From contig JACRLX010000057.1 of assembly GCA_016235165.1 (NCBI GenBank), positions 1 to 48,993 on the forward strand: a stretch of 48,993 bases of DNA, read 5' to 3'. Source of the stretch: Rhodocyclales bacterium (lineage in GTDB: Bacteria; Pseudomonadota; Gammaproteobacteria; Burkholderiales; Rhodocyclaceae). Below the pieces are notes generated by a model, which ran no database searches, was not told the DNA's origin, and saw only the letters and a list, made by a program, of their open reading frames with translations. Positions 1 to 48,993 of the stretch are shown here, piece after piece. Each line of letters opens with the position of its first letter. The first letter of the stretch is position 1. The position numbers and the translations under genes were made by a program.

Positions 1-57
1 CATCATCCGCTGCGCGACATCTACTTCATCGCCGCCAACGCACTGGCTTCTCCATAG
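1..57 (+). CDS. 3' end of an unidentified gene cut by the window edge
   Basis: Frame 1 is open from the first base and ends in TAG, giving HHPLRDIYFIAANALASP. Codon third positions are mostly G or C, as in the neighbouring real genes, so this is probably the C-terminal tail of a coding region that begins before the window. Eighteen residues are too few to assign a family. No clear terminator follows in the roughly 165 bases before the next gene. Confidence 0.3.
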   Translation, partial: HHPLRDIYFIAANALASP

Positions 58-224
58 TCCTTGCCGAGTGCGTCCCCGACATGGTGATCATCGGGGGTTG
101 GGGGTGGTCCGTCCAGAATTCGCCAGATTGATCAAAATTCTATCAGCTCGCCTTGGCGGCACCCAACTCTATCCGTTACCCATATCTCCCGGCCACTCCT
201 TCACGGGCCTGTGAAATATCCGGG

Positions 225-677
225 TTAGCGCGGAGCCCCTACCTTCTCGACACCGCTGATCGCCAGCCCAGAGGCAAATCCCCGGCTCCGAAACCAGCCA
301 AGGTTCATTTCCAGGGCGTAGCGCGCGGGGCGCATCGCACAATGATTCACCTCTGTTTTCGGCTGCATGTCTTCGACATTGATGATCACACCCTTTTCAT
401 CCAGAAAGGCCACGGACAAGGGCAGCAGGGTATTGCGCATCCACATGCAATGCTTGGCGAGATCCGGAAAGACAAACAGCATGCCTCGTTGCGGCGCCAT
501 GAAGCTGCGTTGCATCAAACCGATCTGACGACTTTCCGGATGCGCGGCAACTTCGGCCTCGATCCGATGCATGCCGGCGAACAGTTCGACCATGGGCAGT
601 TGCGCTTGCTGAGCGACCGCCGGCAAGGAAACTGTCAGATAAAGCAGGGCAAAAAGGGCTGGCGCTGACAAGCGCAT
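225..677 (-). CDS. exported DUF192 family protein
   Basis: A 150-residue protein with an N-terminal signal peptide (MRLSAPALFALLYLTVSLPA, likely cut near AVA-QQ at residue 22) followed by a single DUF192 domain. The family-typical stretches are visible: a QIGLMQRSFM segment, RGMLFVFP, and CMWMRNTLLPLSVAFLDEKG. DUF192 proteins are widespread small periplasmic or extracellular domains with no settled biochemical role. Two ATGs are adjacent; the second is chosen because the AAGGA ribosome site lies five bases before it and only two before the first. The gene has about 160 bases of upstream non-coding DNA and seems monocistronic. Confidence 0.85.
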   Translation of the reverse strand: MRLSAPALFALLYLTVSLPAVAQQAQLPMVELFAGMHRIEAEVAAHPESRQIGLMQRSFMAPQRGMLFVFPDLAKHCMWMRNTLLPLSVAFLDEKGVIINVEDMQPKTEVNHCAMRPARYALEMNLGWFRSRGFASGLAISGVEKVGAPR

Positions 678-795
678 CATGATCCTTCGAATGGAATGAT
701 CTGGGGATTATCGCCGATGCACCAGGACGTACCCGACCGCTCCTGGCCAAACAGGTATTCGGAAGCAAATCCGGACCGATGGCGATTTATGGACG

Positions 796-827
796 AAAAA
801 AATGGCAGGTCACCCTGCCATTTTTTT
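796..827. terminator. bidirectional rho-independent terminator
   Basis: The perfect 8-bp stem ATGGCAGG / CCTGCCAT with a TCAC loop is flanked by seven A on the left and seven T on the right, so it can stop transcription both ways. It begins about a dozen bases after the stop codon of the Ala/Pro/Lys-rich gene (minus strand) and most likely ends the aceK-rluE-small gene transcript. Confidence 0.85.
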
Positions 828-838
828 CGAGCCGCAAA

Positions 839-1069
839 TTACTTGGCGGCGTCAGCTTTCTTTGCCTTCTTGGCCTTCTTGGCCTTCTTGGCCTTGCCTT
901 CCGTGCCGGCCATGCCCTTCGGGGCCGGCGCGGCAGCGGGAGCAGCCGCAGGAGCAGCCGCCGGAGCGGCAGCGGGAGCAGCAGCGGCCGGAGCAGCCTT
1001 GGGAGCGTCAGCGGCGAAAGCGGAGGTGGCGATCAGGCCAGCAGCCAAGGCGGCGAAAAGCTTGGTCAT
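839..1069 (-). CDS. small exported Ala/Pro-repeat protein with Lys-rich tail
   Basis: A 76-residue protein in three parts: a signal peptide (MTKLFAALAAGLIATSAFA, cut before AD), a low-complexity AAPAAAPAAAP region (about residues 25-48), and a basic tail with KKAKKAKKAKKAKK (about 60-72). The tail resembles histone H1 and AlgP-type repeats, but unlike those DNA-binding proteins this one carries an export signal. The DNA is repetitive: about four 12-bp units near 932-979 and three to four 9-bp units near 864-895. The start codon overlaps the stop of the upstream pseudouridine synthase (ATGA), with AAGGAAA just before it, so translation is probably coupled. Function unknown; a cell-surface or polyanion-binding role is only a guess. 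Confidence 0.75.
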   Translation of the reverse strand: MTKLFAALAAGLIATSAFAADAPKAAPAAAAPAAAPAAAPAAAPAAAPAPKGMAGTEGKAKKAKKAKKAKKADAAK

Positions 1070-1734
1070 GGTGTTTCCTTTCGTTTGAATATAGGTAGAT
1101 TTAAACTAACACCACGATTCTTCGGGGCGTTAGGCCTAATAACGCGCGGTTCGGCGCCAGGTTGACGCGGAATCCTCAGCTCTCGCCATTCCCCCGGCGC
1201 CAGTCTGTCAACTGTCCAATCTCCGATTGCCCAGCGAACCAGCCGAAGTGTCGGAAACCCGACGTGCGCAGTCATGCGTCGAACCTGACGGTTCTTGCCT
1301 TCCCTCAAAATCAATTCGATCCATGTGGTCGGAATTACCTTACGAAAACGGATGGGTGGCGTCCTCGGCCAAAGGCCCTGAGGTTCTTCGATCAAACGCG
1401 CCTGACACGGCTTGGTGACGAAATCCGCCAGCGGAATTCCCCTTGCAAGAACTTGCATCGTCGCATCGGTGGGCCGGCCTTCGACCTGGACAAGATAACG
1501 CTTGGGCAGCTTGTGGCGGGGATCGGCAATCCGGGCCTGAAGCGTTCCGTCATCGGTGAGCAACAACAAGCCTTCCGAATCGGCGTCCAGCCGCCCGGCC
1601 GGATACACGCCCGGAACGGAAATGAAATTCGCCAGGGTTTCCCGTCCGGCCACCGGCGTAAATTGGGTCAATACGCCGTAAGGCTTGTTGAACAGCAGCA
1701 AACGGCTCAATTCGGCGCGCCGCTCGCGTAGCAA
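1066..1734 (-). CDS. rluE: RluE-type 23S rRNA pseudouridine synthase
   Basis: A 222-residue RsuA/RluB/E/F family pseudouridine synthase without an S4 domain. The N-terminal LLLFNKPYGVL and the catalytic YPAGRLDADSEGLLLLTDDG block (Asp of GRLD is the nucleophile) are clear, as is the later REGKNRQVRRM motif. Overall length and layout match RluE, which in E. coli modifies 23S U2457. The open frame begins with TTG and overlaps the end of aceK by 28 bases; no strong ribosome site is visible, so translation may depend on coupling. The C-terminus overlaps the next gene by four bases. RluE assignment over other subfamilies is from similarity by eye. Confidence 0.85.
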   Translation of the reverse strand: MLRERRAELSRLLLFNKPYGVLTQFTPVAGRETLANFISVPGVYPAGRLDADSEGLLLLTDDGTLQARIADPRHKLPKRYLVQVEGRPTDATMQVLARGIPLADFVTKPCQARLIEEPQGLWPRTPPIRFRKVIPTTWIELILREGKNRQVRRMTAHVGFPTLRLVRWAIGDWTVDRLAPGEWRELRIPRQPGAEPRVIRPNAPKNRGVSLNLPIFKRKETP

Positions 1735-3479
1735 TTGCGGAAACGCTGGGCTTCCGGATAGGGAAAGAAATCCTGCACCTTGCCCAGGCGAATCTGCTCC
1801 TGCGCGTCATGCCAGAACGCAACATCGAACAGATCGGAATGGTGCCGCATGAATGCGGTTCGTATCCTGTCGGACACCAGGAGAAAGGTTTCAAACTCCT
1901 CCGGAAAAACATCCTGGCGCGAGACGGAATACCAAACCTCCCCGGACATTTCCGTTTCGAAATCCGGCGCCGGCGGTATGCGACGAAACTTGCAGTCGGT
2001 CATGTGCTCGATTTCATCGTAGTCATAGAACACAACGCGCCCGTAACGCGTTACGCCGAAGTTTTTCCACAGCATGTCGCCGGGAAAGATGTTCGCGATC
2101 GCGAGTTCCCGAATTGCGTTTCCGTACTCCAGCACCGCATGATCGACCAGGTCGTCCCGACCGGCCTTTTCCGCTTTTTCGAGATACATGTTCAGCGGCT
2201 CCATGCGTCGCTCGATGTACACATGCTTGATGATCAGGTCTTCGCCATCCTCCTCGATCGACGAAGGAATCTCCCGGTACAACTCGTCGATCAGCGCCGG
2301 AGAAAAGCGATTGCGCGGCAGCGCGACCTTGGAGAACTCGAGGGTATCGGCCATGCGACCTACCCGGTCGACCTGCTTGACCAACTGATATTTGCGTCGC
2401 ACCGTTTCGTGGTCAACCTCCTTGGAACAGCCAAATACGTCCTTGATGACCTTGAACACATAGGGATAGGACGGCAGGGTAAACACCATCATGACCAGCC
2501 CGCGGATACCGGGTGCAACGATGAATTGATCGGCGGAATGGTGCAGGTGGAAAATCAGGTCGCGGAAGAACATGGTCTTGCCTTGCTTGCCAAGTCCCAA
2601 CATGGTGTACAGCTCCGAGCGCGGCTTGCTGGGCATGATAGAGCGCAGGAACTGGACGTAGCCCGACGGAACTTCCATGTCGACCATGAAGTACGCGCGC
2701 GACAACGAAAACAACACACTGATTCGCCACGCATCGAGAATGATGGTGTCAAGATATAGCCTGCCCTCGGGCGAGTGCAACACGGGGACCGTGAACGGAT
2801 ACTCCAGCGCTCCATTCACGGCTTTGCCGATCACGTAGGCACCCTTGTTGCGGTAGAAGGCTGAGTTCAACACCTGAATCTGCAAATTGGCCTCGCGCCC
2901 GGGCAGCACCTCCAGATGCTCGCGGATGCTTCTCAGTATGTATTCGACATCGCGATCGAGATTCTCGAATTCGCGATCCCAACTGAAATCCCGGAACACT
3001 TGAGCGATCGAAGAGCGGAAACCCGATTCGTTGGGATAGTAGCAGCGATAGATCGGTGGGTCGGACTCGATATATTCGGTCGAAACCGCAGGGCGAACGA
3101 AGATGAAGTCGTTGTGGAAATAGGTTCGGTGCATCATCTGGCAGAACACCGAATTGAAGAAAGTCTCGGCCAGTTCCGGTTGCTTGTGGTCGGTCAGCAG
3201 ACCGATGTAAAGCAACTTGGCCTGCTGCCATACGGCTTCATCCAGCCCCGCGGTATCGAATTCGGATTGCAGAAACTCAACCGTTTCCCTGACGCGATCG
3301 TCGTAAAACTGTATGCGCTCACGCACCGCTTGCTGGCCTTCGATCCATTCCGCACGCTCGAAGCGCCCCTTGGCACTTGCCGAACATTCGCGAAACAGGC
3401 GGTAATGCTTGTCGAAACCTCGCACCATGGTCTGGGCGATCCGATGCGAAAAACTCTCCTGGTCGACAGGCTGGCTCAT
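1707..3479 (-). CDS. aceK: isocitrate dehydrogenase kinase/phosphatase AceK
   Basis: This bifunctional cytoplasmic enzyme phosphorylates and dephosphorylates dimeric NADP-isocitrate dehydrogenase, switching carbon between the TCA cycle and glyoxylate bypass. The 590-residue length fits AceK. The ATP-binding part is visible (PSYPYVFKVIKD), as is the catalytic block FPGDMLWKNFGVTRYGRVVF followed by YDYDEI, holding the metal and catalytic aspartates. The start MSQPVDQESF was chosen because family similarity begins there; the frame is open 49 codons further upstream, and no strong ribosome site marks the chosen start. In enterics aceK follows aceBA; here it is divergent from the monomeric IDH gene and followed by rluE. 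Its predicted target is encoded about 2.6 kb away. Confidence 0.95.
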   Translation of the reverse strand: MSQPVDQESFSHRIAQTMVRGFDKHYRLFRECSASAKGRFERAEWIEGQQAVRERIQFYDDRVRETVEFLQSEFDTAGLDEAVWQQAKLLYIGLLTDHKQPELAETFFNSVFCQMMHRTYFHNDFIFVRPAVSTEYIESDPPIYRCYYPNESGFRSSIAQVFRDFSWDREFENLDRDVEYILRSIREHLEVLPGREANLQIQVLNSAFYRNKGAYVIGKAVNGALEYPFTVPVLHSPEGRLYLDTIILDAWRISVLFSLSRAYFMVDMEVPSGYVQFLRSIMPSKPRSELYTMLGLGKQGKTMFFRDLIFHLHHSADQFIVAPGIRGLVMMVFTLPSYPYVFKVIKDVFGCSKEVDHETVRRKYQLVKQVDRVGRMADTLEFSKVALPRNRFSPALIDELYREIPSSIEEDGEDLIIKHVYIERRMEPLNMYLEKAEKAGRDDLVDHAVLEYGNAIRELAIANIFPGDMLWKNFGVTRYGRVVFYDYDEIEHMTDCKFRRIPPAPDFETEMSGEVWYSVSRQDVFPEEFETFLLVSDRIRTAFMRHHSDLFDVAFWHDAQEQIRLGKVQDFFPYPEAQRFRNCYASGAPN

Positions 3480-3604
3480 GGTCGGAAGGGTGTGAGCAGA
3501 TAGGTGTGAATCGATTCTAGCAGTGGACAAAATGGCCTCCGAACCTTGAATTCCATACCGGAGCCTCACCCAACATGCATCGATGACCGTATTTGCGCGA
3601 CTTA

Positions 3605-3633
3605 TTGACTGTAGAGCTCCGGTCAAGGATACT
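3605..3633 (+). promoter_or_regulatory. candidate sigma70 promoter of monomeric IDH gene
   Basis: TTGACT and GATACT are separated by 17 bases; start of transcription would fall near 3640, giving a leader of about 60 bases. It lies in the 222-bp divergent region between aceK and the IDH gene. Prediction only. Confidence 0.5.
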
Positions 3634-3701
3634 CGCCAGTCTGGCTACCGCCGAAACCACTTCTTTTCATTACAAATCAACAGGATATGCGAGGCATGGC
3701 A

Positions 3702-5942
3702 ATGAGCACTGGGAAACCGAGAATCACCTATACCCTCACCGACGAAGCACCGCTTTTGGCAACCTGTGCCTTCCTGCCAGTGATCCGAACTTTCGCCGCA
3801 CCGGCTGGGATCGAAATTGAAAAAGCCGACATTTCGGTTTCGGCACGCGTTCTGGCCGAGTTTCCCGACTGCCTCACCGATGTGCAAAAGATGCCGGACA
3901 CATTGGCCGACCTCGGCCGCCGCACGCTGCTGCCTGAAACCAACATCATCAAACTGCCCAACATCAGCGCCTCGGTGGCACAGCTTGTCGCCTGCGTTCG
4001 CGAGTTGCAGGCCAAGGGCTACAAAATCCCGGACTACCCGGAAGACCCCAAGACCGATGACGAAAAGGCCATCCGGGCCCGCTACTCGAAGTGCATTGGC
4101 AGCGCCGTCAATCCGGTGTTGCGCGAAGGCAACTCGGACCGACGCGCACCGAAGGCTGTCAAGGAGTACGCAAAAAAGAACCCCCACTCAATGGGTGAAT
4201 GGAAGCAGTGGTCGCAAACACATGTCTCGCACATGCACCACGGCGACTTCTACCACGGTGAAAAGTCGATGACGCTGGACAAGGCGCGCGACGTCAAGAT
4301 GGAGCTGGTCGCCAAGAGCGGCAAAACCATTGTGCTCAAGCCCATGGTGAGCCTGCAGGCGGGCGAAATCATTGACAGCATGTTCATGAGCAAGAAAGCG
4401 CTGTGCGAGTTCTACGAACGCGAACTGGAAGACTGTCGCCAGGCCGGGATCCTTTTCTCCCTGCACGTCAAGGCAACGATGATGAAGGTATCCCACCCGA
4501 TCGTCTTCGGCCACTGCGTCAAGATCTATTACAAGGAAGCTTTTGAAAAACACGCCAAGCTGTTCGAGGAGCTGGGTATCAACGTCAACAACGGCATGGT
4601 GAATCTCTACGAGAAGATCAAGAGCCTGCCCGAATCAAAACGCGACGAGATCGAGCGTGACCTGCACGCCTGCCAGGAGCACCGCCCGCGCCTGGCAATG
4701 GTGGATTCAGCCAAGGGGATCACCAACTTCCATTCGCCCAACGACGTCATCGTCGATGCCTCGATGCCGGCCATGATCCGGGGCGGAGGCAAAATGTGGG
4801 GCGCCGACGGCAAGCCCTACGACTGCAAGGCCGTGATGCCGGAATCGACCTTCGCCCGCATCTACCAGGAGATGATCAACTTCTGCAAATGGCACGGGAA
4901 TTTCGATCCCAAGACCATGGGTACCGTGCCCAACGTCGGCCTCATGGCGCAGCAGGCCGAGGAATATGGCTCGCACGACAAGACCTTCGAGATTGCCGAG
5001 GACGGCGTTGCCAACATCGTCGACCTTGCCACGGGGGAAGTGCTGCTATCGCAAAATGTCGAGCAGGGCGACATCTTCCGCATGTGCCAGGTCAAGGACG
5101 CGGCGATCCGCGACTGGGTCAAGCTTGCGGTCACCCGCTCGCGCCAGTCTGGCGTCCCGGTAATCTTCTGGCTGGACCCGTATCGTCCTCACGAGAACGA
5201 AATGATCAAGAAGGTGCGTATTTATCTCAAGGACCACGACACGAAAGGGCTCGACATCCAGATCATGTCGCAGGTACGCGCCATGCGTTACACGCTTGAG
5301 CGAGTGATCCGCGGGCTCGACACGATATCGGCCACCGGCAACATCTTGCGCGACTACCTGACCGACCTGTTTCCCATCATGGAACTGGGCACCTCCGCCA
5401 AAATGCTTTCCATCGTTCCACTGATGGCGGGAGGCGGCATGTACGAAACGGGGGCCGGCGGATCCGCTCCGAAGCACGTCCAACAGTTGGTCGAGGAAAA
5501 CCATCTGCGCTGGGATTCACTCGGAGAATTTCTGGCACTCGCGGTTTCGCTGGAGGATCTGGGAACCAATACTGGCAACAAAAAAGCGACGCTGCTGGCC
5601 AAGACGCTTGATGCTGCGACAGGCAAACTGCTCGACAACCGGAAATCGCCGTCGCCCAAAACCGGGGAACTCGATAACCGCGGCAGCCAGTTCTACCTCG
5701 CCATGTATTGGGCACAGGAACTCGCAGCCCAAAGCGAGGACAAGGATCTCGCCGCGCATTTCGGCCCGCTGGCCAACGCGCTTGCCGGGAATGAAGAAAA
5801 GATCGTCGGTGAGTTCAAGGCCGTCCAGGGGCAGAGGGTTGATATCGGCGGCTATTTCAGGGTCGATCCGGACAAGGTCAAAGCTGTCATGCGGCCAAGC
5901 GCAAGCCTGAACGCGATACTTGCCGCAGCCCGGACAGCCTGA
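3702..5942 (+). CDS. icd: monomeric NADP-dependent isocitrate dehydrogenase
   Basis: Oxidative decarboxylation of isocitrate to 2-oxoglutarate with NADP, as a single-chain enzyme of about 80 kDa (746 residues, normal for the monomeric family). Family signatures include the N-terminal [10 protein letters not shown], the isocitrate-binding [14 protein letters not shown] segment, and [20 protein letters not shown] with the Lys-His and Arg used for NADP. Three in-frame ATGs occur at the start; MSTGKPRIT is chosen because homologues begin there and a GAGG lies at good distance. It is unrelated in fold organisation to the dimeric IDH encoded next and lacks the AceK-type phosphoserine loop, so it should escape AceK control. 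Confidence 0.95.
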
Positions 5943-5953
5943 CACGTCTCTCC

Positions 5954-5978
5954 CCGACGGGGGCTCCATCCCCGTCGG
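5954..5978 (+). terminator. strong hairpin after monomeric IDH gene
   Basis: A perfect 9-bp stem CCGACGGGG / CCCCGTCGG with a 7-base loop starts 12 bases after the stop codon. No T-run follows, so it may be a weak or rho-assisted terminator or an mRNA-stabilising 3' hairpin. Confidence 0.5.
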
Positions 5979-6019
5979 ACGCAACGCGCCAGTCCAATCT
6001 TTGGTGGATAATCGGCCGG

Positions 6020-6045
6020 GTAGCCATGATCACAGTCATGGTTAC
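6020..6045 (+). repeat. inverted repeat upstream of dimeric icd
   Basis: GTAGCCATGA and TCATGGTTAC form a 10-bp dyad with one G-T wobble and a 6-base spacer, ending about 40 bases before the icd start. It could be an operator or an mRNA leader hairpin. No regulator is identified. Confidence 0.4.
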
Positions 6046-6086
6046 TTGAGGGTTCGATTTTTCCAAAACAACGATACGGAGTAGAC

Positions 6087-7316
6087 ATGAGCGCGTCACT
6101 GATCAAGCTTCCCGCCCAAGGCCAGAAAATTGTCCCGGGTCAGCCGATACCGGACAACCCGATCATTCCTTTCATCGAAGGCGATGGCATCGGGGTCGAT
6201 ATCACTCCAGTGATGAAGAAGGTGGTCGATGCTGCCGTTGAGAAGGCCTATGCTGGCAAGCGCAAGATCTCGTGGATGGAGGTTTTTGCCGGAGAAAAAG
6301 CGACCCGCCTCTATGGCCCTGACGTCTGGCTACCGGCCGAAACGATCATCGCCTGCAAAGACTATTCGGTATCGATCAAGGGGCCAATGACAACTCCCGT
6401 CGGCGGCGGCATTCGCTCCCTGAACGTCGCCTTGCGCCAGGAGATGGACCTCTACCAGTGCGTACGTCCGGTGCGCTACTTCAAGGGCGTGCCGTCTCCG
6501 CTCAAGGATCCATCGAAAACCGACATGGTGATCTATCGCGAAAACACCGAGGACATCTACGCCGGCATCGAGTGGGCGGCCGAAACCGACAACTGCCGCA
6601 AGATCATCGACTTCCTGCAAAACCAGATGGGAGTCAAGAAGATTCGCTTCCCCGCCACCTCGGGAATAGGTATCAAGCCGGTGTCCCGCGAGGGAACCGA
6701 ACGTCTGGTTCGTGCCGCAATCAAGTACGCGATTGCCAACAAGCGCAAATCGGTGACCCTGGTACACAAAGGCAACATCATGAAATACACGGAGGGCGCG
6801 TTCCGCGACTGGGGCTATGCCCTGGCCAAGAACGAATTTGGAGGCGTGGAGATCGATGGCGGCCCCTGGCTGAAATTGCCCAACGGAATCGTGGTCAAGG
6901 ATGCAATTGCCGACGCCTTCCTCCAGCAGATCCTCTTGCGTCCCGCCGAATACGACGTAATAGCCACATTGAACCTGAACGGCGATTACATCTCCGACGC
7001 GCTGGCTGCCCAAGTCGGCGGCATCGGAATTGCTCCGGGCGCCAACATCTCGGACCTGTACGCCTGCTTCGAGGCCACTCACGGTACGGCACCGAAATAT
7101 GCTGGCAAGGATTACGTCAATCCAGGCTCGCTGATTCTCTCGGCCGAGATGATGTTGCGCCACTTGGGCTGGGTCGAAGCCGCCGATCTGATCATCAAGT
7201 CAATGGAGGCCGCGATCGGCGACAAGGTGGTAACCTATGACTTCGCGCGACTGATGGAGGGAGCGACCGAAGTCAAGTGCTCCGCCTTCGGCCAGGCAAT
7301 GATCGACCGCATGTAA
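6087..7316 (+). CDS. icd: dimeric NADP-dependent isocitrate dehydrogenase (AceK target)
   Basis: A 409-residue Icd of the E. coli type, catalysing isocitrate to 2-oxoglutarate plus CO2 with NADP in the TCA cycle. The substrate and phosphorylation loop [13 protein letters not shown] is intact; its serine (residue 111) corresponds to E. coli Ser113, the residue modified by Ace[14 protein letters not shown] and the NADP-specificity segment HGTAPKYAG (Lys-Tyr, with Val six residues after the Tyr) are conserved, indicating NADP rather than NAD use. A CGGAG ribosome site precedes the ATG by seven bases. It follows the monomeric IDH gene in the same direction, separated by a hairpin and a dyad, so the two are probably transcribed separately. 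Confidence 0.97.
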
Positions 7317-7332
7317 GCTCAGCGATCTGAAG

Positions 7333-7368
7333 TAAAAAAAAGCCCGCCTTGCGGCGGGCTTTGTTTTT
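7333..7368. terminator. bidirectional terminator between icd and cold-shock gene
   Basis: AGCCCGCC / GGCGGGCT (8-bp stem, TTGC loop) with an A-run before and TTTGTTTTT after. It serves convergent icd (plus) and the cold-shock gene (minus). Confidence 0.9.
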
Positions 7369-7403
7369 CGGAACTGGTAGGTCCAGAAACCGAAACGGAA
7401 AGA

Positions 7404-7607
7404 TCAAGCCTTCTGAATATTAGATGCCTGCTTGCCCTTCGGCCCTTGCACGACGTCGAAGGAGACCTTTTCACCTTCCTTCAGCGACTTGAAGCCGGAC
7501 ATGTTGATCGCGGAGAAATGCGCGAACAGATCCTCGCTGCCGTCATCGGGAGTAATGAAGCCGAAACCCTTGGCGTCGTTGAACCACTTCACAGTACCAG
7601 TTGCCAT
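7404..7607 (-). CDS. cspA: CspA-family cold-shock protein
   Basis: A 67-residue single cold-shock domain that binds single-stranded nucleic acid and acts as an RNA chaperone in the cytoplasm. RNP1 (KGFGFI) and RNP2-like (LFAHFS) motifs are both present, and the start [17 protein letters not shown] is standard. AAGGAAAA lies close before the ATG. Whether it is cold-inducible (CspA) or constitutive (CspC/E-like) cannot be read from the protein, but the long predicted leader favours regulation at RNA level. Confidence 0.95.
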
Positions 7608-7798
7608 GTAACTTTTCCTTAATCAAAAACGAACAAATCGGCCACCGCTGCGGGCTGCAAGACACCGCACCCCGGCCGGGGCATGTATTGGTTCAATTTC
7701 GGAGAGGCAGAGGGGGCCAAGCGGCGATTCAGAGGAACTGCTGGAAAACAGGCTTTGAGAAGACCGTAGGTCACTGCGGGGAATTTGAGCCAAACACG
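7608..7798 (-). promoter_or_regulatory. predicted long 5' leader of the cold-shock gene
   Basis: If the promoter at 7805-7833 is used, the mRNA carries about 190 untranslated bases, similar to csp leaders elsewhere that fold as temperature-responsive elements. A 12-bp GC palindrome (CCCCGGCCGGGG at 7670-7681) can form a stable hairpin within it. I see no coding signal in this 374-bp intergenic stretch apart from the two promoters noted. Confidence 0.4.
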
Positions 7799-7804
7799 GT
7801 TCGC

Positions 7805-7833
7805 GTTTTACGCATATTGTCAAGCAGCGTCAA
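7805..7833 (-). promoter_or_regulatory. candidate cold-shock gene promoter
   Basis: On the minus strand TTGACG and TAAAAC are 17 bases apart. Start of transcription is expected near 7798. Confidence 0.45.
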
Positions 7834-7947
7834 GAACTTTCGATGTTGCATTGCACAGACATTTCAATCGTGTCGCGATCTTGCTTTTGCCGTTTCTGTA
7901 CCAAAATAAGCTTTAGGCGCGGCGCGAATCCCCTCTTTTTCGTAGTG

Positions 7948-7975
7948 TTGAACTGAATCGGAATCAAATTACAAT
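7948..7975 (+). promoter_or_regulatory. candidate clpS promoter, possibly giving leaderless mRNA
   Basis: TTGAAC and TACAAT are 16 bases apart. The -10 box ends only six bases before the clpS ATG, so transcription would begin at or next to the start codon. There is no Shine-Dalgarno sequence at normal distance. Confidence 0.5.
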
Positions 7976-7981
7976 CGGCCA

Positions 7982-8302
7982 ATGGCGACACGCAAGCAAG
8001 TTGAATTCGATGGCAGCGCTGCCTTGGCCCCGGAACAAAGCAGGACCAAGCCGCCACCGATGTACAAGGTTTTGCTGCTGAATGACGACTTCACTCCCAT
8101 GGATTTCGTCGTCATCGTGCTGGAAAGGTTTTTCGGGCTTTCGCGGGAACAGTCAACCCAGGTGATGCTCAAGGTTCATCGTGAAGGCAAGGGAGCGTGT
8201 GGCGTCTATCCCTATGACGTTGCCGCTACCAAGGTTCAGCAGGTCAGCGAATATTCGCGCAAACACCAGCATCCGCTGGCATGTGTAATGGAGGAAAACT
8301 GA
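7982..8302 (+). CDS. clpS: ClpS adaptor for N-end rule proteolysis
   Basis: A 106-residue cytoplasmic adaptor that binds N-degron substrates and delivers them to ClpAP. The core is typical: [17 protein letters not shown] (substrate-pocket region), then the [18 protein letters not shown] stretch with the His-Arg residues contacting ClpA. The disordered N-terminus of about 26 residues is the part that enters the ClpA pore. The stop overlaps the clpA start by one base (TGATG), so the two are translationally coupled. Confidence 0.97.
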
Positions 8303-10581
8303 TGATTGCCCAGGAACTTGAAGTCAGCCTGCACATGGCCTTCGTCGAGGCGCGGCAAAAGCGGCACGAATTCATTACCGTCGAGCACCTGCTTCTGGCA
8401 CTCCTCGACAACCCGTCAGCCGCCGAAGTCCTGCGTGCCTGCGCCGCGGATATTGAAGCCCTGCGCAAGGAATTGCTTACCTTCATCAACGAACACACTC
8501 CCACCGTAGCTGGCAGCGAGGAGATAGACACCCAACCCACACTCGGCTTCCAGCGCGTCATTCAGCGAGCGATCCTTCATGTGCAGTCCTCGGGTAAGAA
8601 GGAAGTCACGGGCGCCAATGTTCTGGTCGCCATATTTGGCGAAAAGGATTCGCATGCCGTTTTCTTCCTGCAACGCCAGAATGTATCGCGCCTCGATGTC
8701 GTGAATTTCATTTCGCACGGCATAACCAAGACCCCACAAGCTCGGCCCAACAAGGAAGAGCCCACTGAAACCGAAGCCGAAACCCAGGAAAAGGGCGGCG
8801 CACTGGAGAGCTTCACCCAGAACCTGAATCAGCAGGCACTGACCGGCAAGATCGACCCCCTGATCGGTCGCGACAAGGAACTGGAACGTGTCATACAGAC
8901 GCTTTGCCGGCGGCGCAAGAACAACCCCTTGCTGGTTGGCGAAGCGGGTGTAGGCAAAACGGCGATTGCCGAGGGGCTCGCGCGTCACATTGTTGAAGGT
9001 CGGGTACCCGAAATCCTCGCCAATGCAACCGTGTATTGCCTGGACATGGGCGCTCTGCTGGCCGGCACCAAATATCGGGGCGACTTCGAGCAGCGCCTGA
9101 AAGGTGTCCTGAAGCAGTTGGCCGACAATCCCAATGCCATTTTGTTCATCGACGAAATCCATACCCTGATTGGCGCCGGTGCCGCCTCGGGCGGAACGAT
9201 GGATGCATCCAACCTGCTCAAGCCGGCCCTGTCGTCGGGTGCCCTGAAATGCATCGGCGCAACGACTTACACAGAGTTCCGGGGCGTGTTCGAAAAGGAC
9301 CACGCATTGTCCCGTCGCTTCCAGAAAGTCGATGTCAACGAACCCTCGGTCAATGAAACGGTTTCCATCCTGCGAGGGCTCAAGTCGCGGTTCGAGGAAC
9401 ACCACGGTGTCAAATACTCGTCGGCGGCGATATCCAGTGCCGCCGAATTGTCGGCCAAATACATCAATGATCGGCACTTGCCCGACAAGGCGATCGACGT
9501 CATCGATGAAGCCGGCGCGGCGCAGCGCATCCTGCCCAAGTCGAAACAGAAGAAGACCATCGGCAAACTTGAGATCGAGGACATCGTCGCCAAGATCGCG
9601 CGCATTCCGCCGCAGCACGTGTCGGCGGACGATCGCTCGGCCCTGAAGAATCTTGATCGCGACCTGAAAAACATGGTGTTTGGACAGGATGCCGCCATCG
9701 ACGCGCTGGCCAAGGCCATCAAGATGTCGCGCTCCGGTCTCGGCGATCCGCAAAAGCCGATCGGCTGCTTCCTGTTTTCCGGCCCCACCGGGGTGGGGAA
9801 AACCGAAGTGGCGCGCCAGCTGGCTTATGGCATGGGCATTGAACTGATCCGCTTCGACATGTCCGAGTACATGGAGCGGCACGCCGTCAGTCGCCTGATC
9901 GGAGCCCCACCTGGCTACGTGGGTTTTGACCAGGGTGGCCTGCTGACCGAGGCCGTGACCAAGAAGCCGCATGCCGTGCTGCTGCTCGACGAAATCGAAA
10001 AGGCCCATCCCGAGGTATTCAATATCCTGTTGCAGGTGATGGACCATGGCACATTGACCGACAACAACGGGCGCAAGGCGGACTTCCGCAACGTCGTGAT
10101 CGTGATGACTACCAATGCCGGCGCCGAGGCGCTGCAAAAGACCAGCATCGGCTTCACCACCAGCAAGGGCCCGGGCGACGAAATGGCGGACATCAAGCGG
10201 ATGTTCACGCCTGAATTCCGCAATCGCCTCGACGCGATCATTTCCTTCCGTGCGCTCGATGCCGAAATCATTCTGCGCGTGGTCGACAAGTTCCTGATGC
10301 AACTGGAAGGTCAACTGCATGAAAAGAAAGTCGAGGCGATTTTCACCGATGCCTTGCGCGCCTGGCTCGCGGAAAAGGGCTTCGATCCCCTGATGGGTGC
10401 ACGGCCCATGGCCAGGCTGATCCAGGACACGATACGTTCCGCCTTGGCTGACGAACTGCTTTTCGGCCGGCTGATCCACGGCGGTCGCGTAACCATCGAC
10501 CTCGACGAACACGAGAAGATCCAGCTGGCGTTCGAGGAACTGGCCTCGACCACTCCCCCGATTGCCTCTCCGATTGACTGA
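8302..10581 (+). CDS. clpA: ClpA, ATPase subunit of the ClpAP protease
   Basis: This 759-residue AAA+ unfoldase feeds proteins into ClpP. Layout: N-domain that docks ClpS (residues 1-145), D1 with Walker [10 protein letters not shown] and Walker [17 protein letters not shown]2 with Walker [10 protein letters not shown] and Walker [14 protein letters not shown], then the C-terminal ClpP-contact region. No long coiled-coil middle domain is present, which separates it from ClpB. The start [10 protein letters not shown] has GGAGG about seven bases upstream and sits on the clpS stop; the frame is open seven codons earlier but this is unlikely to be used. clpP is not in this window. rraA follows three bases after the stop. 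Confidence 0.97.
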
Positions 10582-10584
10582 ACC

Positions 10585-11079
10585 ATGGATTTTTTGACTA
10601 CCGACCTTTGCGATGCCAACGAGGACAAGGTTCGTGTTGTCGAGCCGATGTTCAGCAGTTTTGGCGGGCGCGCGGCATTCTTTGGCCGCATCGCCACACT
10701 GAAGCTGTTCGAGGACAACTCCCTGGTTCGCGCGACGCTGACGACTCCTGGAGAGGGACGCGTGCTGGTTATCGATGGTGGCGGAAGTTTGCGCAGGGCA
10801 CTGGTTGGCGACCAACTCGCCGAAATCGCGGTCAAGAACGGCTGGGCCGGCATCCTTGTGTACGGCTGCATTCGTGATTCGCGCGCCATCGGCGAAATGG
10901 ATATCGGAGTCTTTGCCATCGACACACATCCGATGAAGACCGTAAAACGGAATGTCGGCGAGGCCGAGATTCCGGTCAGCTTTGGCGGAGTCAGCTTCCT
11001 TCCTGGCGAATGGCTGTATGCCGACGAGGATGGCGTGGTCGTCAGTAGTTCGCCATTGCACGACACAAGTCATCTATAA
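10585..11079 (+). CDS. rraA: RraA family protein (RNase E regulator / HMG aldolase fold)
   Basis: A 164-residue RraA-fold protein. Known members either inhibit RNase E (E. coli RraA) or are divalent-metal-dependent 4-hydroxy-4-methyl-2-oxoglutarate aldolases that also decarboxylate oxaloacetate. The core [19 protein letters not shown] and [20 protein letters not shown] are clear. The Arg-Asp pair after YGCI corresponds to the catalytic pair of the aldolases; E. coli RraA has Arg-Gln there. So this copy may be enzymatically active. It is the third gene of the clpSA operon, three bases after clpA, and is followed by a long-stem hairpin. Confidence 0.9.
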
Positions 11080-11103
11080 GACATATATCTGCCATGTTTT
11101 TTT

Positions 11104-11139
11104 ATTTCTCAATGCGGAAGTCTTTCCGCATTGAGAAAT
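11104..11139 (+). terminator. long-stem terminator of the clpS-clpA-rraA operon
   Basis: A perfect 16-bp stem (ATTTCTCAATGCGGAA and its complement) with a GTCT loop, followed by a short T-run, starts 25 bases after the rraA stop. Confidence 0.75.
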
Positions 11140-11183
11140 TTTAAATTCATGATACTGTTTTAAAACGTTAAAATATTTCCATA

Positions 11184-11199
11184 AGTCTTATATAAGACT
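11184..11199. promoter_or_regulatory. perfect 16-bp palindrome, candidate operator of aceA
   Basis: AGTCTTATATAAGACT reads the same on both strands and ends one base before the predicted aceA -35 box, an ideal place for a dimeric regulator. A further half-site (TATAAGAC) lies at 11075-11082. The regulator is not identified. Confidence 0.6.
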
Positions 11200-11200
11200 G

Positions 11201-11229
11201 TTGCTGCAACGCAAAATCCTCTTTATACT
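11201..11229 (+). promoter_or_regulatory. aceA promoter
   Basis: TTGCTG and TATACT are 17 bases apart, just downstream of the palindrome. The leader would be about 50 bases, with a small hairpin (GCTCC/GGAGC) and an AGAGGA ribosome site. Confidence 0.65.
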
Positions 11230-11286
11230 GGTGTCGTCGCTCCTCATTGGAGCACCCCCATCGACAACCCCTAAAGAGGATTCAAC

Positions 11287-12597
11287 ATGACTGATCGTAA
11301 AGCACAAGCCGCTGCCCTGACCAAGGAATGGGCCGAAAATCCCCGCTGGAAAGGCGTCAAGCGCGGTTACAGCGCCGATGATGTCGTGCGCCTGCGCGGC
11401 ACTTTCCCGATCGAACACACCGTTGCCAAGCGCGGCGCCGAAAAGCTCTGGTCGCTGGTCAATGGCAGCGCCAAGAAGGGCTACGTCAACGCCTTCGGCG
11501 CCATCAGCGCCGGCCAGGCCATGCAACAGGCCAAGGCCGGCCTTGAGGCCGTCTATCTCTCCGGCTGGCAGGTCGCCGCCGACGGCAACACCTCGGAAAC
11601 CATGTACCCCGACCAGTCGCTGTATGCCTATGACTCCGTCCCGACCATGGTCCGCCGCATCAACAACACCTTCAAGCGTGCCGACGAGATCCAGTGGTCG
11701 CGCGGCATCGACCCGGAAAGCAAGGAATATATCGACTACTTCCTGCCCATCGTCGCTGACGCGGAAGCCGGTTTCGGCGGCGTGCTGAACGCCTTCGAAT
11801 TGATGAAGAACATGATCACGGCCGGTGCCGCCGGCGTGCATTTCGAAGACCAGCTCGCCGCTGTGAAGAAGTGCGGCCACATGGGCGGCAAGGTGCTGGT
11901 ACCGACCAGCGAAGCCGTCGAAAAGCTGATCGCTGCCCGTTTCGCCGCCGACACCATGGGCGTTCCGACCATCATCCTGGCGCGTACCGATGCCGAAGCC
12001 GCCAACCTGCTGACCTCGGACCATGACGCCAATGACAAACCCTTCATCACCGGCGACCGTACCCCGGAAGGCTTCTACCGCGTCAAAAACGGCCTTGAGC
12101 AATCGATCAGCCGCGGCGTCGCCTACGCCCCGTATGCGGACCTGGTCTGGTGCGAGACCGGCAAGCCCGACCTCGGCTTCGCCCGTGAATTCGCGCAGGC
12201 CGTGCAGGCCGCCTCGCCCGGCAAGCTGCTGTCCTACAACTGCTCGCCCTCATTCAACTGGAGGAAGAACCTCGACGACAAGACCATCGCCAAGTTCCAG
12301 GACGAACTCGCCGCAATGGGCTACAAGTACCAGTTCATCACCCTGGCCGGCATCCACATCAACTGGTTCCAGACCTTCCAGTTCGCCCACGCCTATGCCC
12401 GCGGCGACGGCATGAAGCACTACGTCGACATGGTGCAGGAGCCTGAATTCGCCGCGCGCGAGAAGGGCTACACTTTCGTCTCGCACCAGCAGGAAGTCGG
12501 TGTCGGCTACTTCGACGACGTCACCACCGTGATCCAGGGCGGCGCCTCGTCGGTGACCGCACTGCACGGCTCGACTGAGGAAGAGCAGTTCCACTAA
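11287..12597 (+). CDS. aceA: isocitrate lyase
   Basis: Cleaves isocitrate to glyoxylate and succinate, the first step of the glyoxylate bypass. The 436-residue length is that of the short bacterial class. The catalytic [13 protein letters not shown] segment (active-site Cys within KKCGH) is intact, with the GVHFEDQL metal-site region before it and the C-terminal EEEQFH. Competes for isocitrate with the two IDHs encoded upstream. Its own promoter, candidate operator and terminator indicate a monocistronic, regulated unit, in contrast to the aceBA operon of enterics. Confidence 0.98.
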
Positions 12598-12620
12598 GCG
12601 TCGCCGGAACATCTCGGCAC

Positions 12621-12654
12621 AAGCCGCAACGGGAAACCGTTGCGGCTTTTTTTT
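12621..12654 (+). terminator. aceA terminator
   Basis: A 12-bp stem AAGCCGCAACGG with a GAAA tetraloop and eight T after it; it begins 23 bases after the aceA stop. Confidence 0.95.
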
Positions 12655-12723
12655 GCGTTACAGTCGGCGCGACGCAACGACGGCATGACCATGTCCAACG
12701 AACGCAAACAGAAAGGAAAATCG

Positions 12724-13581
12724 ATGCTCTGGTCGGCACTCCAGATCGGCCTGCTGGCCTATGCCGGTCTGGCCGCGCTGATCTATTTCAGGCAGGACGC
12801 CCTGGTGTTCCAGGCGGCGATGGACCGCGGATTTCAGGCCACTCCGGCCAGCATGGGCCTGCGCTTCGATTCACTCACGCTCACCACTGACGATGGCGAG
12901 AAACTCGATGCCTGGCATGTTCCGGCCCGGAATACCGCTGGCGCGCGCGCCCTGGTGATCGTGTTTCACGGTAATGCCGGCAACGTCGGCCATCGCCTCG
13001 ATTACCTGCGCATGTTCCACGATCTCGGCTACGCCAGCCTGATCTTCGACTACCGCGGCTATGGCCGCAGCAGCGGTCAACCGTCGGAAGACGGCACCTA
13101 CCTCGATGCCGCTGCCGCGTGGCGCCACGGCACGCAAACGCTCGGCTATCCGGCCACCAAGATAGTCCTCTTCGGCGAATCGCTGGGCGCTGCGGTGGCG
13201 ACGCAACTGGCCGCTATCCAGCGGCCGGGAGCGCTGGTATTGGCATCAACCTTCACCTCGGTGCCTGACCTCGGTTCCGCGATCTACCCCTGGCTGCCGG
13301 TGCGCCTGCTCGCACGCATCCGCTATGACACACGCAAGCGCCTGGCAACGGTCGGCACGCCGGTGCTGGTGATTCACAGCCGAAGCGACGACATCATTCC
13401 CTTTACCCACGGCGAGCAGTTGTTTGCCGCCGCGAAACCGCCCAAGCGTTTCCTCGAAATCGAGGGTGGCCACAATGATGGCTTCGTCTTCGGTCGCGAA
13501 GCCTGGATCCGCGAGCTCGATGACTTCCTGCGCTTGGCCCTCGAACGACCCGCCGCTCATACGTCCCCGGCACTCCAGTAG
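12724..13581 (+). CDS. membrane-anchored alpha/beta hydrolase (BEM46/YfhR-like)
   Basis: A 285-residue serine hydrolase. An N-terminal hydrophobic segment (about residues 4-20, WSALQIGLLAYAGLAALIY) probably anchors it in the inner membrane with the catalytic domain outside or inside undetermined. The fold markers are the oxyanion HGNAGN, the nucleophile elbow GESLGAA, the acid in SRSDDIIPF and the base in GGHNDGF. Substrate unknown. The ATG at this start has AAGGA six bases before it; further in-frame ATGs upstream are possible but poorly placed. Its 3' end overlaps the convergent lysR gene by 25 bases. It follows the aceA terminator, so any co-regulation with aceA is uncertain. Confidence 0.85.
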   Translation: MLWSALQIGLLAYAGLAALIYFRQDALVFQAAMDRGFQATPASMGLRFDSLTLTTDDGEKLDAWHVPARNTAGARALVIVFHGNAGNVGHRLDYLRMFHDLGYASLIFDYRGYGRSSGQPSEDGTYLDAAAAWRHGTQTLGYPATKIVLFGESLGAAVATQLAAIQRPGALVLASTFTSVPDLGSAIYPWLPVRLLARIRYDTRKRLATVGTPVLVIHSRSDDIIPFTHGEQLFAAAKPPKRFLEIEGGHNDGFVFGREAWIRELDDFLRLALERPAAHTSPALQ

Positions 13582-14459
13582 GCAGCGTCGCGCCAGCGCA
13601 GCTTGAGCAAGTCGATGAACAATCGCACCCGCAGCGGCAGGTGACGGCGTTGCGGTACCACGGCATGGATGCCGACCGGCGGCGCGGCGAAATCATCAAG
13701 CACGGTTACCAAGCGCCCGGCTTTGATGTCCGCCCCCACCTCCCACAGCGAGCGCCAGGCCAGGCCCTTTCCTGCCACCACCCAATCATGCAGCACGGCG
13801 CCGTCATTGCATTCGAAGCCTCCACTGACTTTCACGACGCGCACCTCACCGTCGATGCGCAAGGTCCAGCCGCGTTGCTGGCGCAGCGACAGGCAGTTGT
13901 GCTCGGCGAGAAAAGTCGGCGCTGACGGCACGCCGAATTTGGCGACATAGGCTGGACTGGCGACCACCACGCGACGCATTTCACCGAGGCGGATGCTGAT
14001 CAGGCTGGAATCGGCCAGGTCGCCGATGCGGATCGCACAGTCCACGTTCTCTTCGACCAGATCGACCACGCGATCCGACAAGTCAAGGCTGACGGTGACC
14101 TCGGGGTTTTGTGCCATGAAATCCATCACCAGAGGCCCGACATGGCGCCGGCCGAAGCCGGCGGGGGCCGACACCTTAAGGTGCCCGCCAGGCCGGATGC
14201 CGCCGAGGCTGACGGCGCCCTCGGCATCGGCCAGTTCGCGCAGGATGCGCTGGCAATCTTCGAGGAATGCGGCACCCTCGAAGGTCAGCGAAATGCGGCG
14301 CGTCGTGCGCAGCAGCAATTTGGCACCAAGCCGCTCCTCCAAGGCATCGAGCCGGCGCCCGATGATGGCCGGTGTCACTCCCTCGACGCGCGCCGCCGCC
14401 GAGAGACTGCCACGACTTGCGACATTGACGAAGGCAGAAATCTGCTTGAACTGATCCAC
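13557..14459 (-). CDS. LysR-type transcriptional regulator next to malate synthase
   Basis: A 300-residue LTTR: winged helix-turn-helix in the first 60 residues (SLSAAARVEGVTPAIIGRRL) and a periplasmic-binding-protein-like effector domain of the CrgA/AaeR type. The start codon is GTG; homologues begin at MDQFKQ. It is divergent from aceB with about 100 bases between the genes, and a T-N11-A dyad lies just before its start. The classical arrangement suggests it controls aceB and itself; the effector (for example glyoxylate or a related acid) is not known from sequence. Confidence 0.9.
   Translation of the reverse strand: MDQFKQISAFVNVASRGSLSAAARVEGVTPAIIGRRLDALEERLGAKLLLRTTRRISLTFEGAAFLEDCQRILRELADAEGAVSLGGIRPGGHLKVSAPAGFGRRHVGPLVMDFMAQNPEVTVSLDLSDRVVDLVEENVDCAIRIGDLADSSLISIRLGEMRRVVVASPAYVAKFGVPSAPTFLAEHNCLSLRQQRGWTLRIDGEVRVVKVSGGFECNDGAVLHDWVVAGKGLAWRSLWEVGADIKAGRLVTVLDDFAAPPVGIHAVVPQRRHLPLRVRLFIDLLKLRWRDAAYWSAGDV
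13911..13935 (+). repeat. dispersed repeat, copy F (inside lysR)
   Basis: Carries AAAGTCGGCGCTG followed by ACGGCACGCCG on the plus strand, antisense to lysR, where the coding strand reads GVPSAPTF. Three mismatches to the best consensus. Confidence 0.35.
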
Positions 14460-14467
14460 TCGATACT

Positions 14468-14480
14468 ATTAGTAACTAAT
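14468..14480. promoter_or_regulatory. LTTR box between lysR and aceB
   Basis: ATTAGTAACTAAT is a perfect 6-bp dyad around one base and fits the T-N11-A pattern of LysR-type binding sites. It sits nine bases from the lysR start codon and about 84 bases before aceB. Confidence 0.55.
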
Positions 14481-14563
14481 CAATTGACCACATGGTAGCT
14501 TCTATATCCAATTTGGCAAGAATAGAATTTGACTACCCCTGCAACCCACCCAAGGAGTTCTCC

Positions 14564-16156
14564 ATGGCCCTGCCCACCGGCGTCCAGATCAAAGCCCCCG
14601 TTTCCGCCGAATACGCCACCATCCTGACGCCCGAGGCGCTGGAACTGGTCGCCAAGCTGCATCGCGCCTTCGAGCCGCGCCGTCAGGAGTTGCTGAAGAA
14701 GCGCATTGAGCGCCAGGCCCGCATCGACGCCGGCGAAATGCCCGACTTCCTGCCCGAGACCAGGCACATCCGCGAAGGCGACTGGAAGATCGCACCGCTG
14801 CCAAAAGCCCTGGAATGCCGCCGCGTCGAGATTACCGGCCCGGTCGAAGCCAAGATGATCATTAACGCCTACAACTCGGGCGCCGATTCCTACATGACCG
14901 ATTTCGAGGACTCCAACAGCCCGAAGTGGGACAACCAGATCCAGGGCCAGATCAATCTTTACAAGGCCATCCGCCGCCAGCTGAGCTTCAGGAACGAGGC
15001 CGGCAAGGAATACAAGCTCAACGACAAGATCGCCACCCTGCAGATCCGCCCACGCGGCTGGCACCTCGACGAGAAGCACGTGCTGATCGACGGCCAGCGC
15101 GTCTCTGGCGGCATCTTCGACTTCGCCTTGGTGTTCTTCCACAACGCCAGGGAACAAGTCGCGCGCGGCGCCGGTCCCTTCTATTACCTGCCAAAGATGG
15201 AATCCCACCTCGAAGCCCGCCTGTGGAACGAGATCTTCTGCATGGCACAGGACCACATCGGCATGCCGCGCGGCACCATCAAGGCCACAGTGCTGGTCGA
15301 AACCATCCTCGCCACCTTCGAAATGGAAGAGATTCTGTATGAGCTGCGCGAGCACAGCGCCGGCCTCAACGCCGGACGCTGGGACTACATTTTCTCGTGC
15401 ATCAAGAAGTTCAGGAAGAACAAGGATTTCTGTTTGGCCAATCGCGGCGCCATCACCATGGAAGTGCCCTTCATGCGCAGCTATGCGCTGGCCTTGGTCA
15501 AGGCCTGCCACAAACGCGGCGCCCCGGCCATGGGCGGCATGAGCGCGCTAATCCCGATCAAGGGTGATCCGGTGGCCAATGAGAAGGCGCTGGCCGGCAT
15601 CCGACACGACAAAACCCGTGATGCCAACGACGGCTATGACGGCGGCTGGGTCGCGCACCCGGGCCTGGTGCCGATCGCCATGGAAGAATTCGTCAAGGTA
15701 CTCGGCGACAAGCCCAACCAGTGGGAAAAGCAACGCACCGACACCTACGGCCCGAAGGACTGGCTGAACTTCCAGCCCGAGCAGCCGATCACCGAAGCCG
15801 GCGTGCGCAACAACATCAACGTCGGCATCCACTATCTCGGCTCCTGGCTCGCGGGTAACGGCTGCGTGCCAATCCACAATCTGATGGAAGACGCGGCCAC
15901 CGCGGAAATCTCTCGTTCGCAGGTATGGCAATGGGTTGTGTCGCCCAAGGGCAAGCTCGACGACGGCCGCAAGCTTACCGCCGAGATGGTGCGCCCGATG
16001 ATCGCCGAAGAACTCGCCAAGGTGAAGACCACCGTCACCGCCCAGGGCGAGAAGACCGAAACCTACGAGCAGGCAGCAGTCATTTTCGACAAGATGAGCC
16101 TGACCCCGGAATACCCCGAGTTCCTCACCCTGCCGCTGTACGAAGCGATGGAATAA
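14564..16156 (+). CDS. aceB: malate synthase A
   Basis: Condenses glyoxylate with acetyl-CoA to malate, completing the glyoxylate bypass. At 530 residues this is the A isoform (TIM barrel with C-terminal plug), not the longer GlcB. Recognisable are the substrate region around LQIRPRGWHLDEKH with the catalytic Arg, GPFYYLPKMESHLEARLWNE, the ATVLVETI segment holding the metal Glu, and GRWDYIFSCIKKF. The start MALPTGVQ is set by AAGGAG eight bases upstream; the frame is open further upstream but without a ribosome site. Divergent from the LysR gene and followed by its own terminator. Confidence 0.97.
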   Translation: MALPTGVQIKAPVSAEYATILTPEALELVAKLHRAFEPRRQELLKKRIERQARIDAGEMPDFLPETRHIREGDWKIAPLPKALECRRVEITGPVEAKMIINAYNSGADSYMTDFEDSNSPKWDNQIQGQINLYKAIRRQLSFRNEAGKEYKLNDKIATLQIRPRGWHLDEKHVLIDGQRVSGGIFDFALVFFHNAREQVARGAGPFYYLPKMESHLEARLWNEIFCMAQDHIGMPRGTIKATVLVETILATFEMEEILYELREHSAGLNAGRWDYIFSCIKKFRKNKDFCLANRGAITMEVPFMRSYALALVKACHKRGAPAMGGMSALIPIKGDPVANEKALAGIRHDKTRDANDGYDGGWVAHPGLVPIAMEEFVKVLGDKPNQWEKQRTDTYGPKDWLNFQPEQPITEAGVRNNINVGIHYLGSWLAGNGCVPIHNLMEDAATAEISRSQVWQWVVSPKGKLDDGRKLTAEMVRPMIAEELAKVKTTVTAQGEKTETYEQAAVIFDKMSLTPEYPEFLTLPLYEAME

Positions 16157-16174
16157 ACCACAGGCCGCCGACGC

Positions 16175-16199
16175 GAAAGTCGGCGCTGGCGACACGGCG
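16175..16199 (+). repeat. dispersed repeat, copy A
   Basis: One of six sites in the window sharing the core AAAGTCGGCGCTGG followed by a conserved CACGGCG-like end. This copy is intergenic, between the aceB stop and its terminator, and forms a 7-bp hairpin with the preceding CGCCGAC. Confidence 0.6.
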
Positions 16200-16211
16200 A
16201 GCGCAGCCGGA

Positions 16212-16247
16212 AACGGCGCCCGGAACGATCCGGGCGCCGTTGTTTTT
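16212..16247 (+). terminator. aceB terminator
   Basis: A perfect 13-bp stem (AACGGCGCCCGGA) with an ACGA loop followed by TTGTTTTT. Confidence 0.95.
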
Positions 16248-16442
16248 GGGCGACAGCACGACAAAACTCACACAGCTAGATAAGCAAGCTCTTATAGAAG
16301 TCTGCTTGATCCCCTGATCACAACAATCTCTTTTACGCCACCTGGAGCCCCTGCAATAATCTGCAAAAAAACCAGAAACATAACAAAAAAATGCAAGGGA
16401 GTTTCCCCGCGGCGCCAGTCACTTGATCGGCAGCATTCAGGA
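16248..16442 (+). promoter_or_regulatory. intergenic control region before the cytochrome module
   Basis: About 200 AT-richer bases without a gene. Visible are a degenerate copy of the aceA palindrome (TCTTATAGAAGTCT, 16290-16303), a perfect dyad TGATC-N4-GATCA at 16307-16320, and A-rich runs near 16365-16390. No convincing -35/-10 pair was recognised. The dyad resembles, but does not match, the TTGAT-N4-ATCAA consensus of FNR-type regulators. Confidence 0.35.
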
Positions 16443-16553
16443 ATGGATGTGCCGGTTGCGGCGTTTGGCGGTGGTGGCAATTCGATCTTCGGCATCAATA
16501 TCGCGAACGTGCAATACATCAACTTGGCCATTGGAATGCATGAACATGTCTGA
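16443..16553 (+). CDS. possible 36-residue hydrophobic peptide upstream of cytochrome gene
   Basis: A short frame encoding MDVPVAAFGGGGNSIFGINI and 16 further residues, ending in TGA eight bases inside the cytochrome gene. The Gly/Asn-rich then hydrophobic composition looks like protein rather than noise, and an AGGA precedes a GTG six codons' distance from the Gly run. It may be a leader peptide coupling translation of the cytochrome or the remnant of a larger gene. It could equally be chance; no family is recognised. Confidence 0.25.
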   Translation: MDVPVAAFGGGGNSIFGINIANVQYINLAIGMHEHV

Positions 16554-18225
16554 GAACTCACCCGGCGGCGCCTCTACTGGAACTGTAAAAAGTCTGTTTG
16601 GTTGGTTGAAGCGCCCGCCGCAGTGCTCAATGGCACGCATGATCATCATCGGCGTGCTGGGCGGTATCGTGATCTGGGGCGGCCTGAATACCGGCATGGA
16701 ATTCACCAACCGCACCGAGTTCTGCCTCTCCTGCCACACGATGCGGACCCCTTATGAAGAGCTTAAGAAAACAGTGCATTACAGCAACCGTACCGGCACC
16801 AGCGTCGGCTGCGCCGACTGCCACGTTGCCAGCAGCAAGGAACCCTTCGACTACGCACGCAAGCTGACACAAAAGGTATTCGCCTCCAAGGACGTGATCG
16901 GACAGATCCTCGGCACCATCGATACCCCGGAAAAATTCGAAGCCTATCGCCTGACCATGGCCAAACGAGTCTGGGCGCACATGAAGGAAACCGACTCCAA
17001 GGAATGCCGCAACTGCCACAAATTCGACAAGATGGATACCACCAAGCAGAAGGATCGCTCGGTGGTGAAGCACGAAGGCGCCCGCGAAGACGGCAAGACC
17101 TGCATCGACTGCCACAAGGGCATTGCACACAAGCCGGTGCATCACCTGCTGGAAGGCCAGACTGTCGCGGCGGCAGCCGTTCCCGCCGCAGAGGCGCCGG
17201 CCACGCCAAAGCCGGACGAAAAGGCTCAGATGCCGGCGGCAACCCCAACGGCGGCAGCAACAGCTGAAGCGCCCAAGCCGGTTTCAAAAATGGAGCCCGC
17301 GCCGGCGGCTGCGGCAAGCTCCAAAGTCGAAGCCGCACCCAAGGCCGAGGGCGGTAGCGCATCCGGCGGAACCGTGAAGGCAATGGACTGGAGCAAGGTA
17401 CCGACCCTGCCAGTAAAGGTCTTTTATCCGGGACAGGCGGCCTTGGAATGGGTGATGAACAAACCCGACCATTCTTCGGCGGCGGACATCATCGAGAAGA
17501 AGCGCCCTTGTGCCAAGTGCCACTCGGGCGACGCCAACGAGGTAGGTGCGGCAATCGTCGCTGGCAAGCCAGTGGGTGCCTCCAAGACCGTAATGGAACC
17601 CAACCCGCCGCCAGGCAAGGTGGGCTTTATACCAGTCAGCGTCCAGGCCACGCACGATGGCGAAAAAATCTACTTCCGCTTCGAATGGGTGCCGCCAAAG
17701 AACGGCGACAAGAAGCTCGATCCAAAAAATGAGGTCAAACTGACCATGATGTTCGATGGCGGCGGCACGGTCGATGGCAGCGAACTGAACGGCTGCTGGA
17801 GCACCTGCCACACCGACCTGCGTACCATGAAGGACGCCAAGGACGACAAGAAGACCAAGTACATCGCCGGAGCCGACCTCGCCAGTGGCAAGTTCATGGA
17901 CCTGATCCAGTTCCGCAGCGGCAAGGGCCAAGGTGTGGCGGATGGCTGGGTGGATAGCGAACGGCATATGACGGGGGGCAAGAGCCAGCTGAAGGCCGAG
18001 GGCCGCAAGGAAGGCAACAAGTGGGTGGTCATCTTCGAGCGCGCCATGGCCGGCGGCGGCAAGGGGGACCATTCCATCACCGCGGATAAGGTGTATAACT
18101 TCGGCTTCGCAATTCATGAGGACTTCACCAACGCTCGCTTCCACTACGTGTCGCTGGGCTACCAGTTCGGACTGGACAAGCCGAATCCGGCGGTGAAGAA
18201 CTACATCGACGTACAAAAACAGTAG
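16546..18225 (+). CDS. NapC/NirT-type tetrahaem cytochrome fused to ethylbenzene-dehydrogenase-like haem domain
   Basis: A 559-residue membrane-anchored multihaem protein. After a short N-terminus comes one membrane helix (about residues 31-48), then a NapC/NirT-like domain with four CxxCH sites (C60, C89, C154, C186). An Ala/Pro/Lys-rich linker (about 205-275) joins a C-terminal domain of the ethylbenzene dehydrogenase gamma type, which contains a fifth CxxCH (PCAKCH, C322) and an atypical CX3CH (CWSTCH, C417-H422). NapC-family proteins take electrons from quinol or return them to quinone. The fused domain probably exchanges electrons with a periplasmic partner. MSENSPGG is the chosen start; an ATG two codons earlier is equally possible, and the frame is open 39 codons beyond that. 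It heads a three-gene cluster with a dihaem cytochrome and a sulfide dehydrogenase flavoprotein. Domain names are from motif reading. Confidence 0.8.
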   Translation: MSENSPGGASTGTVKSLFGWLKRPPQCSMARMIIIGVLGGIVIWGGLNTGMEFTNRTEFCLSCHTMRTPYEELKKTVHYSNRTGTSVGCADCHVASSKEPFDYARKLTQKVFASKDVIGQILGTIDTPEKFEAYRLTMAKRVWAHMKETDSKECRNCHKFDKMDTTKQKDRSVVKHEGAREDGKTCIDCHKGIAHKPVHHLLEGQTVAAAAVPAAEAPATPKPDEKAQMPAATPTAAATAEAPKPVSKMEPAPAAAASSKVEAAPKAEGGSASGGTVKAMDWSKVPTLPVKVFYPGQAALEWVMNKPDHSSAADIIEKKRPCAKCHSGDANEVGAAIVAGKPVGASKTVMEPNPPPGKVGFIPVSVQATHDGEKIYFRFEWVPPKNGDKKLDPKNEVKLTMMFDGGGTVDGSELNGCWSTCHTDLRTMKDAKDDKKTKYIAGADLASGKFMDLIQFRSGKGQGVADGWVDSERHMTGGKSQLKAEGRKEGNKWVVIFERAMAGGGKGDHSITADKVYNFGFAIHEDFTNARFHYVSLGYQFGLDKPNPAVKNYIDVQKQ

Positions 18226-18269
18226 GTGCATCACCAGGCAGCAACTTTTCAAACCATGGAGGAAAAACA

Positions 18270-18848
18270 ATGACGATGAAGTGGAAAGGATGGGCGCTGG
18301 CCACCGGCGTCCTAACCATCTCGGCGATGGCGCAAGCCGCGCCGCCCTCGGCGGCGATGCTGTCCAACGCTTGCGCCGGATGCCACGGCACCAACGGCGG
18401 TAGCGCCGGACCGAGCATGCCCAGCCTGGCCAGCCAATCGAAGGAGGCCATCGTCGAGGCGATGAAGAAATTCAAGAACGGCGAGCGGCCGTCGTCCATC
18501 ATGGGGCGCATCGCGAAGGGCTACAGCGACGCGGATATCGCCACCATGGGCGAATTCTTCTCCAAGCAGAAGCTTCACGCCACCAATCAGACCGTCGATG
18601 CCGCGAAGGTCAAGAAGGGCGCGGGCTTGCAGGAGTCAAACTGCGGTCGCTGCCACATCGAGGACGGCAGGGAAGGCAAGGACGACACGCCGGTCATGGC
18701 CAGCCAATGGCTGCCCTATCTGCATATGCAGATGGAGCTCTACCAGTCAGGCAAGCGCAAGATGCCGGAAAAAATGGCGGAGAAGGTCAAGCCGCTGTCC
18801 AATGACGACATCGAAGCGCTGCTGCACTTCTACGCCAGCGTGAAATAA
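18270..18848 (+). CDS. periplasmic dihaem cytochrome c (c4/FccA type)
   Basis: A 192-residue exported cytochrome: signal peptide cut near AQA-AP (residue 23), then two similar domains each with one c-type haem (CAGCH at 35-39, CGRCH at 125-129). Candidate axial Met ligands are Met78 (SSIMGR) and Met143 (TPVMAS), as in cytochrome c4. In flavocytochrome c sulfide dehydrogenase the cytochrome subunit has this same two-domain form, and the next gene encodes the matching flavoprotein, so it is probably the electron acceptor subunit. GGAGG precedes the ATG; 44 bases separate it from the upstream multihaem gene. Confidence 0.85.
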   Translation: MTMKWKGWALATGVLTISAMAQAAPPSAAMLSNACAGCHGTNGGSAGPSMPSLASQSKEAIVEAMKKFKNGERPSSIMGRIAKGYSDADIATMGEFFSKQKLHATNQTVDAAKVKKGAGLQESNCGRCHIEDGREGKDDTPVMASQWLPYLHMQMELYQSGKRKMPEKMAEKVKPLSNDDIEALLHFYASVK

Positions 18849-18860
18849 GGGGGAAAGAAC

Positions 18861-20141
18861 ATGACACTGGATCGCAGAAGTTTTCTGAAGCTCGCTGGCG
18901 CCGGCGTCGGCGCTGCGGGTCTGCCGATGATTGGTCGCGCCGCGGAATTGATGCCCAAGGGCGCCAAGCGTGTGGTGGTGATCGGCGGCGGCTACGGCGG
19001 CACCATCGCCGCCAAGTACATTCGCATGATGGACAAGAGCATCGAAGTGGTGCTGATCGAGCGCAATGACCATTTCGTTTCCTGCCCGTTCAGCAATCTC
19101 TACATTGGCGGCGTGATCAAGGATCTCAATCCGCTGACCATCAAGTACGACAAGCTTGCCGCCAATCATGGCGTCACGGTAGTGCAAGCCGAAGTCACCG
19201 GCATCGACCCCGCCGGCAAGGTCGTGACCACCAGCAAGGGTACCGTCAGCTATGACCGCCTCGTGCTCTCGCCCGGCATCGATTTCCGTCTCGAGGAAAT
19301 GAAGGGCTATGACGCGGCAGCCATGGAAATCATGCCCCACGCCTGGAAGGCCGGCCCGCAGACGGTACTTCTGCGCAAACAGCTGGAGGCGATGAAGGAC
19401 GGCGGCAACATGGTCATGACCGTGCCGCTGGCGCCCTATCGCTGCCCGCCAGGCCCCTACGAGCGCGCCAGCATGGTCGCCCACTACCTGAAGAAGAACA
19501 AGCCCAAGTCGAAGCTCATCGTGCTCGATGCCAACCCGGACATCACCTCCAAGGGCGGCCTGTTCAAGAAGGGCTGGAAGGACAACTACGAGGGCATCAT
19601 CGATTATCGTCCGGCAAAGAAGGTCACCGAAGTCGAGCCTGGCAAGATGACGGTGCTGATCGAAGGCCTGGAAGATGTCAAGGGCGACGTCATCAACGTA
19701 ATTCCGCCGCAGCGCGCCGGACAGATCGCGGTTGCGGCTGGCCTGGTGGGTGACGATAAGAACTGGTGTCCGGTCAATCCGACCACCTTCGAATCGACCA
19801 AGCAGGCCGGCATCCATGTCATCGGTGACGCCTGTGTTGCCGGCGCCATGCCGAAGTCCGGCTATTCGGCAAATTCCGAAGCCAAGATCTGCGCGATGAA
19901 TGTCGTGGCGCTGATGAACGGCAAGGAAACCACCGAGATGTCGGGTATCAACACCTGTTACAGCTACATTACCGACAAGGAAGCTGTCAGCGTCGCGGCT
20001 GTGTATGCGGTCAAGGAAGGCAAGATCATTGCCGTGCCAAACTCGGGCGGTGTTTCCCCGGCGGATTTCTCCGCAGCCAAGACCGAGGCAATTTACGCCC
20101 AAAGTTGGCTGAAGAACATCCTCACCGAAATGTCGACCTGA
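18861..20141 (+). CDS. fccB: flavocytochrome c sulfide dehydrogenase, flavoprotein subunit
   Basis: A 426-residue FAD protein that oxidises sulfide to zero-valent sulfur in the periplasm. A Tat signal is present (DRRSFLKLAG). The FAD-binding VVVIGGGYGG follows. Three cysteines match known functional positions of the Allochromatium enzyme: C75 (SCPFSN, covalent FAD attachment), and the redox pair C195 (YRCPPGPYERA) and C366 (NTCYSYI). All are intact, so sulfide chemistry is likely rather than a degenerate homologue such as SoxF-like or nitrile-type proteins, though SoxF cannot be excluded. It lies 12 bases after the dihaem cytochrome gene and is followed by a strong terminator. No sox genes are seen nearby. 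Confidence 0.9.
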   Translation: MTLDRRSFLKLAGAGVGAAGLPMIGRAAELMPKGAKRVVVIGGGYGGTIAAKYIRMMDKSIEVVLIERNDHFVSCPFSNLYIGGVIKDLNPLTIKYDKLAANHGVTVVQAEVTGIDPAGKVVTTSKGTVSYDRLVLSPGIDFRLEEMKGYDAAAMEIMPHAWKAGPQTVLLRKQLEAMKDGGNMVMTVPLAPYRCPPGPYERASMVAHYLKKNKPKSKLIVLDANPDITSKGGLFKKGWKDNYEGIIDYRPAKKVTEVEPGKMTVLIEGLEDVKGDVINVIPPQRAGQIAVAAGLVGDDKNWCPVNPTTFESTKQAGIHVIGDACVAGAMPKSGYSANSEAKICAMNVVALMNGKETTEMSGINTCYSYITDKEAVSVAAVYAVKEGKIIAVPNSGGVSPADFSAAKTEAIYAQSWLKNILTEMST

Positions 20142-20157
20142 GTCGGCCGCTGTACCG

Positions 20158-20193
20158 AAAAACAAACCCTGCCGCGGCAGGGTTTGTTTTTTT
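20158..20193 (+). terminator. terminator of the cytochrome/sulfide dehydrogenase cluster
   Basis: A 34-base perfect palindrome centred on CCGCGG, with GC-rich core, flanking A-run and a T-run of seven. It can act in both directions, also ending dut transcription (minus). Confidence 0.92.
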
Positions 20194-20220
20194 ATGATGC
20201 CGGCAATGCTACCGGCCGAC

Positions 20221-20676
20221 TTACTTGTGGCCGGTACTACCGAAGCCGCCGGCCCCACGTTCGCTTGCAGGGAACTCGTCGACAAGGTTGAACTTAACCT
20301 GCACCACGGGAACGACAACCAGTTGCGCCAGTCGATCGAGGGGATTCAGCGTGAAGGTATCGTGACCACGATTCCACGTTGAAACAAAAATCTCGCCCTG
20401 ATAATCCGAATCGATCAAACCGACCAGATTGCCGAGCACGATCCCATGCTTGTGACCGAGGCCCGAGCGCGGCAGGATCATGGCTGCATAGCCGGGATCG
20501 GCGAGATGCACCGCCATGCCGGTGGGGACCAGAATGGTTTCACCGGGATGGATCTTGAGCGCCACGTCGATGCAGGCACGCAGGTCGACGCCGGCGGAGC
20601 CAGCCGTAGCGTACGCGGGAAGGTAGCGTTCGTCCCTGAGTCGCGCATCGAGTATCTTGAGGTCAATCGTGGCCAC
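20221..20676 (-). CDS. dut: dUTPase
   Basis: Hydrolyses dUTP to dUMP and pyrophosphate, keeping uracil out of DNA and supplying dTMP synthesis; works as a homotrimer. The 151-residue protein shows the motifs [31 protein letters not shown] and the C-terminal [11 protein letters not shown] that closes the active site. The start is GTG ([10 protein letters not shown]) with GGAGA six bases before it, inside the end of coaBC (14-base overlap). A coaBC-dut pair is a common arrangement in Proteobacteria. Confidence 0.97.
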
Positions 20677-21865
20677 GGAATGTCTCCAGCAGTTTGGCGA
20701 GATGGGCAACGATACCAAGCGCCACGTCGGACTTGGCCGCCGCCGGCAGCGGATGGGCCCCGGCTGCGTCGAACAGAGTGACGGCATTGCTGTCGCCGCC
20801 AAGCCCGTCCTGGACCAGGTTGCCAACGACCATGCCGAGTTTCTTGGCGACACGCTTGCCTTCGGCATACTTCGCCAGGTCGCGGCTTTCCGCGGCAAAG
20901 CCAACACAGAACGGGGCTTCGCCGCTTGCCGCGACTTCGGCCAGGATGTCGGAATTCGGCTCCAGCTCCAGCGTGAATGCGCCACTGCCCTTCTTTATCT
21001 TGTGCTCGGAAGCATCACGCGGCCGGTAATCGGCTACCGCGGCGACACCGATGAAGACGTCCTGGCCGGGCACGGCCGCCAACACCGCGTCCCGCATCTG
21101 GGCGGCGGAACGGACATCGATTCGCTGCACGCCACGGGGCGTCGGAAGATTCACCGGCCCGCTAATCAGCGTCACCTCGGCCCCGGCGGCAACACAGGCG
21201 CGCGCCAGGGCAAAGCCCATCTTGCCGGAACTCAGGTTGGTCAGGCCGCGCACCGGGTCGAGTGCTTCGAAGGTCGGTCCCGCGGTCAGCAGGACGCGTT
21301 TGCCCCGCAGCAGCTTCACTTGCATCGAAGCGTGCAACTCCTCGAACAATTCCGCGGCTTCCAGCATGCGCCCTTCGCCAACCTCGCCGCAGGCCTGCTC
21401 GCCATGAGCCGGCCCGAGAATGCCGATGCCATCAGCACGCAACTGCGCCAGGTTGCGCCGCGTCGCCGGGTTCTCCCACATCTGCCGATTCATCGCCGGA
21501 GCCACCAGCAGCGGACAATCGCGCGCCAGGCAAAGCGTGGTTAGCAGGTCGTCAGCAAAGCCATGCGCCAGTTTGGCCATGAAATCGGCGGTGGCGGGTG
21601 CCACCAGCAAGGCGGCGGCTCCACGCGTGAGGTCGATGTGGGCCATGCCATTGTCCATGCGCTCGTCCCACAGCGCCTGCCACACCCGGCGACCGGTAAG
21701 CGCCTGAAAGCTTGCCGGGCCGACAAACCGGGCGCCCGCGGCGGTCAGCACGACATCGACCTCGGCATCGGCCTTGACCAACAGCCGCGTCAGTTCGGCA
21801 GCCTTGTAGGCGGCGACACCGCCGGTGACGCCGAGCACGATTCGCCGACCCTGAAATTCGCTCAT
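20663..21865 (-). CDS. coaBC: bifunctional phosphopantothenoylcysteine decarboxylase/synthetase
   Basis: Two consecutive steps of coenzyme A synthesis in one 400-residue protein. The N-terminal CoaC half binds FMN ([14 protein letters not shown]) and holds the catalytic [12 protein letters not shown] and [11 protein letters not shown] with its cysteine. The C-terminal CoaB half begins at [17 protein letters not shown] and includes HKIKKG with the catalytic lysine. Followed by dut with a 14-base overlap; divergent from radC with 46 bases between starts. Confidence 0.97.
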
Positions 21866-21911
21866 GACATTAAAATCCCGCCAAACGGCGACCAGCGGGG
21901 GATTCTAAACC

Positions 21912-22592
21912 ATGGCCATACGCGATTGGCCGGAGGCCGAGCGGCCTCGCGAACGGCTTGCGCGGCAAGGTGCGACAGCACTTTCCGACGCCGAACTGCT
22001 GGCGATATTCCTGCGCGTCGGCCTGCCCGGCAAGAGTGCGGTTGATCTCGCGCGGGAGCTGCTCGACAGCTTCGGCGGCGATCTGGCGAGTCTGGCCCAC
22101 GCCAGCGTCAAGCAGCTTGCCCGCCTGCGTGGCATCGGCCCGGCCAAGGCGGCCCAACTCGCGGCCGCGCTGGAACTGGCGCGACGCGCGCTTGCAGTGC
22201 CGCTCAAAGCCAGGGATGCATTGGCGTCGCCCGAGGCGGTCCGCGACTGGTTGCGCCTGGCCCTGGGACAAACCCCGCACGAGGTTTTTCTGGCGCTGTG
22301 GCTGGATGCCCAGAATCGCCTGATCGCCAGTGAGGAGCTGTTCAGCGGCACCCTGACCCAGACCAGCGTGTATCCGCGCGAAGTGGTCAAGCGCGCGCTT
22401 GCGCACAACGCCGGTGCGGTGATCCTGGCCCACAACCATCCCTCGGGGCTTGCCGAGCCATCCCGCGCCGACGAAGTGCTTACTTCGTCGCTGAGACAGG
22501 CGCTGGCAATGATCGACGTAAAGCTGCTGGACCATTTCATCGTCGCCGGCAGTGCGCGGCCGCTTTCCTTCGCCGAACGCGGCCTGCTGTAA
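21912..22592 (+). CDS. radC: RadC family JAMM-domain protein
   Basis: A 226-residue protein with an N-terminal helix-hairpin-helix ([16 protein letters not shown]) and a C-terminal MPN+/JAMM metal site (LAHNHPSG followed by an Asp in SRAD). Despite the name, a DNA repair function is not established for the family. Upstream of ribosomal genes rpmB-rpmG, the common proteobacterial order; the coaBC gene is divergent. Confidence 0.95.
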
Positions 22593-22664
22593 AAAGTTAT
22601 GGGTTTTCCCGGAATTTTTTGTTAGACTAGCGAGCTTTGCAAAATCTGCATTCAGGAGCAATTC

Positions 22665-22901
22665 ATGTCTCGCGTTTGTCAAGTGACGGGCAAGGCCCCG
22701 ATGGTCGGGAACAATGTTTCCCACGCCAACAACAAGACCAAGCGTCGCTTTCTGCCGAACCTGCACAGCCGCCGCTTCTGGATCGAATCCGAGAACCGCT
22801 GGGTCAGCCTGCGCGTATCCAACGCCGGCCTGCGCACCATCGACAAGAAGGGTATCGACGTTGTCGTCGCCGAGCTGCGTGAGCGCGGCGAGCGCGTTTA
22901 A
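22665..22901 (+). CDS. rpmB: 50S ribosomal protein L28
   Basis: A 78-residue protein beginning [20 protein letters not shown], the typical L28 N-terminus, then [17 protein letters not shown]. Its upstream stretch after radC is AT-rich and probably holds its own promoter, which I could not place confidently. rpmG follows after 15 bases. Confidence 0.98.
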
Positions 22902-22916
22902 TCAGGAGACAGGATC

Positions 22917-23084
22917 ATGGCCAAGGGCGGACGCGAAAAAATCAAGCTGGAATCCACCGCAGGTACGGGGCATTTCTACACCACCACCAAGAACAAGAAA
23001 ACTACGCCGGAAAAGCTGGAGTTCCTGAAGTACGACCCGAAGGCGCGCAAACACGTCGCCTACAAGGAAGTCAAACTCAAGTAA
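22917..23084 (+). CDS. rpmG: 50S ribosomal protein L33 (cysteine-free form)
   Basis: A 55-residue protein, [20 protein letters not shown] and onwards to [11 protein letters not shown]. It contains no cysteine, so it is the zinc-independent (C-minus) form of L33. AGGAGACAGG precedes the ATG. It follows rpmB in a two-gene ribosomal operon ending in the terminator at 23106. Confidence 0.97.
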
Positions 23085-23105
23085 GGCCTCGCGCCTTCCC
23101 GAAAG

Positions 23106-23130
23106 ACCCGCTACGGCGGGTTTTTTGTTT
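23106..23130 (+). terminator. rpmB-rpmG terminator
   Basis: ACCCGC / GCGGGT stem with TACG loop and six T, 22 bases after the rpmG stop; rnr converges from the other side. Confidence 0.85.
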
Positions 23131-23147
23131 CGCGTCGCTCCCAGCTT

Positions 23148-25376
23148 CTATCGACGGGCGACGGAAGGGCCACCGGCGAGCCGGAAGTCGATCCGGTTGC
23201 TTTCCATATCAACGCGTGCCAGTTGGACGCGCACGCGGTCCGCCAGGCGAAAACGCCGTCCGCTGCGCTCGCCGACCATGGCATGGGCCGTGGCATCGAA
23301 ATGGAAGTAGTCCTGGCCTAGTTCGGAGACATGGACCAGGCCTTCGACGAAAACGCCGTCGAGGGCGATGAAAATTCCGAACGGCACTACTGAGGAAATG
23401 CTGCCCTCGAAAATTTCGCCGACCCGGTCCTTCATGTAGAAGCACTTCAGCCAGTCCTCGACATCGCGCGTCGCCTCGTCGGCGCGGCGCTCGGTCATGG
23501 AACAGTGCAAACCGATCTCTTCCCACGCATTTTCCCCACCCGCCGGCTGGTAACGCCGTGCCGCCAGCGCCGACTTTATCGCCCGATGCACCAGCAGATC
23601 CGGGTAACGGCGGATCGGCGAAGTGAAGTGGGTATAGCTCTCGTAGGCGAGACCGAAGTGACCGACGTTGTCCGGGCTGTAGATCGCTTGCCGCAAGGAT
23701 CGCAGCATCACCGTCTGCAACAGTTGCCGGTCCGGCCGCTGCCCGATCTGCTCCAGCAAGCGGGCGTAGTCCTTGGCCTTGGGCGTATCGCCACCCCCCA
23801 GTTGAAAGCCGAAGGTACCAAGGAAATCGCGCAACTTGGCCAGGCGCTCCGAGGTCGGCCCCTGGTGTACGCGATACAGCACCGGGTGCTCGCGCTCACG
23901 CAGAAACTCGGATGCGCAAACATTGGCCGCCAGCATGCATTCCTCGATCAGGCGATGGGCATCGTTGCGCTCGTAGGGCTCGATACGCTCGATCTTCCCG
24001 TGATCATCGAAGATCATGCGCGTCTCGACGGTTTCGAAATCGATCGCGCCGCGCTTCTCGCGTTGCTTCGCCAACTGACGATACAAGTCGTCCAGCGCCT
24101 CCAGGTTCGGCAGCAAGTCCGCCAGCCGGGCGCGCGTCGCCGCGTCTTTTTGATAGAGCGCCGCGGCCACCTCGGTGTAAGTGAGGCGGGCGTGGGAGAA
24201 GATCACCGCCGGATAGAAGCGGAAGCGGCGGATGGAGCCATTGCCGGCGATCTCCATGTCGCAAGTCATGCACAGGCGCTCGACCCGCGGATTGAGCGAG
24301 CATAGGCCGTTGGAAAGTTTCTCCGGCAACATCGGAATCACTCGACGCGGGAAATACACAGAATTGCCGCGCTCGCAGGATTCCTGGTCCAGGACGCTGC
24401 CGACGGTCACATAGTGCGAGACATCGGCGATCGCCACCACCAGGCGGTAACCCTTGCCGCGCCGCTCACAATACACGGCATCGTCAAAATCCCGCGCGGT
24501 TTCACCATCGATGGTGACCAGAGGCAGCCCGGTCAGGTCTTCACGATCCTTCCAGTCCGATTTCCTGACGGCCTCCGGCAGCTTGCGCGCCTGGGCCATG
24601 GCGGCGCCGGAAAACTCATACGGCATTTCGTGCTTGCGCAGGGCAATCTCGATCTCCATACCCGGATCGGCATAGTTGCCCAGCACCTCCACCAGGCGCC
24701 CGATGGGCTGCGAATGCTTGCTCGGCTGCTCGATCAACTCCACGGTCACCACCTGCCCGGATTCGGCGCGCAAGGATTTCCTGGCGCCCTTTTCGGGAGG
24801 CGCCAGCAGGATATCCTGGCTGATGCGCTTGTCTTCGGCAACCACGAAGCGCACACCGTGCTCTTCGATCACCCGGCCAACCACAAGGCGGTTGGCGCGC
24901 TCGGTAACCTCGACGATCTTTCCTTCCGGCCGCCCCTTGCGATCGACCCCTATGACGCGCGCAATGGCCTTGTCGCCATGCAACACCTTGTCCATTTCCT
25001 TGGCGGCCAGGAACAGGTCTGCCCCACCCTCTTCCGGCACCAGAAATCCAAAGCCATCGGGATGCCCGACGATGCGGCCCCGCACCAGATCGGCCTTGTC
25101 GGGAATCAGCCAATCGCCGCGCCGGTTCTGCATCAGCTGGGCATCGCGCGCCATGGCGCCGAGCCGGCGCTGAAAGGCATCGAGTTCGTCGGGCTGCACA
25201 TCGAGCAGTTCGACCAGGCGGCCAAACTCCAACGGCGCGCCTTGCGCCGCGGAAACTTGCAGGATGTACTCGCGGCTTGGCAGCGGATGCTCGTACTTCG
25301 CATTCTCGCGTTCGAATTCAGGATCGGCGCGGCGTATCCTGGAAAGCGGTCGCTGCTTGGTTTTCTTGTTTGACAA
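23148..25376 (-). CDS. rnr: ribonuclease R
   Basis: A 742-residue 3'-to-5' processive exoribonuclease able to degrade structured RNA. Order: N-terminal helix-turn-helix-like region, cold-shock OB domains (IVGHPDGFGFLVPEEGG), the catalytic RNB domain with TIDGETARDFDDAVYCE (metal-binding aspartates) and a C-terminal S1 domain near VGEIFEGSISSVVPFGIF. The long Lys-rich tail of E. coli RNase R is absent. The start is set at TTG (LSNKKTKQRP) because AAGGA lies ten bases upstream; the frame remains open into the antisense of tRNA-Leu, which is not plausible coding. The gene's own promoter must lie across or beyond the tRNA gene. Confidence 0.93.
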   Translation of the reverse strand: MSNKKTKQRPLSRIRRADPEFERENAKYEHPLPSREYILQVSAAQGAPLEFGRLVELLDVQPDELDAFQRRLGAMARDAQLMQNRRGDWLIPDKADLVRGRIVGHPDGFGFLVPEEGGADLFLAAKEMDKVLHGDKAIARVIGVDRKGRPEGKIVEVTERANRLVVGRVIEEHGVRFVVAEDKRISQDILLAPPEKGARKSLRAESGQVVTVELIEQPSKHSQPIGRLVEVLGNYADPGMEIEIALRKHEMPYEFSGAAMAQARKLPEAVRKSDWKDREDLTGLPLVTIDGETARDFDDAVYCERRGKGYRLVVAIADVSHYVTVGSVLDQESCERGNSVYFPRRVIPMLPEKLSNGLCSLNPRVERLCMTCDMEIAGNGSIRRFRFYPAVIFSHARLTYTEVAAALYQKDAATRARLADLLPNLEALDDLYRQLAKQREKRGAIDFETVETRMIFDDHGKIERIEPYERNDAHRLIEECMLAANVCASEFLREREHPVLYRVHQGPTSERLAKLRDFLGTFGFQLGGGDTPKAKDYARLLEQIGQRPDRQLLQTVMLRSLRQAIYSPDNVGHFGLAYESYTHFTSPIRRYPDLLVHRAIKSALAARRYQPAGGENAWEEIGLHCSMTERRADEATRDVEDWLKCFYMKDRVGEIFEGSISSVVPFGIFIALDGVFVEGLVHVSELGQDYFHFDATAHAMVGERSGRRFRLADRVRVQLARVDMESNRIDFRLAGGPSVARR
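23554..23578 (-). repeat. dispersed repeat, copy E (inside rnr)
   Basis: Contains the exact core AAAGTCGGCGCTGG and CGGCACGGCG on the minus strand; within rnr it encodes KSALAARR, so it may be coincidental rather than an inserted repeat. Confidence 0.4.
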
Positions 25377-25397
25377 TCCGGGTTTTTCCTTTAGAAT
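25370..25397 (+). promoter_or_regulatory. strong promoter of tRNA-Leu overlapping the rnr start
   Basis: TTGACA and TAGAAT (one mismatch to the full consensus) are 16 bases apart; transcription would begin near 25404, 14 bases before the tRNA. The -35 box overlaps the rnr start codon on the other strand, and the rnr ribosome site lies in the spacer. Confidence 0.75.
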
Positions 25398-25417
25398 TCG
25401 CGCCTCGTTTCGCGCCT

Positions 25418-25502
<85 letters not shown>

Positions 25503-25531
25503 AGCATTTGCTGGGCGATGACGATAAAAGC

Positions 25532-25570
25532 AAGGGCCACGGAATTCGTTCCAGTGGCCCTTTGTTTTTT
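25532..25570 (+). terminator. tRNA-Leu terminator with UUCG tetraloop
   Basis: AAGGGCCAC / GTGGCCCTT continues through one bulged A into GGAA-TTCG-TTCC, a very stable cap, then TTTGTTTTTT. purA converges on it. Confidence 0.9.
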
Positions 25571-25587
25571 CACCCGACTATCGTGAA

Positions 25588-28063
<2,476 letters not shown>

Positions 28064-28068
28064 GACGA

Positions 28069-28251
28069 TCAGCGAAACAGGGTAAGTATGACGATGCCCA
28101 CCAGCATCGAACTCAGACCGATAAACCGGATCTGGCCGTCGCTGAACTCGATCACGCGTCGAAAGGTTTCGCGCCACACCTTGGGCGCCAGAAAGGGCAA
28201 CATCCCCTCGATAACCAGCATCAGGGCGAATGCCAGCAGCAGGGTGGTCAC
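28069..28251 (-). CDS. DUF2065 small membrane protein (YjeT-like)
   Basis: 60 residues with two hydrophobic segments ([19 protein letters not shown] near the N-terminus and [16 protein letters not shown] at the end). Starts with GTG. DUF2065 proteins sit beside hflC in many Proteobacteria; function unknown. Five bases before hisZ and 20 after hflC. Confidence 0.88.
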
Positions 28252-28271
28252 GTCAACCGCTCCGGGCTGCC

Positions 28272-29147
28272 TTACTTGCCCTTGCCGCCGCTCTTCAGAT
28301 ACTTGAAGAACTCGGAATTGGGCTCGATCAGCAGGAGGTCGTTCTTGGCCTTGAAGCTTCCCCGATAGGCTTCCAGGCTGCGGTAAAAGGCATAGAACTC
28401 GGGATTCTCGCCGAACGCGCGGCCGTAAATGGAAGCCGCCCTGGCATCCCCCTCGCCCTTGATCTTCTGCGCGTCGCGGTAAGCCTCGGCGAGGATCACC
28501 TCGCGCTGGCGATCGGCATTGGCCCTGATCTTCTCGGCTTCCGCCGCACCTTCCGAACGCAGTTCGTTGGCGACGCGTTTACGTTCCGTCTCCATGCGTC
28601 GATAAACCGACTCGGATACTTCCGGCGGCAGATCGACACGCTTGAGTCGGACATCGACGATCTCGACGCCGATCGCTCGCATGTCGGCGTCGGCTTTCTT
28701 TTTCACCGAAACCATGATGTCGTCGCGAGCACCGGAAACCACGTCATGCACCGTGCGGCGGCCAAACTCTTCGCGCAGGCCGGAATTGACAGTCTGTGCC
28801 AGGCGGGTCTTGGCCAGGGTTTCGTCGCCGCCCACCGATACGTAGTACTGCTTGACGTCATGGATGCGCCACTTGACGAAGGAATCGACCAGTACCGGCT
28901 TCTTTTCCGCCGTCAGGAAACGTTCCGGCTCCGGCGTATCCAGCGTCAGTATCCGCTTGTCGAAAATACGCACGTTCTGCACCAGCGGCCACTTGAAGGC
29001 CAGACCCGGCTCGGAAACGACTTCCTTGATTTCGCCAAGCTGAAAAATGATGGCGAACTGTCGCTGATCGACGGTAAACACCGTCATCGCGAACAAGCCC
29101 AACAGGCCGAAGACGAAGGAAGCGATGAAAGAAAAGTGCTTTTGCAT
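28272..29147 (-). CDS. hflC: HflC, subunit of the FtsH-regulating HflKC complex
   Basis: A 291-residue SPFH/band-7 protein with one N-terminal membrane helix (FIASFVFGLLGLFAMTVFTV) and the domain in the periplasm. With HflK it forms a large cage around FtsH and moderates its proteolysis of membrane proteins. KRILTLDTPEPERFLT, then VGVEIVDVRLKRVDLP-type SPFH motifs (here IGVEIVDVRLKRVDLP), are typical. Start codon shares one base with the hflK stop. Confidence 0.97.
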   Translation of the reverse strand: MQKHFSFIASFVFGLLGLFAMTVFTVDQRQFAIIFQLGEIKEVVSEPGLAFKWPLVQNVRIFDKRILTLDTPEPERFLTAEKKPVLVDSFVKWRIHDVKQYYVSVGGDETLAKTRLAQTVNSGLREEFGRRTVHDVVSGARDDIMVSVKKKADADMRAIGVEIVDVRLKRVDLPPEVSESVYRRMETERKRVANELRSEGAAEAEKIRANADRQREVILAEAYRDAQKIKGEGDARAASIYGRAFGENPEFYAFYRSLEAYRGSFKAKNDLLLIEPNSEFFKYLKSGGKGK

Positions 29148-30409
29148 CAGCGCTCACTCCTTTCGCGCGACCCGAGATTGCCACGTACCCTCGAATCGCC
29201 TGGAGCCGAACGTTCGGTCTGGGGAGGTGTCGCCTCCGGCACCGCCGTTGGAGCGAGAACCGCGCGAGGCACGGACGGCGTCTCTGCGCCGGAGGGGGCG
29301 GCGGCCACCGAAGTGGCCTGCATCAGTTTGTCCAGCGGCAGGTAAAGCAAATTGCCGGCCCCTTTGGCATCCAGCATCACCTTGCTGGTATTGGCATATA
29401 CCTGTTGCAGCGTTTCAAGGTACATGCGGTTGCGGGTGACTTCCGGTGCCTTGCTGTACTCGGTCAGGATCTGTTTGAAGCGCGAGGCGTCGCCCTCGGC
29501 GGTGACGATCATGCGCTGGCGATAGCCGGTGGCTTCCTCCATCAGGCGCGACGCGGCGCCACGGGCTCTCGGGATTACGTCGTTGGCATAGGCCTGGCCT
29601 TCGTTCTTTTGCCGTTCGCGATCCTGCCCGGCCTTGACCGCATCGTCAAAGGCGGCCTGGACCTGCTCCGGCGGCTGTGTGCTTTGCATGCTCACCGAAC
29701 GAACCTGTATGCCTGTGTTGTAACGATCCAGAATGTCCTGAATCAGCTTTTGGGTATTCGCGGCGATCTGGTCGCGCCCTTCGTAGAGCACGAAGTCCAT
29801 CTTGTTCTTGCCGACCACCTCGCGAATTGCAGTTTCCGCCGCCTGCATCACCGTGTCATCGGGATGCCGGTTATTGAACAGGTAATCCTTGGGATCGCGC
29901 AACAGGTACTGCACGGCAAACTGCACGCTAACGATGTTTTCGTCATCGGTCAGCATCAGGGCCTCTTTCAGCACCTTGTTCTTGTCCGACCCGCGATAAC
30001 CCACTTCCACCGTGCGCACACCCGTCAGGTTGACAATTTCGTGGCTCTGGATCGGCCAGGGCCAGCGCATGCGCAGGCCAGGTTCCGTGGATTCCTTGAA
30101 AGCGCCGAACTGCAGCACCACGCCGCGCTGCGAGGCATCGACGATGTAAAAGCCGCTGCCCAACCAGACCACCAGAACAAGAATCAGGATGACGCTGATC
30201 CCGCCGCCAAACTGGCGCGGACTGATGGATGGAATGCGATTGCCACCGTCACCACCGCCATCGCCACTGCCCCCACCCTTGTTGCCGAACATACCGGCAA
30301 GGCGGCGGTTGAAATCGCGCCAAAGCTCTTCGAGATCCGGAGGGCCCTGATTGCCGCCCCGCTTGCCGCCCCCCGGCTGGTTACCCCAGCCGTGGTCGTT
30401 CAGAGACAT
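29147..30409 (-). CDS. hflK: HflK, subunit of the FtsH-regulating HflKC complex
   Basis: A 420-residue partner of HflC: Gly-rich cytoplasmic N-terminus (GGGSGDGGGDGG), one membrane helix (ISVILILVLVVWLGSGFYIV), and an SPFH domain followed by a helical region and a Pro/Ala-rich tail. MSLNDHGWGNQPGGG is the start, with AGGAA five bases upstream; the open frame extends 62 codons further into the hflX end and is not used. Translationally linked to hflC. Confidence 0.97.
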   Translation of the reverse strand: MSLNDHGWGNQPGGGKRGGNQGPPDLEELWRDFNRRLAGMFGNKGGGSGDGGGDGGNRIPSISPRQFGGGISVILILVLVVWLGSGFYIVDASQRGVVLQFGAFKESTEPGLRMRWPWPIQSHEIVNLTGVRTVEVGYRGSDKNKVLKEALMLTDDENIVSVQFAVQYLLRDPKDYLFNNRHPDDTVMQAAETAIREVVGKNKMDFVLYEGRDQIAANTQKLIQDILDRYNTGIQVRSVSMQSTQPPEQVQAAFDDAVKAGQDRERQKNEGQAYANDVIPRARGAASRLMEEATGYRQRMIVTAEGDASRFKQILTEYSKAPEVTRNRMYLETLQQVYANTSKVMLDAKGAGNLLYLPLDKLMQATSVAAAPSGAETPSVPRAVLAPTAVPEATPPQTERSAPGDSRVRGNLGSRERSER

Positions 30410-30461
30410 GAGTATTCCTGCGATCACGTGTTTTCGATTGGGAAGTGAATGGGGTTGAAGC

Positions 30462-31577
30462 TCAGGCGACAGCCACGCTTTGCTCTTCGCGCACACTTGC
30501 CGCTTCGGCCAGCGCCTCGCGCAGATCAGGCACTCCGGCGCCGGTGCGCGCACTGAGTCGTACGCTCGAAATGTTACCACAGTCATCTCGCTCAATTCCG
30601 GGCCGCGCCGCCGTCAGATCGAGCTTGTTCCAGACCATGATCTGGGGAACGTGATCAGCGCCGATCTCGCGTAAAACCGTGTTGACGGCGCTGATTTGCT
30701 GGTCGCGGTCCGCACTCGCGGCATCGATGACGTGCAACAGCAGATCGGCCTGCGCGGTTTCTTCCAGGGTGGCGTGAAATGCGGCGACCAGGGCATGTGG
30801 CAGATCGCGTATGAAACCGACGGTATCGGAAAGCACAATGCCGCCGGCACCTTCGATGAAAAGGCGGCGCGAAGTCGTATCCAGGGTGGCAAACAACTGA
30901 TCGGCGGCGTAGGCGCCTGCTTTGGTCAGGCTGTTGAACAGGGTACTCTTGCCGGCATTGGTGTAGCCGACAAGGGAGACGGAAAGTACATTGCCGCGGA
31001 CCCGTGCCCGGCGGCGCACTTCCCGTTGGCGTTGCAGTTGACGCAACCTGTCCTTCAGCACCGCAACGCGCTTGCCCAGCAGACGGCGATCGGTTTCGAG
31101 CTGCTTTTCCCCCGGTCCGCGCAAGCCTATCCCGCCTTTCTGCCGCTCCAGGTGCGTCCAGCCACGCACCAGGCGCGTGGCGAGATGCTGCAACTGGGCC
31201 AGTTCGACCTGCAACTTGCCCTCATGACTCTTTGCACGCAGGGCAAAGATGTCCAGGATCAGACTGGAGCGATCGACAACACGGCATTGGAGCAAGCGTT
31301 CCAGATTGCGCTGCTGGCCTGGCGCCAGTTCGTGGTTGAAAACCACCAGGTCGGCAGCATGGCTACGCACCAGTTCGGCGATCTGTTCGGCCTTGCCCTT
31401 CCCGGCGAACATTGCAGAGTCCGGCCGGGCGCGCTTGCCGGAAACAACGGCCAATGGTGTCGCACCGGCACTGCCCACCAGGAGGGAGAACTCGGAGAGC
31501 CTTTCGTCGAAGTCGCCCGCACCGAAATCAAGTTGAACCAGGATTGCCCGCTCGCCACTGGCCGGACGCTCGAACAT
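30462..31577 (-). CDS. hflX: GTPase HflX
   Basis: A 371-residue ribosome-associated GTPase involved in rescuing and splitting stalled ribosomes under stress. N-terminal HflX domain with GIGLRGPGEKQLETDRR, then the G domain: G1 GYTNAGKST, G3 DTVGFI, G4 NKLDL. Located between hfq and hflK, the classical hfq-hflX-hflK-hflC order. Confidence 0.97.
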   Translation of the reverse strand: MFERPASGERAILVQLDFGAGDFDERLSEFSLLVGSAGATPLAVVSGKRARPDSAMFAGKGKAEQIAELVRSHAADLVVFNHELAPGQQRNLERLLQCRVVDRSSLILDIFALRAKSHEGKLQVELAQLQHLATRLVRGWTHLERQKGGIGLRGPGEKQLETDRRLLGKRVAVLKDRLRQLQRQREVRRRARVRGNVLSVSLVGYTNAGKSTLFNSLTKAGAYAADQLFATLDTTSRRLFIEGAGGIVLSDTVGFIRDLPHALVAAFHATLEETAQADLLLHVIDAASADRDQQISAVNTVLREIGADHVPQIMVWNKLDLTAARPGIERDDCGNISSVRLSARTGAGVPDLREALAEAASVREEQSVAVA

Positions 31578-31622
31578 CAGGACGGCCCCCTCACGGCGAC
31601 CGCCGCTGCCTTGGTGCGGGAA

Positions 31623-31859
31623 TCAAGCGCCGTCGGCGTCCTGCGAAAAGTTAACCGGCCGCGCGGGCACCACGGTCGAAATGGCATGCTTGTAAACCAT
31701 TTGGGTTACCGTGTTCTTGAGCAGTACCACATACTGGTCGAAGGACTCGATCTGACCTTGCAGCTTGATGCCATTGACAAGGTAAATGGAAACCGGAACG
31801 TGCTCGCGACGCAGCGTGTTAAGGAACGGGTCTTGTAGCATTTGCCCTTTATTGCTCAT
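31623..31859 (-). CDS. hfq: RNA chaperone Hfq
   Basis: A 78-residue Sm-like protein forming hexameric rings that pair small RNAs with mRNAs. Sm1 and Sm2 are clear ([20 protein letters not shown] and [12 protein letters not shown]), including the proximal-face Gln near the N-terminus (MLQDPFLN) and the KH motif. Two ATGs are adjacent; MSNKGQ matches the family, while AAGGA is slightly better placed for the first. A 7-bp hairpin occurs in the leader. Confidence 0.97.
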
Positions 31860-31895
31860 CATGGGTGGTCCTTGTAGTGACGGACGCCGCATCTG

Positions 31896-31914
31896 GCGCC
31901 GGAGAATCCGGCGC
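31896..31914 (-). promoter_or_regulatory. hairpin in the hfq leader
   Basis: GCGCCGG / CCGGCGC with a 5-base AGAAT loop, about 35 bases before the hfq start. Possibly a site for translational self-control, as known for E. coli hfq; inference only. Confidence 0.35.
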
Positions 31915-31980
31915 GGGCATTTTCCTGCCCGACGACCTGCCGTTGATTTTCTGAGTAGGGTAATGTAATCGATTTTGCGC

Positions 31981-32005
31981 CGCCGTGCCACCAGCGCCGA
32001 CTTTC
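31981..32005 (-). repeat. dispersed repeat, copy B
   Basis: Exact core AAAGTCGGCGCTGG followed by TGGCACGGCG on the minus strand, in the der-hfq intergenic region about 120 bases before hfq. Two differences from copy A over 25 bases. Confidence 0.6.
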
Positions 32006-32043
32006 AGGCAACATGGAACCCGGCGGGCGCGATGTCCTGCGGC

Positions 32044-33363
32044 TCAAGCGACGTAAGGGTTGCGTGCCGTCTTGTACTGTATGCGCATCGGCGTGCCCTG
32101 AAGCTTGAAAGCCTCCAGGAAATAACGTTCGAGATAGCGCGTGTAGGAGGCGGGAACATGCTCCAGCGCCGTGCCGTGGATGACCACCACCGGCGGATTG
32201 CTTCCCCCCTGATGAGCGTAACGCAGCTTGGGCCGAAACGCGCCATGACGCGGGGGCGTCTGCTTTTCCACGGCGGCGATCAGCACCCTTGTCAGCTTGG
32301 GCGTCGATAATTTGGCCATGGCCGCCGCATAGGCACGATCGACCGAGTTGAGCACCCCGGCGATGCCCTGGCCCTTGAGCGCGGAAATGGTATGCACCTT
32401 GGCGAAACCGAGGAAGTTGAGCTTGCGCGCGATGTCCTGCCTGATGCGCTCACGGCGATACTCATCCACGGCGTCCCACTTGTTGACGGCAACCACCAGG
32501 GCACGGCCGGCATCGATGGCGAATCCGGCGATGTGGGCATCCTGGTCGGATATTTCCTGGCTCGCGTCCACCATCAGGACCACCACATTGGCTTCCTCGA
32601 CGGCCTGCAGGGTCTTGATCACGGAAAACTTTTCTATCGTCTCGAACACCCGTCCCTTGCGCCGCAAGCCGGCGGTGTCAATCAGCGTATACGCCCTGCC
32701 GGCGCGTTCGAAGGGAATCTCGATGGCATCGCGCGTGGTCCCCGGCATGTCGAACGCGATTACACGCTCTTCGCCGAGCAAGGTGTTGATCAGCGTACTC
32801 TTGCCAACGTTAGGCCTTCCCGCGATAGCCACGCGCGGACCACCGGGGGCGTCGTCGCCGGCGACTTCCTCGGGGAAGGGCGCCAGGGCGAGTTCCACCA
32901 GTTCGCGCACGCCTTCTCCATGTGCCGCTGAAATCACGCAGGGATCGCCACAACCCAGTTCATGGAACTCGGCGCCCACCACGGCGCGGTCCATGCCCTC
33001 GCCCTTGTTTGCGGCAAGCAGGATCGGCCGGCCGCTGCGACGCAGCAGTTCGGCGATAACCTTGTCCTGCGGCACCACGCCACTGCGCACATCGACCACG
33101 AACACCAGGACATCGGCTTCGGCGATGGCGGCTTCCGCCTGGCGGGCCATTTCATGCACGATACCGTCCTTGGCCTGGGGCTCGAAGCCGCCCGTATCGA
33201 CCACCAGAAATGGCTTGCTGCCAAGGCGTCCGTGGCCATAATGCCTGTCACGCGTCAGTCCCGGCTGGTCGGCAACAAGCGCGTCGCGTGACCGCGTCAG
33301 GCGATTGAACAAGGTCGACTTGCCGACATTGGGCCGGCCGACGATGACCAGGGTCGGCTTCAT
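32044..33363 (-). CDS. der: ribosome biogenesis GTPase Der (EngA)
   Basis: A 439-residue essential GTPase for 50S assembly, unique in having two G domains in tandem. G1 occurs twice ([14 protein letters not shown] near residue 8, [14 protein letters not shown] near 185), each followed by DTGGF or DTAGL and NKGEG / NKWDA motifs; a KH-like domain ends the protein. The start MKPTLVIVG lies 12 bases inside the open frame and 12 bases after bamB. Confidence 0.98.
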
Positions 33364-33375
33364 GCGCGGCAGCAA

Positions 33376-34527
33376 TCAGCGGGATTCGATCGCATGCAAG
33401 CTGCCATTGGCAGTCTGGATCAGCAGGCCATTGCCCCAGGCTTTCGGATCGGCACGTACCGCGCTGCCATCCGTGGCCTGCCTTGCCGCGAAAGCGCCAT
33501 CCTCGCGCCGGAGGAAATGCACATATCCCTGGTAGTCGGCAACCGCAACCAGGTTGCCGAGCGCCAGGGGGCGCGATACCGAGCGCAGAGCCAGCTTGTC
33601 CTGTTTCCACACGCTGGCACCGCTGTTGCGATCGAGAGCGTGCACAGCCCCTTTGTCGTCGGTGACGTAGACATGGCGATTGTCCATATCGACGCCCACA
33701 CTGGAGGACATGTCGCGCGACCACAGGGTATTGCCGCTGCTGCTTTCAAAGCAGGCCACGCGTCCCTGGAAAGCCGCGGCACAAATCGTGCTGCCGCTTA
33801 CCGCCGGAATGCTGGTTACGTCGGCAACCCGCTCCAGTTCCGTCGAACCCTTGGGCAGGGCCACGGTGACCTCCCAGACCGCAGCGCCGTTGTTGTTGGC
33901 AATCGCCACCAGCTTGCCGCCTGGGAAGCCGGCAAGTGTGAATTTCCCGGCCAGCATCACGCCGACGCTGGTGCGCAAAGACAGGGCCGGGGTACTGCGC
34001 TGGTACACCCAGCGGCGCTTGCCGTCGGTCGCATCAAAACCGAAAATGCGTGCGTCGCCGGAACGCACCACCACCAGACCGTCGGCAACGGTGGGGGCCG
34101 ACAATACTTCCGAACTGACACGAACCTTCCAGAGTTCCCTTCCGTTGGCGGCATCGAAGGCGAGCACCTCGCCTTTGGGCGTGCCGACCACGACCAGCTT
34201 GCCATCACTGCCGACGCCCCCGGAAATGGCCTGGCCCGCCGAGACACGCCAAACCTGGCGCCCGCCATCGAAACGCATCAGCGCTCCATCGCGCGCAGCG
34301 GCATAGATGCTTTCACCCACGATCGCGGGGGAAAACGAGTAACTGCCTGCGCTGCCAACACTCGCCTGCCAAACCGACTTGACGTCTGCCGTGGGCTGAA
34401 ACGAAACGAGCTCGTTGGGTTTGACCGTCGGTCCGCTGGAGCCGAATGGATTGAGCTTTTCAACCGTGGAACAGCCGCCGCCAATCAGGGTGGCCAGAGC
34501 TATCAGGCACGCATCGAAACGCCTCAC
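33376..34527 (-). CDS. bamB: outer-membrane assembly lipoprotein BamB
   Basis: A 383-residue lipoprotein of the BAM complex, which inserts beta-barrel proteins into the outer membrane. Lipobox near residue 19 (LIGGGC), then an eight-bladed PQQ-type beta-propeller with repeated W-x-x-x-V / A-x-D-x-x-x-G-x-x-x-W motifs (for example AFDAANGRELWKV). Starts with GTG, overlapping the yfgM stop by four bases (GTGA). der follows after 12 bases. Confidence 0.96.
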   Translation of the reverse strand: MRRFDACLIALATLIGGGCSTVEKLNPFGSSGPTVKPNELVSFQPTADVKSVWQASVGSAGSYSFSPAIVGESIYAAARDGALMRFDGGRQVWRVSAGQAISGGVGSDGKLVVVGTPKGEVLAFDAANGRELWKVRVSSEVLSAPTVADGLVVVRSGDARIFGFDATDGKRRWVYQRSTPALSLRTSVGVMLAGKFTLAGFPGGKLVAIANNNGAAVWEVTVALPKGSTELERVADVTSIPAVSGSTICAAAFQGRVACFESSSGNTLWSRDMSSSVGVDMDNRHVYVTDDKGAVHALDRNSGASVWKQDKLALRSVSRPLALGNLVAVADYQGYVHFLRREDGAFAARQATDGSAVRADPKAWGNGLLIQTANGSLHAIESR

Positions 34528-35189
34528 TTGGCCGCCCCGAGCGAATCGCGCTTCACCTGAAGAATTTCACGATAACCGCCACGTTGGCGCGCCGCGTCGT
34601 CCTTGGTCATCGCCTCGTAGTTGGCAAGCGCGCTCTCGTAGGCAGCCTTCGCCTCCGCCGACTTGCCCTGCGCCGCATGGACATCGCCCCGCAGTTCGGC
34701 AAAGCGCGGGGCGAAGGCTGCGCCTGGCTCGGCAGACAATTGTTTGAGCGCATCATCGTAGGCTTTCTCGTCGAGCATCAGCGTTGCCAGTCGCAGCCGG
34801 GCAAGATCGCGCATACCCATATCCTTGGCATTCTCGGCAGCCCAAGTCAGCTGCAACCGCGCATTGCGTGCATCACCGGCATCGACCTGTGTCCGCGCCG
34901 CGAGCAGCGCCCCCATGCCGGCATAGTCGGTGATCGAATATTTGTCGATCAGTTCGCCGGCGAGCTCGCGTACCCGTTTCGCATCGCGCTGTGCAGCCGC
35001 GGACTGCAATCCGGAAAACACCACCGAGGCCTGCGCCGACTGCTGCCTCTGCCACCAGTTCCAGCCCTGCCAACCGGCGGCGACCAGCGCAATCGCCAGC
35101 AGGATGTTGGTCACCAGATTGCCATGCAGTTTCCACCAGGTCTTCAGCTCGTCGAGCTGTTCCTGTTCTTCGAGGTCATAGGCTGCCAT
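34524..35189 (-). CDS. yfgM: YfgM-like membrane TPR protein
   Basis: A 221-residue protein: short cytoplasmic N-terminus ([20 protein letters not shown]), one membrane helix ([19 protein letters not shown]), and a periplasmic tetratricopeptide-like domain. The E. coli homologue associates with the Sec translocon and periplasmic chaperones. The beginning overlaps the end of hisS by 14 bases; the end overlaps bamB. Confidence 0.92.
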
Positions 35190-36483
35190 CGTCGTCTTCC
35201 ATGGGGAAAAGTAAGGTGCCGAGATGATCGGCGAGTTCGTCGAAACCAACGCGTTGCTGCTCCGGCGGCTGCTCGTAGCCTCCCCGCAGCGGTTTGACGC
35301 TGACGGCGTTGGCCGCCGTCTCGTCGTCGCCGACTATCAGTGCGACTGGGGCACCCGAGCCGTCGGCCTTTTTCATCTGCGATTTGAAACTGCCGCCGCC
35401 GCAATGCAACTGGATGGCGAAGCCGGCACTGCGCAGCGCTTCCGCGACACGGAAGGCAAAACGCGCGGCCGCCTCGCCCTGATGCACCAGATAAGCATCC
35501 GGGACCACGATCTCGTGCCGGTGGCCCTGATCCTGCCAGAGCGCCAGCAGGCGTTCGATGCCCATGGCAAAACCGCAGGCTGGCGCCGGCTTGCCCCCCA
35601 GCTGCGAAATCAGGCCGTCATAGCGTCCGCCGGCACACACCGTGCCTTGCGCCCCGAGTTGATCGGTGACCCACTCGAACACGGTGAGGTTGTAATAGTC
35701 GAGTCCGCGCACCAGCCTCGGATTGATGCGGTAGGGAATGGCGGCATCCCTGAGCAACTGCTGTACGCCATCGAAATGCTTCAGCGAAGCCTCGCCAAGA
35801 TAATCGACCAATTTTGGCGCGCCCTCGACCAAGGCCTGCAACTGCGGGTTCTTGGTGTCGAGGATGCGCAGCGGATTGCTGTGCAGCCGGCGACGGGCGT
35901 CCTCGTCGAGCCGATCCTGATGCTGTTCCAGATACGCCAGCAGATCCGCACGATGCCGCGCCCGTTCCTCGCTTTGCCCCAGGGAATTGATTTCCAGCCG
36001 GATTCCCTGCAAGCCCAGGTCGTCCCACAAGCGCGCACACATGGCGATCTGTTCGGCGTCGATGTCCGGCCCGGCAAAGCCTAGCGCCTCGATGCCGACC
36101 TGATGGAACTGGCGATAACGGCCCTTTTGCGGACGCTCGTGACGAAACATCGGCCCCATGTACCAGAGGCGCTTGGGACCCTCGTAAAGCAGGTTGTGCT
36201 GAAGCACGGCACGCACGCAGGAGGCGGTTCCCTCAGGACGCAGGGTGAGGCTCTCGCCGTTGAGGGCATCCTCGAAGCTGTACATTTCCTTTTCGACGAT
36301 GTCGGTAACCTCGCCGATCGCCCGCGCGAACAGTGGCGTCGGCTCCACCATCGGCATGCGGATCGGGCGATAGCCGTAGGCATGCAGCCAGTCGCGGATG
36401 GTTTCCTCGAACTGTTCCCAAAGTTCGGCCTGGTCGGGAAGGATATCGTTCATGCCGCGAACGGCTTGCAGGGTCTGGCTCAT
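35176..36483 (-). CDS. hisS: histidyl-tRNA synthetase
   Basis: A 435-residue class II aminoacyl-tRNA synthetase. Motif 2 ([20 protein letters not shown]), the histidine-specific loops [15 protein letters not shown] and [14 protein letters not shown], motif 3 ([12 protein letters not shown]), and the C-terminal anticodon-binding domain are all present. Located between ispG and yfgM as in many Proteobacteria. Confidence 0.98.
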
Positions 36484-36513
36484 TGCACTTGGTCTTGGTC
36501 GCGGTAAGCGCGT

Positions 36514-37749
36514 TCAGGAGCTTTGCCGCACTGGATATTTGCGGGCAACGTAGCCTTCGACGATGGCACGGAACTCCGTGGAAATGTTCTCGCCGCGCAG
36601 CGTCACCACGCGTTCGCCATCGACATACACGGGTGCGACCGGCGCCTCGCCGGTACCCGGCAGGGAAATGCCAATGCTGGCGTGTTTGCTCTCGCCGGGA
36701 CCATTGACCACGCAGCCCATCACGGCCAGCGTCATGTTTTCGACGCCGACATGGTTAAGGCGCCACTCCGGCATGCGCTCGCGCACATAGGACTGGATAT
36801 CCTGCGCCAGTTCCTGGAACACCGTGCTGGTGGTGCGCCCGCATCCGGGGCAGGCGGCAACCAGCGGCGTGAACGCGCGCAGGCCCATGGTCTGGAGGAT
36901 TTCCTGGGCGACAATGACTTCGCGCGTACGATCGCCATTCGGTTCCGGGGTCAGCGACACCCGTATCGTGTCGCCAATGCCCTCCTGCAGCAGCACGCCC
37001 ATCGCCGCGGTCGAGGCAACGATGCCCTTGCTGCCCATGCCCGCCTCGGTCAGTCCCAGATGCAAGGGATAGTCGCTGCGGATCGCCAGCTCGCGATAGA
37101 TTGCGATGAGATCCTGGACGCCCGACACCTTGCATGACAGCACGATGCGATCTCCCGCAAGCCCGAGCTGCTCCGCCTGCGCCGCCGATTCCAGGGCGGA
37201 GGTCACCATGGCTTCACGCATGATCTCGGTGGCGTCCTTCGGCTCCGCCCGTTTCGCGTTCTCGTCCATCACACGCGCCAGCAAGGCCTGATCGAGACTG
37301 CCCCAATTGACGCCGATACGAACCGGCTTGTCGTGGCGGCAAGCGATCTCGATCAGCTGCGCAAACTGCTCGTCGCGACGCGCCCCCTTGCCGACGTTGC
37401 CGGGGTTGATGCGCAGCTTGGCCAATGCTTCCGCGCACTCGGGATGCTCGGCCAGCAGTTTGTGGCCATTGAAATGGAAGTCGCCGATCAGCGGAACCTC
37501 GACATTCATCTGCGCCAGTCGCTCGCGGATCCTGGGCACGGCGGCCGCGGCTTCGCGTGTATTGACGGTTATCCGCACCAGCTCGGAGCCGGCGCGCGCC
37601 AATTGGGCAACCTGCATCGAGGTGGCAAAGATGTCCTCGGTGTCGGTGTTGGTCATCGACTGGACGACGACTGGCGCCGTGCCGCCAACGCCGACTCCCG
37701 CGATCATGGCCATGCGGCTGGCACGCCGCTTGAGTGAAGACGCGGACAT
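36514..37749 (-). CDS. ispG: 4-hydroxy-3-methylbut-2-en-1-yl diphosphate synthase
   Basis: Penultimate step of the MEP isoprenoid pathway, reducing MEcPP to HMBPP with a 4Fe-4S cluster. 411 residues; the N-terminal TIM barrel includes [10 protein letters not shown] and LRINPGNVG, and the cluster ligands are CPGCGRT and, about 31 residues on, [20 protein letters not shown] is chosen as the start, two bases after the rodZ stop; a TTG two codons earlier is possible. Confidence 0.97.
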
Positions 37750-37751
37750 GT

Positions 37752-38603
37752 TCAATCCAGGGTGAAGCGGGCGACTTCTTCGCGGGTATGGGGTTTCAGG
37801 TCGATGGCACGCTCCCCCATGTAGACGCGCACGCCGGATGCCCGGCCGATCCAGAGCTGAAACGGCGCCTTGCCGTCAACGCTGTGCCGGGTTCCCGCCG
37901 CATATTCGCCGACCAACACCACCTTCTGTGTCGCATCGCGAATTTCAATCCATGACCGATCGTCGAATTCGATGCGCAAGCCGGCGGCAGGCGGCGGCGC
38001 CGACGGGGCCTCGCCGCCGGCTGACCCCGCCACGGTTGGCGCTACCGGGGGTGCAACCGAAAGCGGCGTGGACGCCGCCGCATCCGCCGCCGGCATCGGC
38101 GGTTGGCTGGATGCCAGCGTCGCCGGCCGACTGACAACGGTAGTTTCGGGCTCGGTCCCGAAATACCAGAAGCCGGTGAAGGCCAGGATGGCAAGCGTGG
38201 CAACCATCCCAAGCAAATGAACGGGGATTCGTTCCCGCAGCGAAACTTGCTCCGCCACGCCCATGTTGGAGGGAGGGCGAACGTCCGCCTCGGGAACCGG
38301 AACTGCCGGCTCCAGAAGCGCCAGCAAGGGTTGCGGATCAAGTTTGAGGAACTTGGCGTAGTTGCGCACCAAGCCGCGCGCAGACGTGGCGCCCGGCAGG
38401 CTCGCATAATCGTCGCGCTCGATAGCCTCGATCTGGTGCGCGCTGAAGCGAATCACCTGCACCACGTCGGCGACGGAACACCCAAGCGCTTTCCGCGCTT
38501 GCCGCAACTGGTTCCCCAAGCTGGTCGATACCGGCGGAGTCTCGGCTTGGGATGTCGACTCCATCGACGTATCCGTGGCGGCCTCGAGCGAATCCGCGGT
38601 CAC
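37752..38603 (-). CDS. rodZ: RodZ cell-shape / cytoskeletal protein
   Basis: A 283-residue bitopic protein that links MreB to the membrane. Order: cytoplasmic helix-turn-helix domain ([20 protein letters not shown]), basic juxtamembrane segment, one helix ([20 protein letters not shown]), Pro/Ala-rich periplasmic linker, and a C-terminal DUF4115 domain ([17 protein letters not shown]). Starts with GTG overlapping the pilF stop (GTGA). A later ATG (MESTSQ) is an alternative start. Confidence 0.93.
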
Positions 38604-39391
38604 TCGAACTGCCCCTGACTCAACATGCGTTGCTCGGCCGACCCGGGAAAGCGACGGCGAAGTTGCGTGGCATAGCGATTCTCGCCTTCCCGGTTGCCCA
38701 GCTTGCGTTCGATGCGCAATGCCAGCCAGAGTACTTCCGCCGTGGGCTCCACCAGGCGCTCAAGATCCGTCACCCACTGCTTCGCCGCCGGATACCTTCC
38801 CTGGCGATGGGTCAGGTCCGCCATCCAGTAGAGGGCCAGGGTATTGCTGGGCACCAGTTGCAGGGCACTCAGCAGGTAGTCCTCGGCCGCCTTGTCGTCC
38901 TTGTATTTCTGGGCACAGATGCCGGCATTGGTGTAAGCCTTGGTCGGCGCGGAATACAAGGGGTTCCTGGCGGCCGCCATGAAATAGGTGATCGACTGCT
39001 TCTCGCGTCCGTTCTGACACAGGAACCAGCCGTAGTTATTGTTGATTTCCGGATCGCCGGGCGCGAGGCGCAAAGCTTTCTGGAAATTCTCGTCGGCCAG
39101 CCGCGGCTCGTTCATCTGCATGTGGGTCATGCCGAGCAGGTTGAACGCCGGGGCGTAGTCGGGATCGGCGGACAAGGCAATGCGCGCCTCTTCGAGCGCA
39201 ATCGCCGAACGCCCGTCGAGCATGTAGAGCGAACCCAATTCGACATGGCTTTTCGCCCGATGTTGCTGCTCGTTGGACGTCGGCTGGGAGAGCACCGCGG
39301 GCTTCGCGCCCTCTCCCGCGCCACCCCCCGTGGTGGTACAGGCCGAAAGCCAAATGGCCGCAAGCACTCCCGCCAACAGTCTGATCTTCAT
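38600..39391 (-). CDS. pilF: PilF/PilW type IV pilus biogenesis lipoprotein
   Basis: A 263-residue outer-membrane lipoprotein (lipobox LSAC near residue 18) made of about six TPR repeats (for example [20 protein letters not shown]). PilF pilots the PilQ secretin to the outer membrane. The ndk-rlmN-pilF-rodZ-ispG order is conserved. Start overlaps the rlmN stop by four bases. Confidence 0.94.
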
Positions 39392-40497
39392 CTCAGCTCC
39401 ATAGCGAATTGGACTTTGCGCGACGTGCGCGAGGCGTTCGGCTTGCGCTTGTCCTTCACCTGCCCGGCGAGTTGCCCGCAGGCGGCCGCGATGTCGTCAC
39501 CGCGGGTCTTGCGGGTCGTGGTAACGATCCCGGCATCGACCAGAATGCCGGCAAAGCGTCGCACCCTTTCCTGCGGCGAACGGCGATACCCCGAGTCCGG
39601 AAACGGATTGAAGGGAATCAGGTTGAACTTGCATGGCAGGTCGCGGACCAGATGCAACAGGGCGCGGGCGTCGGCATCGGCGTCGTTGACGCCATCGAGC
39701 ATCACATATTCGAAGGTGATGAAGTCGCGCGGCGCGTGCACCAGATAGCGTCGACAAGCCGCCATCAACTCCGCCAGCGGATACTTGCGGTTGATTGGCA
39801 CCAGGCGATCGCGCAGTCCGTCGGTCGGCGCATGCAGGGATACGGCCAGGGCCACCGGACATGCCTCGGCAAGGCGATCCATGGCGGGAACAATGCCCGA
39901 CGTCGACACCGTGACGCGTCGGCGCGACAAACCATAGGCATTGTCGTCGAGCATCAGTCGCAGCGCCGGAACGAGATTGTCGAAGTTGGCGAGCGGCTCG
40001 CCCATGCCCATCATCACCACATTGCTGATCAGGCGCTCGCCGTCGGGCTTTGCCCCCGGCCCCAACGCCCGATTGGCTTGCCAGAGCTGGCCAATGATTT
40101 CGGCGGTCGTCAGGTTGCGATTGAAGCCCTGTCGCCCGGTTGAGCAGAACGCGCATTCGAGCGCACAACCTGCCTGGGACGAAACACAAAGCGTGCCGCG
40201 ATCATCCTCGGGGATGAAAACGGTTTCGATCGCATTGCCATTGCCGACATCGAACAGGAACTTGCGCGTGCCGTCGTCGGACAGGCGATCGCTGAGAGTC
40301 GGCGCTGGCGACACGGTGGCCAGGGCCGTCAATTTCTCGCGCAACGACTTGGCGATGTCGGTCATCGCCGAAAAATCGCTCTCCCCGCGTTGGTGCATCC
40401 AGCGCAACACCTGGCGCGCGCGGAAAGGCTTTTCACCTTGCTGCGCGAACCAGGCGTTCAGGCCATCGGCATCGAAATCGAGGAGATTGACCAGCAT
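39388..40497 (-). CDS. rlmN: dual-specificity RNA methyltransferase RlmN
   Basis: A 369-residue radical-SAM enzyme that makes 2-methyladenosine at A2503 of 23S rRNA and A37 of some tRNAs. The cluster motif CALECAFCS (CxxxCxxC) and the SAM-binding [11 protein letters not shown] are intact, as is the catalytic Cys region near the C-terminus ([10 protein letters not shown]). The ATG (MLVNLLDF) is preferred over a TTG two codons upstream. Six bases after ndk. Region around [12 protein letters not shown] contains repeat copy D. Confidence 0.97.
40294..40318 (+). repeat. dispersed repeat, copy D (inside rlmN)
   Basis: GAGAGTCGGCGCTGGCGACA and the following CGGTG match copy A at 23 of 25 positions. 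It lies antisense within rlmN at VSPAPTL, a loop-like stretch where RlmN proteins vary in sequence. Confidence 0.45.
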
Positions 40498-40503
40498 CGG
40501 CAA

Positions 40504-40929
40504 TCAGCGCGTATAGATGTTCAGCGCCGGGAAGAAGTAGGCGATTTCAACCGCGGCGGTTTCCGGCGCGTCGGAACCATGCACGGCATTGGCGTCGATG
40601 CTGTCGGCGAAATCGGCGCGGATCGTGCCAGGGGCCGCCTTCTTGGGATCGGTCGCGCCCATCAGTTCGCGATTCTTGGCGATCGCGCCCTCGCCTTCCA
40701 GCACCTGAACCATGACCGGACCGGAAATCATGAACTCGACCAGATCCTTGAAGAAGGGACGCTCCTTATGCACCGCATAGAAACCTTCGGCCTCCTGGCG
40801 GGAAAGCTGCACCATGCGCGAGGCCACGATCTTGAGGCCATTGGTTTCAAAACGCGAGTAAATCTTGCCGATCACATTCTTGGCGACGGCATCGGGTTTG
40901 ATGATGGAAAAGGTTCTTTCGATGGCCAT
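40504..40929 (-). CDS. ndk: nucleoside diphosphate kinase
   Basis: A 141-residue enzyme that transfers the gamma phosphate among nucleoside triphosphates through a phospho-histidine. N-terminal [17 protein letters not shown] and the active-site [12 protein letters not shown] (catalytic His) are intact. First gene of the long housekeeping run. The start MAIERTF is five codons inside the open frame. Its promoter is not clear, but TAAAAT on the minus strand near 40980-40985 is a candidate -10. Confidence 0.98.
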
Positions 40930-41022
40930 GCTGCAAAACTCCAATTAGACAAGGGGTTAGAAAAGAACTGCAAACAACCATTTTAGCAGCTTAGGCAGTC
41001 TTTCGTATGATCCCAAATCCAG

Positions 41023-41072
41023 TTTTTGCGCAAGCGAGGCGCAAAAAAAGCGCGCCCCGCGGGGCGCGCTTT
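41023..41072 (-). terminator. TRAP operon terminator with a second adjoining hairpin
   Basis: Reading the minus strand, the 26-base palindrome AAAGCGCGCCCC / GGGGCGCGCTTT (41047-41072) is followed by seven T, an ideal terminator 20 bases after dctM. It runs directly into a second 9-bp hairpin (41023-41047, TTTTTGCGC and complement) sharing the run. Confidence 0.88.
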
Positions 41073-41092
41073 GCTTGTGGAACCGGCAATGG

Positions 41093-42376
41093 CTACATCA
41101 TGCCGAGGTACTTCGGCAGCCAGATCGACAGCCCCGGCCAGTAGGTCACCACGATGAGGAACACCAGCATCGACAGTAGCCAGGGCCACACGGCCACCGT
41201 CAGTTCGGTGATGCCCATCTTGGTGATGCCGGAAGCGACATAGAGGTTCAGGCCGACCGGCGGATGACACATGCCGACTTCCATGTTGACCACCATGATG
41301 ATGCCGAAATGTACCGGGTCGATACCCAGCTTGATCGCCACCGGGAACAGGATCGGCGCGAAGATCAGCACGATCGAGCTGGGTTCCATGAAGTTGCCAG
41401 CCAGCAGCAGGATAACGTTGACCGCCAGCAGGAAGGCGACCACCCCCAGGCCGTTGCCCAGCATCCAGTCCGCCAGCGCCTGCGGGATGTTCTCGTTGGT
41501 CATGATGAAGGAGAACAGCACGGCGTTGGTGATGATATAGAGCAGCATCGCCGACATGTTGGCCGAATTCAGCAAGACTCTCGGCACATCCTTCAGGCTC
41601 ATGTCCTTATAGACGAACACGGCAACCCAGAAGGCATAGACCGCGCTCATTGCCGCCGCTTCGGTCGGGGTAAACATGCCGGTGTAGATCCCTCCCATCA
41701 CGACGATGATCAGGAACAGGCCCCAGGCCGAATCCTTGAATGCCTTCAGCCGTTGCGCCCAAGTCGCCTTCTCCATGCGCGGATAGTCGAACTTCTTCGC
41801 CCGCCACCAGGTAACGCCACCCAAGGTTGCCGCCAGGGCAAGGCCCGGCATCACGCCAGCCATGAACAGGGCGCCCACCGAGGTGTTGGTGGCGACCGAG
41901 TACATCACCATGACAATGGATGGCGGAATCAGGATACCCAGCGCGCCGGAGGTAGTGATCACCCCGGCACCGAACTTGTTCGGGAACCCCGCCTTGACCA
42001 TGGCCGGCAGCAGGATCGATCCGATTGCCACCACCGTGGCCGGCGACGAACCGGAGACCGCGGCGAACAGCGCACAGGCGATTACGCCACCCAGCCCGAG
42101 ACCGCCGTACCAATGGCCCACCATCGCCGTGGCAAAGTTGATCATGCGCCGTGCCACGCCGCCGTGGGTCAGGAAGTTTCCGGCCAGGATGAAGAACGGA
42201 ATCGCCATGATCTCGAACTTCTCGATGCCGGTGAATAGCTTCAGGGCCACCGATTCGAGCGGCACCTGGGTCATGGTGAACAGGAAGGTCAGGACGGTCA
42301 AACCCAGCGAAATCGAGATGGGCATGCCGGTCAGCATCAGGGCCGCGAGCAGGCCGAAAATAACGAGGGCGTTCAT
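41093..42376 (-). CDS. dctM: TRAP transporter large permease (DctM)
   Basis: A 427-residue membrane protein with about 12 to 13 helices, the sodium-driven transport subunit of a tripartite ATP-independent periplasmic transporter. Family marks include FLLAVNVILLLAGNFMEPSS and HFGIIMVVNMEVGMCHPPVG. Ends the operon; its start overlaps dctQ by four bases (ATGA). Confidence 0.95.
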   Translation of the reverse strand: MNALVIFGLLAALMLTGMPISISLGLTVLTFLFTMTQVPLESVALKLFTGIEKFEIMAIPFFILAGNFLTHGGVARRMINFATAMVGHWYGGLGLGGVIACALFAAVSGSSPATVVAIGSILLPAMVKAGFPNKFGAGVITTSGALGILIPPSIVMVMYSVATNTSVGALFMAGVMPGLALAATLGGVTWWRAKKFDYPRMEKATWAQRLKAFKDSAWGLFLIIVVMGGIYTGMFTPTEAAAMSAVYAFWVAVFVYKDMSLKDVPRVLLNSANMSAMLLYIITNAVLFSFIMTNENIPQALADWMLGNGLGVVAFLLAVNVILLLAGNFMEPSSIVLIFAPILFPVAIKLGIDPVHFGIIMVVNMEVGMCHPPVGLNLYVASGITKMGITELTVAVWPWLLSMLVFLIVVTYWPGLSIWLPKYLGMM

Positions 42377-43116
42377 TTCGGCTCTCCTCCCAGGTCGGCC
42401 TTGCGCCGATCGGGATCGGTCGGCACATTGGCCTTGCGCCGGTTGTCACCGATCATGGAGTGTTTCAGGTCATGCGGATGCAGGTTGTCGTCCATCCCAT
42501 ACACGTCGACATCAACCGGCGGGGCTTCGTCTTCCAGTCCATCGACGTGGCCGTGATCGTGGTGTGGCAATTCACCGGTACGCCAGAAGTTCCAGGCCAC
42601 CTGAAGGAAGCGGAAGCACATCAGGCTGCTGCCCAGCGGAATCGCCGAATACACGATCCAGGTCGGCCATTCCAGATCGGGCGTGGTCGGGCCTTCAGGA
42701 ATATCGCCGACACCAAGACCGACTGTCTTGAAGATTGCGTAATGGGCGCCGTTCTCCCAGACAAAGTTGGCGCCCAAGGTGGCAACGATGCCCGTAAACA
42801 GAGCGCCGGCAAGCAAGCCAAACTCGACGAACTTGAACCGGTTCTGGTCTGAAAGGCGATTGATCAGGACATCGACGCCGACGTGGATGCCGGTTCGCAC
42901 ACCGTAGGCGGCGCCAAACTTGGCCATCCAGACGAACATGATGATGCAAAGCTCCTGGGCCCAGGAGAGATTGATGGCGAGCATCGCGTCCTGAACGCCC
43001 GGGATGCTCCAGCCTGCGATATAGCGGTGAGCCACCGAAACAAAGATGATCAGGGTCGCACCACCCATGAGGAAGGTGATGAGCCATTCCTCCAGGTGGT
43101 CAAGAAACTTCATCAT
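42373..43116 (-). CDS. dctQ: TRAP transporter small permease (DctQ) with extended His/Asp-rich tail
   Basis: A 247-residue DctQ-type subunit with four membrane helices (first near WLITFLMGGATLIIFVSVAH) that pairs with DctM. It is longer than common DctQ proteins because of a hydrophilic C-terminal tail of about 65 residues containing HHDHGHVDG, DEAPPVDVDVYGMDDNLHPH and charged residues after it. The tail could bind metal or a regulator; this is inference. GGGGA sits before the first ATG. It follows dctP after 78 bases including a hairpin. Confidence 0.9.
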   Translation of the reverse strand: MMKFLDHLEEWLITFLMGGATLIIFVSVAHRYIAGWSIPGVQDAMLAINLSWAQELCIIMFVWMAKFGAAYGVRTGIHVGVDVLINRLSDQNRFKFVEFGLLAGALFTGIVATLGANFVWENGAHYAIFKTVGLGVGDIPEGPTTPDLEWPTWIVYSAIPLGSSLMCFRFLQVAWNFWRTGELPHHDHGHVDGLEDEAPPVDVDVYGMDDNLHPHDLKHSMIGDNRRKANVPTDPDRRKADLGGEPK

Positions 43117-43140
43117 GGATATCCCCTGGATGAGGTTGCG

Positions 43141-43165
43141 GAAAGTCGGCGCTGGCCGGACGGCG
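43141..43165 (+). repeat. dispersed repeat, copy C
   Basis: Exact core AAAGTCGGCGCTGG with a diverged end (CCGGACGGCG), 22 of 25 positions equal to copy A. Intergenic, between dctP and dctQ, partly overlapping the hairpin there. Confidence 0.55.
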
Positions 43166-43180
43166 GACGACGCCGCCGTC
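43159..43180 (-). promoter_or_regulatory. intercistronic hairpin between dctP and dctQ
   Basis: GACGGCGG / CCGCCGTC with a 6-base loop lies about 15 bases after the dctP stop, without a following T-run. Probably stabilises dctP mRNA or reduces read-through so that the binding protein is made in excess of the permease. Confidence 0.5.
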
Positions 43181-43194
43181 GCAGTCCAGTATGC

Positions 43195-44199
43195 TTACAG
43201 CTTGTTCGGGTCGAAGCCGGTTTCCTTGTAGATCGACTGTAGAAGATCCTTGCCGACGCGGTCAGCCATCTTCTGGTGAACCGGAGCAAGCGCCTTCTTG
43301 AATGCCAGGCGCTCTTCCTTGGTTGGCACATATACCGCCGTCTTGCCGCTCTTCCTGACGCCATCCAGCGCCTTGTCGTTCTCTTCCTTGGCAATGTCAT
43401 TGGCGTACTTGGTCGCCTCCTTCATTGCCTGCTCAAGCTGGCCGCGCACGTCCGCCGGCAAGCCGTCCCAGAACTTCTTGTTAACGATGACCGCGTAGCC
43501 AAGATAGCCGTGGTCGGTCAGGCTAAGATGCTTTTGAACCTCGTGCATCTTCTGCGTGTAGAGGTTGGAAATGGGGTTTTCGGTCCCGTCCACCACGCCG
43601 GTTTGCAGCGCCTGATACACCTCGGAAAACGCCATTACCTGGGGCAAGGCACCCAGGGCACGGATCTGCTCCTCCAGGACCTTGGACGACTGGATGCGCA
43701 GTTTCTTTCCCTTGAGGTCACCTGGGGCCTTGATCGGAGTGTTGGCCGAGAACGACTTGAAACCGTTATCCCAGAATGCCAGTCCCTTGATGCCTTTGGG
43801 CTCAAGCTTGGCCAGCATGGCTGCGCCGACCGGCCCCTGGGTTATGCGATGCAATTCATTGGTGTCGTCGAAGATGTACGGAAAATCGAAGACCTCGAAC
43901 TCTTTCACGCCCAGCGGGCCGAACTTGGCGAGCGACGGCGCAAGCATCTGGACCGCGCCCAGTTGCAAGGCTTCCATCTCTTCCTTGTCCTTGTACAGGG
44001 CACTGTTCGCATAGACCTCGACTTTTGCCTTGCCCTTGGTCAGTTCGCCGGCGCGCTTGGCGAAAAACTCGGACGCCTTGCCCTTGGGCGTATCGGCGGC
44101 AACAACATGGCTGAACTTGATCACGACGGGCGCCTGGGCCATCGCGATCGCGGAAAACGTCGCGGCAGCAAGGCCGATAAACAGGGTACGCAGTTTCAT
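43195..44199 (-). CDS. dctP: TRAP C4-dicarboxylate binding protein (DctP)
   Basis: A 334-residue periplasmic solute-binding protein, signal peptide cut near AMA-QA (residue 21). Ligand-site marks of DctP are visible: KFSHVVAADTPKGKASEFFA, GDLKGKKLRIQSSKV with the carboxylate-binding Arg, and TENPISNLYTQKMHEVQKHL. Likely substrates are succinate, fumarate or malate, though related carboxylates are possible. AAAGGAGG just before the ATG is a near-perfect ribosome site. Divergent from the sensor kinase gene. Confidence 0.93.
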   Translation of the reverse strand: MKLRTLFIGLAAATFSAIAMAQAPVVIKFSHVVAADTPKGKASEFFAKRAGELTKGKAKVEVYANSALYKDKEEMEALQLGAVQMLAPSLAKFGPLGVKEFEVFDFPYIFDDTNELHRITQGPVGAAMLAKLEPKGIKGLAFWDNGFKSFSANTPIKAPGDLKGKKLRIQSSKVLEEQIRALGALPQVMAFSEVYQALQTGVVDGTENPISNLYTQKMHEVQKHLSLTDHGYLGYAVIVNKKFWDGLPADVRGQLEQAMKEATKYANDIAKEENDKALDGVRKSGKTAVYVPTKEERLAFKKALAPVHQKMADRVGKDLLQSIYKETGFDPNKL

Positions 44200-44345
44200 G
44201 GATTACTCCTCCTTTGACTTGTAAGGGTTACGGTCGCGCCACAGAACGCGGCTGAGGCGGATTCTGCTCCTTTCGGCCGGGACTCACCATTGTGGATATC
44301 CGCATACAGCCCCACTCAGCGCATCCGCGCGATAACATCGCCAGG

Positions 44346-46316
44346 ATGGAGCCTGACGTCGTTGGCCTGATACCCGAGCGAACCAGCCGATGGCGGTGGC
44401 TGTGGGTACTGCCGCGGCTGGCCTTCATACTTTTCGTTGGCGGCGTCGCCATGTTGCTCTGGGTCTCGGAACGCACGGATAGCGAAGAGCGGCGCGCCAC
44501 GCTGATAAGCGATGTGCTCTGGCTGGAGCAGAATCTGCGCTTCCATCTGATTCGCAACGAAGATCTTTTGGGTCGGATAGCGAGCACGCAGGCTGCGACG
44601 GCCAAATCCTTCGAATCCTATGCGCGGACCCTTTTCGGTTTCGAAAGCGGCCTGCGCCAATTGATCTGGCTGGACGCAAGCGGCCAGGTAAGGCAGGCCC
44701 ATCCGTCCGTCATGGATCCCGCGCTTTCCACCGATGCGATGGAGGGAACTCCGTCGATGCAGAGCTTCCGTCTCGCCAAATCCCTGGGGAAGCCGGTGTA
44801 TGGCGCGCCCTATCCCTTCTTTGGCAATGACTGGCAGTTCGAGGTTCATGTTCCCGTATCGCGCGAAGGAAAAATTGTGGGCGTCGCGGTCGGCATTTAC
44901 CGTATTCGCGACCTGCTCAGTGACAGCGTTCCCTGGTGGCTCGCCGAACGATATCGGATCAGCGTAATCGGCGAGAACGGGAAAGTCCTTGGAGCGCGCT
45001 CCAAGGTTGCATCACAGGTCACCGAGGAGGGCTATCAGGTCGCTTTTGACCCCCCCGGTTGGGGGCTCGCAATTCACGCTGTCCCCTACCATGCGCCACG
45101 TCCCGCGGCCAGCGTGTTCCTGTCGGTGGCGCTGATCGTTCTTGCGGCCGTGGTGCTTTGGAGTCTGTGGATATTGCGTCGCCATGTCTTGCGCCGACAA
45201 CTGGTTGAAGAAGAATTGCGGCGCGAACACGCGTTTCGCAAAGCCATGGAAGACTCGCTCGATACCGGGATGCGGGCACGCAATCTCGACGGCGAGATCA
45301 CCTATGTCAATCCGGCGTTTTGTCGCATGGTCGGCTGGTCGGTGGAAGAACTGGTCGGGCGCCGTCCGCCTATGCCCTACTGGGCCGACGACTTCCTTGA
45401 TGAAACACGCCTGATGCATGATCGGGTGCTCGCCGGAGATGGACCGTCGGAAGGCTTCGAGCTGAAGTTCAAGCGACGCAATGGCGAGGTCATCGACGTG
45501 TTGATACATGAAACCCCGTTGATGAATGCCAACGGCGTGCATTTCGGCTGGATGGGTTCCATGGTAGACATCACCGAGCGCAAACGCACGGAGGAAACCG
45601 CACGCCAACAACAGGAGCGGCTGCAGTCCACATCGCGATTGGTCGCTGTCGGCGAGATGGCATCGAGCATCGCACATGAACTTAACCAGCCGCTTGCCGC
45701 GATTTCAAGCTACTGCACGGCGGCCACCAACTTGTTGCGCAACGGTGCCGGAATCGCCGATGTTGTTCCCGCCCTTGAAAAGGCGGTGGAGCAGTCACGT
45801 CGGGCCGGTCAGGTGATTCGACGCATCTATAGCCTGACGCGCTCCAGCGATAGCCGTGTCGAGCGGGTCGGCCTCGCAGACAGCGTCGACGCCGCTTTGG
45901 ATTTGCTTGAGGGAGAGCTCAGGAAACGCGGAGTCCGGATCAGTTTCCGCGCCGCGCAACGCCCGGCGATCGATGGCGACCCGATCCTGATCGAGCAGAT
46001 TCTTCTCAATCTGCTGCGCAACGCCGTGGATTCGATGCGTACGACACCAGCGGATCAGCGTGTTATCGAGATTGATCTGGATACCGAGGATGGTTATGCT
46101 TCCCTGGCCGTCGCTGACCATGGCTGCGGTATCGATCCTGGGGTTGCGGACAAATTGTTTGATCCATTGTTCTCCACCAAACCTGACGGTATGGGCATGG
46201 GCCTCGCGATTTGTCGCTCTGTCGTTGAAAGTCACCGTGGACGCCTGTCATTTGCCGCCAATTCTGGGGGGGGAACCGTGTTTCGTCTGCTGCTACCGAT
46301 ATCGGCGACCCAATGA
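44346..46316 (+). CDS. dctS: DctS-like sensor histidine kinase
   Basis: A 656-residue inner-membrane sensor: helix 1 at about 17-40, a periplasmic sensing region of about 210 residues, helix 2 at about 254-278, a cytoplasmic PAS domain (about 294-412), HisKA with phospho-acceptor His444 (SIAHELNQPLAAI), and HATPase (NLLRNAVDSM, GCGIDPG, GMGMGLAICRSVV). Layout equals DctS of Rhodobacter, which senses C4-dicarboxylates. The ATG is chosen over a GTG 54 bases upstream; neither has a good ribosome site. Translationally coupled to the response regulator (ATGA). Confidence 0.9.
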   Translation: MEPDVVGLIPERTSRWRWLWVLPRLAFILFVGGVAMLLWVSERTDSEERRATLISDVLWLEQNLRFHLIRNEDLLGRIASTQAATAKSFESYARTLFGFESGLRQLIWLDASGQVRQAHPSVMDPALSTDAMEGTPSMQSFRLAKSLGKPVYGAPYPFFGNDWQFEVHVPVSREGKIVGVAVGIYRIRDLLSDSVPWWLAERYRISVIGENGKVLGARSKVASQVTEEGYQVAFDPPGWGLAIHAVPYHAPRPAASVFLSVALIVLAAVVLWSLWILRRHVLRRQLVEEELRREHAFRKAMEDSLDTGMRARNLDGEITYVNPAFCRMVGWSVEELVGRRPPMPYWADDFLDETRLMHDRVLAGDGPSEGFELKFKRRNGEVIDVLIHETPLMNANGVHFGWMGSMVDITERKRTEETARQQQERLQSTSRLVAVGEMASSIAHELNQPLAAISSYCTAATNLLRNGAGIADVVPALEKAVEQSRRAGQVIRRIYSLTRSSDSRVERVGLADSVDAALDLLEGELRKRGVRISFRAAQRPAIDGDPILIEQILLNLLRNAVDSMRTTPADQRVIEIDLDTEDGYASLAVADHGCGIDPGVADKLFDPLFSTKPDGMGMGLAICRSVVESHRGRLSFAANSGGGTVFRLLLPISATQ

Positions 46317-46927
46317 ATTCGATGGCTTACATCGTCGATGACGACTCCGCCGTGCGAGACGCATTGCAATGGCTATTGCAATCGAGGGGAGTCCAGAGCA
46401 AGGCTTGGGATTCCGCGGACGCTTTTCTCGCTTCCGCGACGAGCGAGTTGTATGGCTGCTGCCTTCTGGATGTTCGCATGCCGGGGATGAATGGAATCGA
46501 GCTTTTCGACCGTATGCGTGCGATTCAGTGTCAATTGCCGGTCATCTTCCTCACCGGACACGGCGATGTTCCGATGGCTGTCAAGGCGCTAAAGGACGGG
46601 GCTTTCGATTTCGTCGAGAAGCCCTACGACGACAATGCGCTGGTCGACAAGGTTCTTGCCGCGTTTGCCCACGACAAGCGTCGTATCGCGCGCACTGAAT
46701 CCGTCAATCTGGTCCGGCAGCTCCTGTCGCAACTGACCCAGCGCGAACACGAAGTCATGCAACGGATACTGGCAGGCAAGCTCAACAAGGTGATAGCCGA
46801 TGAATTGGGAATCGCGATGCGTACTGTCGAAGTCCATCGCTCCCATATTTTTGAAAAAATGCAGGTCCGCTCGGCGGTTGAGCTTTCCCAACGACTCTCC
46901 GCCCTGGGTGACTCGAGCGCAAGCTAA
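46313..46927 (+). CDS. dctR: DctR-like response regulator (FixJ/LuxR type)
   Basis: A 204-residue regulator: receiver domain with acidic pocket (VDDDSAV), phospho-acceptor Asp53 (LLDVRMPGMNG), Thr and Lys switch residues (FLTGHGD, VEKPYDD), then a LuxR-type helix-turn-helix (LTQREHEVMQRILAGKLNKV, TVEVHRSHIFEKM). Not a sigma54 activator. Expected to activate the divergent dctPQM operon. Its stop overlaps the convergent tilS stop by four bases. Confidence 0.93.
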   Translation: MNSMAYIVDDDSAVRDALQWLLQSRGVQSKAWDSADAFLASATSELYGCCLLDVRMPGMNGIELFDRMRAIQCQLPVIFLTGHGDVPMAVKALKDGAFDFVEKPYDDNALVDKVLAAFAHDKRRIARTESVNLVRQLLSQLTQREHEVMQRILAGKLNKVIADELGIAMRTVEVHRSHIFEKMQVRSAVELSQRLSALGDSSAS

Positions 46928-47892
46928 CTTCTGCGGCAGAAATGAAGCAGCCGCTTTTCACACCATAGACGATAGGCCGGCAGGTCCAGCGATGGGCGTT
47001 TGTCGTTTCCCGCCGAACGCAGTTGGCGCAGAAACTCCCTCAGGCGCGCTTCATCGGGCGCCTGAACGCCCCGCCACGCGAGCAATGTGCGCAGCAGGTT
47101 GCGAGCCCGTGCTTCCGGCAGATTTTGCAACTTGTCGATTGGCAGGGGGAATTCAGCAGGGGTATCGTTCAGGTCCATTTGCGCCAGATCTTCGAGCAAC
47201 AGGTTCGCTTCGCCGAATCGCTCGGCGGCAGCGGCCAGTTGTTCCGATGCCGTCGGAAATCGATCGCGAATCGAAGGAAGAATCTTGGCGCGCAAGTAGT
47301 TTCTGGTGTATTTGCAATCCTGGTTGCTTTCGTCGTCTATCCAGACAAGGCCTTGCGCGTCTGCATATTCCTTAATTACGCCTCGACCTAGTCCCAGAAA
47401 GGGACGCAGGAACTTTTCCCGCCGATAGGGCATCGCCGCCGCACCGCGAATTCCGGTTCCTCTGAGCAAATTGTGGAGCAGGGTCTCCGCCTGATCGTCC
47501 GCATGATGGGCCAGTAATACCCATTGCGCCGGATGGCGCATCAATTCGGCGATACGCAATCGACGTGCTTCGCCCTCAATGCCCTCGCCGGTCTTCTGGC
47601 TCAACGCGACCCTGCAAATATGCAATGGAACATCAATTTTCCTGCATGCATCGGCACAAATATCCGCCCAAGCATCGGCATTCGGACTCAGGCCGTGATT
47701 GACATGGATGGCGCTTAGTCGCGCAGGCGAGCGATCCAGAACGCGACGGGTCGCGTGCAACAGGACCGTGGAGTCGAGGCCGCCCGAATAGGCGACAGCC
47801 AAGGCGTCTTGATCTCGCACAGTGCTGGAAATGCAGGCATGAATCGCCTGCATGACCCGCTCAATTGATTGCTTGTTCCTTGAAGCGGCCAT
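46924..47892 (-). CDS. tilS: tRNA(Ile)-lysidine synthetase TilS, lacking C-terminal domain
   Basis: Converts C34 of tRNA-Ile(CAU) to lysidine so that it reads AUA. The N-terminal PP-loop domain is complete ([44 protein letters not shown]), followed by the substrate-binding middle domain. At 322 residues it is about 110 shorter than E. coli TilS and lacks the TilS_C domain; it ends at [14 protein letters not shown]. The start used overlaps accA by 32 bases; an ATG 13 codons in (MQAIHACIS) is equally possible. Ends against dctR. Confidence 0.9.
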
Positions 47893-48829
47893 GACTCATC
47901 AAACGATCGAAGCGGCGCTCGATGAGTTCGCTGGACGAAAGGCTGGAAAGCTGCTTCAGACTTTCTTGAAGAGCCTTCTTCAGATTCTGTGCCATTCCCC
48001 GGTAGTCGCGGTGCGCGCCTCCGACGGGCTCATTGATCACCTTGTCCACCAAGCCCAAGGACTTCAGGCGATGAGCGGTAATGCCCATGGTTTCGGCTGC
48101 ATCGCCTGCCCGCTCCGCGCTCTTCCAGAGGATCGACGCGCATCCTTCTGGTGAGATAACCGAATATGTCGAGTACTGAAGCATCGCAACCACGTCGGCG
48201 ACGGCTATTGCCAGCGCTCCGCCAGAACCACCTTCGCCAATGATTGTGGCAATCAGCGGTACTCTAAGCTCGGCCATCACCGCCAGGTTCCGCCCGATTG
48301 CCTCGGACTGCCCCCGTTCCTCCGCGTCGATCCCGGGGTAAGCCCCGGGCGTATCGACGAAACTGAATATCGGTAATCCGAACTTCTCCGCCAGCTTCAT
48401 GAGCCGGAGCGCCTTTCGGTAACCCTCCGGGCGCGGCATGCCGAAGTTTCGCTGGATCTTTTCCTTGGTATCGCGACCTTTCTGGTGGCCAATCACCATG
48501 CACGACTGACCATTGAAACGGGCGAGTCCACCAACGATGGAACGATCATCGGCGTAGGCCCGATCGCCGTGAAGTTCATGAAAGTCGGTGAATACCAGAT
48601 CAATGTAATCCAGCGTATAGGGGCGCTGCGGATGGCGTGCGACCAAGGCACATTGCCACGGCGTAAGCTTGGCGTAGATTTCCTTGGTCAGGGATTGGCT
48701 TTTGGCGTCGAGGCGCGATATTTCATCGGAGATATCAACTGCCGAATCGTCCTGAACAAAACGCAACTGTTCGATTTTTGCTTCGAGCTCGGCAATGGCT
48801 TGCTCGAATTCCAGAAAGCTTGTCTTCAT
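47861..48829 (-). CDS. accA: acetyl-CoA carboxylase, carboxyltransferase alpha subunit
   Basis: With AccD transfers CO2 from biotin to acetyl-CoA, giving malonyl-CoA for fatty acid synthesis. 322 residues; N-terminal helical segment ([20 protein letters not shown]) and crotonase-fold carboxyltransferase with [37 protein letters not shown] and [15 protein letters not shown]. Lies downstream of the rRNA operon end and upstream of tilS, a common order (accA-tilS). Confidence 0.98.
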
Positions 48830-48879
48830 GGCGCTATTTTAACAGCCGCCGTCGGACGTTTGCCCCTCCCGTAAAGCAC

Positions 48880-48912
48880 AACGCCCCGACTGCGCGTTGC
48901 AGAGGGGGCGTT
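48880..48912 (-). terminator. rRNA operon terminator hairpin
   Basis: AACGCCCC / GGGGCGTT encloses a second stem CTGC / GCAG with a GCGTT loop. It starts about 15 bases after the 5S 3' end on the minus strand. The T-run is poor. Confidence 0.7.
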
Positions 48913-48925
48913 GAGGGGTGGGATA

Positions 48926-48993
48926 GTCTGGCGTTGACCTACTTTCTCACACGGTGAAGTGCAATATCATCGGCGCGGTCTCGTTTCACGGTC
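48926..48993 (-). rRNA. rrf: 5S rRNA, 3' part, cut by the window edge
   Basis: The minus strand reads GACCGTGAAACGAGACCGCG, then a segment with CGATGATATTGCAC and GTGTGAGAAAGTAGGTCAAC, closing with GCCAGAC. These match the 3' two thirds of betaproteobacterial 5S rRNA. The 5' end and the rest of the rrn operon lie beyond the window. Confidence 0.92.

Follow-up and report, generated by a model that had tools for sequence, protein, structure and literature searches.

Sulfide:quinone oxidoreductase (SQR) is a haem-free membrane flavoprotein, and NapC/NirT proteins are known mainly for oxidising quinol. According to the accessible part of PMC4288042, flavocytochrome c sulfide dehydrogenase (FCSD, FccAB) is held to deliver electrons at cytochrome c alone and to yield less energy than SQR, whose electrons go to the quinone pool. 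Fused NirTB beside nirS has appeared in print and was read as a functional pair (PMC13086519, available sections), and ImoA, a proposed quinone reductase, oxidised quinol when placed in Shewanella (PMC9600427, available sections). A pairing of FccAB with NirT-NirB was not found described among the papers listed in searches of open-access PMC. The parts are known; the combination of a sulfide dehydrogenase with a NirT-NirB pair appears to be new.

The window analysed here, a stretch of 48,993 nucleotides from a Rhodocyclales bacterium, carries on a single strand between positions 16546 and 20141 a NapC/NirT-EB_dh fusion, a dihaem FccA and a complete FccB, followed by one strong terminator (Table 1). 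A preliminary description had delimited the same three-gene cluster with a single terminator, and its coordinates and domains were right; none of 200 shuffled sequences gave a hairpin as good as the one 3' of fccB. The intergenic gaps measure 44 bases (fusion-fccA) and 12 bases (fccA-fccB), and purine-rich stretches precede fccA and fccB, with none obvious 5' of the fusion gene. Upstream of the fusion lies a malate synthase gene with its own terminator-like hairpin, which has by far the longest stem among the seven sites of a hairpin scan whose total is close to chance (6.0 +/- 2.7). The promoter scan returned two sites where 1.0 +/- 1.0 were expected by chance.

Table 1. Positions of the genes and signals of the locus, numbered along the window.
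Feature	Position	Strand	Basis
Terminator-like hairpin 3' of malate synthase gene; probable upstream border	16212..16241	+	hairpin scan
Possible promoter, weak	16332..16360	+	9/12 consensus matches
NirT-NirB type fusion (559 aa)	16546..18225	+	Pfam domains, haem motifs, linker, conservation, structure model
fccA, dihaem cytochrome subunit (192 aa)	18270..18848	+	two CXXCH, PDB matches
fccB, FAD subunit (426 aa)	18861..20141	+	FCSD domains, PDB matches, TAT signal, aligned cysteines
Intrinsic terminator of predicted operon	20157..20192	+	fold -23.9 kcal/mol, z -6.1

Pfam searches placed NapC/NirT (PF03264, E 6.4e-64) at residues 28-198 of the fusion and EB_dh (PF09459, E 7.1e-31) at residues 281-536, joined by an Ala/Pro-rich linker at about residues 201-279. 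Six haem motifs are present: CXXCH at 60, 89, 154, 186 and 322, and CX3CH at 417. The match to the NCBI NapC/NirT profile TIGR02161 (234.4 bits) lies under its 310.6-bit cut-off; the N-terminal membrane helix and the four CXXCH motifs that mark membership of this family are present, as is the dihaem EB_dh domain with CXXCH and CX3CH that marks NirB/EB_dh proteins. When aligned with 2j7a_C, the fusion has Met, Lys and Asp at the places of NrfH Met49, Lys82 and Asp89, which we take to be quinone-site residues. The predicted structure contains an N-terminal anchor helix (29-56) and a linker of low confidence; with a mean pLDDT of 67.5 and much of the NapC haem part below 50, the model was too poor for docking. 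Its nearest folds were 2ivf_C and 7b04, and a PDB search for a solved structure of the whole fusion gave just a weak NrfH match (E 3.7e-4). A type II DMSO reductase (ethylbenzene dehydrogenase) gamma subunit was considered and rejected, as no molybdenum/FeS subunit was found among the ten proteins scanned (11287-22592). A profile search likewise found no nirS among ten neighbouring genes. The protein had been called a NapC-EbDH fusion. The two-domain fusion stands, but NirB is a better name than EbDH for the second half, which has two c-type haem sites and is of the same kind as the dihaem cytochrome c-552 encoded in nirSTB denitrification clusters; the protein is a NirT-NirB fusion.

FccA has a signal-peptide-like N-terminus (judged by eye) and CXXCH motifs at residues 35 and 125; in a PDB search it matched the haem subunits 3vrd_A (E 1.4e-44) and 1fcd_C (E 1.4e-40) best. 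FccB carries the FCSD_central (E 2.2e-46) and FCSD flavin-binding (E 2.6e-19) domains and a TAT signal that scores above the NCBIfam cut-off and just below that of Pfam, and it matches 5n1t_A (E 7.4e-124) and 1fcd_A (E 2.8e-109). Cysteines 75, 195 and 366 align with 1fcd residues 42, 161 and 337, presumably the FAD-linking cysteine and the redox cysteine pair, and all three are present in 69 of 69 linked FccB. An SQR-family flavoprotein was rejected: FccB matched FCSD best, and its NCBIfam SQR match reached 111 against a 525-bit cut-off. With these cysteines and an adjoining dihaem FccA, FccAB is a flavocytochrome c sulfide dehydrogenase by sequence, and sulfide oxidation is its predicted function.

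A scan of species genomes by exact peptide patterns yielded 93 relatives, the best 80 of which were analysed; 71 of these were called close (EB_dh at least 55% identical to that of the window). At close loci with room among the best 80, NapC lay directly upstream of EB_dh in 69/69, FccA directly downstream in 68/68, and FccB was present in 66/66. Loci L165-L194 extend just ~1.5 kb past the match. In a family sample of 121 genomes, all 19 Fcc-type genomes had FccA next to NapC-EB_dh. Both NirT and NirB can be seen in 69 close relatives (best 80 of 93), and 50 of these encode them as two separate genes, so that the actual unit is the predicted four-part operon. The preliminary description had held that fusions lying mostly away from fccA and fccB would speak against it. 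Close relatives do not refute it in this way, since the 71 of them include 19 fused loci and each of these has FccA next; nine distant fusions (L125-L133) are without an FccA or FccB match, eight of them following nirS. Distant NapC-EB_dh pairs, including the second copy of this genome, mostly follow nirS, and no FccB was found beside distant pairs in the stretches read. The second copy is not a fusion: two stops separate its genes, so that it is a split nirTB, located with nirS on contig C38.

FCSD was present in 148 of 300 genomes of the order, and among 150 genomes there were just five places with an EB_dh at least 50% identical beside FCSD. A scan of 321 genomes of the class (own genome included), made to look for spread outside the order, gave 35 with a match; among the matches listed, no piece from another genome exceeded 51% identity. 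Four genomes of the family have a photosynthetic reaction centre, and two of these (G353 and G401, presumed Rhodocyclus) contain two EB_dh matches each. Rhodocyclus is described as having NirB without denitrification genes (PMC8954225, accessible part). The four NapC-EB_dh pairs of G353 and G401 have an EB_dh ~29-32% identical to that of the window, and nothing in the 15 kb examined at each place matched FccA, FccB or NirS; assignment to the fcc-linked kind was rejected for these places, and the pairs are a third context.

Trees of EB_dh and FccB were quick trees computed without bootstrap. Fcc-linked EB_dh (the NirB parts) group in a single clade with support 100, which holds 89 of the 117 rows; the linked FccB likewise fall into a single clade, with 69 of the 97 rows and support 100. 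The EB_dh tree kept 117 rows, 105 of them different, and omits L165, L173 and L078 (copies of others) and L053, L047, L122, L123, L124 and L189 (short, cut or very distant). From the FccB tree L063 and L110 (loci without FccB), identical copies and proteins shorter than 330 aa were omitted; for its 28 other rows the label 'not linked' means that no EB_dh match was found in what is mostly a short stretch, 27 of them having less than 1000 bases upstream (552-993). Three linked FccB rows were recognised with just 945-987 upstream bases. Within the Fcc-linked EB_dh clade, fusion requires two label changes, one of which is a contig-edge row (L069); it probably arose once. The order NapC-EB_dh-FccA-FccB is kept in every close relative with room, and the partners form matching single clades, so that comparative genomics gives good support to the proposal that the products of the three genes would act as a single chain.

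Residue conservation was counted without 15 duplicate rows and L046. Four CXXCH motifs were found in the NapC parts of 74/74 Fcc-type rows, and CXXCH plus CX3CH in the EB_dh parts of 77/77 Fcc-type and 25/25 Nir-type rows. The place of NrfH Asp89 is occupied by Asp in 74/74 Fcc-type rows versus Glu in 23/23 Nir-type rows, and three places near the NirB haems are mostly Lys in the Fcc type versus Gly or Pro in the Nir type; the Fcc-specific lysines are residues 306, 319 and 429. In a NapC check of 34 loci, some overlapping with the earlier sets, residue 116, which is Asp in the window's fusion, was Glu (28), Asp (3) or Ser (3), with Asp in the Fcc-linked L011 and in L022 and L027.

At the genome level, dsrA was over the cut-off in 17/19 carriers versus 12/102 others and soxB in 18/19 versus 32/102 (Fisher tests, kinship ignored). 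The own dsrH adjoins dsrAB. A link to the quinol-fed nitrate reductase NarG was not supported (narG over the cut-off in 4/19 carriers versus 32/102 others). Two of the 19 carriers are without a clear NirS: it was not found in G334 and the match in G359 is doubtful, these genomes being 85% and 87% complete.

In a group of sulfur-oxidising bacteria, FccAB thus keeps company with a two-part membrane cytochrome whose other known place is next to the nitrite reductase in denitrifiers, and which is a single fused protein here; this suggests that electrons from sulfide may enter the quinone pool. We consider it reasonably probable that the four parts at this locus make up a module for sulfide oxidation with the path sulfide-FccB-FccA-NirB-like-NapC-ubiquinone. 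FccB (FAD) would oxidise periplasmic sulfide and pass electrons to the dihaem FccA, which would hand them to the NirB-like dihaem domain instead of to soluble cytochrome c only. A flexible linker would tether this domain to the membrane-anchored tetrahaem NapC/NirT domain, and the latter would reduce ubiquinone, so that sulfide:quinone oxidoreduction would run through a wire of haems. The NirT-NirB pair, related to the module that follows cytochrome cd1 nitrite reductase in denitrifiers, would have been tied to fccAB once in Betaproteobacteria and fused later in the Sulfuritalea line. What we infer here is the physical chain and, most of all, which way the electrons flow; the sulfide-to-quinone direction is plausible and is the one we prefer. 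The chances are about even that this is a second, haem-wired route from sulfide to quinone, with a captured NirTB running in reverse whose quinone site and NirB-like haem faces carry changes specific to the clade.

Electrons might instead flow the other way, with NirTB oxidising ubiquinol and loading periplasmic cytochromes, shared with FccAB, for NirS, NosZ or oxidases, without sulfide-to-quinone flow; the shared operon would then be explained by one common cytochrome pool. This matches the usual direction of NapC/NirT proteins and the position of the pair's relatives after nirS. ImoA, too, oxidises quinol (PMC9600427, accessible part). We nevertheless regard it as rather unlikely: the fcc-linked pair forms a clade of its own that goes with fccAB and not with nirS, the association is with dsr and sox, and NirS was not found in G334 and is doubtful in G359. 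Alternatively, the NirB-like part could be a better docking cytochrome and NapC mainly an anchor, FccA donating to soluble cytochrome c and the pair adding little, as FCSD without the pair is common; an anchor, however, would not need four NapC haem sites (74/74) and kept quinone-site residues, which makes this improbable.

The preliminary description had also offered a reverse reduction of sulfur compounds. In such a reading quinol would supply NapC, the NirB-like domain would pass the electrons on, and FccAB would use them to reduce sulfur or polysulfide to sulfide; the domain order does resemble that of NapC-fed periplasmic reductases. The reduction potential of sulfur is about -270 mV. Ubiquinol at ~+100 mV (PMC13390432, available sections) cannot readily reduce sulfur, and the co-occurrence of dsrA, dsrH and soxB points to oxidation, so that a reductive use is disfavoured and appears very improbable. 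Several points run counter to the preferred sulfide-to-quinone reading: NapC/NirT proteins mostly oxidise quinol, as ImoA did in Shewanella, FccAB is held to be cytochrome c-linked only, FCSD is far commoner than the pair, a link to NarG was not found, and the fusion scores below the NCBI cut-off for NapC/NirT. If the module does reduce quinone, carriers such as Sulfuritalea can obtain a higher energy yield from sulfide and supply enzymes that depend on quinol, and genome models that treat all FCSD as cytochrome-linked would be wrong for them. The module also offers a natural case for asking whether NapC/NirT proteins can work in the opposite direction, as has been discussed for ImoA (PMC9600427, accessible part).

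Among known systems, nirSTB of Stutzerimonas (Pseudomonas) stutzeri and the fused NirTB of Halomonas sp. 2A likewise combine a tetrahaem NapC/NirT with a dihaem cytochrome c-552 (PMC13086519 and PMC8954225, both as far as their accessible parts go). This likeness is drawn from descriptions; the Nir-type relatives analysed here share the haem motifs with the window's pair. In contrast to nirSTB, the window's pair precedes fccAB, is not preceded by nirS and belongs to a clade separate from the Nir-type rows, in which Asp replaces the Glu of Nir-type relatives at the quinone-site place. The window's FccAB resembles those of 1fcd, 3vrd and 5n1t in its flavin subunit with FAD and active-site cysteines, and its dihaem FccA is like that of 1fcd and 3vrd; it differs from all three in coming with a quinone-site membrane cytochrome and in its own FccB clade. 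ImoA of Sideroxydans lithotrophicus ES-1 is also a NirT-like tetrahaem protein and a proposed conduit from donor to quinone pool (PMC9600427 and PMC13390432, available sections), but its partners are the Mto iron-oxidation cytochromes. SQR catalyses the same net reaction as that proposed for the window's module.

The module consists of three plus-strand genes separated by gaps of 44 and 12 bases and closed by a strong hairpin, and its domains, haem motifs and flavocytochrome c sulfide dehydrogenase (FCSD) subunits agree with the gene set named in the preliminary description. The fusion protein has six haem motifs of the c type, and its Ala/Pro-rich linker is ~80 residues long; alignment of the flavin subunit places cysteines at residues 42, 161 and 337 of the solved FCSD 1fcd. 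The malate synthase gene upstream has its own terminator-like hairpin. The flanking genes on both sides are common to many relatives, so the operon often occupies a stable chromosomal place; Thiobacillus bins L071, L075 and L076 (L, loci of relatives; G, genomes; C, contigs) are among those without any of these flanks.

Features of the module, its surroundings and further loci (window positions unless a genome and contig are named)
Feature	Position	Strand	Description
Three-gene unit	16546-20141	+	
Gene 1, fusion		+	559 residues; NapC/NirT domain 28-198, EB_dh domain 281-536
Gene 2, fccA		+	dihaem cytochrome; best solved relatives are FCSD haem subunits
Gene 3, fccB		+	FCSD flavin subunit
Isocitrate lyase, malate synthase	11287-16156		before the unit
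dut, coaBC, radC	20221-22592		after the unit
tRNA gene	25418-25499		only hit to Rfam in the window at the gathering threshold
L135	G000:C38:42301-42618		second FCSD-like flavoprotein of the window's genome, 31% identical to FccB
L047	G000:C34:75668-77552		third, distant EB_dh protein (29-33%) of the window's genome, then a NapC-like gene (35%)
Tandem EB_dh frames	G495:C1:658190-660295; G726:C89; G628:C20; G509:C159		two EB_dh repeats in gammaproteobacterial open frames of ~920-1000 residues

The fusion had been described as NapC-EbDH; the joining of NapC/NirT to EB_dh stands, but the EB_dh label is misleading and should be replaced by NirB-like. In fold, the fusion model came closest to ethylbenzene dehydrogenase (2ivf_C, E 1e-8) and to chains of nitrite oxidoreductase (7b04). 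On contig C38 of the window's genome lies another NapC-EB_dh pair, split into two genes that come after one for cytochrome cd1 nitrite reductase, and NirS matches (45-100% identical to NirS of L046 or L044) directly precede the pair in L039, L041-L044, L046, L048, L049 and L125-L132 and, within reach of these short loci, in L184-L188 and L190-L194. No NirS match was found in L045, L047, L133 and L189; L053 lay outside this search and its context was entered as 'none'. EB_dh comes straight after NirS in L048 and L194, with no NapC in between. Of ten proteins scanned near such pairs, seven contain a Cytochrom_D1 domain (L044, L046, L049, L041, L042, L039, L043), that of L042 having no cytochrome c part and looking like NirF; the domain was not found in L045 and the second protein of L043, and the tenth is itself an EB_dh protein. 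This arrangement is that of Stutzerimonas stutzeri nirSTB, in which, according to excerpts of PMC8954225 and PMC13086519, NirT is tetrahaem and NirB dihaem; the window protein is therefore a NirT-NirB fusion set ahead of fccAB.

A species-genome collection scanned with the EB_dh half yielded 93 relatives, of which the best 80 were kept. In 71 of these 80 (L054-L124) EB_dh is at least 55% identical, and among them NapC lies upstream in all 69 with the region visible (19 fused, 50 separate), FccA downstream in 68/68 with the region visible and FccB in 66/66 with enough room, by which the proposal that the three genes form one chain is well supported. The other nine of the 80 (L125-L133), from Gammaproteobacteria, an Emcibacter and an unplaced Pseudomonadota bin, have EB_dh 35-38% identical and are fused without exception; eight come after NirS, and no FccA or FccB match was found in them. 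In the window's family, which shares some genomes with the species-genome set, 62 of 121 genomes have an EB_dh match of some kind. In 19 it is at least 57% identical, with adjoining Fcc genes in all 19 and fusion in seven; 11 further loci read (45-48%) have NirS in ten and Fcc in none. L040, from another family (G024), is Fcc-linked at 50% identity. An exception to this clean split is L041 (G014:C46), where an FccA-like dihaem cytochrome gene (34%) lies between NirS and the NapC of a Nir-type pair, possibly a sign of mixed use.

NapC-EB_dh pairs of a third context for NirTB occur in L200-L203 (G353, G401; phototrophs of the window's family), where no NirS, FccA or FccB match was found within the 15 kb read, in agreement with the puzzle of a Rhodocyclus NirB without denitrification genes noted in excerpts of PMC8954225. 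L047 likewise gave no NirS or Fcc match within 17 kb read, and NirB is apparently duplicated within one protein in the tandem EB_dh frames.

The tree of EB_dh parts (117 rows) groups all 89 Fcc-linked ones in one clade (support 100), with the Nir-linked rows outside it. Fused rows cluster inside this clade (26 rows, support 94), and parsimony gives two changes of fusion state, one of them L069, whose contig begins within the gene, so that a single fusion event is the simplest reading; the fusions of L125-L133 are separate. The 69 linked FccB rows likewise make up one clade (support 100), set against 28 rows of other FCSD. Within the order, FCSD itself is common, being present in 148 of 300 genomes; among 150 genomes the linked kind was seen in G000, G020, G024, G067 and G083. 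In L135, Leu stands by eye at the place of the FAD-linking cysteine, and the preceding 951 bases gave no FccA match.

Four CXXCH motifs are present in 74/74 Fcc-type NapC parts counted, and CXXCH plus CX3CH in 77/77 EB_dh parts. M66 and K110 (NrfH Met49 and Lys82) are conserved in both types, whereas D116 (NrfH Asp89) is Asp in 74/74 Fcc-type but Glu in 23/23 Nir-type rows, and position 103 is Tyr in 74/74 against Trp in 23/23; of 34 loci partly overlapping these sets, 28 have Glu, 3 Asp and 3 Ser at residue 116. Near the NirB-like haems, Lys occupies 306, 319 and 429 in 72, 76 and 72 of 77 Fcc-type rows; Nir-type rows have Gly, Gly and Pro in 24, 24 and 25 of 25. These differences fit an altered quinone site and an altered docking face, without pointing to a direction or a partner.

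The 19 carriers (13 genus codes) were compared with the 102 other genomes. dsrA was over cut-off in 17/19 versus 12/102 (Fisher p 3e-11) and soxB in 18/19, missing in G320, versus 32/102 (p 2e-7), both tests treating related genomes as independent. The two remaining carriers have pieces of dsrA (G300) or far relatives only (G322). In the window's genome dsrH adjoins dsrAB, a trait of oxidative sulfur metabolisers. narG was not enriched (4/19 versus 32/102). A strong cytochrome d1 match occurs in 17 carriers; NirS was doubtful in G359 (87% complete) and not found in G334 (85% complete).

Electrons would pass from sulfide through FccB, FccA, the NirB-like domain and NapC to ubiquinone, a reading we prefer at somewhat better than even chances. 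The potential of sulfide is ~ -270 mV. That of ubiquinone is given as ~ +100 mV in an excerpt of PMC13390432, so that transfer from sulfide to ubiquinone is downhill and the reverse is not. In the main competing reading, the NirTB part oxidises quinol, the role attributed to its relatives, and has only a cytochrome pool in common with FccAB; a caution comes from ImoA, proposed as a quinone reductase and later found, according to excerpts of PMC9600427, to oxidise quinol in Shewanella. Since the operon retains a quinone-site cytochrome beside fccAB in all relatives that show enough sequence, among genomes where dsr and sox are frequent, the chain from FccB to ubiquinone is the best explanation.

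Among open-access PMC papers we found no description of the NirTB-fccAB combination, which does not prove its absence; fused NirTB beside nirS is already published, as excerpts of PMC13086519 indicate. All parts of the module are known, and their combination is probably new.
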